Below, one piece after another: positions 1 to 43,419 of a stretch of 43,419 nucleotides of DNA. The notes beneath the pieces are model-generated. The model searched no databases. It was given only the letters and a program-made list of their open reading frames with translations, and was not told the DNA's origin. Position 1 is the stretch's first letter, and the number at the start of each line of letters is the position of its first letter. Position numbers and translations under genes: made by a program. Origin of the DNA: Arthrobacter sp. (GTDB lineage Bacteria > Actinomycetota > Actinomycetes > Actinomycetales > Micrococcaceae). Location: the NCBI RefSeq assembly GCF_030540645.1, contig NZ_JAUNVV010000015.1:9281-52699 (forward strand), in the 5' to 3' direction.

Positions 1-972
1 GGTGAAATGCTGCAAAACACTGTGGAATTGGTCACAGGCGTTGCCAACACCGTCGCCGACGGAATCGCCGATCTGCGCCACAGCCTCACCGACCTGCGTG
101 CCGCCGCCACCCCCCTGGGGCTCGAACTACTCAGTGCTGGCACCCACCCCTTCAGCAACCCGAGCGAGCAGGCCGTCACCGACAAGGAACGCTACGCCAA
201 ACTGGTGGACAGGACCCAGTGGTGGGGCAGCCAGATGCAGATTTACGGTGTCCACGTCCATGTAGGCCTGGACCATGTTTCCAAGGCCATGCCGGTGCTG
301 GACGGGCTCGTCAACCATTTCCCGCACTTCCAGGCACTCTCCGCTTCCTCCCCTTACTGGAATGGGGTGGACACCGGATACGCTTCCCAGCGCGCCCTGA
401 TGTTCCAGCAGCTGCCCACGGCCGGGCTGCCGTTCCAATTCCCCAACTGGGCCGCCTACGAATCCTACGTCCAGGACATGTTCACCACCGGTGTCATTGA
501 TGCCCACAATGAAATCCGTTGGGACATCCGCCCCGTCGCAAACCTCGGCACCATTGAAATGCGCATCTGCGACGGCATGTCCACGCTTGAGGAGATCGGC
601 GCCGTCGCCGCACTGACCCAATGCCTCGTGGAAGACTTTTCCACCACCTTGAACGACGGCGGCACCATCCCCACCATGCCGCCCTGGCACATCCAGGAAA
701 ACAAGTGGCGCGCAGCCCGGTACGGCATGGACGCCATCATTATTTTGGATGCCGCCGGCAACGAACAACTCGTCACCGAGCACCTCGTTGAGCTGCTGAA
801 CAAGCTGGAACCGGTCGCTGCCAAGCTGGGCTGCTCCAACGAACTGGCCAGCGTGGAAAAGATTATTGCCAGCGGCGCCAGCTATCAACGCCAACGACGC
901 GTTGCCGCCGCCCACGGAGGCGAGCTGCGCGCCGTCGTGCGTGAACTTGTTGCGGAAATGGCAAGCAACTAA
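1..972 (+). CDS. Carboxylate-amine ligase, GCS2 (YbdK) family, 5'-truncated by window edge
   Basis: The reading frame is open from base 1 to the TAA at 970-972, giving 323 residues, so the N-terminus lies outside the window; family members have about 370-400 residues. The pattern HVHVGLDH, a central SASSPYWNG segment and a later RWDIRPVANLGTIEMRICD stretch are typical of the glutamate-cysteine ligase GCS2 family that includes E. coli YbdK, an ATP-dependent ligase with weak gamma-glutamylcysteine ligase activity. The protein should be cytosolic. Its true substrate in actinobacteria is usually unknown. As the organism apparently uses mycothiol (mshA and ino1 are nearby), a role in glutathione synthesis is not implied. 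An EgtA-like role is an alternative, but the sequence reads closer to YbdK. No operon partner is visible upstream; a stem-loop follows. Confidence 0.85.
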   Translation, partial: GEMLQNTVELVTGVANTVADGIADLRHSLTDLRAAATPLGLELLSAGTHPFSNPSEQAVTDKERYAKLVDRTQWWGSQMQIYGVHVHVGLDHVSKAMPVLDGLVNHFPHFQALSASSPYWNGVDTGYASQRALMFQQLPTAGLPFQFPNWAAYESYVQDMFTTGVIDAHNEIRWDIRPVANLGTIEMRICDGMSTLEEIGAVAALTQCLVEDFSTTLNDGGTIPTMPPWHIQENKWRAARYGMDAIIILDAAGNEQLVTEHLVELLNKLEPVAAKLGCSNELASVEKIIASGASYQRQRRVAAAHGGELRAVVRELVAEMASN

Positions 973-1056
973 CCCCACCGGCTGGCGGGATAACGCTCTC
1001 CGAATGTCCCGTGGCGTGGAGCTTCTTAGCTAACTCTCAGCTGCCTCGCGTAAGAA

Positions 1057-1086
1057 TTAGGGCAGGGCCATTACGTCCTGCCCTAA
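1057..1086 (+). terminator. Stem-loop after the GCS2-family ligase gene
   Basis: A perfect 10-bp stem, TTAGGGCAGG pairing with CCTGCCCTAA around a 10-nt loop, lies about 85 nt after the ligase stop and 32 nt before the next start. No T-run follows on the plus strand, so it is a weak terminator candidate that separates the ligase from the PAP2-DedA pair. Confidence 0.45.
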
Positions 1087-1117
1087 AACTTCACGCCACC
1101 TATCAGGGAGTTCCCGC

Positions 1118-1972
1118 ATGGCACCACCGCCCCACAGCAGCAACGAAGCTGGAATCCTGTTCCGCACACGCCTGGCCGTGCTTCCACAGCCTGCCTATTG
1201 GGGACTCTGGGTGGCCGTCTTGTCTGTCGCAGTGCTGGCAATCGGTTTCTATGCCGTGGGAACGCCGGACTTCAGCACGGGTGAGTTCACTATTGACCAG
1301 CAGCTGAGCAGAAGCCACGTTGGCATCCTGACTTTCATCGCCATGAGCATCGGGACTGTTTTTTCGCCTGCGGGCGGGGTCCTCATCATTGCCGCACTGT
1401 GCCTATTTCTGCTGATCGTGCGTAAATCGCCGGTCAACGCCGTGGCCTTTGGCGGTGTGGCGGCTGCCGGTTGGTTGTCCAGTCAATTCTTTAAGGCCAT
1501 TGTTGAACGGCCCCGGCCAAACCCGGCCTTGCTCTTTGACCCGTTGGCACCGGAAACAGGATCCAACAGCTTTCCCAGCGGCCACGTGGCCTTGGTCGTT
1601 GGCCTCGCTTGGGCCTTCTTCTTCCTTCTCAGGAACGGTCCATGGGCGAAACCAGCCGTGGTCCTGGGCGTTCTGGTGTCCGTCGCCGTCGCGTGGTCCC
1701 GGCTCTACGAAGGCGTCCACTACCCCAGCGACGTCATCGCGTCTTTCCTGGCTGCGAGCGCGGGTGTGCTGTTGTTTTGCGGTTTGTGGAACCGTTTCCA
1801 AGCCCAGCTGCTGCACCGCATTCCACTCCTGGCACGCTTCGGGCCTGTTGCCGCGCCCAAGACCGGAGCCAATGCGGCTGGCGGCCCCGCCGGTGGTCCG
1901 ACTCGTGGCCCCGCCTCGTCGGGAGGATCCACACCTGCAGGCAGTTCCTTCTCCCCCGATCAGAATTCCTGA
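1118..1972 (+). CDS. PAP2-family membrane phosphatase (candidate undecaprenyl-diphosphate phosphatase)
   Basis: This 284-residue integral membrane protein carries all three PAP2 motifs: KX6RP (KAIVERPRP), PSGH (FPSGHVALVVG) and SRX5HX3D (SRLYEGVHYPSD). The conserved histidines form the phosphatase centre on the outer face of the membrane. Hydrophobic segments lie near residues 25-45, 65-90, 105-125, 155-175, 185-200 and 215-230, followed by a hydrophilic C-terminal tail of about 45 residues rich in Gly, Ala and Pro. The ATG is preceded by CAGGGAG at 1104-1110. The family dephosphorylates lipid phosphates such as undecaprenyl diphosphate or phosphatidylglycerol phosphate. The DedA gene starts 6 nt after its stop, so the two are almost certainly cotranscribed, which favours a lipid-carrier role; the substrate itself is inferred. 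Confidence 0.88.
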   Translation: MAPPPHSSNEAGILFRTRLAVLPQPAYWGLWVAVLSVAVLAIGFYAVGTPDFSTGEFTIDQQLSRSHVGILTFIAMSIGTVFSPAGGVLIIAALCLFLLIVRKSPVNAVAFGGVAAAGWLSSQFFKAIVERPRPNPALLFDPLAPETGSNSFPSGHVALVVGLAWAFFFLLRNGPWAKPAVVLGVLVSVAVAWSRLYEGVHYPSDVIASFLAASAGVLLFCGLWNRFQAQLLHRIPLLARFGPVAAPKTGANAAGGPAGGPTRGPASSGGSTPAGSSFSPDQNS

Positions 1973-1978
1973 GGCCGC

Positions 1979-2683
1979 GTGGTGTCTGCCGTTTTACCTG
2001 CCATTCAGTATTTTCTTCCCCTAACCGGGACCCAGCACTCCGGACTGCTTTCCGCCCTGGACCCCGTAACGCTGCTGGAGGGGCTCGGGCCGGCGGTACT
2101 GGCAGTCGTAGCCTTGATCGTCTTCATTGAATCAGGTCTGTTGTTTCCATTCCTGCCCGGGGACTCGCTCCTTTTCACGGCTGGACTGCTGCACCACGAG
2201 CTCAATATTTCGCTGCCAGTACTCATTGGGGTGGTGGTGCTGGCTGCCATTGCCGGAGACCAAGTGGGGTATTTCCTGGGCCGTAAATTTGGCCGCCGCT
2301 GGTTTAAGGACGACGCTAAAATCCTCAAGAGCAAATACCTGCATGAAACCGAAGACTTCTTTGCCAGGCGCGGTGGCTGGGCCATTGTGCTGGCCAGATT
2401 TGTCCCCATAGTGCGCACCTATGCTCCCCTCGTTGCCGGGGTGGCCAACTACAACTACCGAAAGTTCACGCTGTGGAACATCGTCGGGGCCGTGGGCTGG
2501 GCCGGCTCGATCGTCATGCTGGGAACCTGGCTGGGGCACTTTGAGGTGATAGCCAACAACATTGATATCTTGGCTGCGCTTCTTGTGCTGGCCTCCTTGC
2601 TGCCGGCTGGCATCAGCTTCCTGCTCAAACGCCGCACAGTCAGGGCCGGCAAACCTGCGCAGGACGACGCCGCGGGCAGCTAG
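1979..2683 (+). CDS. DedA-family membrane protein (VTT/SNARE-associated domain)
   Basis: This 234-residue protein starts with GTG; the Shine-Dalgarno GAGG at 1971-1974 overlaps the PAP2 stop codon. DedA hallmarks are present: the acidic FIESGLLFPFLPGDSLLF segment in the N-terminal membrane region, GDQVGYFLGRKFG, and the arginine-bearing ARFVPIVRTYAPLVAG motif, followed by a GAVGWAGSIVMLGTWLG helix. Recent work assigns several DedA proteins to undecaprenyl-phosphate recycling across the membrane, others to proton-dependent homeostasis or drug tolerance. Tight coupling to a PAP2 phosphatase suggests a carrier-lipid recycling pair: diphosphate cleavage followed by return of the monophosphate to the inner leaflet. 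That role is inference; the family assignment is firm. Confidence 0.9.
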   Translation: MVSAVLPAIQYFLPLTGTQHSGLLSALDPVTLLEGLGPAVLAVVALIVFIESGLLFPFLPGDSLLFTAGLLHHELNISLPVLIGVVVLAAIAGDQVGYFLGRKFGRRWFKDDAKILKSKYLHETEDFFARRGGWAIVLARFVPIVRTYAPLVAGVANYNYRKFTLWNIVGAVGWAGSIVMLGTWLGHFEVIANNIDILAALLVLASLLPAGISFLLKRRTVRAGKPAQDDAAGS

Positions 2684-2721
2684 CCGCCCATCCAGCACTT
2701 CGAAAGTGGTGCAGTCGATGA

Positions 2722-3813
2722 CTACAAACTGATGCTGGTCACCGGCATGGAGGAATCCGGGGCGAAGGACAGCTCGCTTGGAACCACGCCGTTCATCACC
2801 AGCTGCGCACCCAAGGCCGCCACCATGGCACCATTGTCGGTGCACAGGGACATCTTCGGCACCAGCAGCACGATGCCCGCCGCCGCACAACGCTGCTGAG
2901 CCAGCACACGCAGGCGGGAATTGGCGGCAACTCCCCCGCCCAGCAGCAACGTCGTGATGCCTTGTTCCTTGCACGCCAGCACCGCCTTGGCCGTGATGAC
3001 ATCCAGCACTGCTTCCTGGAACGACGCCGCGATGTCCGCCACGGGGATGTCCTCACCCCTGGCTTCGTAGCCTTCCACGCAGCGGGCCACGGCAGTCTTC
3101 AGCCCAGAGAAGGAGAAGTCGTAGCGGTGCGGCCCCGGCGCTTCGGAAGTTCCCATGTATTTGGGCATGGTCAGCCCGCGCGGGAAACGGACGGCCTTGG
3201 CGTTACCTTCCTTCGCCAGCCTGTCAATGGCAGGACCGCCCGGGTAGTGCAGACCCAACAGCCGGGCCACCTTGTCAAAGGCCTCCCCCGCCGCGTCGTC
3301 TATCGTGGCCCCGAGCAGTTCCACGTCGGAGGCAATGCTGCGCACCCGCAGGATCTCCGTGTGACCGCCGGACACCAACAACGCGCCAAGGTTTTCCGGC
3401 AGCCCCCCGTCCTTTCCGACAGCAGCGATGAACTCATCCAGCAGTGCGACTCCCACATGTGCCACCAAGTGGTTGATGGCGTACAGCGGCTTGCCCGTCG
3501 CCAGGGCCAAGGCCTTGGCGGCGCTGACACCGACCATGAGGGCACCAGCCAAACCTGGTCCGCTGGTGACAGCGAAGGCATCGACGTCATCGAGACTCAC
3601 CCCGGCATCGGCCAAAGCCTGCTGAAGGGTGGGGACGAAGGCGTCAAGGTGGGCGCGGGACGCAATTTCGGGGATGACCCCGCCAAAACGTATGTGTTCC
3701 TCCATGGAGGAGGAGACCGTGTTGGTCAACAGTGTTGTGCCGCGCACCAGCCCCACGCCTGTTTCATCACAAGAGGATTCAATCCCCAGGATCAGCGGTT
3801 GGGTGTGGTTCAT
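2722..3813 (-). CDS. tsaD: tRNA N6-adenosine threonylcarbamoyltransferase TsaD
   Basis: This 363-residue Kae1/Qri7/TsaD ASKHA-fold protein transfers threonylcarbamoyl from TC-AMP to A37 of tRNAs reading ANN codons. The N-terminal [15 protein letters not shown] nucleotide motif is intact. The metal-site region reads [10 protein letters not shown], with the two histidines four residues apart. [11 protein letters not shown] and the late [11 protein letters not shown] motif are present. Length matches the family (about 340-370). The ATG overlaps the rimI stop by 4 nt (ATGA), so translation is coupled, and it is the last gene of alr-tsaE-tsaB-rimI-tsaD. The partners TsaB and TsaE are in the same operon; TsaC/Sua5 is not in the window. 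It ends 38 nt from the convergent dedA stop. Confidence 0.97.
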
Positions 3814-4343
3814 GGGTGGTCCTTCGCGGTGGTGGGAGCATCTGGTGCCGGCAACGAAAGGTGCATGACGAGCCCGTCGGAGCCGTCCCGGTAGTATTTG
3901 CGCCGGGTGTGGATGTGGCTGAAGCCGTAGCGTTCGTAGAGCCGTTGGGCACGGGGGTTGACCGCGCTGACTTCGAGCATGACCTCGGTAGCACCGCGTT
4001 TTGCAGCTTCGGTGATGAGTTCATCCATCATGGCCCGGGCGATTCCCCGGCCTTCATAGTCCGGGAGCACACCAATGGTTTGGATGTCCCCCGTCGGCGG
4101 CACACACATGAGGCCTGCATAGCCGACGGCGGTGCTGCCGCCATCGGCGTCGGGCACCTCGGCAATGACATAGCGGCGGGTTTCAGGATGTTCAAGTTCC
4201 TGGACAAACATGCTCCTGGGCCAGGCGTCTACACCGAAAAGCAGCTTGTCCAGGGCGGCAATGAAGTCAATGTCGCCCGGCCCCATGTCGCGTAGAAGTG
4301 CCGGCGGGCCGCCCGGTATTGCTTGTTGACCCGGCCCGGGCAT
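3810..4343 (-). CDS. rimI: GNAT N-acetyltransferase, RimI type (ribosomal protein S18 alanine)
   Basis: This GNAT protein of about 177 residues has the acetyl-CoA binding signature [20 protein letters not shown], then [22 protein letters not shown], where ExxxxNxxAxxLYxxxGF is the RimI signature. Family members acetylate the N-terminal alanine of ribosomal protein S18. The start is ambiguous: ATG at 4343 makes a TGATG junction with the tsaB stop, while the GTG at 4346 gives a 4-nt GTGA overlap and one extra residue. The N-terminal 15 residues are low-complexity Gly/Pro. In actinobacteria rimI commonly sits between tsaB and tsaD, as here. The substrate is inferred from family and context. Confidence 0.93.
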
Positions 4344-5077
4344 CACAGGGCCCGCTTTCGGGGGCCGGGCACTTTCGCGTCGGATTCGCGCAGGTACAGC
4401 GGGGTCGATGGTAAAAATCCGGCTGTTTCGAGTGAACCGGACCCGGCAATCCGGCGGGCAGCCGCGCGTGCCAACTCAAAAGCAGTGGGCTGCGTGTGGG
4501 CGAACGTTGGGTGGACGCTGCAGCCGTTGCTTTCCAGCACGGCTTGATACAGTCCGGCGCCTGCGCCAAAGACCTGGAGGCCGAAAATCTCCTCTGCCGG
4601 TCCCACATGGGGCCCGTCAATCAGGTGGGCACCGGCACTGTATTTGGCCCAATACACTTCCTTACGACGCGCGTCGGTGGCTACCACAAAGTCGTTCATG
4701 GCCAGCGGACCAACTGCACGGCCATCCCGACGCGCTGGTGTGTCAAAGACTTGCTGGGCCAGCGCGTCAAGGCTCATCATGCCGTAGAGGGGTACACCCC
4801 ACGTGAAGCTGAGCGTGCGAGCCATCGCAATGCCTGAACGCAGCCCTGTGAACGGGCCCGGGCCGGTGCCCACCACAATCGCATCCAGTGCCGGACCTTC
4901 CACAACAGGGTCGGTGAAAAGCGATTTCACCCCTGGTGCCAGCACCTCGGCATGGCTGCGAGTGTCGTCGGTGGCAAAGTTGGCCACCAGTTCCGTGGTC
5001 CGCACCAGATCCAACGGATCGAAGTCAAGGACCGCGGCGCTGGCAATGGCGGAGGTGTCAATGGTCAGGATTCGCAC
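4343..5077 (-). CDS. tsaB: tRNA t6A biosynthesis scaffold protein TsaB
   Basis: This 244-residue ASKHA-fold paralogue of TsaD scaffolds the TsaB-TsaD-TsaE complex making t6A37. It shows the N-terminal ILTIDTSA motif, the loop region TDDTRSHAEVLAPGV and the diagnostic GTGPGPFTGLRSGIAMARTL segment near residues 90-110. It lacks the metal-binding histidine pair of TsaD, as expected. Its start lies 13 nt inside the end of tsaE and its stop overlaps the rimI start, so it is translated as part of a coupled series. Length is close to the usual 220-240. A short Pro/Lys/Arg-rich C-terminal extension (KVPGPRKRAL) is of no known function. Confidence 0.96.
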   Translation of the reverse strand: MRILTIDTSAIASAAVLDFDPLDLVRTTELVANFATDDTRSHAEVLAPGVKSLFTDPVVEGPALDAIVVGTGPGPFTGLRSGIAMARTLSFTWGVPLYGMMSLDALAQQVFDTPARRDGRAVGPLAMNDFVVATDARRKEVYWAKYSAGAHLIDGPHVGPAEEIFGLQVFGAGAGLYQAVLESNGCSVHPTFAHTQPTAFELARAAARRIAGSGSLETAGFLPSTPLYLRESDAKVPGPRKRAL

Positions 5078-5703
5078 GGGTTTATTGTCAATTCTGTAAT
5101 TTGTTTAGGCGGGCCAAGCTTGGAAAAGTCGGTGGTGGCCCAGCGTGGCCCGACGGCGCGCAGGCGCAGCGTGCGAGGTTCCCCATCATCTTCATCGGCG
5201 TCAAAGCTGTCGGCAAAGTCAGGGGCTTCGCCAGGTTCACCGGACCCGGCAACCTGTCCGGTTTCGGTGGGCCCCGCAGCCTCGGGTATCCCATTGCCGA
5301 CGGCGCGCAGCAGTTCAATTTCAAGGCGGCTGGCGGCAAGATGTTCAACCCTGTCTTCGCCCCACTCAACAACTGTCACCGAGCTGTCCATGGTGTTTTC
5401 CAAATCGATGTCATCGATTTCCCCTGGCGTGGCAAGCCTGTACGCGTCAACGTGGACAAGATCGGGCCCTCCTGGGTTGTGCCCCTCCGGCAGGTTCGGG
5501 TGAATGCGCACCAACACGAAAGTCGGCGAGATGATGCCCGGGCGCACACCGAGGCTGCGCCCCAAACCTTGGGTAAACGTAGTTTTTCCCGCGCCGAGTT
5601 CCCCGCTGAGGATGATGAGGTCACCGGCTTGGAGCAGTGCAGCCAGCTTCTCGGCGATGTTCTGGGTTTGCTCAGGCGTGTCCGTGACGAACTCCCACAC
5701 CAT
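5065..5703 (-). CDS. tsaE: tRNA t6A biosynthesis ATPase TsaE, with acidic insertion
   Basis: This P-loop ATPase of the TsaBDE complex has Walker A GELGAGKTTFTQGLG near residues 35-50, PTFVLV, and VHVDAYRL in the family-conserved region, then VVEWGEDRVEHL. At 212 residues it is longer than the E. coli protein of about 150; the extra length is an acidic, Gly/Pro/Glu/Asp-rich stretch at about residues 145-185 before a final beta segment TLRLRAVGPRW. That linker is probably disordered. The ATG forms a TGATG junction with the alr stop. It drives the ATP-dependent cycle of t6A synthesis together with the next genes tsaB and tsaD. Confidence 0.95.
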   Translation of the reverse strand: MVWEFVTDTPEQTQNIAEKLAALLQAGDLIILSGELGAGKTTFTQGLGRSLGVRPGIISPTFVLVRIHPNLPEGHNPGGPDLVHVDAYRLATPGEIDDIDLENTMDSSVTVVEWGEDRVEHLAASRLEIELLRAVGNGIPEAAGPTETGQVAGSGEPGEAPDFADSFDADEDDGEPRTLRLRAVGPRWATTDFSKLGPPKQITELTINPCES

Positions 5704-6917
5704 CAGTGTGCACCGTCGCTGTCGGCAGTAGCCTCTGACGCGCAGTCAGCCTGTCCAACATAGGTGCGCGGCACGCGCTGGCTGATCCGCGTCACGATCT
5801 CATAGTTGACCGTCCCGGCAGCTTCAGCCCACCGCTCGACGAGGGGTCCGCCGTCGAGCCCGTTGCCAAAGATCTCGGCTGTGGCCCCCAGCGCCGTTCC
5901 TGCCGTGTCGGCAAAGTGGCTCCGCCCGGCAGGCCCCAAGTCAATCACCATCTGATCCATGGCGATGCGCCCCACCACCGGGTACGTGATGCCGCCAACG
6001 CGTACTGGCCCGCCAGTGGCAACGCGCGGTATGCCGTCTGCGTAGCCCAAGGGCACCAGCCCCAAGGTGCTGGGTTCTGCCGTGGCGTAGTTCAGCCCGT
6101 ACGACACCCCTTGGCCGGCAAGCACGTCCTTGCACAACGCGATGTGGGTTCGCAGCGTCATGGCCGGAACAAGGCCCAGCTCTGCGGAAGTAGTGTCAGC
6201 AAACGGAGACAGACCGTACAGGCCCAGCCCCACCCGCACCATGTCAAAGTGGGTGTCCGGACGGGACAACGTGGCCGGGGTGTTGGCGAGATGACGGACG
6301 TCCACATCGAGTCCCGCGTTCTCCACCACGGCCACAGCCTCGCGGAATCGCGCAAGCTGCAGATCGGTTTCGGGACGGTCCGTTTCATCGGCGACGGCCA
6401 GGTGGCTGAACACGCCTACAACGCGCAACACACCCTGACGCTGGTAGCTCGCGGCGGCTTCAACCAGCGTGGGCCAATCAGCCAACGAGCAGCCGTTGCG
6501 GCCCAGCCCGGTGTCCACTTTCAAATGCACCCTCGCCGGGTGTTCCAAGGAACGGGCCGCTTCAACGATGCTGTCCAGTTCCCAGCCGGAGCAACCAAGG
6601 TCGATGTCAGCCGCGACGGCCGCGGCAAAGTCGGTGGCTGGGGTGTGCAGCCACGCCAGAACGGGCGTCTTCAGCCCGGCTGCACGCAAGCCCAGTGCCT
6701 CACTGACATGGGCGGTGCCCAGCCAATCGGCGCCGGCGGCCACTGCTGTTTGGGCCACCTGGATCATGCCGTGTCCGTAGGCATCGGCCTTGACCACTGC
6801 CATGAGTTGGGCCGGCGCGGCAATGGAACGAAGGCGGCGGACATTGTTGGCGATCGCGGACAGGTCAATGATGGCTTGCCGTTCTAGCTCAGGAACGGGC
6901 GCAACGAAGGTGCTCAC
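5703..6917 (-). CDS. alr: Alanine racemase
   Basis: This 404-residue PLP enzyme interconverts L- and D-alanine for peptidoglycan. The PLP lysine is K43 in AVVKADAYGHG. The TGLGRNG substrate region and the GQGVSYGLNYATAEPS segment carrying the catalytic tyrosine of the other face are present, as is VGRIAMDQMVIDLG. Length is slightly above the usual 370-390. It is the first gene of the alr-tsaE-tsaB-rimI-tsaD operon; its start is an ATG with the divergent mshA gene beginning about 200 nt away. A TAAAAT-like -10 box lies just before the start on the minus strand, so a short leader is possible. Confidence 0.97.
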   Translation of the reverse strand: MSTFVAPVPELERQAIIDLSAIANNVRRLRSIAAPAQLMAVVKADAYGHGMIQVAQTAVAAGADWLGTAHVSEALGLRAAGLKTPVLAWLHTPATDFAAAVAADIDLGCSGWELDSIVEAARSLEHPARVHLKVDTGLGRNGCSLADWPTLVEAAASYQRQGVLRVVGVFSHLAVADETDRPETDLQLARFREAVAVVENAGLDVDVRHLANTPATLSRPDTHFDMVRVGLGLYGLSPFADTTSAELGLVPAMTLRTHIALCKDVLAGQGVSYGLNYATAEPSTLGLVPLGYADGIPRVATGGPVRVGGITYPVVGRIAMDQMVIDLGPAGRSHFADTAGTALGATAEIFGNGLDGGPLVERWAEAAGTVNYEIVTRISQRVPRTYVGQADCASEATADSDGAH

Positions 6918-6977
6918 ATCCCCATTTTAGGCCTCTTCCCCGACACCGCCCGCCAGCGCCGTCCGTCACTTCGCCAT

Positions 6978-7001
6978 GGCACGTTTTTTGGACGACGTGC
7001 C
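6978..7001. promoter_or_regulatory. Inverted repeat in the alr/mshA divergent region
   Basis: The 199-nt space between the divergent alr and mshA genes (6918-7116) holds a 7-bp inverted repeat, GGCACGT and ACGTGCC, separated by 10 nt. It could be a regulator site or the remains of a terminator; there is a T6 run inside the loop. Promoters for both genes must lie here, but I cannot assign clear -35/-10 pairs. Nothing else stands out. Confidence 0.3.
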
Positions 7002-7116
7002 CTCGTTGCGTTCGGGCTAGGTTCAGTGACTTGGCGGTGGCAAGATTAGGGTAGTAACAGCCCAGCTTTGACGTGTTCGTCGGCGGCTGCGCGCAACATC
7101 CACCAGGAAGGCAGCT

Positions 7117-8367
7117 GTGCACCAAGTCCGGCGCGTCGCCATGCTGTCCCTCCATACTTCCCCGCTCGAGCAGCCGGGCGGCGGCGACGCAGGTGGCATG
7201 AATGTCTACGTTCTGCACCTGGCCCTCGAGCTCGCCGCCATCGGGGTGGCCGTGGACATTTACACGCGTCGGACCGCCGAAGGACAAGCTAACCACGTGC
7301 AGGTGGCAGCCAACGTTGCCGTTCATCACATCACAGCTGGCCCGTTTACGAAGATTTCCAAAGAGGCTCTGCCTGATTTCATTCCCGAGATGGCCGATGC
7401 CGTGGCAGCTCATGTAAGTGCTCTGCCCGGGGATCCTGTCACTGTCATCCATTCGCATTACTGGGTTTCCGGCATGGCGGGGATCTTGGTGGCCCAGGCG
7501 CTGGACTTGCCGCTTGTGCACACCATGCACACCATGGCACGGGTCAAAAATAATCACCTGCCGCACGGGCAAACCGCCGAACCAGGCATCCGGGAGGACG
7601 GCGAGCAGCAGATTGTGAGTGCCGCCACTCGCCTGATAGCCAACACTGCAGCCGAGGCGGCCGAGCTCGAAGGCCACTATGACGGTTGCGAGCAGCGCAT
7701 CGATGTAGTCTCCCCCGGCGTCGACCTGAAGATTTTCAAGCCTGCCTTCCGCGACCGGTCCCGGCAGCTGATGGGCATCACCCGCGAACATTTCCATGTG
7801 GTGTTCGCCGGGCGGCTGCAGCGACTCAAGGGCCCGCACGTGCTGGTCGGAGCCGCCGCCCTGTTGCGTCACGAGCGCCCCGACATCAACTTGCTGTTGA
7901 CGTTTTTGGGCGCCCGCAGCGGCAATGACAAGTACGATCTCGAGCATATGATTGACGACGCCGGATTGGCCAGCATCGCTTCCATCCTGCCTCCTGTGGG
8001 GCCTGGGCAGCTTGCTGATTGGTACAGGAGTGCCGACGTCGTGGCCGTGCCATCCTCCAGCGAATCCTTCGGTCTGGTGGCCTTGGAAGCCCAGGCCTGT
8101 GGCACGCCCGTCATTGCCACAAATGTCGGCGGACTTCCGCGTGCTGTCAGCGATGGCCGCACGGGACTTCTGGTTGAGGGCCGCTCGGCGCGCGTGTGGG
8201 CGGATGCGCTGGCATCCCTGCATGACTTCGGCGAAACCCGTGCAGACATGGGCCGAGCCGCTTCCGTCTTTGCCGAATCGTTCGGCTGGGAAGACACCGC
8301 TGCCCAGACCATCCTCAGCTACGATCTGGCCCTGACTTACCAATATGTGGCCCCACCTGGTTGTTGA
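7117..8367 (+). CDS. mshA: D-inositol-3-phosphate glycosyltransferase, MshA type (mycothiol biosynthesis)
   Basis: This 416-residue GT-B fold, GT4-family retaining glycosyltransferase has the N-terminal LSLHTSPLEQPGGGDAGGMN stretch, with the GDAGGMNVYV signature that marks MshA homologues. HSHYWVSGMAG follows, then the C-terminal donor site ESFGLVALEAQACGTPVIA with its EX7E motif. MshA joins UDP-GlcNAc to 1L-myo-inositol-1-phosphate, the first step of mycothiol synthesis. The GTG start at 7117 is supported by AGGAAG at 7105-7110 with 6-nt spacing. The inositol phosphate synthase gene lies about 8 kb away at 15556. Length is slightly shorter than the mycobacterial enzyme (about 480). A related sucrose-phosphate-type GT4 enzyme is the main alternative. 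Confidence 0.88.
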   Translation: MHQVRRVAMLSLHTSPLEQPGGGDAGGMNVYVLHLALELAAIGVAVDIYTRRTAEGQANHVQVAANVAVHHITAGPFTKISKEALPDFIPEMADAVAAHVSALPGDPVTVIHSHYWVSGMAGILVAQALDLPLVHTMHTMARVKNNHLPHGQTAEPGIREDGEQQIVSAATRLIANTAAEAAELEGHYDGCEQRIDVVSPGVDLKIFKPAFRDRSRQLMGITREHFHVVFAGRLQRLKGPHVLVGAAALLRHERPDINLLLTFLGARSGNDKYDLEHMIDDAGLASIASILPPVGPGQLADWYRSADVVAVPSSSESFGLVALEAQACGTPVIATNVGGLPRAVSDGRTGLLVEGRSARVWADALASLHDFGETRADMGRAASVFAESFGWEDTAAQTILSYDLALTYQYVAPPGC

Positions 8368-8412
8368 GAATTGTGCGTGAGCTCTTTCACAAGCGGCTGT
8401 TACCCTGTACGG

Positions 8413-8449
8413 TTTGTCAGATACCCGCCAACTTTGACAAATTTGTCAA
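8413..8449. promoter_or_regulatory. 16-bp perfect palindrome plus extra half-site upstream of the subtilase
   Basis: TTGACAAATTTGTCAA at 8434-8449 is a perfect 16-bp palindrome, and one more TTTGTCA half-site lies at 8413-8419. It sits about 70 nt before the subtilase start. TTGTCA at 8414-8419 with ACAAAT 17 nt later would also fit a sigma-70-type promoter overlapping the palindrome, which would make it a repressor site. The binding protein is unknown. Confidence 0.45.
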
Positions 8450-8517
8450 TTCTGGCGTTCCGCTGATCGCTCCGGCAAAGGCGCCGGGCGGTCCCCGCCG
8501 AAAGGTTCGCATTACTC

Positions 8518-11500
8518 GTGAAACATCTGGGGAGATCTCTGTTCAGCAAACCAGGCTTCAGGAGGGCTGCGGCAATATCCGCCGGCCTCCCGCTGCTCCT
8601 GTCCACCGTGGGGGTGCTGCCGGCGACTGCTGGCACGATGCAGTCCGCGCCTTCCACCGTCCAAACAAAAAATATTGACACGATTGACTACCAGGCCGGC
8701 CGCTACATTGTGGTCCTGGCCGAAAAACCCGCCGCCACCTACGACGGCGGAACGACCGGGCTGTCCGCAACCCGGCCAGTGCAAGGCCGCAAACTGGACG
8801 CCGCGCGTCCGGAGGTCAAAAAGTACCAGGCCCACCTGGAAAACCAACAGGTTGCTGTGGCTAAATCGGAAAACGTCACGATCAAGCACAAGTTCACAGC
8901 AGCCATCAACGGCTTCTCCGCCACGCTGTCCGCTGACCAGGCTCTCGCCCTGGCCAAGGACCCAGACGTACTGATGGTCGCGCCGGACACTGAAAACGCA
9001 CCCGACTACTCCACCACCGACTTCCTGGGCCTCAGCGGCAAGAAAGGCTCGTGGAAAACGGACTTTGGCGGCGTAAAGAACGCCGGTAAGGGCGTGGTGG
9101 TCGGCGTGATCGACTCCGGCTACACGCCGTCGAACCCGTTCTTTGCAGGTGAGAAGGTCAAACCGCTGAAGGGCAATCCCCAAGTGGGGGTCCCGTACCG
9201 CACGGCTGACGGCAATTTCGCCATGCTGAAGGCCGACGGCGCAACATTCGTCGGCGAGTGCCAAAAGGGCGTCGGTACCGGCGCAGACTTTGACGGCACC
9301 GCCTGCAACTCCAAGGTACTCAGCGCCCGCTACTTCGCAGACACCTTCCTGAGCTCCGTGGCTCCCGAGCACCGAGCACCGCAGGAACTCATCTCCCCTG
9401 TGGACGTCAGCAACCACGGCACCCATACGGCCAGCACCGCCGCAGGCAATCCCAACATCCACGCCAACATCGGCAGTAAAGATCTTGGCATCACCGGCGG
9501 CATTGCCCCGGCAGCCAAGCTCTCGATCTACAAGATCTGTTGGGAGGACGATGACCCGGGCACAGGCGGCTGCTACAGTTCCGCCTCGATCGCAGCCATC
9601 AACCAAGCGATCTTGGACGGCGTCGATGTGCTCAACTACTCCATTTCCGGCAGCACTTCCACCACCACGGACCCCGTAGCCTTGGCCTTCCTTTCCGCCG
9701 CATCGGCAGGCATTTTTGTTGCAGCCTCAGCTGGCAACTCCGGGCCCACGCCCAGCACCGTTAACCATGGCGCCCCGTGGCTGACCACCGTGGCCGCCAC
9801 TACCTTCAGCTCCGAGTTGCAAGGGACGGCTGAATTTTCCGACGGCAGCAAGTTCCGCGGAGCCAGCATGATGGACCACGAGGTCCCGCCCAGCCACGTC
9901 GTGTTGGGCGCTGACGCAGCCGCAGCGGGAGCATCCACACCGGAGCTTTGCGGTCCGGACTCGCTGGATGCAGCCAAAGTGACTGGCAAAGTGGTGGTTT
10001 GCGACCGCGGCGTATTTGACCGCGTTGCCAAGAGCGCCGAGGTCAAGCGCGCTGGCGGCATCGGCATGATTCTGGTCAACATCATCAGCGGGTCCGAGGA
10101 CCTGGACCTCCACGCGGTCCCCACCGTCCACGTCAACCCGCCGGCCAGTCAGGAGATCAAGGACAAGGTCACGGCCAATCCGGACATTTTGGTAGCCCTC
10201 GTCGACAAGGACACCACGGGGCTGCCTGTTGACCCACAGCCACAGATTGCTGGCTTCTCTTCCCGCGGACCACTCACGGCCACGGATTCAGACCTACTCA
10301 AGCCCGACGTCGCAGCACCCGGAGTCAACGTATTGGCAGGGGTTTCTCCCATTGGTTCGGACGGTGCCCAGTTTGGCATGATGTCAGGAACTTCGATGGC
10401 TGCCCCGCACGTTGCCGGATTTGGAGCTCTGCTCCTTTCCAAGAACCCACTATGGTCCCCGGCAACGGTCAAGTCAGCCATGATGACCACCGCCTCTGAT
10501 GTGGTCAACGAGGACGGGACGAAGAACACCGGCGTATTTGCCACTGGCGCAGGGCAGGTGGCCGTAGCCAATGCCCTGGAACCAGGGCTGGTTTACGATG
10601 CCGGCGTCGATGACTACTTGAAGTTCGTGCAGGGCACAGGCTTGGACCTGGGCATCCCGGGATTGGGCAGCACCCCGGCACGCGACATGAACGTGGCTTC
10701 GTTCGCCGTCGGCAGTCTGACCGGAAAAGTCACCGTCACCCGTACGCTGACCGCGCTGACCCCGGGTCTCTACCGTGCCAGCGCAAGTATCCCCGGCGTG
10801 GATGTCACGGTCACCCCTCCGGTGCTGAACTTTAGCTATGCCGGAGAACAACGAAGTTTCAAAGTGACCTTCGAAAATGCCACGGCACCGTTGAGTGAAT
10901 TTGCCACCGGCAACCTGGTTTGGCAGGGGGCCGGCAAGAATGTGGCCTCCCCCATTGCCGTGCGACCGTTGCCGGTGCTCGCGGATCAGAACATTGCGTT
11001 TTCCTCCAAGGGCGTCAACGGCAGCGGTAAGATTCCGGTGACATCCGGAACCAACGCCCCCATCGCGGTCACCTTGGATGGGTTGTCCAAGGCTGATTCC
11101 ACCCCGATTTCCCTGGTTCCGGGCCCATTGGCGGTGACAGTGAACAAGTCGAATTTCCTGAAGACCGTGACTGTCCCGGAAGGAGCCAAGCTGGCGAAGT
11201 TCTCCGTCATCTCCTCTGAGCCTACGGCCGACTTCGACATGATCGTCTTCAACCCTTCCGGAACGTACTCCGATGTGAGGACGGGCTCGGCCAGTGAAAC
11301 TCTGTCACTGCCGAACCCTGCGCCGGGAACGTACACCATCCTCGCCAACCTGTATTCCAGCAACGGCGGTGCCGCAGTCAACGCAACCGTGGATGCGGCC
11401 GTGCTGGGGGCCAACTCCGGCAATGCCACTGTGGCTCCGAACCCGCTGAAACTGGCGAACGGCCAATCAGGCTCCGTGGTCCTGACTTGGTTCGGGCTGG

Positions 11501-11709
11501 AAACCGGCTCCTACATTGGACGCGTGACATTCGGAGACAGCGGAACCGAGACATTCGTTTCGGTCATCGTCACTCCAGCTGGCAACGCCGTGGCTCCTGA
11601 CAACGGTAAAAATAAGAAGGATAAGCCAGCCAACCCCGGCAAACCCAAGCAGAAACCCCAGCAGTTGGAGCTTCCCGACGATTCAATGCACACTGACCTG
11701 AAACTTTAG
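8518..11709 (+). CDS. Secreted subtilisin-like serine protease (peptidase S8) with PA domain
   Basis: This 1063-residue secreted protease has an N-terminal Arg-containing, hydrophobic signal peptide ending near ATAG (residues 36-39). An I9-like propeptide follows (about 60-160, RYIVVLAEKP). The catalytic triad is Asp199 (GVIDSGYTP), His303 (NHGTHTAS) and Ser626 (GTSMAAPHVAG), with oxyanion Asn407 (AASAGNSGP). A protease-associated (PA) domain is inserted between about residues 450 and 565, as in plant and actinobacterial S8A enzymes. The C-terminal part is beta-rich, Fn3-like, and ends in a Lys/Pro linker without an LPXTG sorting signal, so the enzyme is probably released or loosely wall-bound. 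The start is GTG with AAAGG 13 nt upstream, a weak ribosome site. A convergent lipoprotein resembles a subtilisin inhibitor. Confidence 0.95.
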   Translation: MKHLGRSLFSKPGFRRAAAISAGLPLLLSTVGVLPATAGTMQSAPSTVQTKNIDTIDYQAGRYIVVLAEKPAATYDGGTTGLSATRPVQGRKLDAARPEVKKYQAHLENQQVAVAKSENVTIKHKFTAAINGFSATLSADQALALAKDPDVLMVAPDTENAPDYSTTDFLGLSGKKGSWKTDFGGVKNAGKGVVVGVIDSGYTPSNPFFAGEKVKPLKGNPQVGVPYRTADGNFAMLKADGATFVGECQKGVGTGADFDGTACNSKVLSARYFADTFLSSVAPEHRAPQELISPVDVSNHGTHTASTAAGNPNIHANIGSKDLGITGGIAPAAKLSIYKICWEDDDPGTGGCYSSASIAAINQAILDGVDVLNYSISGSTSTTTDPVALAFLSAASAGIFVAASAGNSGPTPSTVNHGAPWLTTVAATTFSSELQGTAEFSDGSKFRGASMMDHEVPPSHVVLGADAAAAGASTPELCGPDSLDAAKVTGKVVVCDRGVFDRVAKSAEVKRAGGIGMILVNIISGSEDLDLHAVPTVHVNPPASQEIKDKVTANPDILVALVDKDTTGLPVDPQPQIAGFSSRGPLTATDSDLLKPDVAAPGVNVLAGVSPIGSDGAQFGMMSGTSMAAPHVAGFGALLLSKNPLWSPATVKSAMMTTASDVVNEDGTKNTGVFATGAGQVAVANALEPGLVYDAGVDDYLKFVQGTGLDLGIPGLGSTPARDMNVASFAVGSLTGKVTVTRTLTALTPGLYRASASIPGVDVTVTPPVLNFSYAGEQRSFKVTFENATAPLSEFATGNLVWQGAGKNVASPIAVRPLPVLADQNIAFSSKGVNGSGKIPVTSGTNAPIAVTLDGLSKADSTPISLVPGPLAVTVNKSNFLKTVTVPEGAKLAKFSVISSEPTADFDMIVFNPSGTYSDVRTGSASETLSLPNPAPGTYTILANLYSSNGGAAVNATVDAAVLGANSGNATVAPNPLKLANGQSGSVVLTWFGLETGSYIGRVTFGDSGTETFVSVIVTPAGNAVAPDNGKNKKDKPANPGKPKQKPQQLELPDDSMHTDLKL

Positions 11710-11735
11710 GCCAGAGGCAGGCATCCCCTGCCGCC

Positions 11736-11752
11736 CACACAGCAACTGTGTG
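11736..11752. terminator. First of two CACACAG/CTGTGTG hairpins between convergent genes
   Basis: CACACAG and CTGTGTG form a perfect 7-bp stem with a 3-nt loop, 27 nt after the subtilase stop. No T-run follows on either strand. It shares its stem sequence with the hairpin at 11806-11821. Confidence 0.5.
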
Positions 11753-11805
11753 TCAGAAACCGTACGAAACCCCCGCATCCCGGGCGTTAATGTGCACCTT
11801 CTGGC

Positions 11806-11821
11806 ACACAGTTTGCTGTGT
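11806..11821. terminator. Second ACACAG/CTGTGT hairpin between convergent genes
   Basis: ACACAG and CTGTGT pair around TTTG, 15 nt from the stop of the minus-strand lipoprotein gene. Together with the first hairpin it forms a near-symmetrical pair, one close to each gene end, as expected for terminators facing from both sides. Confidence 0.5.
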
Positions 11822-11835
11822 CCGGTCCGTAAAGG

Positions 11836-12468
11836 CTAGATCGCGCCGGTTCCGCCAGCTACAGCCCCAAAGAGCGGAGCCAGTGCCTGCCAGCGCGCGG
11901 TCTGGCAACTGTCCGTGCGTTTGAAGGTCGCGTTGACGGACCGCCCGTTGAACGTGCCGGTGACAACAGCCACCTCCGGGCCACTGAAAACATCCAGGCA
12001 CGCTTGCTGCGGGCCGGGGACAGGAAAAAAGATGCCTTCCCCGTAGCGGTCCAAGGCTGCCATCGCCGCGGTGGGATCCGGGACTGTTGACCCCGGCCCG
12101 GGCTCACCATTGGCGGACACCAGGATGAACACCTGCGGCTGCGCACCGGGCGAGGGTGTCACGGCGATGGAAAGCTCACTTGACTCGAGCGCTGGCTGCG
12201 GGGGCTCTGACGGGAATCCACTGTTTGCTGGGGGAATGCTGTTGGACGGTGTCACGGCGGGTGCCTCCGGCTGCGTGGTGTGGACGGAAGCGCTGGAGCT
12301 CGGCGGCACGTCGGGCGCGGTTGAGCAGGCAGCCAAACCGGCCACCAATACGGTACATGTCACCGAGGCCACGGAGGCCACGGCCACACGAAACGGAGCC
12401 TTTGCGCGGTACGCTGCGCCATTGCCTGCTGCACGGCCAGACGTCGTCGAGGTCCAAAACCATCCCAA
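11836..12468 (-). CDS. Lipoprotein with a degenerate SSI-like (subtilisin inhibitor) domain
   Basis: With the TTG start at 12468, supported by GAGGAGG 8 nt upstream, the protein has 210 residues; an ATG 51 nt further upstream lacks a ribosome site. A hydrophobic stretch ends in the lipobox LAAC with Cys48, predicting attachment to the outer face of the membrane. A Pro/Ser/Thr-rich linker (about 50-95) leads to a C-terminal domain of about 100 residues that reads like Streptomyces subtilisin inhibitor: a beta segment, PDPTAAMAAL where SSI has HPDPxxACAAL, then Cys157, GPEVAVVTGTFNGRSVNATF, and Cys188. Only the second SSI disulfide is kept; both cysteines of the first are replaced. The residue aligning with P1 would be Asp159 or a neighbour. 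It is convergent with the subtilase gene. The SSI assignment is mine, by eye. Confidence 0.62.
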   Translation of the reverse strand: MGWFWTSTTSGRAAGNGAAYRAKAPFRVAVASVASVTCTVLVAGLAACSTAPDVPPSSSASVHTTQPEAPAVTPSNSIPPANSGFPSEPPQPALESSELSIAVTPSPGAQPQVFILVSANGEPGPGSTVPDPTAAMAALDRYGEGIFFPVPGPQQACLDVFSGPEVAVVTGTFNGRSVNATFKRTDSCQTARWQALAPLFGAVAGGTGAI

Positions 12469-12582
12469 CTTCAACGCCTCCTCGCGTTTCTGCAATACTA
12501 GCCCACCGCGTTCGGGCATGCTTGGAACAAAGCCGCACGCAAAGTTGGTAACGTCACGGATACGACGAGAGGAACCCCTTCC

Positions 12583-14274
12583 ATGAGCAATCCCGCACCA
12601 GCATCAACCCACCCCGAGGCCACCTGGTGGCGCCAAGCCGCCGTGTACCAGATCTATCCGCGCAGCTTTGCCGACTCCGACAATGACGGCATGGGCGACT
12701 TGCCTGGCATCACGGCCCGCATGGACTACTTGTCGGCGCTGGGAATCGATGCCATCTGGCTCAGCCCGTTCTACCCCTCCGCACTGGCCGACGGCGGCTA
12801 CGACGTCGATGACTACCGCAACGTCGACCCGCGTCTTGGTTCACTGGACGACTTTGACGCCATGGTGGCCGCCGCCCACGAATCCGGCATCAAGATCATC
12901 GTGGACATCGTGCCCAACCACTCTTCAAACTTGCACCCCTGGTTCCAGGCCGCACTCGCTGCGGCTCCGGGCTCCCCAGAGCGCGCCCGCTACCACTTCC
13001 TTGACGGGCTGGGCGAGGAAGGCGAGCTGCCGCCGTCGGACTGGCCCTCCCACTTTGGCGGAGGCGCCTGGACGCGGGTGAAGGAGGCAGCGGGCCCGAA
13101 CGCCGGCCAGCTGGGCCAGTGGTACCTGCACCTTTTCGCTGCGGAACAGCCGGACTTCAACTGGGACAACCCTGAAGTGCGCGAAGATTTCCACACCACG
13201 CTGCGTTTCTGGGCGGACCGCGGCGTTGACGGCTTCCGGGTCGATGTGGCGCATGCGTTGGACAAGGACATGTCCCTGCCGCTGCGCTCCAAGCCGGCAC
13301 TGGAGATCCTGGTCGACGACGGCAGTGACCCGCTCTTTGACCGCGACGCCGTGCATGAGATCTTCGCCGGTTGGCGTTCAGTGCTCAACGAATATGACCC
13401 GCCCAAGGCCGCCGTGGCCGAGGCTTGGGTACCGTTTACTGACCGACGGTTGAAGTACGCCCGCCCCACCGAGCTGGGCCAGGCCTTCAACTTTGATCTC
13501 CTGCAGGCGCACTTTGACGGCACCGAATTCCGCACCATCGCCGAAAAATGCCTCTCCGAGGCCGAGGCATCCGGCGCATCTTCGACGTGGGTGTTTTCCA
13601 ACCACGACGTTGTCCGCCACGCGTCCCGCTACGCGCTGCCTGATGACAGCACCTTGGAGACTCTGGAGGCTTGGCTGCTGAGCGACGGCGTCACTCCGGC
13701 CACGGACTTGGCTCGCGGTTTGCGTCGGGCCCGTGCCGCGACGCTCTTCATGCTGGGGCTGCCCGGATCTGCCTATCTGTACCAAGGTGAAGAACTCGGA
13801 TTGTTTGAAGTGGCCGATCTACCTGCGGCAGCCCTACAGGATCCCACCTGGTTCCGCACACAGCACAAGATCAAGGGCCGTGACGGCTGCCGCGTGCCAC
13901 TGCCTTGGTCCGCCACGGAACTGAACTTCGGATTTGGTGGCACGCCTTGGCTGCCCCAGCCCTCTTGGTTTGCGTTGCAGGCCGCCGACGTACAGGACGG
14001 CACCATTGGCTCAACATTGGAAATGTACCGGGACGCTTTGGCGTTGCGACGGAAACTGCAGACGGAGGAGTCGCTGGAATGGCTCAGCGGTGAATCCGGA
14101 CCGTTGGTGCACTACCGCCGCCCCAACGGCTGGGAAGTGTTGACAAACTTTGCCAACAAGCCCGCACCACTGCCATCCGGCGTCGACGTAGCCAAAGTGG
14201 TGCTCAGCTCCGGCGATCCCGCCGACGCGACCACGACGATCCCGGCAGAGACAACCCTCTGGATCGCCCCCTAA
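12583..14274 (+). CDS. Alpha-glucosidase / oligo-1,6-glucosidase-like, glycoside hydrolase family 13
   Basis: This 563-residue cytosolic GH13 enzyme has the (beta/alpha)8 barrel motifs in order: VYQIYPRSFADSDNDGMGDL, DIVPNHSS (region I), GFRVDVAHALDKD with nucleophile Asp221 (region II), AEAW with acid/base Glu280 (region III) and FSNHDVVRH with the transition-state stabiliser Asp342 (region IV). No signal peptide is seen, so it should act on imported malto- or isomalto-oligosaccharides, releasing glucose. The ATG follows GAGAGGAA. It stands alone, with the repeat-bracketed unit starting 6 nt after its stop. GlgX, about 4 kb away, could supply related substrates. The exact linkage specificity cannot be read from sequence; trehalose synthase is less likely given the length and motifs. 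Confidence 0.9.
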   Translation: MSNPAPASTHPEATWWRQAAVYQIYPRSFADSDNDGMGDLPGITARMDYLSALGIDAIWLSPFYPSALADGGYDVDDYRNVDPRLGSLDDFDAMVAAAHESGIKIIVDIVPNHSSNLHPWFQAALAAAPGSPERARYHFLDGLGEEGELPPSDWPSHFGGGAWTRVKEAAGPNAGQLGQWYLHLFAAEQPDFNWDNPEVREDFHTTLRFWADRGVDGFRVDVAHALDKDMSLPLRSKPALEILVDDGSDPLFDRDAVHEIFAGWRSVLNEYDPPKAAVAEAWVPFTDRRLKYARPTELGQAFNFDLLQAHFDGTEFRTIAEKCLSEAEASGASSTWVFSNHDVVRHASRYALPDDSTLETLEAWLLSDGVTPATDLARGLRRARAATLFMLGLPGSAYLYQGEELGLFEVADLPAAALQDPTWFRTQHKIKGRDGCRVPLPWSATELNFGFGGTPWLPQPSWFALQAADVQDGTIGSTLEMYRDALALRRKLQTEESLEWLSGESGPLVHYRRPNGWEVLTNFANKPAPLPSGVDVAKVVLSSGDPADATTTIPAETTLWIAP

Positions 14275-14280
14275 CCCCTA

Positions 14281-14365
14281 CCGACCCTCCTGCACTTTCG
14301 GGGCGGTCCCACCCGACCCTCCTGCACTTTCGGAGCCACTTCCCACGACGCCTCTGCACTGTCCG
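14281..14365 (+). repeat. Left array: three direct copies of a 21-bp repeat, 32-bp period
   Basis: Copies begin at 14281, 14313 and 14345, exactly 32 bp apart (21-bp repeat plus 11-bp spacer). The first two are identical (core CTCCTGCACTTTCGG); the third is degenerate, matching at about 15 of 21 positions around CTGCACT. The spacers are GGCGGTCCCAC and AGCCACTTCCC. The same unit recurs in inverse orientation at 15485-15537, again with 32-bp period. Confidence 0.85.
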
Positions 14366-14406
14366 CCGCATCCATCACAGCTATGGGGGATAGTGCAGAG
14401 GCGCCT
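14347..14406. promoter_or_regulatory. Long hairpin formed by the degenerate repeat copy and an inverted partner
   Basis: GACGCCTCTGCACTGTC at 14347-14363 and GATAGTGCAGAGGCGCC at 14390-14406 are inverted repeats matching at 15 of 17 positions (one difference allows a G-U pair), separated by 26 nt. It lies about 50 nt upstream of the nuclease gene start and may act as its control region or as the left boundary of the unit. Confidence 0.6.
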
Positions 14407-14414
14407 GTGGATAA
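14406..14414 (-). other. DnaA-box-like 9-mer
   Basis: TGTGGATAA is the exact complement of the consensus DnaA box TTATCCACA. It abuts the hairpin upstream of the nuclease gene. One exact 9-mer in a window of this size is not rare by chance, so function is uncertain. Confidence 0.25.
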
Positions 14415-14453
14415 CTTCTGCGGCCAAGGCACGATCAGGGCCACAATATCTAC

Positions 14454-15398
14454 ATGGACGCACCGCTGAAATCCCGACTCCCTTGCACCCCGTTCACCCT
14501 GCGCGAGGCCGAAGCGCTGGGGCTTTCACCAGATCGACTGCGGTCCAAGAGCTTTGTGGGTGTCGGTCACGGACTGTACAGACCGGCGTCCTGGGACTTT
14601 GAGCTGCGGGATGCGGCCCGGGCACTCTGTGCGGCAACGCCGGGCGCCTGGATCTCACACACGACGGCGGCGCGTCTGCACGGGCTGATTCTTCCACCAT
14701 GGTTGTCAGATTCCAATGAGCTCCACCTCAGCAAGCCACGGAAGCTGGTGGGCGTCCGGAGGAAGGGCGTCATCGGCCATACGGTGCTGGCCCGTGCCGG
14801 GGAAGTTGAGACGGACTGGGACTTGCTGATCAGCACACGCGCCCGGACGTGGCTTGACCTAGCACGGGTCCTTCCACTGCCCGAGCTCACGTGCATCGGC
14901 GACCAACTGATCCGCCTGCCCCGCGCAGTATTCGAGGGCCGCGACACACCATATGCCACGGTTGCCTCGCTACGGACGATGCTGGACGGGCACCGAAACC
15001 TGCAGGGAATTGTCCGCGCGCGTGAGGCCTTGAGCCTTCTGCGGGTGGGCGCCGACTCCGGCCCCGAGACGCTACTGCGCCTTGCCATGCTCGACGCCGG
15101 CCTGCCGGAGCCAGGTCTGCAGCTCACCTTGTGGGAATTGCCGGGTGGACCTTCTGCAGACCTCGGATACCGGAGGCGGAAGGTCGCAATCCAGTACGAC
15201 GGCAGCAGTCATCTGGACGAGCTTCAAGCCCTCAGCGACCAGCGCCGGGACAGCGCCTTCAGAAATGCCGGTTGGACAGTGCTCATCTTTGGCCGCGAAG
15301 ACCTTGCCGACGGTTTTACCAGGGCGGTCCGGCTTGTCAAGAAGACGCTGCGGGGCGCCTGGATGGATCCTGCAGTCAGCGCCGGTTTTTGCTCGTAA
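14454..15398 (+). CDS. AbiEi-like / DUF559 (Vsr-like PD-(D/E)XK) protein
   Basis: This 314-residue protein resembles a family common in Arthrobacter and other actinobacteria. The N-terminal 100 residues resemble the winged-helix and linker part of AbiEi-type proteins (SHTTAARLHGLILPPW is typical). The C-terminal 110 residues resemble the DUF559/Vsr endonuclease fold: Glu205 in GPETLLRLAM, Asp236 in SADLGYRRRKVAIQYDG, and a late NAGWTVLIFG strand. The usual glutamate before YDG is glutamine here (Q247). No AbiEii toxin gene is adjacent. I see no Shine-Dalgarno before the ATG; an ACAATA box about 7 nt upstream would suit a leaderless transcript. The gene is bracketed by inward-facing repeat arrays. 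Its biological role is unknown; nuclease activity is inference. Confidence 0.75.
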   Translation: MDAPLKSRLPCTPFTLREAEALGLSPDRLRSKSFVGVGHGLYRPASWDFELRDAARALCAATPGAWISHTTAARLHGLILPPWLSDSNELHLSKPRKLVGVRRKGVIGHTVLARAGEVETDWDLLISTRARTWLDLARVLPLPELTCIGDQLIRLPRAVFEGRDTPYATVASLRTMLDGHRNLQGIVRAREALSLLRVGADSGPETLLRLAMLDAGLPEPGLQLTLWELPGGPSADLGYRRRKVAIQYDGSSHLDELQALSDQRRDSAFRNAGWTVLIFGREDLADGFTRAVRLVKKTLRGAWMDPAVSAGFCS

Positions 15399-15438
15399 CA
15401 ACTGACCCATTTCCACCACCGTCAAGCACACCTTAAAT

Positions 15439-15475
15439 GCCGGATGCTCCCTCGTGGGGTGAGGGAGCATCCGGC
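15439..15475. terminator. Strong 15-bp terminator hairpin
   Basis: GCCGGATGCTCCCTC and GAGGGAGCATCCGGC form a perfect 15-bp stem with a 7-nt loop, 40 nt after the nuclease gene stop, followed by GTTTG. It can serve both this gene and the convergent ino1. It lies inside the repeat-bracketed unit. Confidence 0.85.
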
Positions 15476-15484
15476 GTTTGCCAC

Positions 15485-15537
15485 CCGAAAGTGCGGCAGC
15501 GTCACCGCCAACACACCCGAAAGTGCAGGAGCGTCGG
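15485..15537 (-). repeat. Right array: two inverted copies of the 21-bp repeat, 32-bp period
   Basis: Copies at 15485-15505 and 15517-15537 are reverse complements of the left-array repeat. The outer copy matches it at 20 of 21 positions; the inner one is more diverged. Start-to-start distance is 32 bp, as on the left. The arrays therefore point toward the gene from both sides. Confidence 0.85.
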
Positions 15538-15555
15538 TGGCGAGGTGGGGCTGGA

Positions 15556-16635
15556 TCAGATGTCGCCGCGAATGAAGGCTTCAACCTTTTCGTGGGCAAT
15601 ATCATCAGCGTACTGCTCCGGCGGGGACTTCATGAAGTAGCTGGAGGCGGAGAGGATGGGCCCGCCAATGCCACGGTCCAGAGCGATTTTAGCTGCACGG
15701 ATGGCATCGATTATCACACCGGCGGAGTTGGGTGAGTCCCATACTTCCAGCTTGTATTCGAGCGAGACGGGGGCATCGCCGAAGTTTCGGCCTTCCAAGC
15801 GGACGAAGGCCCACTTGCGGTCATCGAGCCAGGCAACGTAGTCGGACGGGCCAATGTGGACGTCGTCCTCGCTAAGCACGGCCGAGGTGTTCGAGGTAAC
15901 GGCCTGGGTCTTGGAGATCTTCTTGGATTCAAGGCGCTCGCGCTCAAGCATGTTCTTGAAGTCCATGTTGCCGCCAACATTGAGCTGGTAGGTGCGGTCA
16001 AGGACCACTCCGCGGTCTTCGAACAGTTTGGCCATGACGCGGTGCGTGATGGTGGCGCCGATCTGGGACTTGATGTCATCGCCAACAATCGGAACACCTG
16101 CAGCGGTGAATTTGTCGGCCCATTCCTTGGTGCCGGCAATGAACACGGGCAGAGCGTTGACGAAGGCCACACCGGCGTCAATGGCGCACTGGGCGTAGAA
16201 CTTCGCTGCAGCGTCGGAACCGACGGGCAGGTAGCAGACAAGCACGTCCACCTTGTTTGCCTTCAGCTGGCCAACAATGTCGACGGGCTCGGCGTCCGAT
16301 TCCACAATGGTCTCGCGGTAGTACTTGCCAAGACCGTCCAAGGTGGTGCCCCGCTGAACTTTGACGTCAAGGTTGGGAACGTCGGCAATTTTGATGGTGT
16401 TGTTTTCGCTGGCACCAATGGCGTCGGAGAGGTCCAGCCCCACCTTCTTGCTGTCTACGTCAAACGCTGCAACAAATTGCACATCATTGACGTGGTACTG
16501 GCCAAACTTGACGTGCATGAGGCCAGGAACCTTGACACTGGGATCAGCATCTTGGTAGTACTGGACACCCTGCACCAAAGATGCGGCACAGTTTCCAACG
16601 CCTACGATGGCAACCCGAATAGGATGATTGGACAC
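15556..16635 (-). CDS. ino1: Inositol-3-phosphate synthase, actinobacterial type
   Basis: This 359-residue NAD-dependent enzyme converts glucose-6-phosphate to 1L-myo-inositol-1-phosphate (also named inositol 3-phosphate). The Rossmann motif [16 protein letters not shown] sits at the N-terminus, and the family segments [34 protein letters not shown] and [10 protein letters not shown] are intact. Length matches the short actinobacterial/archaeal form rather than the 510-residue eukaryotic one. The start is GTG at 16635 with GAAGGAG 4 nt upstream. The product feeds MshA for mycothiol and, in actinobacteria, phosphatidylinositol. It ends 19 nt from the repeat-bracketed unit. No operon partner is evident. 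Confidence 0.96.
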
Positions 16636-16696
16636 GGAACTCCTTCATAAAAATCACACTGGCCCGGTTCTCACTTTGCGGTGATGGTCGACGCAC

Positions 16697-16776
16697 GCCT
16701 TTACTCTTGAGGCAAAGGCACGACGCACGGCTGTTTCGACCGGACCTGACGCCCCAACGGCGCCCTAACCATACTA
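16697..16776 (-). promoter_or_regulatory. ino1 promoter/leader candidate
   Basis: The 208 nt between ino1 and the palindrome at 16844 have no gene. A TAGTAT box at 16776-16771 on the minus strand could be the -10 of ino1, with no good -35. An imperfect hairpin with GCCTTT/AAAGGC arms at 16697-16719 would lie in the leader. Confidence 0.3.
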
Positions 16777-16843
16777 GTCAACTATCGCTGCCCCGAATTT
16801 GTTCCCTTCGGGTGCGGGAGTCTCTTTCATTTGCCACACATGT

Positions 16844-16869
16844 GGGTGCAGCCCAGCTGGGCTGCACCC
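16844..16869. terminator. Perfect 26-bp GC-rich palindrome after the aldo/keto reductase gene
   Basis: GGGTGCAGCCCAG followed directly by its reverse complement makes a perfect 26-bp palindrome, 8 nt past the reductase stop. As RNA it would fold as an 11-bp stem with a 4-nt AGCT loop. There is no T-run on the reductase strand; a T5 run follows on the plus strand. It is most likely the transcript end of the acpS-nnrD-glgX-reductase unit. Confidence 0.65.
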
Positions 16870-16876
16870 CTATGGG

Positions 16877-17914
16877 CTATTTTTGCGCCCACCGGTTGAT
16901 GGCGGATTCGACGGCGAACTCATCGATCGCTGTCAGCTCGGCCTCCGTGAAGTCCAGGTTGTTGATGGCCGCCGCGGTGTTCTCAAGTTGCGCCACACTG
17001 GAGGCTCCCACCAGTGCAGAGGTGACGGAGGTCCCCTTGGATTGCTCGCGCAGGATCCAGGCAATGGCCATTTGCGCCAGGGACTGGCCGCGTCCGGCTG
17101 CAATGTCGTTGAGCCCGCGGACCCGGTCCATTTTGTCCTCGGTCAAATCGTTTTCGTGCAGGAAGTGCTCCTTCGCTGCGCGGGAGTCAGCCGGCACACC
17201 GTTGAGGTAGCGGTCAGTCAGCATGCCCTGCGCCAACGGGGAGAAGGCGATGCAGCCAGCGCCGACCGTGTCGAGAACTTCGTAAAGGTTCGGCTCGCCG
17301 TCCTCGGTCCACCGGTTCAGCATGGAGTAGGAGGGCTGGTGGATGAGCAGCGGCGTGCCCATTTCCTTCAGTATCCGTGCGGCTTCAAGCGTCTGCGCCG
17401 GAGTATAGGACGAAATACCTGCGTACAGCGCCTTGCCTGAACGGACGGCATGGTCCAGCGCCCCCATGGTCTCCTCCATGGGGGTCCCCGGGTCGGGGCG
17501 GTGGCTGTAGAAGATGTCCACATAGTCCAGGCCCATCCTGGTGAGCGACTGGTCCAGGCTGGAGAGCACGCTCTTACGCGAGCCCCATTCACCGTAAGGG
17601 CCGGGCCACATGAGGTAGCCGGCCTTGGTGGAGATGACGAGTTCGTCGCGGTGGGCGGCAAAGTCGTCCTTCAAGTGCCGGCCGAAATTCGTCTCCGCGC
17701 TGCCGGCTGGCGGACCGTAGTTGTTGGCCAGATCAAAGTGCGTGATTCCGAGATCAAAGGCGCGCCGCAAAATAGCCCGCTGCACCTCGAACGGCTTGTC
17801 ATCTCCAAAGTTGTGCCACAGGCCCAGCGAGATTGCCGGCAGCTTCAGCCCGCTGCGGCCCACTCGGCGATATGGCATGGTTTCATAGCGGTTCTCCGCG
17901 GCGTGAAAGGTCAT
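16877..17914 (-). CDS. Aldo/keto reductase, GprA/YghZ type (L-glyceraldehyde-3-phosphate reductase-like)
   Basis: This protein of about 345 residues is close to E. coli YghZ over its whole length. Shared segments include ISLGLWHNFGDD, GITHFDLANNYGPPAGSAE (catalytic Asp and Tyr), ISTKAGYLMWPGPYGEWGSR (catalytic Lys), DIFYSHRPDPGTPMEET and SGKALYAGISSY. These NADPH-dependent enzymes reduce L-glyceraldehyde-3-phosphate and methylglyoxal-like aldehydes. I chose the ATG at 17914, preceded by TTGAGAG; the frame extends to a TTG at 17935 without a ribosome site. It follows glgX by 36 nt on the same strand and is probably cotranscribed; detoxification of reactive aldehydes from sugar catabolism would fit, but that link is inference. 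Confidence 0.92.
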   Translation of the reverse strand: MTFHAAENRYETMPYRRVGRSGLKLPAISLGLWHNFGDDKPFEVQRAILRRAFDLGITHFDLANNYGPPAGSAETNFGRHLKDDFAAHRDELVISTKAGYLMWPGPYGEWGSRKSVLSSLDQSLTRMGLDYVDIFYSHRPDPGTPMEETMGALDHAVRSGKALYAGISSYTPAQTLEAARILKEMGTPLLIHQPSYSMLNRWTEDGEPNLYEVLDTVGAGCIAFSPLAQGMLTDRYLNGVPADSRAAKEHFLHENDLTEDKMDRVRGLNDIAAGRGQSLAQMAIAWILREQSKGTSVTSALVGASSVAQLENTAAAINNLDFTEAELTAIDEFAVESAINRWAQK

Positions 17915-17950
17915 GCTCTCAATCTTGCCACGCAATGCTGAGTGCTGCTG

Positions 17951-20071
17951 CTAGTCCCTGCCCGGGGCTCGCAACACCAGCGCCGAGCGCGCGCTCACCG
18001 CCACGGCGCCACCTGCGGCAAAGTCATTCCCGGACACCCCGTCCGTGTGGACTTCCACCACCCAGCGCGAAGCGTAGCTGGCATCAGGCAGCGTGAAGTT
18101 GACCGGGTCGGCGCCGCCGTTGAACAACAACAAGAAGCAGTCATCCACCACTTCCTGCCCGTGCTCGTCGCAGTCGGGAAGGCCGTCGCCGTTGAGGAAC
18201 ACGCCGATGCTGTGCCCAAAACCGCTGTCCCAGTCCTGACCGGTCATAGCGGCCGCGTCGGGGCGCAACCACACAATGTCCGCGAGCGCATCGTCATCCC
18301 CGCGTTCCACTGGGCGTCCGTCGAAGAACCGACGACGACGGAACACCGGGTGCTCCCGTCGCAGCCTGCCCAGCCGGGAGACAAAGTCAACGAGTCCGGC
18401 GTCGGCCTGTTCCCAGTTGATCCAGGTCAGTGGGGAATCCTGGGCGTAGGCGTTGTTGTTACCGTTTTGGCTCCGCCCCAGCTCATCCCCGTGCAGGATC
18501 ATGGGTACACCCTGGGAGAGCATGAGTGTAATGAGGAAGTTCCGCTGCGCCCGTGCCCGCAGCTCTTGAACGGCAGGGTCGGTGCTGGGGCCCTCCTGCC
18601 CGTGGTTCCAGGAGCGGTTGTGGGATTCACCGTCGCGGTTGCCTTCCCCGTTGGCTTCATTGTGTTTGTCGTTGTAGCTGACCAAATCCCGCAGTGTGAA
18701 GCCGTCGTGGGCTGTGACGAAATTGATGGAGGCTACCGGGCGGCGTCCTGAATGTCCGTAGAGGTCGGAGGAACCGGTCAGCCGTGAGGCAAATTCGCCG
18801 AGAGTGGATGGCTCCCCGTGCCAGAAGTCCCGCACCGTGTCACGGAATTTGCCGTTCCATTCCGTCCACTTTGGCGGGAATTTGCCTACTTGGTAGCCGC
18901 CGGGGCCCAAATCCCAAGGCTCGGCAATGAGCTTGACCCGCGACACCACGGGGTCCTGCTGCACCATTTCAAAGAAACTGGAGAGCTTGTCAACGTCGTA
19001 AAACTCACGCGCCAACGTGGCTGCCAAATCGAAGCGGAAGCCGTCCACGTGCATCTCGCTGACCCAATACCGCAGTGAGTCCATGATCAGCTGCAGCGAG
19101 TGCGGCTGGCGGACATTCAACGAGTTCCCAGTGCCGGTGTAGTCCAGATACAGCTCCTTGTTCTGTTCCTGGAGCCTGTAGTAGGCGTCGTTGTCGATAC
19201 CGCGGAAAGACAGGGTGGGGCCCAGATTGCTGCCCTCGGCCGTGTGGTTGTAGACAACGTCCAGAATGACTTCCAGACCGTTTTTGTGCAGCTCCTTGAC
19301 CATGGATTTGAATTCGCGCACCTGGTCGCAGGGGTCGGTACTGGCCGCGTACTCATTGTGCGGGGCGAAGAACCCGATCGTGTTGTAGCCCCAATAATTC
19401 CGCAGCCCCTGTTCCAGCAGTCGCTCGTCCTGCACGAACTGGTGCACAGGCATCAGCTCCACCGCAGTGACACCCAACTTTTTCAGGTGCTCCACCACTG
19501 CTGGATGGGCGACGGCGGCATAGGAGCCCCGCTGTTCCTGCGGCACATCCGGGTGCAGCTCAGTCAAACCCTTGACATGAGCTTCGTAGATGACGCTCAG
19601 GTGGTAGGGAGCCTCGGGATTCACATCGGGGTTGCCGTGCGCGTCATTCCAGTCGAACTCGTTATCCACCACCACGCTGCGGTAGGTGTGGGCGGCCGAG
19701 TCCTCATCGTTGCGCACACGGGGTTCGCCCAGTTGGTAGGCGAACACGGGCTGGCCCCAATTCACGGTTCCGTCGATCCCTTTGGCGTAGGGGTCCAGGA
19801 GCAGCTTGGCTGCATTGAAACGCACGCCGTTGGCCGGGTCCCAGGGTCCGTCCACCCGGTAGCCGTAGCGCTGGCCTGGCCCGACCCCCGGCACGTAGCA
19901 GTGCCACACGTAGCCATCCACCTCGCCCAGTGAAATACGGGTTTCGGCCCCCCCGGCATCAAATAGGCATAGCTGAACGGACGCTGCTCCCTCACTGAAG
20001 ATGGCAAAATTCGTGCCTTTACCATCAGCGTGCGAGCCCAAGGGATAGTCCTTGCCCGGCCAAACGTCCAT
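17951..20071 (-). CDS. glgX: Glycogen debranching enzyme GlgX
   Basis: This cytosolic GH13 enzyme of about 706 residues hydrolyses alpha-1,6 branches of phosphorylase-limit glycogen. An N-terminal CBM48-like domain (DYPLGSHADGKGTNFAIFSE) precedes the catalytic barrel: DVVYNHTAEG, GFRFDLAATLAREF (nucleophile Asp), LIAEPWDLGPGGYQVG (acid/base Glu) and INFVTAHDGFTLRDLVSYN. The ATG at 20071 is chosen because AAGGGG precedes it and the family starts with such a motif; the open frame runs 26 codons further upstream, overlapping nnrD. It begins 10 nt after nnrD, so it is probably cotranscribed with the acpS-nnrD pair. With the GH13 alpha-glucosidase at 12583 it suggests storage alpha-glucan turnover; no glgP, glgC or glgA is in the window. 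Confidence 0.95.
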   Translation of the reverse strand: MDVWPGKDYPLGSHADGKGTNFAIFSEGAASVQLCLFDAGGAETRISLGEVDGYVWHCYVPGVGPGQRYGYRVDGPWDPANGVRFNAAKLLLDPYAKGIDGTVNWGQPVFAYQLGEPRVRNDEDSAAHTYRSVVVDNEFDWNDAHGNPDVNPEAPYHLSVIYEAHVKGLTELHPDVPQEQRGSYAAVAHPAVVEHLKKLGVTAVELMPVHQFVQDERLLEQGLRNYWGYNTIGFFAPHNEYAASTDPCDQVREFKSMVKELHKNGLEVILDVVYNHTAEGSNLGPTLSFRGIDNDAYYRLQEQNKELYLDYTGTGNSLNVRQPHSLQLIMDSLRYWVSEMHVDGFRFDLAATLAREFYDVDKLSSFFEMVQQDPVVSRVKLIAEPWDLGPGGYQVGKFPPKWTEWNGKFRDTVRDFWHGEPSTLGEFASRLTGSSDLYGHSGRRPVASINFVTAHDGFTLRDLVSYNDKHNEANGEGNRDGESHNRSWNHGQEGPSTDPAVQELRARAQRNFLITLMLSQGVPMILHGDELGRSQNGNNNAYAQDSPLTWINWEQADAGLVDFVSRLGRLRREHPVFRRRRFFDGRPVERGDDDALADIVWLRPDAAAMTGQDWDSGFGHSIGVFLNGDGLPDCDEHGQEVVDDCFLLLFNGGADPVNFTLPDASYASRWVVEVHTDGVSGNDFAAGGAVAVSARSALVLRAPGRD

Positions 20072-20081
20072 GGTGCGCCCC

Positions 20082-21611
20082 TTAGTTTGGTTCCCTGGCT
20101 GCAAGCGCTCCCCACACCGCGGGGATTCTGTTTGCAAGCATTCCGGCATTCAATGGTTCATGGGCACGGGCGTGGCGAGCCAGTTCCCCGTGCAGAGCCG
20201 CTGCGAGGGCCGCCGTTGCTGCCAGGTCTTGCGGGGCTGACACCATGGCCAGCAGGGCAACGAGGATCCCAGCCAGGGTGTCGCCGCTGCCAGCCGCAGC
20301 CAGCCGCGGGGTGCCATTGGCTTGCGTGAAGACAGCACCCCCAGGTGCCGCCACCACGGTCGTGGCCCCTTTAAGTAGCACAGTTGAACCAAAAAGCTGG
20401 GCAGCTCGTCGGGCCGCAGCCAACGGCGCCGCCTCGATGTCAGTACGGTGCATGTCAATGCCGCAACGGGCGAAAAGTGCGCTCAGCTCCCCGGCATGCG
20501 GTGTCAGCACCAGATGCGCATTCTTCGCTCCGTCATCGGGATTAACCAGGTCCAAGGCAGCCGCGTCAACCGCAGTGGGCAGCCCCGCCTCCATGGCTTC
20601 ACGGGCCCGTCCCAGCTGCCGGGAATCGCCGTCGATCCCCGGTCCGGCCAACCACGCCTGCACTCTGACGTCCTGCGGCTCGTCTTGCGAACAGACGACT
20701 TCGGGGTTTCGCACATGTAGGGCGTCCGCCACCGAGGGCGGCCCCAGGTACCTCACCATCCCCGGACCGCACGCCGATGCGGCAGCCACGGCCAATATGC
20801 CGGCCCCTGGGTACTGCCCGGAACCGGCTATAACCCCGGCCACGCCACGGGTGTACTTGTGATCGGCAACGTTCGGCATGGGAAGCATGGCGGCAAGATC
20901 CGCCGGTTCAAGCCGCAGCAGCTCCGACTCACCAAGATAGCTGCCGAGCCCTAAATCAACAAGGCTTATTTTCCCGCAGAACTGTTCACCCGGTGAGGCC
21001 AGCAGCCCGGCCTTATGAGCACCAAAAGTGACCGTCAAATCAGCGCGCAGCACGGGAGCATGGACTTCGCCTGTGGTGGCGTCCACGCCACTGGGCAGGT
21101 CACAGGCCACAACGGCTGGCCGTGCACTGCCGGAGAGTTGTTCCAGCCGCGCCACTATTGACGCCACCGGCTCCCGCAGCCCACCCCTGCCACCGGTGCC
21201 CAGCAGACCATCAACCACGACGTCGGACACCCCGGCTGCTGCGAGGAAGCCAGTCGCGGCCAACGTCGGATCGCCGGCGTCGGCAGACAGGGAAAGACAC
21301 CGCCCGCCGGCGGAGGCAAAAGCAGCCAGCGCCTCGGGATGAGTGCGGCCACTGGTGAGCAGCGCCGTCGTGCGTGCCCCGCGTGCAGCCAGGAAGGCTC
21401 CAGCAAAGAGCGCATCCCCACCGTTGTTGCCTGGGCCAATGAGCAGCGCCACACGTGCTCCGTACACCATGGCGCCCCTTGCACGCAGCGTGGCAAGAAC
21501 GCCCTGAGCCAAGCCGTAAGCAGCCGTGCGCATGAGCTCCGGGCCACGTCCGGCCGCCAGCAGGGGCGCTTCGGCGGCGCGGACGGAAGCCGCAGAGTGG
21601 GCGCTGATCAT
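20082..21611 (-). CDS. nnrD: Bifunctional NAD(P)HX epimerase / ADP-dependent dehydratase
   Basis: This protein of about 509 residues fuses two metabolite-repair activities. The N-terminal YjeF_N domain (NnrE) has ALLIGPGNNGGDALFAG and ACDLPSGVDATTG and epimerises R- to S-NAD(P)HX. The C-terminal ribokinase-like domain (NnrD) has VIAGSGQYPGAGILAV, LTPHAGELSALF, LLKGATTVVAAPGG and AAAGSGDTLAGILVALLA, and dehydrates S-NAD(P)HX to NAD(P)H using ADP. The ATG at 21611 is separated from the acpS stop by one base, which decides the start over the longer open frame. acpS next to nnrD is a common bacterial pairing. Confidence 0.96.
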   Translation of the reverse strand: MISAHSAASVRAAEAPLLAAGRGPELMRTAAYGLAQGVLATLRARGAMVYGARVALLIGPGNNGGDALFAGAFLAARGARTTALLTSGRTHPEALAAFASAGGRCLSLSADAGDPTLAATGFLAAAGVSDVVVDGLLGTGGRGGLREPVASIVARLEQLSGSARPAVVACDLPSGVDATTGEVHAPVLRADLTVTFGAHKAGLLASPGEQFCGKISLVDLGLGSYLGESELLRLEPADLAAMLPMPNVADHKYTRGVAGVIAGSGQYPGAGILAVAAASACGPGMVRYLGPPSVADALHVRNPEVVCSQDEPQDVRVQAWLAGPGIDGDSRQLGRAREAMEAGLPTAVDAAALDLVNPDDGAKNAHLVLTPHAGELSALFARCGIDMHRTDIEAAPLAAARRAAQLFGSTVLLKGATTVVAAPGGAVFTQANGTPRLAAAGSGDTLAGILVALLAMVSAPQDLAATAALAAALHGELARHARAHEPLNAGMLANRIPAVWGALAAREPN

Positions 21612-21612
21612 G

Positions 21613-21960
21613 TCAGCTTTCGGCGATGACCATGGCGGTGGAGATGCCACCGTCGTGACTCATGGACAAATGCCAATGCTTGATGCCCTTGGACTTGGCC
21701 ACCGCCGCCACCGTGCCTTTGACGTTGATGGTGGGGCCGTGTTCGTCAAGGCCGATCCAGCAGTCCTGCCAGTTCATGCCAGCCGGAGCACCAAGTGCCT
21801 TCGCCACCGATTCCTTGGCGGCAAACCGTGCCGCCAGGGACTGCGTGTTCAAGCCGCGCTCGGCTGGCACAAAGAGCCGGTCAAGCAGCCCCGGCGTCCG
21901 CTCCAACTGCCGCCCAAACCGTTCAATGTCAACAACATCCACACCAATGCCAATAATCAT
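21613..21960 (-). CDS. acpS: Holo-[acyl-carrier-protein] synthase AcpS
   Basis: This 115-residue phosphopantetheinyl transferase moves 4'-phosphopantetheine from CoA to apo-ACP. Both magnesium-binding motifs are present: [14 protein letters not shown] at the N-terminus and [13 protein letters not shown] near residues 45-57. It functions as a trimer with the active site between subunits. It lies between glmS and nnrD on the same strand, 61 nt after glmS and 1 nt before nnrD. CoaA, encoded divergently at 24090, makes the CoA that it uses. Confidence 0.96.
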
Positions 21961-22021
21961 GACCCCAGCCTATCCCCACCCGCGCAAGCAACAGTGAAGC
22001 GGCCCCGCTGCGGGACCAGTA

Positions 22022-23947
22022 CTATTCCACGGTGACGGACTTGGCAAGGTTGCGTGGCTGGTCCACGTCGTACCCCTTCGCCGTGGCGAGTTCACAGGCG
22101 AAGATCTGCAACGGCACGGTGGTCAGCAGCGGAGCCAAAAGGGTGCTGGTTTCGGGAATGTAGAACACGTGCTCCGCGTGGGCGCGCACCGATTCATCCC
22201 CCTCCTCCGCGATCACAATGGTTTTAGCTCCGCGTGCCCTGACTTCCTGGATGTTGGAGACAACTTTAGCGTGCAGCGAATCACGCCCGCGCGGTGACGG
22301 CACCACGACGATGACCGGCTGCCCTTCCTCTATCAACGCAATGGGACCGTGCTTGAGTTCGCCTGCAGCAAAGCCCTCGGCGTGGATGTAGGCCAGTTCC
22401 TTGAGTTTCAAGGCACCTTCCATGGCCACCGGGTAGCCGACGTGGCGGCCAAGGAACAGCACGGTACGTGTGTCGGCCATGCTGCGGGCCAGTTCCTTGA
22501 TCTGGTCTGCATGGGCAAGCACACTGGCAATTTTCGCCGGTGTCTTGGCAAGCTCGGCCAGAATGTCCTTGATCTGCCCTTGGAAGAGGTTTCCGCGCAG
22601 TTGTGCCAAATAAAGTCCCAGGAGGTAGGCGGCCGTGATCTGGGCAAGAAATGCCTTCGTTGAGGCCACCGCGATCTCGGGGCCTGCGTGTGTGTACAGG
22701 ACCGCGTCGGATTCGCGGGGAATGGTGGAGCCGTTGGTGTTGCAGATGGAAACGGTCGTGGCCCCCTGCTCCTTGGCGTACCGGACGGCCATCAGCGTGT
22801 CCATGGTCTCCCCTGACTGCGAGATAGAGACGATCAGTGTGCGGTCATCCACAATGGGGTCCCTGTACCTGAACTCGTGGGATAGTTCCACTTCCGTCGG
22901 GATCCTGCACCAGTGTTCAATAGCGTACTTAGCCACCTGCCCGGCGTAGGCGGAGGTGCCGCAGGCCAGCACAATGATCTTGTTGATGGTCTTGAGTACT
23001 TCCGGGGCAACGCGGAGCTCGTCCAGGATCAGGTTCCCTGCGCTGTCGCTGCGGCCCAACAGGGTCTGCGCAACTGCGTCAGGCTGGTCGTTGATTTCCT
23101 TTTCCATAAAGGACGGGTAACCATCCTTTTCAGCTGCGGCCGCGTCCCAGTCCACCTTGTATTCCCGCCCTTGGGCTGGGACCCCGTAAAAGTCTGTGAT
23201 CTCGACACGGTCGGCGGTGATGGTGACCACCTGGTCCTGACCCAGCTCCACGGCCCTGCGCGTGTAGTCAATGAACCCTGAGACGTCGGATCCCAGGAAG
23301 TTCTCTCCGTCACCCAAACCCACCACGAGAGGTGAATTCCGGCGTGCCGCCACCACTACCCCAGGCTCCTTCGCATGAGTGGCGACGAGCGTGAACGCGC
23401 CGTCCAGTTGCTGGGCAGTCAACTGCATGGCCCTGGCCAGGCGTGAGCCGGACGCCTGGCCGGGTACACCGGCGTCGTCAGTATCACTGGCCAGTCCGCG
23501 GTAGATATCTCCCAAGAGGGTGGCCGCTACTTCGCTGTCGGTCTCAGAGGCGAACGTGTAGCCGCCGTCCAGCAGCTCCGCTTTTAGTCGCAAGTAGTTT
23601 TCGATGATGCCGTTGTGCACCACGGCCAGGGAGCCTCCGTCAACCACATGGGGGTGCGCGTTGGCATCCGTGGGGCCTCCGTGAGTGGCCCATCGCGTGT
23701 GACCAATGCCCGTTGTAGAGGCGGGCAACGGGTTCCGTTCCAACTCTTCGAGCAGTTTGGCGAGCTTGCCACTGCGCTTGCGCATCTCGATGCGGCCATC
23801 ACACGCAACGGCGACGCCAGCTGAGTCGTAGCCACGGTATTCCAGCCGGCGCAAGCCTTCAACCAACACATCGAGGGCGCTGTGGCCCGTAGCTGAAGCA
23901 GTTCCTTGAGCCGGGGCGGTACCGGCGTATCCCACAATTCCACACAT
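22022..23947 (-). CDS. glmS: Glucosamine-fructose-6-phosphate aminotransferase
   Basis: This isomerising GlmS of 641 residues makes glucosamine-6-phosphate from fructose-6-phosphate and glutamine. The class II amidotransferase domain begins MCGIVGYAG; its nucleophile Cys must follow the initiator Met, so the ATG at 23947 is the biological start and not the TTG at 23956. Typical segments are GLRRLEYRGYDSAG and GHTRWATHGGPTDANAHPH. Two SIS domains follow (ACGTSAYAGQVAKYAIEHW, SISQSGETMDTLMAV, LFLGRHVGYPVAMEGALKLKE). The C-terminus DQPRNLAKSVTVE is canonical. The last step before GlmM is thus encoded about 4 kb from glmM. A 27-bp palindrome lies 26 nt upstream. No Shine-Dalgarno is obvious at usual spacing. 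Confidence 0.97.
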   Translation of the reverse strand: MCGIVGYAGTAPAQGTASATGHSALDVLVEGLRRLEYRGYDSAGVAVACDGRIEMRKRSGKLAKLLEELERNPLPASTTGIGHTRWATHGGPTDANAHPHVVDGGSLAVVHNGIIENYLRLKAELLDGGYTFASETDSEVAATLLGDIYRGLASDTDDAGVPGQASGSRLARAMQLTAQQLDGAFTLVATHAKEPGVVVAARRNSPLVVGLGDGENFLGSDVSGFIDYTRRAVELGQDQVVTITADRVEITDFYGVPAQGREYKVDWDAAAAEKDGYPSFMEKEINDQPDAVAQTLLGRSDSAGNLILDELRVAPEVLKTINKIIVLACGTSAYAGQVAKYAIEHWCRIPTEVELSHEFRYRDPIVDDRTLIVSISQSGETMDTLMAVRYAKEQGATTVSICNTNGSTIPRESDAVLYTHAGPEIAVASTKAFLAQITAAYLLGLYLAQLRGNLFQGQIKDILAELAKTPAKIASVLAHADQIKELARSMADTRTVLFLGRHVGYPVAMEGALKLKELAYIHAEGFAAGELKHGPIALIEEGQPVIVVVPSPRGRDSLHAKVVSNIQEVRARGAKTIVIAEEGDESVRAHAEHVFYIPETSTLLAPLLTTVPLQIFACELATAKGYDVDQPRNLAKSVTVE

Positions 23948-23973
23948 GAAAATCAATCATAAACCCCTCATTA

Positions 23974-24000
23974 TTTATAGGACGTACTACGTCTTATAAA
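23974..24000. promoter_or_regulatory. 27-bp palindromic operator candidate between glmS and coaA
   Basis: TTTATAGGACGTA, a central C and TACGTCTTATAAA form a palindrome matching at 12 of 13 positions per arm. It is unusually AT-rich for this genome and lies in the 142-nt divergent intergenic region, 26 nt from the glmS start. TATAAA/TATAGG boxes in its arms could be -10 elements for either direction. Site size and symmetry suit a dimeric TetR- or GntR-type regulator; none is encoded here. Confidence 0.6.
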
Positions 24001-24016
24001 GGGTGGTGCACTGAAA

Positions 24017-24085
24017 ATGCGTCAGGCCCCGAAGGACTGTCCAGCTTCATCGTTTCCCACACTGCCCCAAACAAGGCAGAATTGA
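24017..24085 (+). other. Possible leader peptide (22 codons) upstream of coaA
   Basis: An ATG at 24017 opens a 22-residue frame ending TGA at 24083-24085, 4 nt before the coaA GTG. coaA itself lacks a well-spaced ribosome site (AAGG is 13 nt away), so translation could be coupled to this frame. It resembles no known leader peptide and may be chance. Confidence 0.2.
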
Positions 24086-24089
24086 CCTT

Positions 24090-25058
24090 GTGACAGCGCA
24101 AAGAACCGAGTCCGGCAGCAGCGTCAGCGCGTCCCCTTTTGTGGAACTGGACCGCCAGACGTGGTCCCGCCTAGCCAACAAGATTGAGCAGCCTTTGGAC
24201 GAGGACGACGTCCAGCGCCTCCGCGGCTTGGGCGATCAGCTCGACATGCGCGAGATCCACGACGTTTACCTGCCGCTTTCCCGACTTCTAAATTTGTACG
24301 TCGGAGCTGCCGAACACCTCCACGACGCCACCACGACGTTCTTGGGTGAACGCGGCTCCCGCACTCCGTTTGTCATTGGCGTGGCCGGGTCGGTTGCTGT
24401 TGGCAAGTCCACCACCGCCCGCGTGCTGCGCGAGATGCTCCGCCGCTGGCCTGACACCCCCAATGTGGAACTTGTCACAACTGACGGCTTCCTCTACCCC
24501 AACGCAGAGCTGGAGCGCCGCGGCCTCATGAGCCGCAAGGGGTTCCCGGAATCTTACGACCGCCGCGCGCTCCTGCGCTTTGTCAGCGCGGTCAAGAGCG
24601 GTGCCGAAGAAGTCCGCGCCCCCATGTACTCCCACCTGACCTACGACATCCTAACGGACAAGGAGGTGGTGGTTCGCCGCCCTGATGTGCTCATTGTGGA
24701 GGGCCTAAACGTGCTGGCCGCCGCCCGCCCCCGCAACGACGGGCGTTCAGGGCTGGCCGTCAGCGACTTCTTCGACTTTTCCATCTATGTCGATGCCAAG
24801 ACCAGCTATATCGAGCAGTGGTACGTCGAACGGTTTCGGTCACTGCGCACCAGTGCCTTCGCCGACCCGGACTCCTACTTTCGCCGCTACGCCGAACTTT
24901 CCGACTCAGAGGCAACAGCCACCGCCTCACGGATCTGGAAGAGCATCAACGAGCCGAACTTGATCCAGAACGTGCTCCCAACCCGCGGCCGTGCACAACT
25001 GGTGCTCACTAAAGAAGCCGACCACTCGATCCGGCGAATGCTGTTGAGGAAGGTCTAG
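24090..25058 (+). CDS. coaA: Pantothenate kinase, type I
   Basis: This 322-residue P-loop kinase catalyses the first, regulated step of CoA synthesis. It has Walker [61 protein letters not shown] and [10 protein letters not shown], all typical of bacterial type I CoaA. Length matches the E. coli enzyme (316). The start is GTG at 24090 and is the only start codon in the open frame before the first conserved region. Its stop overlaps the next start (TAGTG). It is divergent from glmS across a palindromic site. Confidence 0.97.
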
Positions 25059-26110
25059 TGCAGGCTGCCGGTTTTCGTCAGGCCCGGCGTCCCCGCCAAA
25101 CGCGGATGGCCAAGCTGAAGCGTGAACTTTCCTGGCCGCGACCAGGTGGCATTGCCATCACATTGGCCGGTGCTGGACTTCTCGTTACCGGCGCGCTGAA
25201 TCTCCCTTCGTCAGCCGATTCACTGCTCCCATCCGCTGCGGCTGCACCCGCCACTTCCCAATCGTCGACGACGCCGGACACCGCCGCGGAGCCAGCCTCC
25301 CTTCCCCTGTCAACGGGGCCTGGTACAACGCCGTTAGCCGCATCCCAGCAGGGTGCTGAAGCGCCCTCCTTGCTCTCCGGTGCCGGTAATTCCCTTTCGC
25401 CTTTGCCGAAGGTGACCGCCACTCCACTCATCGCCGGGTCCGCGGCCGGTTCACCACTTCAAGAATTATTCGCCTCAGGAATCGCCCTTCCCATGGAGAA
25501 AGCCCTATGGGACACCAACAGTGCAGCCAGCCCGCTGGTCCTGGTCAATAAACGCCACTCACTCGTTCCGCAGCAGTACGTTCCAACGGATCTGGTAGCC
25601 CCTGGAGTCCTCACCGGTTCGACGGAACCTCCCTTGCTTCGCGCTGAGGCCGCAGCAGCCGCGGAACGCATGTTTGCTGCCGCAGCAAGCGAAGGCATCA
25701 ACATCACCATCAAAAGCAGCTACCGCTCATACGACACACAGGTCTCTGTCTACGACGGCTATGTATCTGCCAAGGGAGTGGCTGCAGCAGACTCCACTTC
25801 TGCCCGGCCAGGCTTCTCCGAACATCAGACCGGATTGGCCATGGATATTGGTGATGCCAACGCGGGAACGGCTTGCGACTTTGCCTCCTGTTTTGCCTCT
25901 ACAGGTGCGGCACTGTGGGTAGCCGCGCATGGGGCCGACTACGGTTTCGTGGTCCGCTACGTCCCCGGTGAAGAATCGGTTACCGGATATCTGGCGGAGC
26001 CTTGGCACTTACGCTATTTGGGTGTCTCCGTGGGCCAGGACATGAAGGTGCGGGGAATTCACAGTTACGAGAATTACTCAGGTCTGCCCGCAGCACCCGA
26101 TTACAAGTAG
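25058..26110 (+). CDS. D-alanyl-D-alanine carboxypeptidase, VanY type (peptidase M15B)
   Basis: This 350-residue protein has an N-terminal Arg/Lys-rich segment and one transmembrane or signal helix (about residues 32-52, IAITLAGAGLLVTGAL). A Ser/Ala/Pro-rich linker precedes a C-terminal zinc peptidase domain with SSYRSYDTQVSVY, the SEHQTGLAMDIGD zinc motif (SxHxxGxAxD) and the final EPWHLRYLG. Such enzymes trim the terminal D-Ala from peptidoglycan stem peptides outside the membrane. The GTG start at 25058 overlaps the coaA stop by one base and is preceded by GAGGAAGG with 4-nt spacing, so the two are coupled. Whether it confers glycopeptide tolerance cannot be told; housekeeping trimming is more likely, as no other van genes are here. 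Confidence 0.9.
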   Translation: MQAAGFRQARRPRQTRMAKLKRELSWPRPGGIAITLAGAGLLVTGALNLPSSADSLLPSAAAAPATSQSSTTPDTAAEPASLPLSTGPGTTPLAASQQGAEAPSLLSGAGNSLSPLPKVTATPLIAGSAAGSPLQELFASGIALPMEKALWDTNSAASPLVLVNKRHSLVPQQYVPTDLVAPGVLTGSTEPPLLRAEAAAAAERMFAAAASEGINITIKSSYRSYDTQVSVYDGYVSAKGVAAADSTSARPGFSEHQTGLAMDIGDANAGTACDFASCFASTGAALWVAAHGADYGFVVRYVPGEESVTGYLAEPWHLRYLGVSVGQDMKVRGIHSYENYSGLPAAPDYK

Positions 26111-26175
26111 ACAGCCGGAAGCAAATATTTTCACAGCTGCCTGTTATATTCCACCGAATGGGGTATTTTAGTTGC

Positions 26176-26583
26176 ATGCTAAAGGGATTTAAAGATTTCA
26201 TAATGAAGGGCAACGTCGTAGACCTTGCCGTGGCCGTCGTTATTGGTGCAGCTTTTGGTGCCGTCGTAAACTCGCTGGTGGAAAACATCATCATGCCGCT
26301 CATCGCGGCATTGGTGGGTTCCCCCAACTTCGACAGCTTTGCGGTTCTGTCAATCAATGGCGTTGACGTCAAGTTCGGTGTGTTCCTCACCGTGCTGGTC
26401 AACTTCATCATTGTCGCCGCAGCCATCTACTTCATCGTGGTGGTGCCCATGAACCACATGATTGCACGCCGCAATGCAAAGCTGGGGATCAAGGATGAGG
26501 AGCCTGCGGTTGACCCGCAGATTGAACTGCTCACCGAAATCCGCAATGCGCTGACCACCACCAACCGCGGTGGCCAGCTGTAA
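26176..26583 (+). CDS. mscL: Large-conductance mechanosensitive channel MscL
   Basis: This 135-residue inner-membrane channel opens under membrane tension during hypo-osmotic shock. It begins MLKGFKDFIMKGNVVDLAVA, the conserved N-terminal helix and first transmembrane segment; TM2 is VFLTVLVNFIIVAAAIYFIVV near residues 65-90, and a C-terminal charged helix ends in a region with PQIELLTEIRNAL. The ATG at 26176 is chosen by comparison with the family; upstream ATGs in the frame add residues not seen in MscL. A TATATT box lies about 25 nt upstream. A strong terminator follows, so it is probably monocistronic. Confidence 0.97.
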   Translation: MLKGFKDFIMKGNVVDLAVAVVIGAAFGAVVNSLVENIIMPLIAALVGSPNFDSFAVLSINGVDVKFGVFLTVLVNFIIVAAAIYFIVVVPMNHMIARRNAKLGIKDEEPAVDPQIELLTEIRNALTTTNRGGQL

Positions 26584-26601
26584 CTGTCCACCATAAACAA
26601 C

Positions 26602-26639
26602 TGAGGCGGCAACCCACCCGGGTTGCCGCCTCACCTTTT
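26602..26639. terminator. Bidirectional terminator between mscL and glmM
   Basis: TGAGGCGGCAACCC and GGGTTGCCGCCTCA form a perfect 14-bp stem with a 4-nt loop, followed by CCTTTT on the plus strand. It lies 18 nt after mscL and 10 nt from the convergent glmM stop. Confidence 0.9.
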
Positions 26640-26648
26640 AAGTATCTG

Positions 26649-27995
26649 TTAGAGCGTCAGCTCTGCCCTGACCACTGCCACCAGGTCATTGCAAATTCGT
26701 TCCGCAGTCTCAACATCCGCGGCTTCCACCATCACTCGCACCAATGCTTCCGTGCCTGAAGGGCGTAGAAGAACTCGACCGGTGTCACCCAGTTCAGCTT
26801 CTGCCTTGGCCACTGCCGCGTTGATGGCCGGTACGGATGAAGCCCGGCTTTTGTCGACGTTCTTGACGTTGACCATGATTTGGGGCAGCTTGGTCATGGC
26901 CCCGGCCAGTTCCTTGAGCGTCTTGCCGGTTTTGGCCACCTGAGCGGCCAACTGCAGACCGGTGAGCAAGCCGTCCCCGGTCGTGGCGTACTTGGAGAAG
27001 ATCACGTGCCCTGATTGTTCCCCGCCCAGCGTATAGTCCCCGCGGCGCATTTCCTCGAGTACGTAGCGGTCCCCCACACCGGTTTCACGGATGGTGATCC
27101 CTGCGTTGCGCAAGGCTATCTTCAATCCAAGGTTGCTCATGACAGTGGCGACAAGAACATCGTCTTTGAGCTCCCCGGCGGCCTTCTGCGCAAGAGCGAG
27201 GACGGCCATTATCTGGTCACCGTCAATGACGGTGCCTTCATGATCCACGGCCAGGCAGCGGTCTGCGTCGCCGTCGTGGGCGATTCCCAAGTCCGAACCC
27301 GTGGCCAGCACGGTTTCCTGCAACAGTTCCAGGTGGGTGGAGCCCACACCGTCATTGATGTTCAACCCGTCCGGATTTGCGCCAATGACAGTTATTTGGG
27401 CGCCCGCGTTGGTAAAGACCTGCGGGGAACATCCACTGGCCGCACCATGGGCGCAGTCCAGGACAATCTTCAGGCCGTCAAGACGGTGCGGCAAGGTGCC
27501 CAGCAGGTGAAGAACATAGCGGTCCTCCGCGTCGGAGAAGCGCTGGATGCGGCCCACGTCCACGCCGGTAGGCCTGAACGCGCTGTGTTCCAGCTGAGAT
27601 TCGATGGCGTCCTCAACATCGTCCGGCAGTTTAGTTCCGCCGCGTGCAAAGAACTTGATGCCGTTGTCGGGAGCAGGGTTGTGTGACGCGGAGATCATGA
27701 CGCCAAAGTCTGCGCCCAGATCTGCGATGAGGAATGCGGCTGCAGGTGTAGGCAGTACCCCGGCATCGTATACGTCAACGCCGGCACTAGCCAAGCCAGC
27801 TTCCACGGCAGCTGCAATGAACTCACCGCTGGCCCGCGGATCACGGGCAATCACGGCGCGTGGCCGTTTTCCCTCGCTCATCTGCTGATGACCCAATACC
27901 ACCGCAGCAGCTTGGGCCAGTGAGAGAGCCAATTCAGCCGTTAGCAGGCCATTGGCCAAACCCCGGACACCGTCTGTTCCAAATAATCTTGACAT
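26649..27995 (-). CDS. glmM: Phosphoglucosamine mutase
   Basis: This 448-residue enzyme interconverts glucosamine-6-phosphate and glucosamine-1-phosphate on the way to UDP-GlcNAc. The start [15 protein letters not shown] is canonical; the open frame extends 28 codons upstream without family similarity. The phosphoserine is Ser104 in [12 protein letters not shown]; the metal loop DGDADRC and the sugar loop GGEQSGH are intact, as is the phosphate loop [14 protein letters not shown] directly precedes the ATG. It follows the rpsI terminator on the same strand and acts downstream of GlmS; the MshA donor UDP-GlcNAc depends on it. Confidence 0.97.
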
Positions 27996-28146
27996 CCCCT
28001 TTAGTCTAAATGATGGAACTGCGAATACTGGCTTCCACCCGATGCACCGCACCCCGACTTTGGCGCCTCTCCGCTTCAATACTCACGAAACCGCGTACAG
28101 TCCGCGTGCCTGCGCGGGCCTGTGGCGAAATAGCGTGTGTGGAGCC

Positions 28147-28232
28147 AAGCGCTAATTTCAGCACCGGGACCCAAAAAATCCCCGGTCGCTGTGCGACCGG
28201 GGATTTTTGTGGGAGCGCTGAAATTAGCGCTT
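28147..28232. repeat. Nested inverted repeat (16-bp outer arms) spanning the rpsI 3' end
   Basis: AAGCGCTAATTTCAGC at 28147-28162 is the exact reverse complement of 28217-28232, which contains the last codons and stop of rpsI. Inside lies the perfect rpsI terminator hairpin. The whole could form a large cruciform. Confidence 0.8.
28174..28208. terminator. rpsI terminator hairpin
   Basis: AAAAATCCCCGGTCGC and GCGACCGGGGATTTTT form a perfect 16-bp stem with a TGT loop, giving an A/U-flanked GC stem and a T-run in either direction. It ends the rplM-rpsI transcript 16 nt after the rpsI stop. Confidence 0.93.
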
Positions 28233-28739
28233 CGAGTACTGCGAAGCCTTACGAGCCTTCTTGAGACCAGCCTTCTTACGCTCGATGACACGAGCGTCAC
28301 GAGTCAGGAAGCCTGCCTTCTTCAAGATGGCGCGGTTGTTCTCAACGTCGATTTCGTTCAATGAACGAGCAACGCCGAGACGCAATGCACCAGCCTGGCC
28401 GGAGGGGCCACCACCGTGGATGCGGGCCCAAACGTCGTAGGCACCTTCCAAGTCGAGGAGGCGGAACGGATCGTTCACTTCCTGCTGGTGCAATTTGTTC
28501 GGGAAGTAGTTGGACAGCTCGCGGCCGTTGACAACCCACTTGCCGGTGCCGGGTACGACGCGGACGCGGGCGATTGCCTGCTTGCGACGGCCAACAGCAG
28601 CGCCTGAGACGGTCAGTGCCGGGCGTTCCTTCTTGGGGGCTGCATCGGATGCAGCTGAGCTTTCGCTCGTGTAGCTGGTCAAAACTTCTTCCTCGGCCAC
28701 AACGGCCTCGGTGTTCAGCTCTTCAGTGTTCTGAGCCAC
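28224..28739 (-). CDS. rpsI: 30S ribosomal protein S9
   Basis: This S9 of 171 residues binds 16S rRNA in the head, its C-terminal tail reaching the P-site t[44 protein letters not shown] and the C-terminal [12 protein letters not shown] are diagnostic. The start is GTG at 28739 with GGAG 4 nt upstream. It carries an acidic N-terminal extension of about 40 residues ([15 protein letters not shown]) absent from E. coli S9 (130 aa) but common in actinobacteria. It follows rplM by 37 nt as usual. Confidence 0.97.
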
Positions 28740-28776
28740 GATTCTCCTTGGTAAATGATTTAGGTGGTGGCCAGGA

Positions 28777-29220
28777 CTACTGGGCGACCTGGGTGATTTC
28801 GAAAGTCTGGGGCTGCTGTGCACCATGGGGGTGCTCTGCGCCGCGGTAGACCTTCAGCTTGCTGATCTGGGAATTACCAAGCTTGGTCTTGGGGAGCATG
28901 CCGGCGACGGCCTTCTCCACTGCACGAACCGGGTTCTTCTCCAACAGTTCTGCATAGTTCACGCTGGACAGACCGCCCGGGAAACCCGAGTGGCGGTATG
29001 CGCGCTTCTGCTCGAGCTTGGCGCCGGTGAGGGCGACCTTCTCGGCGTTGATGATGATGACGAAATCGCCCATGTCCATATGGGGAGCGAAGGTCGGCTT
29101 GTGCTTTCCACGCAGCAGTGTTGCGGTCTGGCTGGCAAGACGGCCCAAGACTACGTCGTTGGCATCAATGATGTGCCACTGACGGGTGATATCGCCGGGC
29201 TTCGGGGTATACGTACGCAC
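28777..29220 (-). CDS. rplM: 50S ribosomal protein L13
   Basis: This 147-residue protein is an early-assembly 50S protein. It has the N-terminal [38 protein letters not shown], and [18 protein letters not shown]. The GTG at 29220 gives the normal family length; a further GTG at 29271 would add 17 residues, but it has no support. AAGG lies 8 nt before the chosen start. The rplM-rpsI pair is conserved in bacteria. A leader of about 200 nt contains a stem-loop at 29342-29384. Confidence 0.97.
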
Positions 29221-29341
29221 GGTTTTTGCCTTCGTTTCTTGTTCTTTGGTGGTGTCACAGATGGTTGACACCTGCTATCTATGCGTTTACCGGAACAGAG
29301 GTGAGGGCTCCAACACCAGTCATCCTTACACTTCCCGATAA

Positions 29342-29384
29342 CGCCCATTCAGTGGTAGTCCTGCAACCGGACCTGCAATGGGCG
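29342..29384 (-). promoter_or_regulatory. Stem-loop in the rplM leader
   Basis: CGCCCATT and AATGGGCG make an 8-bp closing stem around a 27-nt region that contains a further small inverted repeat (AGTCC/GGACCT-like). It lies within the mRNA leader between the predicted promoter and rplM; L13 autoregulation through its leader is known in some bacteria, so this is a candidate site. Confidence 0.4.
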
Positions 29385-29420
29385 CGTGGCACCGGGATAG
29401 GACACGCACAACGACTACCA

Positions 29421-29450
29421 ACAATAGCGTTAATATGCACCTCCGGTCAA
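29421..29450 (-). promoter_or_regulatory. rplM-rpsI promoter
   Basis: On the minus strand TTGACC (29450-29445) and TATTGT (29426-29421) are separated by 18 nt, a good sigma-70-type match. The -35 box overlaps the stop codon of truA, so rplM is transcribed independently of truA read-through. The predicted mRNA leader is about 195 nt. Confidence 0.7.
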
Positions 29451-30355
29451 AATGGGGTGCCGGAATGCTCTGCATGAGTCCTGCGCGCTCTGGTGAGTGT
29501 GGCTCGCTCGCCAAGTTCTGCCTCATCAGGGTAGCTGACTTCCTCGAAAACCAGCGGATGCGCCCCCGCCAACACTGATTTCGCGTCCCTTATCCCTGCC
29601 AACTGACGCTCGCGCATCCAATGCGGACCTTCCACGCCCCGCCCAACACGCAGCGCAGCGCCGGTCAGAGCACGCACCATGTTGTGGCAGAACGCGTCGG
29701 CTTGGATATTGATATTAATCACACCATCAGCCTGCCGTGTGAAGTCGAAATGTTGCAGCGTGCGGATGGTCGTGGAGCCTTCTCGTGGTTTGGCAAAAGC
29801 CTTGAAGTCACCCAGCCCGATCAGCTCCGCCGCACCGGCGTTCATCAGGTCCACGTCAAGATCGTGGTTGAACCAGAGCGTTTGTGCACGCTGCAATGGA
29901 TCACGGGCAGTGGAACCGTCCGCGATCCGGTAGCTGTATCGCCGCCACAGCGCCGAGAACCGGGCATCGAAACCCGGTGCCGCGGCCTCCACTGCAAGGA
30001 CCTGTACGGCACCTGTCAGGTTCCCCAGGACCCTTCCCAGCGCCCCGTTGATGCGGCGTTGCAGAGCGAGGGAAGGCTCGACGTCGTGTCCCCGGTTCAG
30101 GGAGTCCCATTCCTCCTGCTTGAGGTCAAGATGGGCAACTTGTCCGCGGGCGTGCACACCGGCGTCGGTGCGCCCGGCCACAGTCAGCCGGACTGGTCGC
30201 CGCAGGATCATCGCCAGCGCCTCTTCCAATGCTCCCTGAACGGTCACCAGCCCAGGCTGCACGGCCCACCCGCTGAACGGTCCACCGTCGTACGCAATGT
30301 CCAGCCGGACCCGTACAAGGCCTAGTTCTTCCGGAGAAGGATGGGGATTTTGCAT
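29447..30355 (-). CDS. truA: tRNA pseudouridine(38-40) synthase TruA
   Basis: This 302-residue enzyme forms pseudouridine at tRNA positions 38-40. It has RLDIAYDGGPFSGWAVQPG, VAGRTDAGVHARGQVAH with the catalytic aspartate, RRYSYRI, and DAFCHNMVRALTGAALRVG near the C-terminus. Length is slightly longer than E. coli TruA (270). The ATG at 30355 opens the frame. It follows rplQ, as commonly found, but a hairpin at 30426-30460 lies between them. The stop overlaps the -35 box of the rplM promoter. Confidence 0.96.
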   Translation of the reverse strand: MQNPHPSPEELGLVRVRLDIAYDGGPFSGWAVQPGLVTVQGALEEALAMILRRPVRLTVAGRTDAGVHARGQVAHLDLKQEEWDSLNRGHDVEPSLALQRRINGALGRVLGNLTGAVQVLAVEAAAPGFDARFSALWRRYSYRIADGSTARDPLQRAQTLWFNHDLDVDLMNAGAAELIGLGDFKAFAKPREGSTTIRTLQHFDFTRQADGVININIQADAFCHNMVRALTGAALRVGRGVEGPHWMRERQLAGIRDAKSVLAGAHPLVFEEVSYPDEAELGERATLTRARRTHAEHSGTPF

Positions 30356-30425
30356 GAACCAATTCTACCGACGCACCGGCGTAGTTCCGAAAGCCGCTGC
30401 TCCCCTGCAGGACAGCCCAGTGCAG

Positions 30426-30460
30426 AAGGACCCGCCACCCCAACGGGATGACGGGTCCTT
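30426..30460. terminator. Stem-loop after rplQ
   Basis: AAGGACCCG and CGGGTCCTT pair over 9 bp, with an inner CATCCC/GGGGTG helix. On the minus strand it lies about 30 nt after the rplQ stop; there is no long T-run, so termination may be partial and some read-through into truA is possible. Confidence 0.6.
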
Positions 30461-30490
30461 CCTGGCAAAACTCAAGCCATGGCTTGGGCC

Positions 30491-31006
30491 TTACTTGGAT
30501 TCTTCGGCAGCTGCCTCTTCAACCTCGGCGGGGGCTTCCTCAGCCACAACCTCGGTCTCGACAACTTCTTCGACCGGTACTTCTTCAACCGGAGCAGCCT
30601 TGGCGGCGGCAGCGGTTGCTTCCTTCACGACGGCCTGCTTGGCGCTGACCGGTTCCAGAACGAGCTCGATGACGGCCATGGGGGCGTTGTCGCCCTTGCG
30701 GTTGCCGATCTTGGTTATGCGGGTGTAGCCGCCTTCGCGGTTCTCCACAGCCTTGGCGATGTCGGTGAACAGCTCGTGGACAATGCCCTTGTCGCTGATC
30801 AGGCCGAGAACGCGGCGGCGTGATGAGAGGTCTCCACGCTTGGCGAAAGTTACCAGTCGCTCTGCGTAGGGGCTCAGGCGCTTTGCCTTGGTCAAGGTGG
30901 TGGTGATCCGCTTGTGCTCAAACAGAGCGGCGGACAAGTTCGCGAGCATCAAGCGCTCGTGAGCCGCTCCGCCTCCAAGGCGGGGACCCTTAGCGGGTGT
31001 AGGCAT
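30491..31006 (-). CDS. rplQ: 50S ribosomal protein L17
   Basis: This L17 of about 171 residues opens [24 protein letters not shown] and has [19 protein letters not shown]. The start at 31006 is supported by AGGAG at the right distance; the frame extends 5 codons further. About 50 C-terminal residues form an acidic Ala/Glu/Val tail ([18 protein letters not shown]), longer than E. coli L17 (127 aa) and probably disordered. It is the last ribosomal gene of the alpha operon here. Confidence 0.97.
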
Positions 31007-31026
31007 GGTGTTTCTCCTCAAGTGAC

Positions 31027-31070
31027 AGCCGAACCGGAAAGAACACGTCTAAGTGTTCTCCCGGACGGCT
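31027..31070 (-). promoter_or_regulatory. Intercistronic hairpin between rpoA and rplQ
   Basis: AGCCG, CCGG and AGAACAC on one side pair in order with GTGTTCT, CCGG and CGGCT on the other, giving 16 bp with small interior loops in the 69-nt spacer. It may attenuate or stabilise the mRNA between the two genes. Confidence 0.55.
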
Positions 31071-31090
31071 AGAAAATTAGTTGTTCGACT

Positions 31091-32101
31091 TTAGAGCTCG
31101 TCGTCGCCGTAAGCGTCGTCGTTCTCATCAAGGGCTGCGGCATGGGCGGCCAGATCAAATCCTGGAGGGGAATCCTTCAGTGACAGACCGAGCTCAACCA
31201 GCTTTGCCTTTACCTCGTCGATGGACTTCGCACCAAAGTTGCGGATATCCATCAGGTCAGCCTCGGAGCGAGCAACGAGTTCACCCACAGAGTGGATGCC
31301 CTCACGCTTGAGGCAGTTGTAGGAACGAACCGTCAGGTCCAGGTCCTCGATCGGCAATGCCATGTCTGCGGCAAGAGCGGCGTCCGTCGGTGACGGGCCA
31401 ATCTCAATGCCTTCAGCTGCGGTGTTCAACTCGCGGGCCAAACCGAACAATTCAACCAGCGTGGTGCCGGCAGAGGCAATGGCATCCCGCGGGGAGATGG
31501 CCTGCTTGGTCTCTACATCAACAATCAGCTTGTCAAAGTCGGTGCGCTGTTCAACACGGGTGGCCTCCACGCGGAAGGTCACCTTCAGAACGGGTGAGTA
31601 GATCGAGTCAACCGGAATACGGCCGATCTCCTGATCTGCGTTCTTGTTCTGAGCTGCCGAGACGTAGCCGCGACCGCGCTCAATGGTCAGTTCGAGTTCG
31701 AACTTGCCCTTCGAGTTCAGCGTGGCAATGTGCATGTCCGGGTTGTGGAATTCCACGCCGGCCGGCGGTGCAATGTCTGCAGCCGTAACGACGCCGGGAC
31801 CCTGCTTGCGCAGGTAGGCGACGACGGGCTCGTCATGCTCCGAGGACACGGAGAGTCCCTTGATGTTCAGGATGATCTCAGTGACATCTTCCTTGACACC
31901 GGGGACCGTGGTGAACTCATGCAGCACACCATCGAGGCGGATGCTGGTGACAGCAGCCCCTGGGATGGAGGACAACAGGGTCCGACGCAGGGAATTTCCC
32001 AGGGTGTATCCGAATCCGGGCTCGAGCGGTTCGATGACGAACCGTGAGCGATTTTCGGAAACTACTTCTTCAGAGAGGGTGGGGCGCTGTGCAATGAGCA
32101 C
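31091..32101 (-). CDS. rpoA: DNA-directed RNA polymerase subunit alpha
   Basis: This 336-residue alpha subunit opens [20 protein letters not shown] and has the dimerisation motif [21 protein letters not shown] in its N-terminal domain. The C-terminal DNA- and activator-binding domain has [22 protein letters not shown] and [20 protein letters not shown]. The start is GTG with AAAGGAAAA upstream. The final residues are acidic ([12 protein letters not shown]), as in other actinobacteria. It follows rpsK and precedes rplQ; rpsD is not between rpsK and rpoA here. Confidence 0.98.
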
Positions 32102-32180
32102 TGGGTTTTCCTTTCAGCGAGCATCCGCTATATGACGCAACACAGGTAGTGGAAATGACGACTGACGAAAGCTGCGGGCG

Positions 32181-32219
32181 GCGCAGTTGGCCCTCACCAA
32201 AGGTGAAGGCCAACTGCGC
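32181..32219 (-). promoter_or_regulatory. 18-bp hairpin between rpsK and rpoA
   Basis: Arms 32181-32198 and 32202-32219 (GCGCAGTTGGCC as the base) pair over 18 bp with a 3-nt loop; the single mismatch on the plus strand becomes a G-U pair in the minus-strand RNA. It lies 15 nt after rpsK. It may be an attenuator or processing site setting the level of rpoA relative to ribosomal proteins. Confidence 0.65.
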
Positions 32220-32234
32220 AGCTCGTTTGTCTCG

Positions 32235-32636
32235 TTAGACGCGACGGCGCTTGGGCGGGCGGCAGCCGTTGTGGGCGCTGGGGGTGACATCCGAGATGGA
32301 GCCAACTTCAAGACCAGCAGCCTGCAGTGAACGGATAGCCGTTTCGCGGCCCGAGCCCGGACCCTTGACGAAAACGTCAACCTTGCGAAGGCCATGCTCC
32401 TGTGCGCGCTTGGCAGCGGCTTCAGCAGCCATCTGTGCAGCGTACGGAGTTGACTTGCGCGAGCCCTTGAAGCCAACTTCACCGGCGGATGCCCATGAGA
32501 TGACTGCACCGTTGGGATCCGTGATGGAAACAATGGTGTTGTTAAAGGTGCTCTTGATGTGGGCCTGGCCCAGCGCAATATTCTTTTTATCCTTGCGACG
32601 CGGCTTACGGACCGCTCCACGAGTCTTTGGGGGCAT
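32235..32636 (-). CDS. rpsK: 30S ribosomal protein S11
   Basis: This 133-residue platform protein has [62 protein letters not shown] and the C-terminal [18 protein letters not shown]. The ATG follows AGGAGAATAAA. It lies 47 nt after rpsM on the same strand in the alpha operon. Confidence 0.98.
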
Positions 32637-32683
32637 TTTATTCTCCTACGAAAGTTTAATGAGGTGGCGGCACACGCTGAAAA

Positions 32684-33061
32684 TCAGCGGCCAGCCTTCT
32701 TCTTGCCTGCGACGGTACGCTTCGGGCCCTTGCGGGTGCGTGCGTTGGTCTTCGTGCGCTGGCCATGCACGGGCATGCCGCGGCGATGGCGGATACCCTG
32801 GTAGCTGCCGATTTCAACCTTGCGGCGAATATCTGCTGCTACTTCGCGTCGAAGGTCACCCTCAACCTTGTAGTTGCCCTCGATGTTGTCACGCAACTGA
32901 ACGAGTTCAGCGTCAGAAAGATCCTTTACGCGGACGTCCGGGGAGATCCCCGTGTCGGCCAGGACTTTCTTTGCACGGGTCTTGCCCACGCCGTAGATGT
33001 ATGTAAGCGCTACTTCCAACCGCTTTTCGCGGGGAAGGTCTACGCCAGCGAGACGTGCCAT
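32684..33061 (-). CDS. rpsM: 30S ribosomal protein S13
   Basis: This 125-residue head protein contacts P-site tRNA and forms intersubunit bridges. It has [49 protein letters not shown] and a Lys/Arg-rich C-terminus (KKKAGR). GGAG lies about 10 nt before the ATG. It follows rpmJ after a 190-nt spacer that is unusually long for this operon. Confidence 0.98.
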
Positions 33062-33251
33062 ATTTGGCTGCTCCTTGTGTAAACCGGAGGTCGTAGACAG
33101 TACACCCGCACATTTTTGTGTGATGCGGCCCTGGCCTCCGACCAGGGGTCCGTTGACCGGTTGCGAATTGCTCCGCCTTCGTCCAACTTGTGCTGCCTTA
33201 TTAATTTACTTACGTGAGCAATCGCCCGGGTTTTCCTCGAAGAAGAGGAAA
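33062..33251 (-). other. 190-nt rpmJ-rpsM spacer with stem-loops
   Basis: No gene is seen. On the minus strand TTCCTC/GAGGAA (6 bp) lies directly after the rpmJ stop, CCCTGG and CCAGGG (33129-33147) form a 6-bp stem, and an AT-rich AAGTAAATTAATAAGG patch breaks the GC-rich context. The spacer could hold an internal promoter or a ribosomal-protein leader for rpsM. Confidence 0.4.
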
Positions 33252-33365
33252 TTAGCCCTGACGCTGCTTGTGGCGCGGGTTCTCGCAGATCACCATGACT
33301 CGACCGTTACGGCGAATCACCTTGCACTTATCGCAGATCTGCTTGACGCTCGGCTTGACCTTCAT
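33252..33365 (-). CDS. rpmJ: 50S ribosomal protein L36
   Basis: This short 37-residue gene encodes [20 protein letters not shown], continuing [17 protein letters not shown]. It is the zinc-ribbon (C+) form: C11, C14, C27 and H32. It lies between infA and rpsM, the standard place, 29 nt after infA. L36 is the smallest ribosomal protein and binds 23S rRNA late in 50S assembly. Confidence 0.97.
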
Positions 33366-33394
33366 GGCATTCCTTTGCGTGATTGCAGTTGTGG

Positions 33395-33616
33395 TTATTT
33401 GTAGCGGTAGACGATACGACCACGGGTGAGGTCGTAAGGGCTCAGCTCCACCACAACTCGGTCCTCAGGAAGGATACGAATGTAGTGCTGGCGCATTTTT
33501 CCTGAGATATGGGCAAGAACGATGTGCTTGTTGCTCAGCTCAACACGAAACATCGCGTTGGGCAGCGCTTCAGTCACAACGCCCTCGATCTCAATGACCC
33601 CGTCTTTCTTGGCCAT
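33395..33616 (-). CDS. infA: Translation initiation factor IF-1
   Basis: This 73-residue OB-fold protein reads [20 protein letters not shown], then [20 protein letters not shown] and a C-terminal [11 protein letters not shown]. It binds the 30S A site during initiation. The start at 33616 has GGAGG closely upstream; the open frame continues further 5' but without IF-1 similarity. It heads infA-rpmJ-rpsM-rpsK-rpoA-rplQ. The upstream 180 nt are non-coding leader, with a promoter at 33809-33837. Confidence 0.98.
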
Positions 33617-33799
33617 ATCCTCCGCTAACTTTGTTGCGCCGACATAGGCAGTCCCGAGAGGAACCGATTTCAGATCGGCGTTCGATTTGCTACTGATTAT
33701 TGTTCGTCCGAACGCACTCAGCATGTATGGCGTGACGCCAAGCACCGCTGCGCACCCCACAAAAGAGCAGGCACAGACAACCAACAACCTACTCTAGTG

Positions 33800-33837
33800 C
33801 AATTTAACCATTAAGTTAAATTGGCCCGTGCTGTCAA
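33800..33837 (-). promoter_or_regulatory. infA operon promoter with inverted repeat flanking the -10 box
   Basis: On the minus strand TTGACA (33837-33832) and TTAATG (33814-33809) are 17 nt apart. Perfect 9-bp arms CAATTTAAC and GTTAAATTG (33800-33808, 33815-33823) flank the -10 box exactly, so it would be the loop of the inverted repeat. The -35 overlaps the stop of the peptidase gene. The repeat could be an operator, or a weak terminator of the upstream gene. Confidence 0.6.
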
Positions 33838-34793
33838 CCGCCAGGGAATGGACGGAGGGTGCCGGCCGGAGTTTCAACCGCCGTGGCCCGCGCCACACCG
33901 TCGAGAATCGCCAGGCGAACCGCTTCGGCCGCGGCACACTGAAGTTCAATGAGTGCGGCAACAGGAACGTCCGGATTCAGCACCAGTATGTCGGCACAGG
34001 TGGCCAGGACGAAGATGGTATCCCCGTCCGCAAGGGTGTGGACGGGGTTCAGGGCTCTGGCCATGCCGGCATGCGCGGCAGTGGCTGTGCGCTTGGCTTC
34101 AGCGACGCTCAGGGTGGCGTTGCTGGCCACCACTGCGAGCGTGGTATTCAGCCCCTCCCCCGGCATCATCGCGGCGGCACCGGGCTGCCAGGGGATGCCG
34201 GCTGCATTCACCACGGCAAGGGCGCCCACCACAATGTGTGAGTTCTCCCCCGTAAGCCGCACTGACGCAGTTCCCAGACCGCCTTTGAAGTTCCCTGCCC
34301 CAATGGCGCCACCGGTCCCTGCACCTGCATTTCCGCGTTCGACGTCGGCCCCCTCGGCTGAGCCTGCAGCGTCAAGTGCCGCTTCATAACCCATGTCGGC
34401 GTTGGGCCGCTTTGCGAAGTCGCCTCCACGTCCAAGGTCAAAGATCGCGGCTGCGGGAACTATGGGAACCACACCACCCGGGACCGGAAAACCCCGCCCG
34501 TTCTCCTCGCACCAACGCTGGACTCCGGAAGCGGCAGCAAGCCCGTAGGCACTACCGCCCGTCAGGGCCACGGCGTCAACAGTGGGGACCATGGTGGTGG
34601 GGTCCAGCGCGTCCGTCTCATGCGTGCCAGGGCCGCCACCACGGACGTCAACTGATCCGATGGTCCCAGGAGGTGGCAGAACCACGCTCACACCCGTGAG
34701 CCAGCCGTTGGTGTCGCGCCGAGCCTGTCCTACCCGAATGCCGGGTACATCAGTGATGGATCCAGGGCCACTCGGTTCCGGCTGTTCGCTCAT
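33834..34793 (-). CDS. P1-family (DmpA/NylC-like) N-terminal-nucleophile peptidase
   Basis: This 319-residue protein belongs to the DmpOrnAP group of self-cleaving hydrolases (L-aminopeptidase/D-esterase DmpA, nylon-oligomer hydrolase NylC). SITDVPGIRVGQA at the N-terminus, VDVRGGGPGTHETDAL, VDAVALTGGSAYGL and GAGNFKGGLGTASVRL are family motifs. Autocleavage is expected between Asn216 and Thr217 in GLNTTLAVVAS, making Thr217 the nucleophile. The ATG at 34793 follows TAGGAG. It is inserted between map and infA, which are usually adjacent in actinobacteria. Physiological substrate is unknown; beta-aminopeptidase or amide hydrolase activity are both possible. Confidence 0.87.
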   Translation of the reverse strand: MSEQPEPSGPGSITDVPGIRVGQARRDTNGWLTGVSVVLPPPGTIGSVDVRGGGPGTHETDALDPTTMVPTVDAVALTGGSAYGLAAASGVQRWCEENGRGFPVPGGVVPIVPAAAIFDLGRGGDFAKRPNADMGYEAALDAAGSAEGADVERGNAGAGTGGAIGAGNFKGGLGTASVRLTGENSHIVVGALAVVNAAGIPWQPGAAAMMPGEGLNTTLAVVASNATLSVAEAKRTATAAHAGMARALNPVHTLADGDTIFVLATCADILVLNPDVPVAALIELQCAAAEAVRLAILDGVARATAVETPAGTLRPFPGG

Positions 34794-34958
34794 GTCCGAC
34801 TCCTAGGCTGTGGTCTCCGGGTATGGAAGTCTTCCGGCCACCCTACCCGGGCCGGCGCCATGAGGAGGGGCTGGGTGGGCCCACGCTTGCCAGGTTCCCA
34901 AAAAATCGCGCCAGCGGACGCCATTGGTAGGGGCGGTTGGGCCCACGCGCCCGAGGGG

Positions 34959-34993
34959 CCCCATTTCGGCTCGCTCTGCGAACCGAAACGGGG
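34959..34993 (-). terminator. 16-bp stem-loop after map
   Basis: In minus-strand RNA the arms of 16 nt (34993-34978 and 34974-34959) pair fully, including two G-U pairs, with an AGA loop. It lies 12 nt after the map stop and separates map from the P1 peptidase gene. The rest of the 212-nt gap (34794-35005) holds only the peptidase ribosome site, a T6 run and two GGGCCCACGC copies. Confidence 0.7.
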
Positions 34994-35005
34994 AGGGCGT
35001 GGGGA

Positions 35006-35842
35006 CTAGTCCAGCGGGACCGGGGTGACGCCCCACGGCGCAAGGCGCTCCGCTCCGCCGTCGTCCGCGGTGAGCACCCAGATGCCTTTGGCGTGCACGG
35101 CAACGGAGTGTTCCCAGTGTGCTGCGCGGGCTTTGTCTGCGGTGACCACTGTCCAGTCATCCTGCAAGGTGACCGTCTCAAGCCCCCCTCGGACCAGCAT
35201 GGGCTCCAGCGCCAGGCACATGCCGGGCTTCAGCTTGGGCCCGCGGTGCTTGGAGGAGTAGTTCAGCACATCCGGGGGCATGTGCATGGCCGAGCCGATG
35301 CCGTGGCCCACGTAATCTTCCAAAATGCCCAATTCCGGCCCGGGCTGGGACGTGACGTAGTCGTCGATGGCATCGCCAATGTCACCTACGTACTTCGCTC
35401 CGGCCATGGCTGCGATACCGCGCCACATGCTTTCCTCGGTGATATCTGACAAGCGCCGGTCCGCGGGGTCTTCGTGGTCGGGTCCGCCCACAATGACGCT
35501 GCGGGCTGAGTCTGAGTGCCAGCCTTCAACAATGGCACCGCCGTCGATCGACAAGAGGTCGCCGGTTTTCAGGACGCGGGGTCCGGGAATGCCGTGCACT
35601 ACTTCCTCATTGACGGAGGTGCAGATCGAGGCTGGGAAGTCGTAGTAGCCCAGGAAGTTGGAGGTGGCGCCGGCCTTCTTCAGTTCGGCCGCGAAGATCG
35701 CATCCAGTTCGCCGGTCGTGATGCCAGGCACTGCTGCAGCGAGGGTGGTCTTCAGTGCCGCGTCGAGGATCAGCCCGCTACGGTGCATGATGCGCATTTG
35801 TTCGATGGTCTTGTATTCAATTCTTTGCTGGCCAAACGCCAT
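35006..35842 (-). CDS. map: Type I methionine aminopeptidase
   Basis: This 278-residue metalloprotease removes N-terminal Met from nascent chains. Metal ligands are visible in SIDGGAIVEGWHSDSAR (two Asp), VGHGIG (His), ALEPML (Glu) and AHWEHSVAV (Glu). CTSVNEEVVHGIP is the conserved active-site strand. Length is that of the short type I enzymes plus a few residues. AAAGGA lies 8 nt before the ATG. It follows adk by a 114-nt gap that contains a hairpin, and it belongs to the secY-adk-map group. Confidence 0.97.
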   Translation of the reverse strand: MAFGQQRIEYKTIEQMRIMHRSGLILDAALKTTLAAAVPGITTGELDAIFAAELKKAGATSNFLGYYDFPASICTSVNEEVVHGIPGPRVLKTGDLLSIDGGAIVEGWHSDSARSVIVGGPDHEDPADRRLSDITEESMWRGIAAMAGAKYVGDIGDAIDDYVTSQPGPELGILEDYVGHGIGSAMHMPPDVLNYSSKHRGPKLKPGMCLALEPMLVRGGLETVTLQDDWTVVTADKARAAHWEHSVAVHAKGIWVLTADDGGAERLAPWGVTPVPLD

Positions 35843-35870
35843 GAAAGAATCCTTTCGCTAAGGAAATGAT

Positions 35871-35907
35871 GGAGGGCTCCTCCCCATAGTGCGGGAAGGA
35901 GCCCTCC
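35871..35907. terminator. Stem-loop between adk and map
   Basis: GGAGGGCTCCT and AGGAGCCCTCC form a perfect 11-bp stem, extended by CCC/GGG inside the loop. It lies 50 nt after adk and 28 nt before map on the minus strand. No T-run follows, so it may only attenuate. Confidence 0.6.
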
Positions 35908-35956
35908 TTCAGAACTGGGTACCTATATGGCACCGTTTGAAAACGCTTTGCCGCCG

Positions 35957-36535
35957 TTAGGCAGTCTTGACCTGCTTGATGGCGTCCATGATGCGAGCAG
36001 TCACGTCGTCCATTTCACCCAAACCGTCGACCTTCGCCAGAATGCCTCGCTCCGCATAGCGGGACACTACAACTTCAGTCTGTTCACGGTAGAGATCCAG
36101 GCGGTGCCTGATGACAGCTTCGGTGTCATCGCTGCGCCCGGTTTCCACGGCCCGTCCCAGCAACCGCTTGACGAGCTCTTCGTCGTCGGCTGTGAGCTGG
36201 ACTACAACATCAAGACTTACCTCGGCAGAGGCCAGGATGTCATCGAGTTCATCGACCTGGGGCGAGGTGCGCGGGTACCCGTCAAGCAGGAACCCGTCCA
36301 CCACGTCGCTTTGTGCCAGCCGGTCGCGAACCATGCGGTTCGTGACGCTGTCCGGCACAAAGTCACCGTTGTCCATGTACTTCTTCGCTTCCAGACCCAG
36401 GGGGGTTTCACCCTTGACGTTGGCCCGGAAGATATCTCCGGTGGAGATGGCAACAATGCCAAGCTCCACACAGATCCGTTCGGCTTGTGTGCCCTTACCT
36501 GACCCGGGAGGTCCAATGATCAACATTCTTGTCAT
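35957..36535 (-). CDS. adk: Adenylate kinase, short type
   Basis: This 192-residue kinase converts ATP and AMP to two ADP. It has the P-loop LIIGPPGSGKGTQA, STGDIFRANV (AMP binding), GFLLDGYPRTSPQVDEL and GRSDDTEAVIRHRLDLY. The LID is the short form without zinc cysteines, as in other actinobacteria. The ATG overlaps the secY stop by 4 nt (ATGA), so the two are translationally coupled. Confidence 0.97.
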   Translation of the reverse strand: MTRMLIIGPPGSGKGTQAERICVELGIVAISTGDIFRANVKGETPLGLEAKKYMDNGDFVPDSVTNRMVRDRLAQSDVVDGFLLDGYPRTSPQVDELDDILASAEVSLDVVVQLTADDEELVKRLLGRAVETGRSDDTEAVIRHRLDLYREQTEVVVSRYAERGILAKVDGLGEMDDVTARIMDAIKQVKTA

Positions 36536-37857
36536 CGCAATAACCCTTCATAGTGGCGCTGCTGGAGTTGCGCATCAATCTGCTTGACCGTCTCCAAGCC
36601 CACACCCACCACAATCAGGATTGAGGTTCCACCGAACGGGAAGTTCTGGTTTGCCCCAACCAGGACAAGTGCGATGAGTGGGATGAGGGCGACTATGCCC
36701 AAATAGAGCGCGCCCGGCAGCGTGATGCGCGAGATAACGTACTGCAGGTAATCCTGTGTGGGACGTCCGGCACGGATGCCGGGGATGAACCCACCATACT
36801 TCTTCATGTTGTCGGAGACCTCTTCAGGGTTGAAGGTGATCGCAACGTAGAAGTAGGTGAACCCAACGGTCAACAAGAAGTACATCAACATGTAGATCGG
36901 GTGATCTCCACGAGTCAGGTAGTTGTTGATCCATTCAATCCACCAAGGCGGGTTTGAGCCATCTGCCGGTGTGGCGAACTGCGAAATGAGTGCCGGCAGG
37001 TACAGCATCGAGGATGCGAAGATGACCGGGATAACGCCGGCCATGTTCACCTTGATGGGAATGTAGGTGCTGGTGCCACCCATCGTGCGGCGACCAATCA
37101 TCCGCTTGGCATATTGAACGGGCACACGACGCTGGGACTGTTCCACGAAAACAACGAGGGCAACAACCAGCAAGCCCACGACCATCACGATCAGGAACGT
37201 GCCCCAACCCTGGGTCTTCAAAATAGCGCCAAGGGCGGTGGGGAACTGAGCTGCAATGGCTACGAAGATCAGCAAGGACATGCCGTTGCCGACACCCTTT
37301 TCCGTGACAAGCTCGCCCATCCACATGATCAAGCCTGATCCTGCTGTCAACGTAATGATCAGCAACAAGATGGTGACCAGGTTGTCGTTGGGTATCAAGG
37401 CACCAGGCTTGCCTGCTGCACCACATCCGGCAAAGAGCTGACCGGAGCGTGCCAGCGTCACCAAGGTGGTGGCATTGAGCAGACCCAAGGCTATGGTGAG
37501 GTAGCGCGTGTACTGAGTGAGCTGGCTCTGGCCCTGAGCGCCTTCAAGGTGAAGTTCCTGGAAGCGGGGGATCACAACGCGCAGCAACTGCACGATGATG
37601 CTCGCGGTGATGTAGGGCATGATTCCCAACGCAAAGATGGAAACCTGAAGCAAGGCGCCGCCGCTGAACAGATTCACAAGCTGGTAGATACCTTGGCTTG
37701 TGTCAGCAGCGTTCACGCACTGTTGGACATTTCGGTAATCAATTCCGGGCGATGGGATGAACGCACCCATGCGGAAGATGGCAATAATTCCCAGCGTGAA
37801 CAACAACTTGCGTCGCAGATCAGGCGTGCGAAAGGCGCGGCCAAATGCGGTAAGCAA
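36532..37857 (-). CDS. secY: Preprotein translocase subunit SecY
   Basis: This 441-residue, ten-transmembrane channel subunit opens LLTAFGRAFRTPDLRRKLLF; the plug region (RMGAFIPSPGIDY) and TM2 motif LFSGGALLQVSIFALGIMPY are intact, as are EQSQRRVPVQYAKRM and the late cytosolic loop RAGRPTQDYLQYVISRITLPG. I chose the TTG at 37857, which has AGGAGGA at 37861-37867, over the longer frame start at 37896. It is preceded by a terminator, so it probably has its own promoter; adk and map follow. Confidence 0.96.
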   Translation of the reverse strand: MLTAFGRAFRTPDLRRKLLFTLGIIAIFRMGAFIPSPGIDYRNVQQCVNAADTSQGIYQLVNLFSGGALLQVSIFALGIMPYITASIIVQLLRVVIPRFQELHLEGAQGQSQLTQYTRYLTIALGLLNATTLVTLARSGQLFAGCGAAGKPGALIPNDNLVTILLLIITLTAGSGLIMWMGELVTEKGVGNGMSLLIFVAIAAQFPTALGAILKTQGWGTFLIVMVVGLLVVALVVFVEQSQRRVPVQYAKRMIGRRTMGGTSTYIPIKVNMAGVIPVIFASSMLYLPALISQFATPADGSNPPWWIEWINNYLTRGDHPIYMLMYFLLTVGFTYFYVAITFNPEEVSDNMKKYGGFIPGIRAGRPTQDYLQYVISRITLPGALYLGIVALIPLIALVLVGANQNFPFGGTSILIVVGVGLETVKQIDAQLQQRHYEGLLR

Positions 37858-38003
37858 GCGTCCTCCTGATATGTAGTAAGGGTGGTGGGTTCTCAATGGA
37901 AGCCCAAGGAATGATTCTAGTGGGTGATCCAGCTCGCATAGAAACTATGACAGTTCAAGGGAACTGAGGGACACCCTGCGCAATTCTGTTTAGATAAAAC
38001 GAA

Positions 38004-38047
38004 AGACCCCTGGTGAGCGGAACATAAGCTCCGCCCACCAAGAGTCT
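38004..38047 (-). terminator. Terminator of the spc operon after rplO
   Basis: In minus-strand RNA two 18-nt arms (38047-38030 and 38021-38004) pair completely with three G-U pairs around an 8-nt loop, followed by TTTCGTTTTAT. It lies 30 nt after rplO. The remaining 146 nt to secY (37858-38003) have no gene and should contain the secY promoter; a TAGAAT box is visible. Confidence 0.9.
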
Positions 38048-38077
38048 AGTCGCTAGATGTGCGCATTTGTGAACTTT

Positions 38078-38557
38078 TTACAGTTCGGTGGTTGTTCCAC
38101 CTGCAGCAGCAATCTTCGTAACGGCGCTGGTGGAGAATGCGTCGGCAGCAATATCAACCTTGACGGTGATCTCGCCTGTGCCAAGCACCTTCACGGGCTG
38201 GTTCTTGCGAACGGCGCCCTTTGCAACCAGGTCCTCGATGGTGACAGTGCCACCTTCGGGGAAGAGCTCGTTCAGCTTGGCCAGGTTTACAACCTGGAAC
38301 TCCACACGGAACGGGTTCTTGAAGCCACGCAGCTTCGGCAGGCGCATGTGCAACGGCAACTGGCCGCCGGCAAAGCCAGCCTTGACCTGGTAGCGGGCCT
38401 TGGTACCCTTGGTACCGCGACCGGCGGTCTTACCCTTGGATGCCTCACCACGGCCAACACGGGTTTTAGCCGTCTTGGCGCCAGGTGCGGGGCGCAGGTG
38501 GTGAACCTTGAGCGCATTCTGCTTTTCAGCAGTTTCTACAGTCTTCTCAGTAGCCAC
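38078..38557 (-). CDS. rplO: 50S ribosomal protein L15
   Basis: This 159-residue protein has [40 protein letters not shown] and [19 protein letters not shown], with a C-terminal [13 protein letters not shown] region. The start is GTG, 2 nt after rpmD. An N-terminal extension of about 15 residues ([14 protein letters not shown]) is typical of actinobacteria. Confidence 0.98.
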
Positions 38558-38559
38558 TT

Positions 38560-38772
38560 TTACTTAGCCTCCTCGACCTTGACAAGGTGCGGAACCGTGT
38601 TGATCATGCCAACGGTCACTGCATCGGCAACACGGACGACAGAGTCGCCGATGTGCTTCAGGCCCAGTGAGCGAAGGCAATCCTTCTGGTTCTGCTTGAC
38701 GCCAATGACGCCCTTGGTCTGCGTGATTTCAAGCTTCTTGGCAGAAACCTGAACATTTTTCGGTGTAGTCAT
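38560..38772 (-). CDS. rpmD: 50S ribosomal protein L30
   Basis: This 70-residue protein has [20 protein letters not shown] and [20 protein letters not shown], then [13 protein letters not shown]. The ATG overlaps the rpsE stop by one base (TAATG). Confidence 0.98.
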
Positions 38773-39485
38773 TACAGACCTGCCTTTTGCATATTGCGCA
38801 ACAGCACGGCCGGAGCTACCTCGTCCAAAGGCAGGCCGCGGCGAGCCGCAACAGCCTTCGGGTCTTCCAGGGCCTTCAAAGCAGCAACGGTTGCGTGAAC
38901 AATGTTGATGGCGTTGGAGGAACCCAGTGACTTGGACAGCACGTCATGGATGCCAACGCATTCCAGGATGGCGCGAACCGGGCCACCGGCGATAACGCCG
39001 GTACCAGCTGCAGCCGGACGCAACAGAACGACGCCGGCAGCGGCTTCACCCTGTACGCGGTGCGGAATGGTCTTGCCAATCAGCGGGACGCGGAAGAAGG
39101 TCTTCTTGGCTTCTTCAACACCCTTGGCGATGGCGGCCGGAACTTCCTTGGCCTTACCGTAGCCAACGCCAACCAGGCCGTTGCCGTCACCAACGATGAC
39201 GAGCGCGGTGAAGCTGAAGCGACGACCACCCTTGACAACCTTGGCTACACGGTTGATGTTGACAACGCGCTCGATGAACTGGCTCTTCTCAGCCTCACGT
39301 CCACCGTCGCGACCGCCGCGGCCACGGCCACCGTCGCGACCGCCTTCGCGGCCTCCACGAGCACCGTCGCGACCGCCACGGCCACGGGCGCCATCGGCGC
39401 CTGCAGCTGTTTCGGTCTTTGCGGCTGCACCGTCAGCTGCAGTTGCTTCTGACACAGTGTTCTCCTTGTTAGTGTTCTCGGTCAC
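38772..39485 (-). CDS. rpsE: 30S ribosomal protein S5 with RGG-rich N-terminal extension
   Basis: This 237-residue S5 contributes to decoding accuracy and mRNA helicase function at the 30S entry. The core has [40 protein letters not shown], and [20 protein letters not shown]. Ahead of it are about 65 extra residues: an Ala/Glu-rich stretch, then RGG/RDGG repeats at about 32-64, much longer than E. coli S5 (167 aa). The start is GTG with a 4-nt GTGA overlap with rplR. Confidence 0.97.
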
Positions 39486-39853
39486 AGTGCCAGACCGCCT
39501 TCACGTGCGCCATCAGCAATTGCTGCGACACGGCCGTGGTAGCGGTTACCGCCACGGTCGAACACAACAGCTTCGATGCCGGCAGCCTTGGCGCGCTCAG
39601 CAATGAGTTCGCCAACGCGCTTGGCCTTGGCGGTCTTGTCACCGTCAAATGAGCGCAGGTCTGCTTCCAGGGTCGATGCCGACGCCAGGGTCAGGCCCTG
39701 GGTGTCATCAATGACCTGCACGAATACGTGGCGTGCTGAACGGTTGACCACCAGACGCGGACGTACAGTGGTGCCGCTGACGCGCTTACGAACGCGCAGG
39801 TGACGACGGCCGCGTGCTGCGGCCTTGGACTTTCCTCTTACGGACAGTGCCAT
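39482..39853 (-). CDS. rplR: 50S ribosomal protein L18
   Basis: This 123-residue 5S rRNA-binding protein has [40 protein letters not shown] and [20 protein letters not shown]. It begins 2 nt after rplF and overlaps rpsE by 4 nt. Confidence 0.98.
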
Positions 39854-39855
39854 GG

Positions 39856-40392
39856 TTACTTACCAGCCTTTCCGACCTTGCGGCGGATGATTTCGCCGGC
39901 GTAGCGTACGCCCTTACCCTTGTACGGGTCGGGCTTGCGCAGCTTGCGGATGTTGGCAGCAACTTCGCCCACCTGCTGCTTGTCAATGCCTGACACGGAG
40001 AGCTTAGTGGGGCTCTCAACTGCCAGTGTGATGCCCTCGGGTGCCTCAATGACAACCGGGTGGCTGAAGCCCAGAGCGAACTCGAGGTTCGCGCCCTTGG
40101 CGACTACGCGGTAACCGGTACCAACAATTTCCAGCTTCTTCTCGTAGCCCTTGGTGACACCGATGATCAGGTTGTCAATGAGGGTGCGAGTCAAACCGTG
40201 GAGTGAACGCGAGTTGCGCTCATCGTTGGGGCGGCTAACGCTGATGGTGTTCTCTTCGAGAGCAACCGCGATGGGGCTGGCAACAGTAAGCTGCAGCGTT
40301 CCCTTCGGGCCCTTGACGGAAACCAGGTTATCTTCAACCTTGACCTCGACGCCGGCAGGCACGGAGATGGGGAGACGTCCAATACGTGACAT
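39856..40392 (-). CDS. rplF: 50S ribosomal protein L6
   Basis: This 178-residue protein has [30 protein letters not shown], and the C-terminal signature [19 protein letters not shown]. The start at 40392 has AAGGGAAAG upstream and fits the family; the open frame continues 17 codons upstream into rpsH. It follows rpsH by 22 nt. Confidence 0.98.
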
Positions 40393-40414
40393 TTTTCTTT
40401 CCCTTCTCTCTCTA

Positions 40415-40813
40415 CTACCAGACGTAGGCGAGGACTTCCCCACCCACGCCCTTCTTGGCAGCCTGACGGTCGGTCAAAAGACCTGAAGACGTCGACAAGA
40501 TGGCGACACCCAACCCACCCAGCACGCTGGGGAGGTTTGTGGACTTTGCGTAAACGCGCAGGCCGGGCTTGGAGATGCGGCGCAGGCCAGCGATTGAACG
40601 CTCACGTGCGGGGCCATACTTCAAGTCGATGGTCATCTTCTTGCCAACTTCGGCGTCTTCGACCTTCCAGGCAGTGATGTAACCCTGTGCCTTGAGGATG
40701 TCGGCGATATGGCCTTTAAGTTTGCTAAACGGCATGGACACGGTGTCGTGGTGTGCCGAGTTTGCGTTGCGCAGACGCGTAAGCATGTCTGCGACAGGAT
40801 CTGTCATTGTCAT
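40415..40813 (-). CDS. rpsH: 30S ribosomal protein S8
   Basis: This 132-residue protein binds the central domain of 16S rRNA. It has [40 protein letters not shown] and [19 protein letters not shown]. Two ATGs lie two codons apart (40813 and 40807); the outer is annotated. A 103-nt gap to rplE contains a hairpin where rpsN would lie in many genomes. Confidence 0.97.
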
Positions 40814-40864
40814 TTGGGCGCTTGCCCTTCCTCGTAACGGTTTCCTTCGCGTAGCGCACCCGCG

Positions 40865-40881
40865 CCGGCATCAAATGCCGG
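40865..40881 (-). promoter_or_regulatory. Hairpin between rplE and rpsH
   Basis: CCGGCAT and ATGCCGG pair perfectly around a 3-nt loop, extended outward by CGCG/CGCG with small bulges. It occupies the 103-nt gap between rplE and rpsH. Confidence 0.55.
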
Positions 40882-40916
40882 GACGACGCGCCCGCAGAAC
40901 GGACCTTTTACGTAGA

Positions 40917-41501
40917 TTATTTATCTTCGGATTTGAACGGGAAGCCAAGTGCCTTGAGGAAGGCACGGCCTTCGTCATCGGTCTTGGCTGTGGTGACGAC
41001 GGTGATGTCCATGCCGCGGGGGCGGTCAATGGAATCCTGGTCGATCTCGTGGAACATAACCTGCTCGGTCAAACCGAAGGTGTAGTTGCCGTTGCCGTCA
41101 AACTGCTTGCCACTGAGGCCGCGGAAGTCGCGGATACGGGGCAGTGCCAGTGTGACCAAACGGTCCAGGAATTCCCACATGCGGTCTCCACGCAAAGTTG
41201 CGTGGCAGCCGATCGGCATGCCTTCGCGCAGCTTGAACTGTGCGATCGACTTGCGGGCCTTGGAAACCTGGGGCTTCTGGCCGGTGATGGCTGTGAGGTC
41301 GCGGACGGCGCCATCGATGAGCTTGGAGTCCTTGGCGGCATCTCCAACACCCATGTTGACAACGACCTTGACCAGGCGCGGAACCTGGTTCACGTTCGAG
41401 TATTTGAATTCCTCGATCAGGGTCGCCTTGATTTCCGCTGCATAGCGGGTCTTCAGGCGGGGTGTGATCTTGGGTGTGTTCTCTGCAACTGCGGCGCTCA
41501 T
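40917..41501 (-). CDS. rplE: 50S ribosomal protein L5
   Basis: This 194-residue 5S rRNA-binding protein has [51 protein letters not shown] and the C-terminal [20 protein letters not shown]. The ATG overlaps the rplX stop by 4 nt. Confidence 0.98.
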
Positions 41502-41860
41502 GGCAGGTCCTTCCCCGAGGTCTTGGCAACGCGGACACGTACTTGACGCTCGCGGCCATCGCGCTCAACGGTTTCGATGCGGTAGCCAACGCGAGTCGGC
41601 TTCTTCGTGGACGGGTCCACTACAGCAACGTTGGAGATGTGAATGGGTGCCTCGACGGTCTCGATGCCACCAGTGTTGGTGCCACGTTCGGTCTGTCCGG
41701 CTTTGGTGTGCTTGGTGACGCGGTTTACACCTTCAACCAACACGCGGTTGGTTTCGTTGTAGACCTTCAGGACCTTGCCCTGCTTGCCACGGTCGCCGCC
41801 ACGCTCAGCCTTGGCGCCTGTGATGACCTGAACCAGGTCACCCTTCTTGATCTTTGCCAT
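41498..41860 (-). CDS. rplX: 50S ribosomal protein L24
   Basis: This 120-residue assembly initiator has [40 protein letters not shown] and the VNRVTKHTK stretch of its KOW region. It lies 3 nt after rplN and overlaps rplE by 4 nt. Confidence 0.98.
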
Positions 41861-41863
41861 CAG

Positions 41864-42232
41864 TTACAGCACCTCCGGAGCCAACGAGATGATCTTCATG
41901 AATTTCTTGTCACGAAGTTCACGGCCAACCGGGCCGAAGATACGGGTACCGCGGGGGTCCCCGTCAGCCTTGAGAATGACAGCTGCATTCTCATCAAACT
42001 TGATGTAGGAACCATCCGCACGGCGGCGTTCCTTCTTGGTGCGAACGATGACAGCCTTGACGACGTCACCCTTCTTTACGTTACCGCCGGGAATTGCATC
42101 CTTGACGGTGGCGACAATGGTGTCGCCAATGCCTGCGTAGCGGCGTCCGGATCCACCGAGAACGCGGATGGTCAAGATTTCCTTGGCCCCCGTGTTGTCG
42201 GCGATCTTAAGCCGCGACTCCTGCTGAATCAC
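41864..42232 (-). CDS. rplN: 50S ribosomal protein L14
   Basis: This 122-residue protein opens [20 protein letters not shown] after a GTG start at 42232, with AGGAGATT upstream. The frame continues 12 codons further to an ATG, without similarity to L14. It has [20 protein letters not shown] and the C-terminal [12 protein letters not shown]. It heads the spc operon here, about 440 nt from rpsQ. Confidence 0.98.
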
Positions 42233-42504
42233 TAGAATCTCCTGTTCGTCGCGCCGGTTCTTGGCCATATATCAGCTATGGACAAGCCTTGCGGAACGTA
42301 TTGTTCGGGATGTCTCTCGACGCGCCTGGATTTTGCCAAAACACGCCTAAATGCTTCATGCCAAATGCACTTTCCAATCCGGCCAGGTGCATGAAAAACA
42401 CGCGGCAGACGGCAGTTTGTAGTGGCACGATGCATTTACGAGGTATTTGCCCACCTGATTCCACCACCGAAAACGGCGGCACGGAAAAGGCGCAGCAATA
42501 GACA

Positions 42505-42513
42505 ATCCTAGCA
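42505..42513 (-). promoter_or_regulatory. spc operon promoter candidate (extended -10)
   Basis: On the minus strand TGCTAGGAT is an extended -10 (TGnTAGGAT); the -35 is poor. Transcription would start near 42498, giving a leader of about 265 nt. The gap 42233-42595 has no convincing gene; an ORF of 70 codons at 42289-42501 on the plus strand has no support. Confidence 0.5.
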
Positions 42514-42595
42514 CGATGCCGGAACCAATCGTTACGCCGTAAGCCCGCTCAGGCGTTGCCTTCCCCACACCACGGGGTGGTGGAAGGGTTAAACG

Positions 42596-42635
42596 ACGCA
42601 GGGCCCGTCACCGCGAACGGTGACGGGCCCTGCGT
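42596..42635. terminator. Terminator at the end of the S10-type operon after rpsQ
   Basis: ACGCAGGGCCCGTCACC and its reverse complement form a perfect 17-bp stem with a 6-nt loop, with CGTTTAA following on the minus strand. A smaller hairpin (CAACGC/GCGTTG, 42650-42664) lies between it and the rpsQ stop. Confidence 0.9.
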
Positions 42636-42671
42636 TTAGTTCACAAGCTCAACGCAAAGCGTTGAAAATGC

Positions 42672-42968
42672 TTACTTGGCCTTCTCGATGATCTCCACCA
42701 GGCGGAAACGCTTGGTGGCGGACAGCGGGCGGGTCTCACTGATGAGAACCATGTCGCCGATGCCGGCACTGTTCTCTTCGTCGTGGGCCTTGACCTTCTT
42801 GTTCCGGCGCAGAACCTTGCCGTACAAGGCGTGCTTTACGCGGTCTTCGACCTCGACGACGATGGTTTTGTCCATCTTGTCGGAGACGACGTAGCCACGC
42901 ATCTTCTTGCGCTCGCCACGAACCACAGCCGTGGCGCCTTCTTCAATGTTGTCTACAGAATCGCTCAC
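42672..42968 (-). CDS. rpsQ: 30S ribosomal protein S17
   Basis: This 98-residue primary 16S rRNA-binding protein has [40 protein letters not shown] and [20 protein letters not shown]. The GTG start overlaps the rpmC stop by 4 nt. An N-terminal extension of about 15 residues is present. Confidence 0.98.
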
Positions 42969-43288
42969 TTGGCGTCCTCCTCAGATTCTTCAGCCTTCTT
43001 GGAGGCCTTCTTGGCTTCCTTGTCAGCCTTCTTGGAGGCCTTCTCCACGGGTGCAGCGGCAACGACGTCCGGGCGAATGCCCAGCTCGCGCTCACGCAGC
43101 ACTGTGTAGATACGGGCGATGTCGCGCTTTACAACGCGCAAGCGACCGTGGCTTTCCAGCTGGCCAGTGGCTGACTGGAAACGCAGGTTGAACAGTTCTT
43201 CTTTAGCCTTGCGGAGTTCTTCAACAAGACGTGCATTGTCGAACCCGTCAAGCTGTGCAGGGGCAAGTTCCTTGGAACCAACTGACAT
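42965..43288 (-). CDS. rpmC: 50S ribosomal protein L29 with long Lys/Ala/Glu tail
   Basis: The 107-residue L29 lies at the polypeptide exit tunnel. The core has [40 protein letters not shown] and [17 protein letters not shown]. About 30 extra C-terminal residues form a charged, probably helical or disordered tail ([20 protein letters not shown]); L29 is usually about 65 residues. The ATG follows rplP by 2 nt. Confidence 0.96.
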
Positions 43289-43290
43289 CT

Positions 43291-43419
43291 CTACTCACCA
43301 CCTTCGCGACGCACAATGCGTGCTTTCAACGGCAGCTTGTGGATTGCCAGGCGCAATGCCTCGCGTGCTACCTCTTCTGATACACCGGAGAGTTCAAAGA
43401 GAACACGGCCGGGCTTGAC
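43291..43419 (-). CDS. rplP: 50S ribosomal protein L16, C-terminal part (cut by window edge)
   Basis: The last 42 codons are visible: [20 protein letters not shown], then [20 protein letters not shown] and GE before the TAG. These are the C-terminal residues of L16, which organises the A-site region of the 50S subunit. The 5' part lies beyond the window. Confidence 0.95.

Follow-up and report, generated by a model that had tools for sequence, protein, structure and literature searches.

A DUF559/AbiEi-like nuclease gene and its own dispersed repeats: a candidate REP-RAYT-like partnership in Arthrobacter

We asked why a nuclease-like gene in an Arthrobacter sp. genome (G000) is bracketed by inverted arrays of one short repeat, and whether gene and repeat belong together. 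The gene lies in a window of 43,419 nucleotides, the whole stretch of DNA that was analysed (part of contig NZ_JAUNVV010000015.1). Its surroundings are listed in Table 1.

The gene between its arrays

A first-pass annotation of the window had described three direct copies of the repeat on the left and two inverted copies on the right, all spaced at 32 bp and aimed at the DUF559 gene, and this arrangement was confirmed. The near-identity that it had claimed for the outermost copies was borne out as well, as this pair is 96% complementary over 23 nt. Unit 3 can pair with its inverted partner through arms at 14349-14367 and 14385-14403 (89% complementary), and this hairpin is a possible operator. 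The hairpin behind the gene (folding z -7.4) is likely to be a terminator and the counterpart of the central hairpin of the dispersed elements described below. An Rfam search of positions 14000-15800 gave no match up to an E-value of 1.

Table 1. Features of the DUF559 locus (positions in the window)
Feature	Position	Strand	Remark
Left neighbour, GH13 alpha-amylase-family gene	12583..14274	+	syntenic marker
Repeat unit 1, left array	14283..14301	+	begins 8 bp past the GH13 gene end
Repeat unit 2, left array	14315..14333	+	32 bp from unit 1
Repeat unit 3, left array, variant with 3 mismatches	14347..14365	+	32 bp from unit 2
Inverted partner of unit 3	14388..14404	-	hairpin-forming pair directly upstream of the DUF559 gene
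DnaA box TGTGGATAA	14406..14414	+	48 bp 5' of the DUF559 start codon; conserved in the family
CACAAT, possible -10 element of a leaderless promoter	14442..14447	+	putative, from the sequence alone
Gene for AbiEi-like module (~residues 14-138) and DUF559 / PD-(D/E)XK nuclease domain	14454..15398	+	314 aa
Near-perfect hairpin between the DUF559 gene and the right array	15435..15479	none	18/19 bases paired
Repeat unit, right array, inner	15485..15503	-	32-bp array spacing
Repeat unit, right array, outer	15517..15535	-	32 bp from the inner unit; 20 bp from the ino1 end
Right neighbour ino1, inositol-1-phosphate synthase	15556..16635	-	syntenic marker

The N-terminal module of the protein matched the PADLOC AbiEi profile with an E-value of 9e-10, and Pfam AbiEi_4 at 13.8 bits, under the cut-off of 25. 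The match to DUF559 was borderline (20.1 bits in the protein search and 21.9 bits in the genome search, with a cut-off of 20.6); the paralog L011 reached 25.9 bits, and the paralogs also matched REase_MTES_1575, under its cut-off. The best match by sequence to a solved structure was the endonuclease-like protein 3hrl (E 0.007). We aligned 70 sequences, namely the protein of this locus and 69 of 71 usable further proteins (L249 and L250 were left out; proteins with stops or of odd length were dropped from the alignment sets), and residues E205, D236, Y248, G250, H253 and D262 were invariant among them. At position 247 of the nuclease motif, this protein and its close relatives have Q and the distant paralogs have E.

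Gene and repeat in the genomes of the genus

The 19-mer GACSCTCCYGCACTTTCSG of the unit was found at 85 sites in the draft genome when up to three mismatches were allowed (39 and 46 on the two strands; 4 and 3, that is 7, for the reversed pattern), and at 59 sites at up to two mismatches (27 and 32; reversed pattern 0 and 1). As these sites far outnumber those of the reversed pattern, the array is not a product of chance. Fifty-five of the 59 copies lie outside the DUF559 locus. In a usual dispersed element, a central hairpin separates one to three + units at 32-bp spacing from one to three - units, and the distance from the innermost + to the innermost - unit is 73-75 bp in 15 elements, counted by hand. 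According to a simple codon-model gene prediction, with orientations counted by hand, 26 elements are flanked by genes on both sides, and these genes are convergent in 14 cases, co-directional in 12 and divergent in none. Three elements, folded single-stranded, formed two-tier hairpins with z of -12 to -16. Stems inside a single unit are short, at most 4 bp in 44 of 47 units and at most 5 bp in 46, with 7 bp in the remaining one, and the units, read outward, terminate in GCGTC. A dapA-like gene likewise sits between two half-arrays, so such a placement is not peculiar to the DUF559 gene.

The annotation had inferred a repeat family and had suggested checking whether its copies cluster at DUF559 genes. 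In G000, no second DUF559-family gene was found near copies of the GACSCTCCYGCACTTTCSG unit, and the other paralogs carry other repeats. Dispersal far from the gene had been taken beforehand as a sign against a repeat-protein module; it is instead what REP-RAYT systems show, according to the available text of PMC2817692.

We compared 23 genomes of the genus. The order GH13-DUF559-ino1 is kept in 21 of them (G000 and 20 relatives), and at each of these 21 loci a 32-bp array adjoins the gene, on one side or on both. In all 20 relatives, repeats stand on both sides and left and right agree, while their wording is specific to the clade (for example GCTCCTGCACTTTCGG, GCTCGGTTGCAACCGG, GCTCGCTCACATACGG and GCGGTATCACTTTTGG). 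The spacing is constant within the close subfamily: 27 of 28 close members in the genus (at least 58% identity) have a 32-bp tandem upstream or downstream. Among 48 testable other loci at 53% identity or above, tallied by hand and in many cases from the same species as the 23 genomes, 41 have the upstream tandem at 32 bp, one at 31 bp and six not at all. Distant paralogs (n = 68) mostly have no upstream tandem (49), and only one has it at 32 bp. For 260 control genes, tandems of 20-60 bp spacing were seen 15 times upstream (4 at 32 bp) and 24 times downstream (10 at 32 bp), some of them because dispersed arrays are among them. In 20 of 20 loci the DUF559 protein was less conserved than the products of both neighbours; median identities to the corresponding product of this locus were 67% for the DUF559 protein, 82% for GH13 and 95% for ino1.

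The remaining two genomes are G004 and G010. In G004, GH13 and ino1 are ~78 bp apart without the DUF559 gene and its arrays; this is not the clean empty site that the annotation had called for, because a different inverted repeat occupies the gap, and no clean empty site was found. In G010, the best matches among those listed were at only 38% (DUF559 gene) and 64% (GH13) identity, so no ortholog was seen. A further candidate, a DUF559 element that had inserted into a repeat already in place, was rejected as the sole account of the locus, since 21 of 23 genomes have the gene in this position and genomes with other repeat wordings are among them.

The units that we searched over the 23 genomes are frequent only where a family gene carries them. 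Unit A, carried by the DUF559 genes of G000, G016 and G018, has 59, 57 and 60 copies there and 0-17 in the remainder; the 10-17 mismatched hits to its pattern in G006, G009, G011 and G017 include several that are visibly related units of these genomes' own. Unit B is carried by the genes of G009, G014, G022 and G006, with 47, 67, 44 and 8 copies, respectively, so that G006 has the unit at its own gene yet few copies; G005, which has a related unit, has 6 copies, G000 and G003 have one each, and the other 16 genomes have none. The two genomes without an ortholog, G004 and G010, have one and two copies of unit A and none of unit B. The unit of a distant paralog was found 12 times in G000, 9 in G016, 3 in G018, 21 in G019 and 23 in G020 (the latter two being near duplicates) and in none of the other 18 genomes, a few of these hits being the gene's own flanks. 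In addition, we searched twenty 20-kb stretches (400 kb) from arbitrary places in four genomes de novo for arrays of 31-33 bp spacing and found 10. Eight of them, all from G011 and G021, match the cognate unit of their own genome, and none of 30 cross-genome comparisons gave a match; G012 had one array, which did not match, and G002 had none.

Do the dispersed elements move? At least one flank of the G000 elements was shared with G016 elements in 28 of 29 cases and both flanks in 26; this comparison covered element loci only, and empty sites could therefore not appear in it. For G018, the 12 places taken among the matches listed shared at least one flank with G000 or G016 in all 12 cases and both flanks in 10. 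Unit numbers per element vary at these shared sites. Insertion sequences and MITEs are marked by different positions in related genomes; here the positions are shared. Recent mobility is thus not supported, and the 'mobile unit' of the first-pass annotation fares poorly, as 21 of 23 genomes share the site of the gene and the elements too lie at sites common to species.

The wording at some of these sites has nevertheless changed in concert. We took 20 of the ~31 places of unit-B elements in G014, deliberately omitting the gene's own locus, and 6 of the 20 lie at the site of a G000 element (five by both flanks and one by one flank), where 'same site' means a summed tblastx length above 2000, far above the rest and set by eye. 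At these sites the outer units are A in G000 and B in G014. If the elements were placed at random among ~900 convergent sites, which is an assumed number, the expected number of shared sites is 0.6 (binomial p 3e-5 for at least six and 4e-4 for at least five).

Matched flanks, DnaA box and covariation in the wider family

We then measured whether family genes in general stand between matching repeats. The score was that of the best ungapped match between the 300 bp upstream and the 300 bp downstream, with a threshold of 17; inverted and direct matches both counted, because hairpins yield both. The loci came from 60 places among the matches listed, with weaker matches mostly not taken, and L016 (no alignment) and L155 (short flank) were dropped. 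The median score was 33 for 95 family genes, compared to 11 for 260 control genes and 11 for 600 mismatched pairings; some of the latter pair loci of one repeat type, and 63 of the 600 accordingly score 14 or more (largest 85). The threshold was reached by 81 of the 95 family genes, that is 27 of 28 close members and 54 of 67 distant paralogs, and by 3 of the 260 controls. One of these three controls adjoins a dispersed unit of its own genome, judged by wording. Thirteen of the 14 family genes without matched flanks are distant paralogs. A further 79 loci from Arthrobacter, Pseudarthrobacter, Paenarthrobacter, Nesterenkonia, Enemella and others, which overlap in species with the 23 genomes, gave 65 at or above the threshold (L235 was dropped for a short flank).

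Most distant paralogs that we inspected have matching repeats on both sides, usually long hairpins, each with a wording of its own; no repeat matching across both sides was found for L010 and L014. In Enemella evansiae, the unit that flanks the gene has four additional copies elsewhere, each with 2-3 mismatches, and it was absent from the two Nesterenkonia genomes searched alongside.

A DnaA box is conserved upstream of the genes. Of 96 family genes, 77 have the exact TGTGGATAA in the 120 bp upstream, and 67 have it at -45 to -48 (positions counted by hand); 68 of the 79 further loci have it exactly upstream, 60 at -45 to -48, and none of 265 control genes does. In 400 kb of arbitrarily placed sequence, TTATCCACA occurred once. 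The TGTGGATAA 9-mer is also present in the dnaA-dnaN gap of two genus genomes, as three exact copies and three with one mismatch, where dnaA and dnaN were recognised by reading their proteins. Two boxes within 30 bp of each other were found at five places in 4 of the 23 genomes, of which L332 and L335 are, judged from their proteins, the dnaA-dnaN region; in three genomes, neither the starts nor the ends of contigs had a cluster of DnaA boxes. Taken together, the conserved upstream box and the sharing of its 9-mer with the dnaA-dnaN gap suggest, at the level of sequence, DnaA-linked expression of the family gene.

Unit and protein also change together. For 47 unit-protein pairs (12 of 59 units, whose phase was unsure, were removed by eye), unit distance correlated with protein distance with r of 0.39. 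The wording covaries with a segment of the AbiEi-like domain: corrected for the rest of the protein, the partial r for residues 61-140 was 0.39 (p 0.003, the lowest value that 300 permutations allow), compared to 0.14 for residues 1-60 (p 0.03), -0.03 for residues 141-195 (p 0.61) and 0.09 for the nuclease part (p 0.11). The best 20-residue window was 91-110. At residue 110, T goes with C at unit position 6 (31/31), N with GCA at positions 6-8 (7/7), R with GTA at the same positions (2/2) and K with AT at positions 6-7 (3/4). The mutual information between residue 110 and positions 6-7 was 1.30 bits compared to 0.40 ± 0.08, and none of 1000 permutations was as high; these permutations ignore relatedness. 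A relatedness-aware test over supported branches left 3 independent pairs, one of which agrees and two of which have an unchanged unit, a number with which significance cannot be reached. For both reasons we treat residue 110 as a candidate code only.

Known systems, rival explanations and a proposed mechanism

The annotation had likened the locus to REP sequences with their RAYT proteins, as a coevolved repeat-protein module, and this comparison has stood up: the matched flanks, the cognate dispersal and the covariation of unit and protein all speak for it. As described in PMC2817692, RAYT genes are marked by two inverted flanking REPs, coevolution with them, fast evolution, repeat abundance that tracks the gene, and orthologs that stay in place. 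The DUF559 gene likewise has inverted copies of its repeat on either side, with further copies spread over the same genome; repeat abundance tracks the presence of the gene (weakly for G006, with 8 copies), gene and repeats change together while orthologs keep their place, and the gene outpaces its neighbours in evolution. The two systems differ in the enzyme, which is a HUH Y1 transposase in RAYTs and an AbiEi-like module with a PD-(D/E)XK nuclease here; Y1_Tnp (PF01797) was not found in the DUF559 protein, whose matched profiles were DUF559 and AbiEi_4. They also differ in the 32-bp tandem arrays of units that are singly hardly palindromic, in copy number (tens here, usually >100 for REPs) and in the DnaA box upstream of the gene.

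Other known systems resemble the locus in part. CGTC-tagged REPs (Di Nocera et al. 2013, PMC3733652) share the outward GCGTC ends, the inverted pairs and the location downstream of genes, but have stems of 8-9 bp and loops of 4-5 bp, and no such stem was seen in the 47 units measured here. In the text available, they are assigned to five phyla without mention of Actinobacteria and are said to 'apparently lack a dedicated transposase'. AbiE type IV systems share the N-terminal AbiEi match, and the sites bound by AbiEi proteins are 23-bp inverted repeats that precede their own genes (PMC7319586, in the text available); here, however, no AbiEii nucleotidyltransferase toxin gene is adjacent, a nuclease is fused, and the repeats stand at both gene ends and genome-wide. 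Vsr-like and DUF559 proteins share the C-terminal domain with its conserved acidic and histidine residues, whereas this gene has no adjacent methyltransferase and has an extra DNA-binding module and the repeats. In the open-access literature, searched by titles and abstract openings, nothing joined DUF559 or AbiEi-nuclease proteins to dispersed repeats; a RepRanger table of REP counts, in the part available, includes an Arthrobacter (PMC12306157).

Could the arrays have another explanation? The protein may be a nucleoid-associated or insulating DNA-binding autorepressor, with the arrays as selected binding sites at gene ends and a nuclease that is vestigial or serves another purpose. That AbiEi relatives are DNA-binding autorepressors (PMC7319586, same text) agrees with this, as do the absence of elements between divergent genes and a spacing that suits one helix face. 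However, tens of sites switching to one new wording are not readily explained by a repressor, nor is the invariance of E205, D236 and H253, and we consider this reading rather unlikely. It is also improbable that we are dealing with a selfish or defence system, in which the nuclease attacks DNA lacking (or carrying) the repeats and the arrays serve as self marks or homing targets: the AbiEi similarity was indeed found in a library of defence proteins, and a Vsr-like DUF559 protein of Caulobacter damages DNA when a methyltransferase is missing (PMC12907096, in its available part), but the adjoining genes here are GH13 and ino1, neither toxin nor methyltransferase, and the gene has kept its place in nearly all genomes.

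A mobile element whose terminal inverted repeats are the arrays, so that the gene moves as a unit, would account for the bracketing, for further copies of 63-69% identity at other sites in at least six genomes among the matches listed, and for G004, where the gene is missing between GH13 and ino1. We regard this as very improbable given the constant site of the gene and the dispersed elements at sites common to species. Least credible of all is that the repeats are ordinary bidirectional terminators beside which the gene lies by coincidence, or that a RAYT spread them in trans. The gene-end location and the stable two-tier hairpins would suit terminators, but the difference in matched flanks between family genes (81/95) and controls (3/260) does not, and the unit counts over the 23 genomes already contradict this explanation. 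A RAYT acting in trans was rejected, as Y1_Tnp was found in just 2 of the 23 genomes, and neither G000 nor G016 is one of them.

The module of gene and repeats is real and general in Arthrobacter and related soil bacteria. We think it fairly probable that it is a two-part genomic system, REP-RAYT-like with an unrelated enzyme, in which the protein cuts at the arrays and repair homogenises the units. In such a system the AbiEi-like module and the PD-(D/E)XK (Vsr/DUF559-type) nuclease would act as one protein that recognises the ~21-bp unit both in the arrays beside its own gene and at tens of gene ends elsewhere. As 32 bp is about three helical turns, bound protein molecules would lie on one face of the helix. 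The protein may nick or cut the arrays, perhaps at replication, when they could extrude as hairpins; units would then be added, removed and homogenised by repair from a different cognate copy. This homogenisation would hold the arrays in a form that the protein can read, so that gene and repeats would change together, and the conserved DnaA box would make expression DnaA-linked and timed to replication. Direct binding, cleavage, gene conversion and control by DnaA are what we infer from the patterns above. The wider proposal is of a large actinobacterial AbiEi-nuclease family with several paralogs in each genome, each of which would actively rewrite private repeats, reading its unit through a specificity segment at ~91-110 and spreading its preferred wording over the chromosome by replication-timed cutting and gene conversion. 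It is more tentative, and we hold it to be slightly less probable than its opposite.

In bacteria, the pairing of an enzyme with dispersed repeats of its own is exemplified by REP-RAYT, and what we describe looks like a second, independently evolved version of this partnership. If true, each such protein would drive tens of gene ends to concerted change, and REP-RAYT would have an independent counterpart built on a nuclease of the restriction-enzyme fold. An unrelated nuclease that follows this logic would demonstrate that enzymes and repeats pair up repeatedly in evolution. It would also suggest a function for the large group of 'DUF559 / AbiEi-like' proteins and explain why hairpin arrays stand at gene ends in Arthrobacter-type genomes, and it would provide a series of naturally occurring switches in protein-DNA specificity, along with a candidate residue code for them.

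Repeat units around a dapA-like gene and at indel borders

The layout of the DUF559 gene recurs around a dapA-like aldolase gene, which in the window's own genome (G000) is flanked by two half-arrays of the same repeat; in G016, a dapA-like gene likewise has a half-array on either side (locus L273). Repeat units also lie at the borders of an insertion or deletion: in G000, units at loci L036/L037 are ∼5.4 kb apart, whereas the G016 counterpart (L286) is a single two-unit element. In a second indel, seemingly also bordered by repeat units, an element of G018 (L295) has its flanks at two separate G000 elements ∼3.8 kb apart.

Coordinates of the loci described (L, extracted locus; C, contig)
Feature	Genome	Locus	Contig
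dapA-like gene	G000	L039:3001-4103	C136:5354-6456
Units ∼5.4 kb apart	G000	L036/L037	C129:3313-8721
Elements ∼3.8 kb apart	G000	L040:3001-6913	C138
GH13-ino1 gap	G004	L095:3174-3252	
Third DUF559 gene copy	G003	L106	C1:1421826-1422733

Sites and possibly damaged copies of the DUF559 gene

The GH13-ino1 gap of G004 lacks the DUF559 gene and contains a different kind of inverted repeat, TCTCGACAAGCTCGACC. In G005 (L058), the gene carries a single in-frame TGA and the arrays are still present. The third copy in G003 may be decaying, because among the matches listed it is split into two overlapping ones. Second copies in G015, G011, G021 and G017 (L071-L074) have a right-hand neighbour that, judged by eye, is seemingly common to all four, and their position seems to be another conserved site for the DUF559 gene family.
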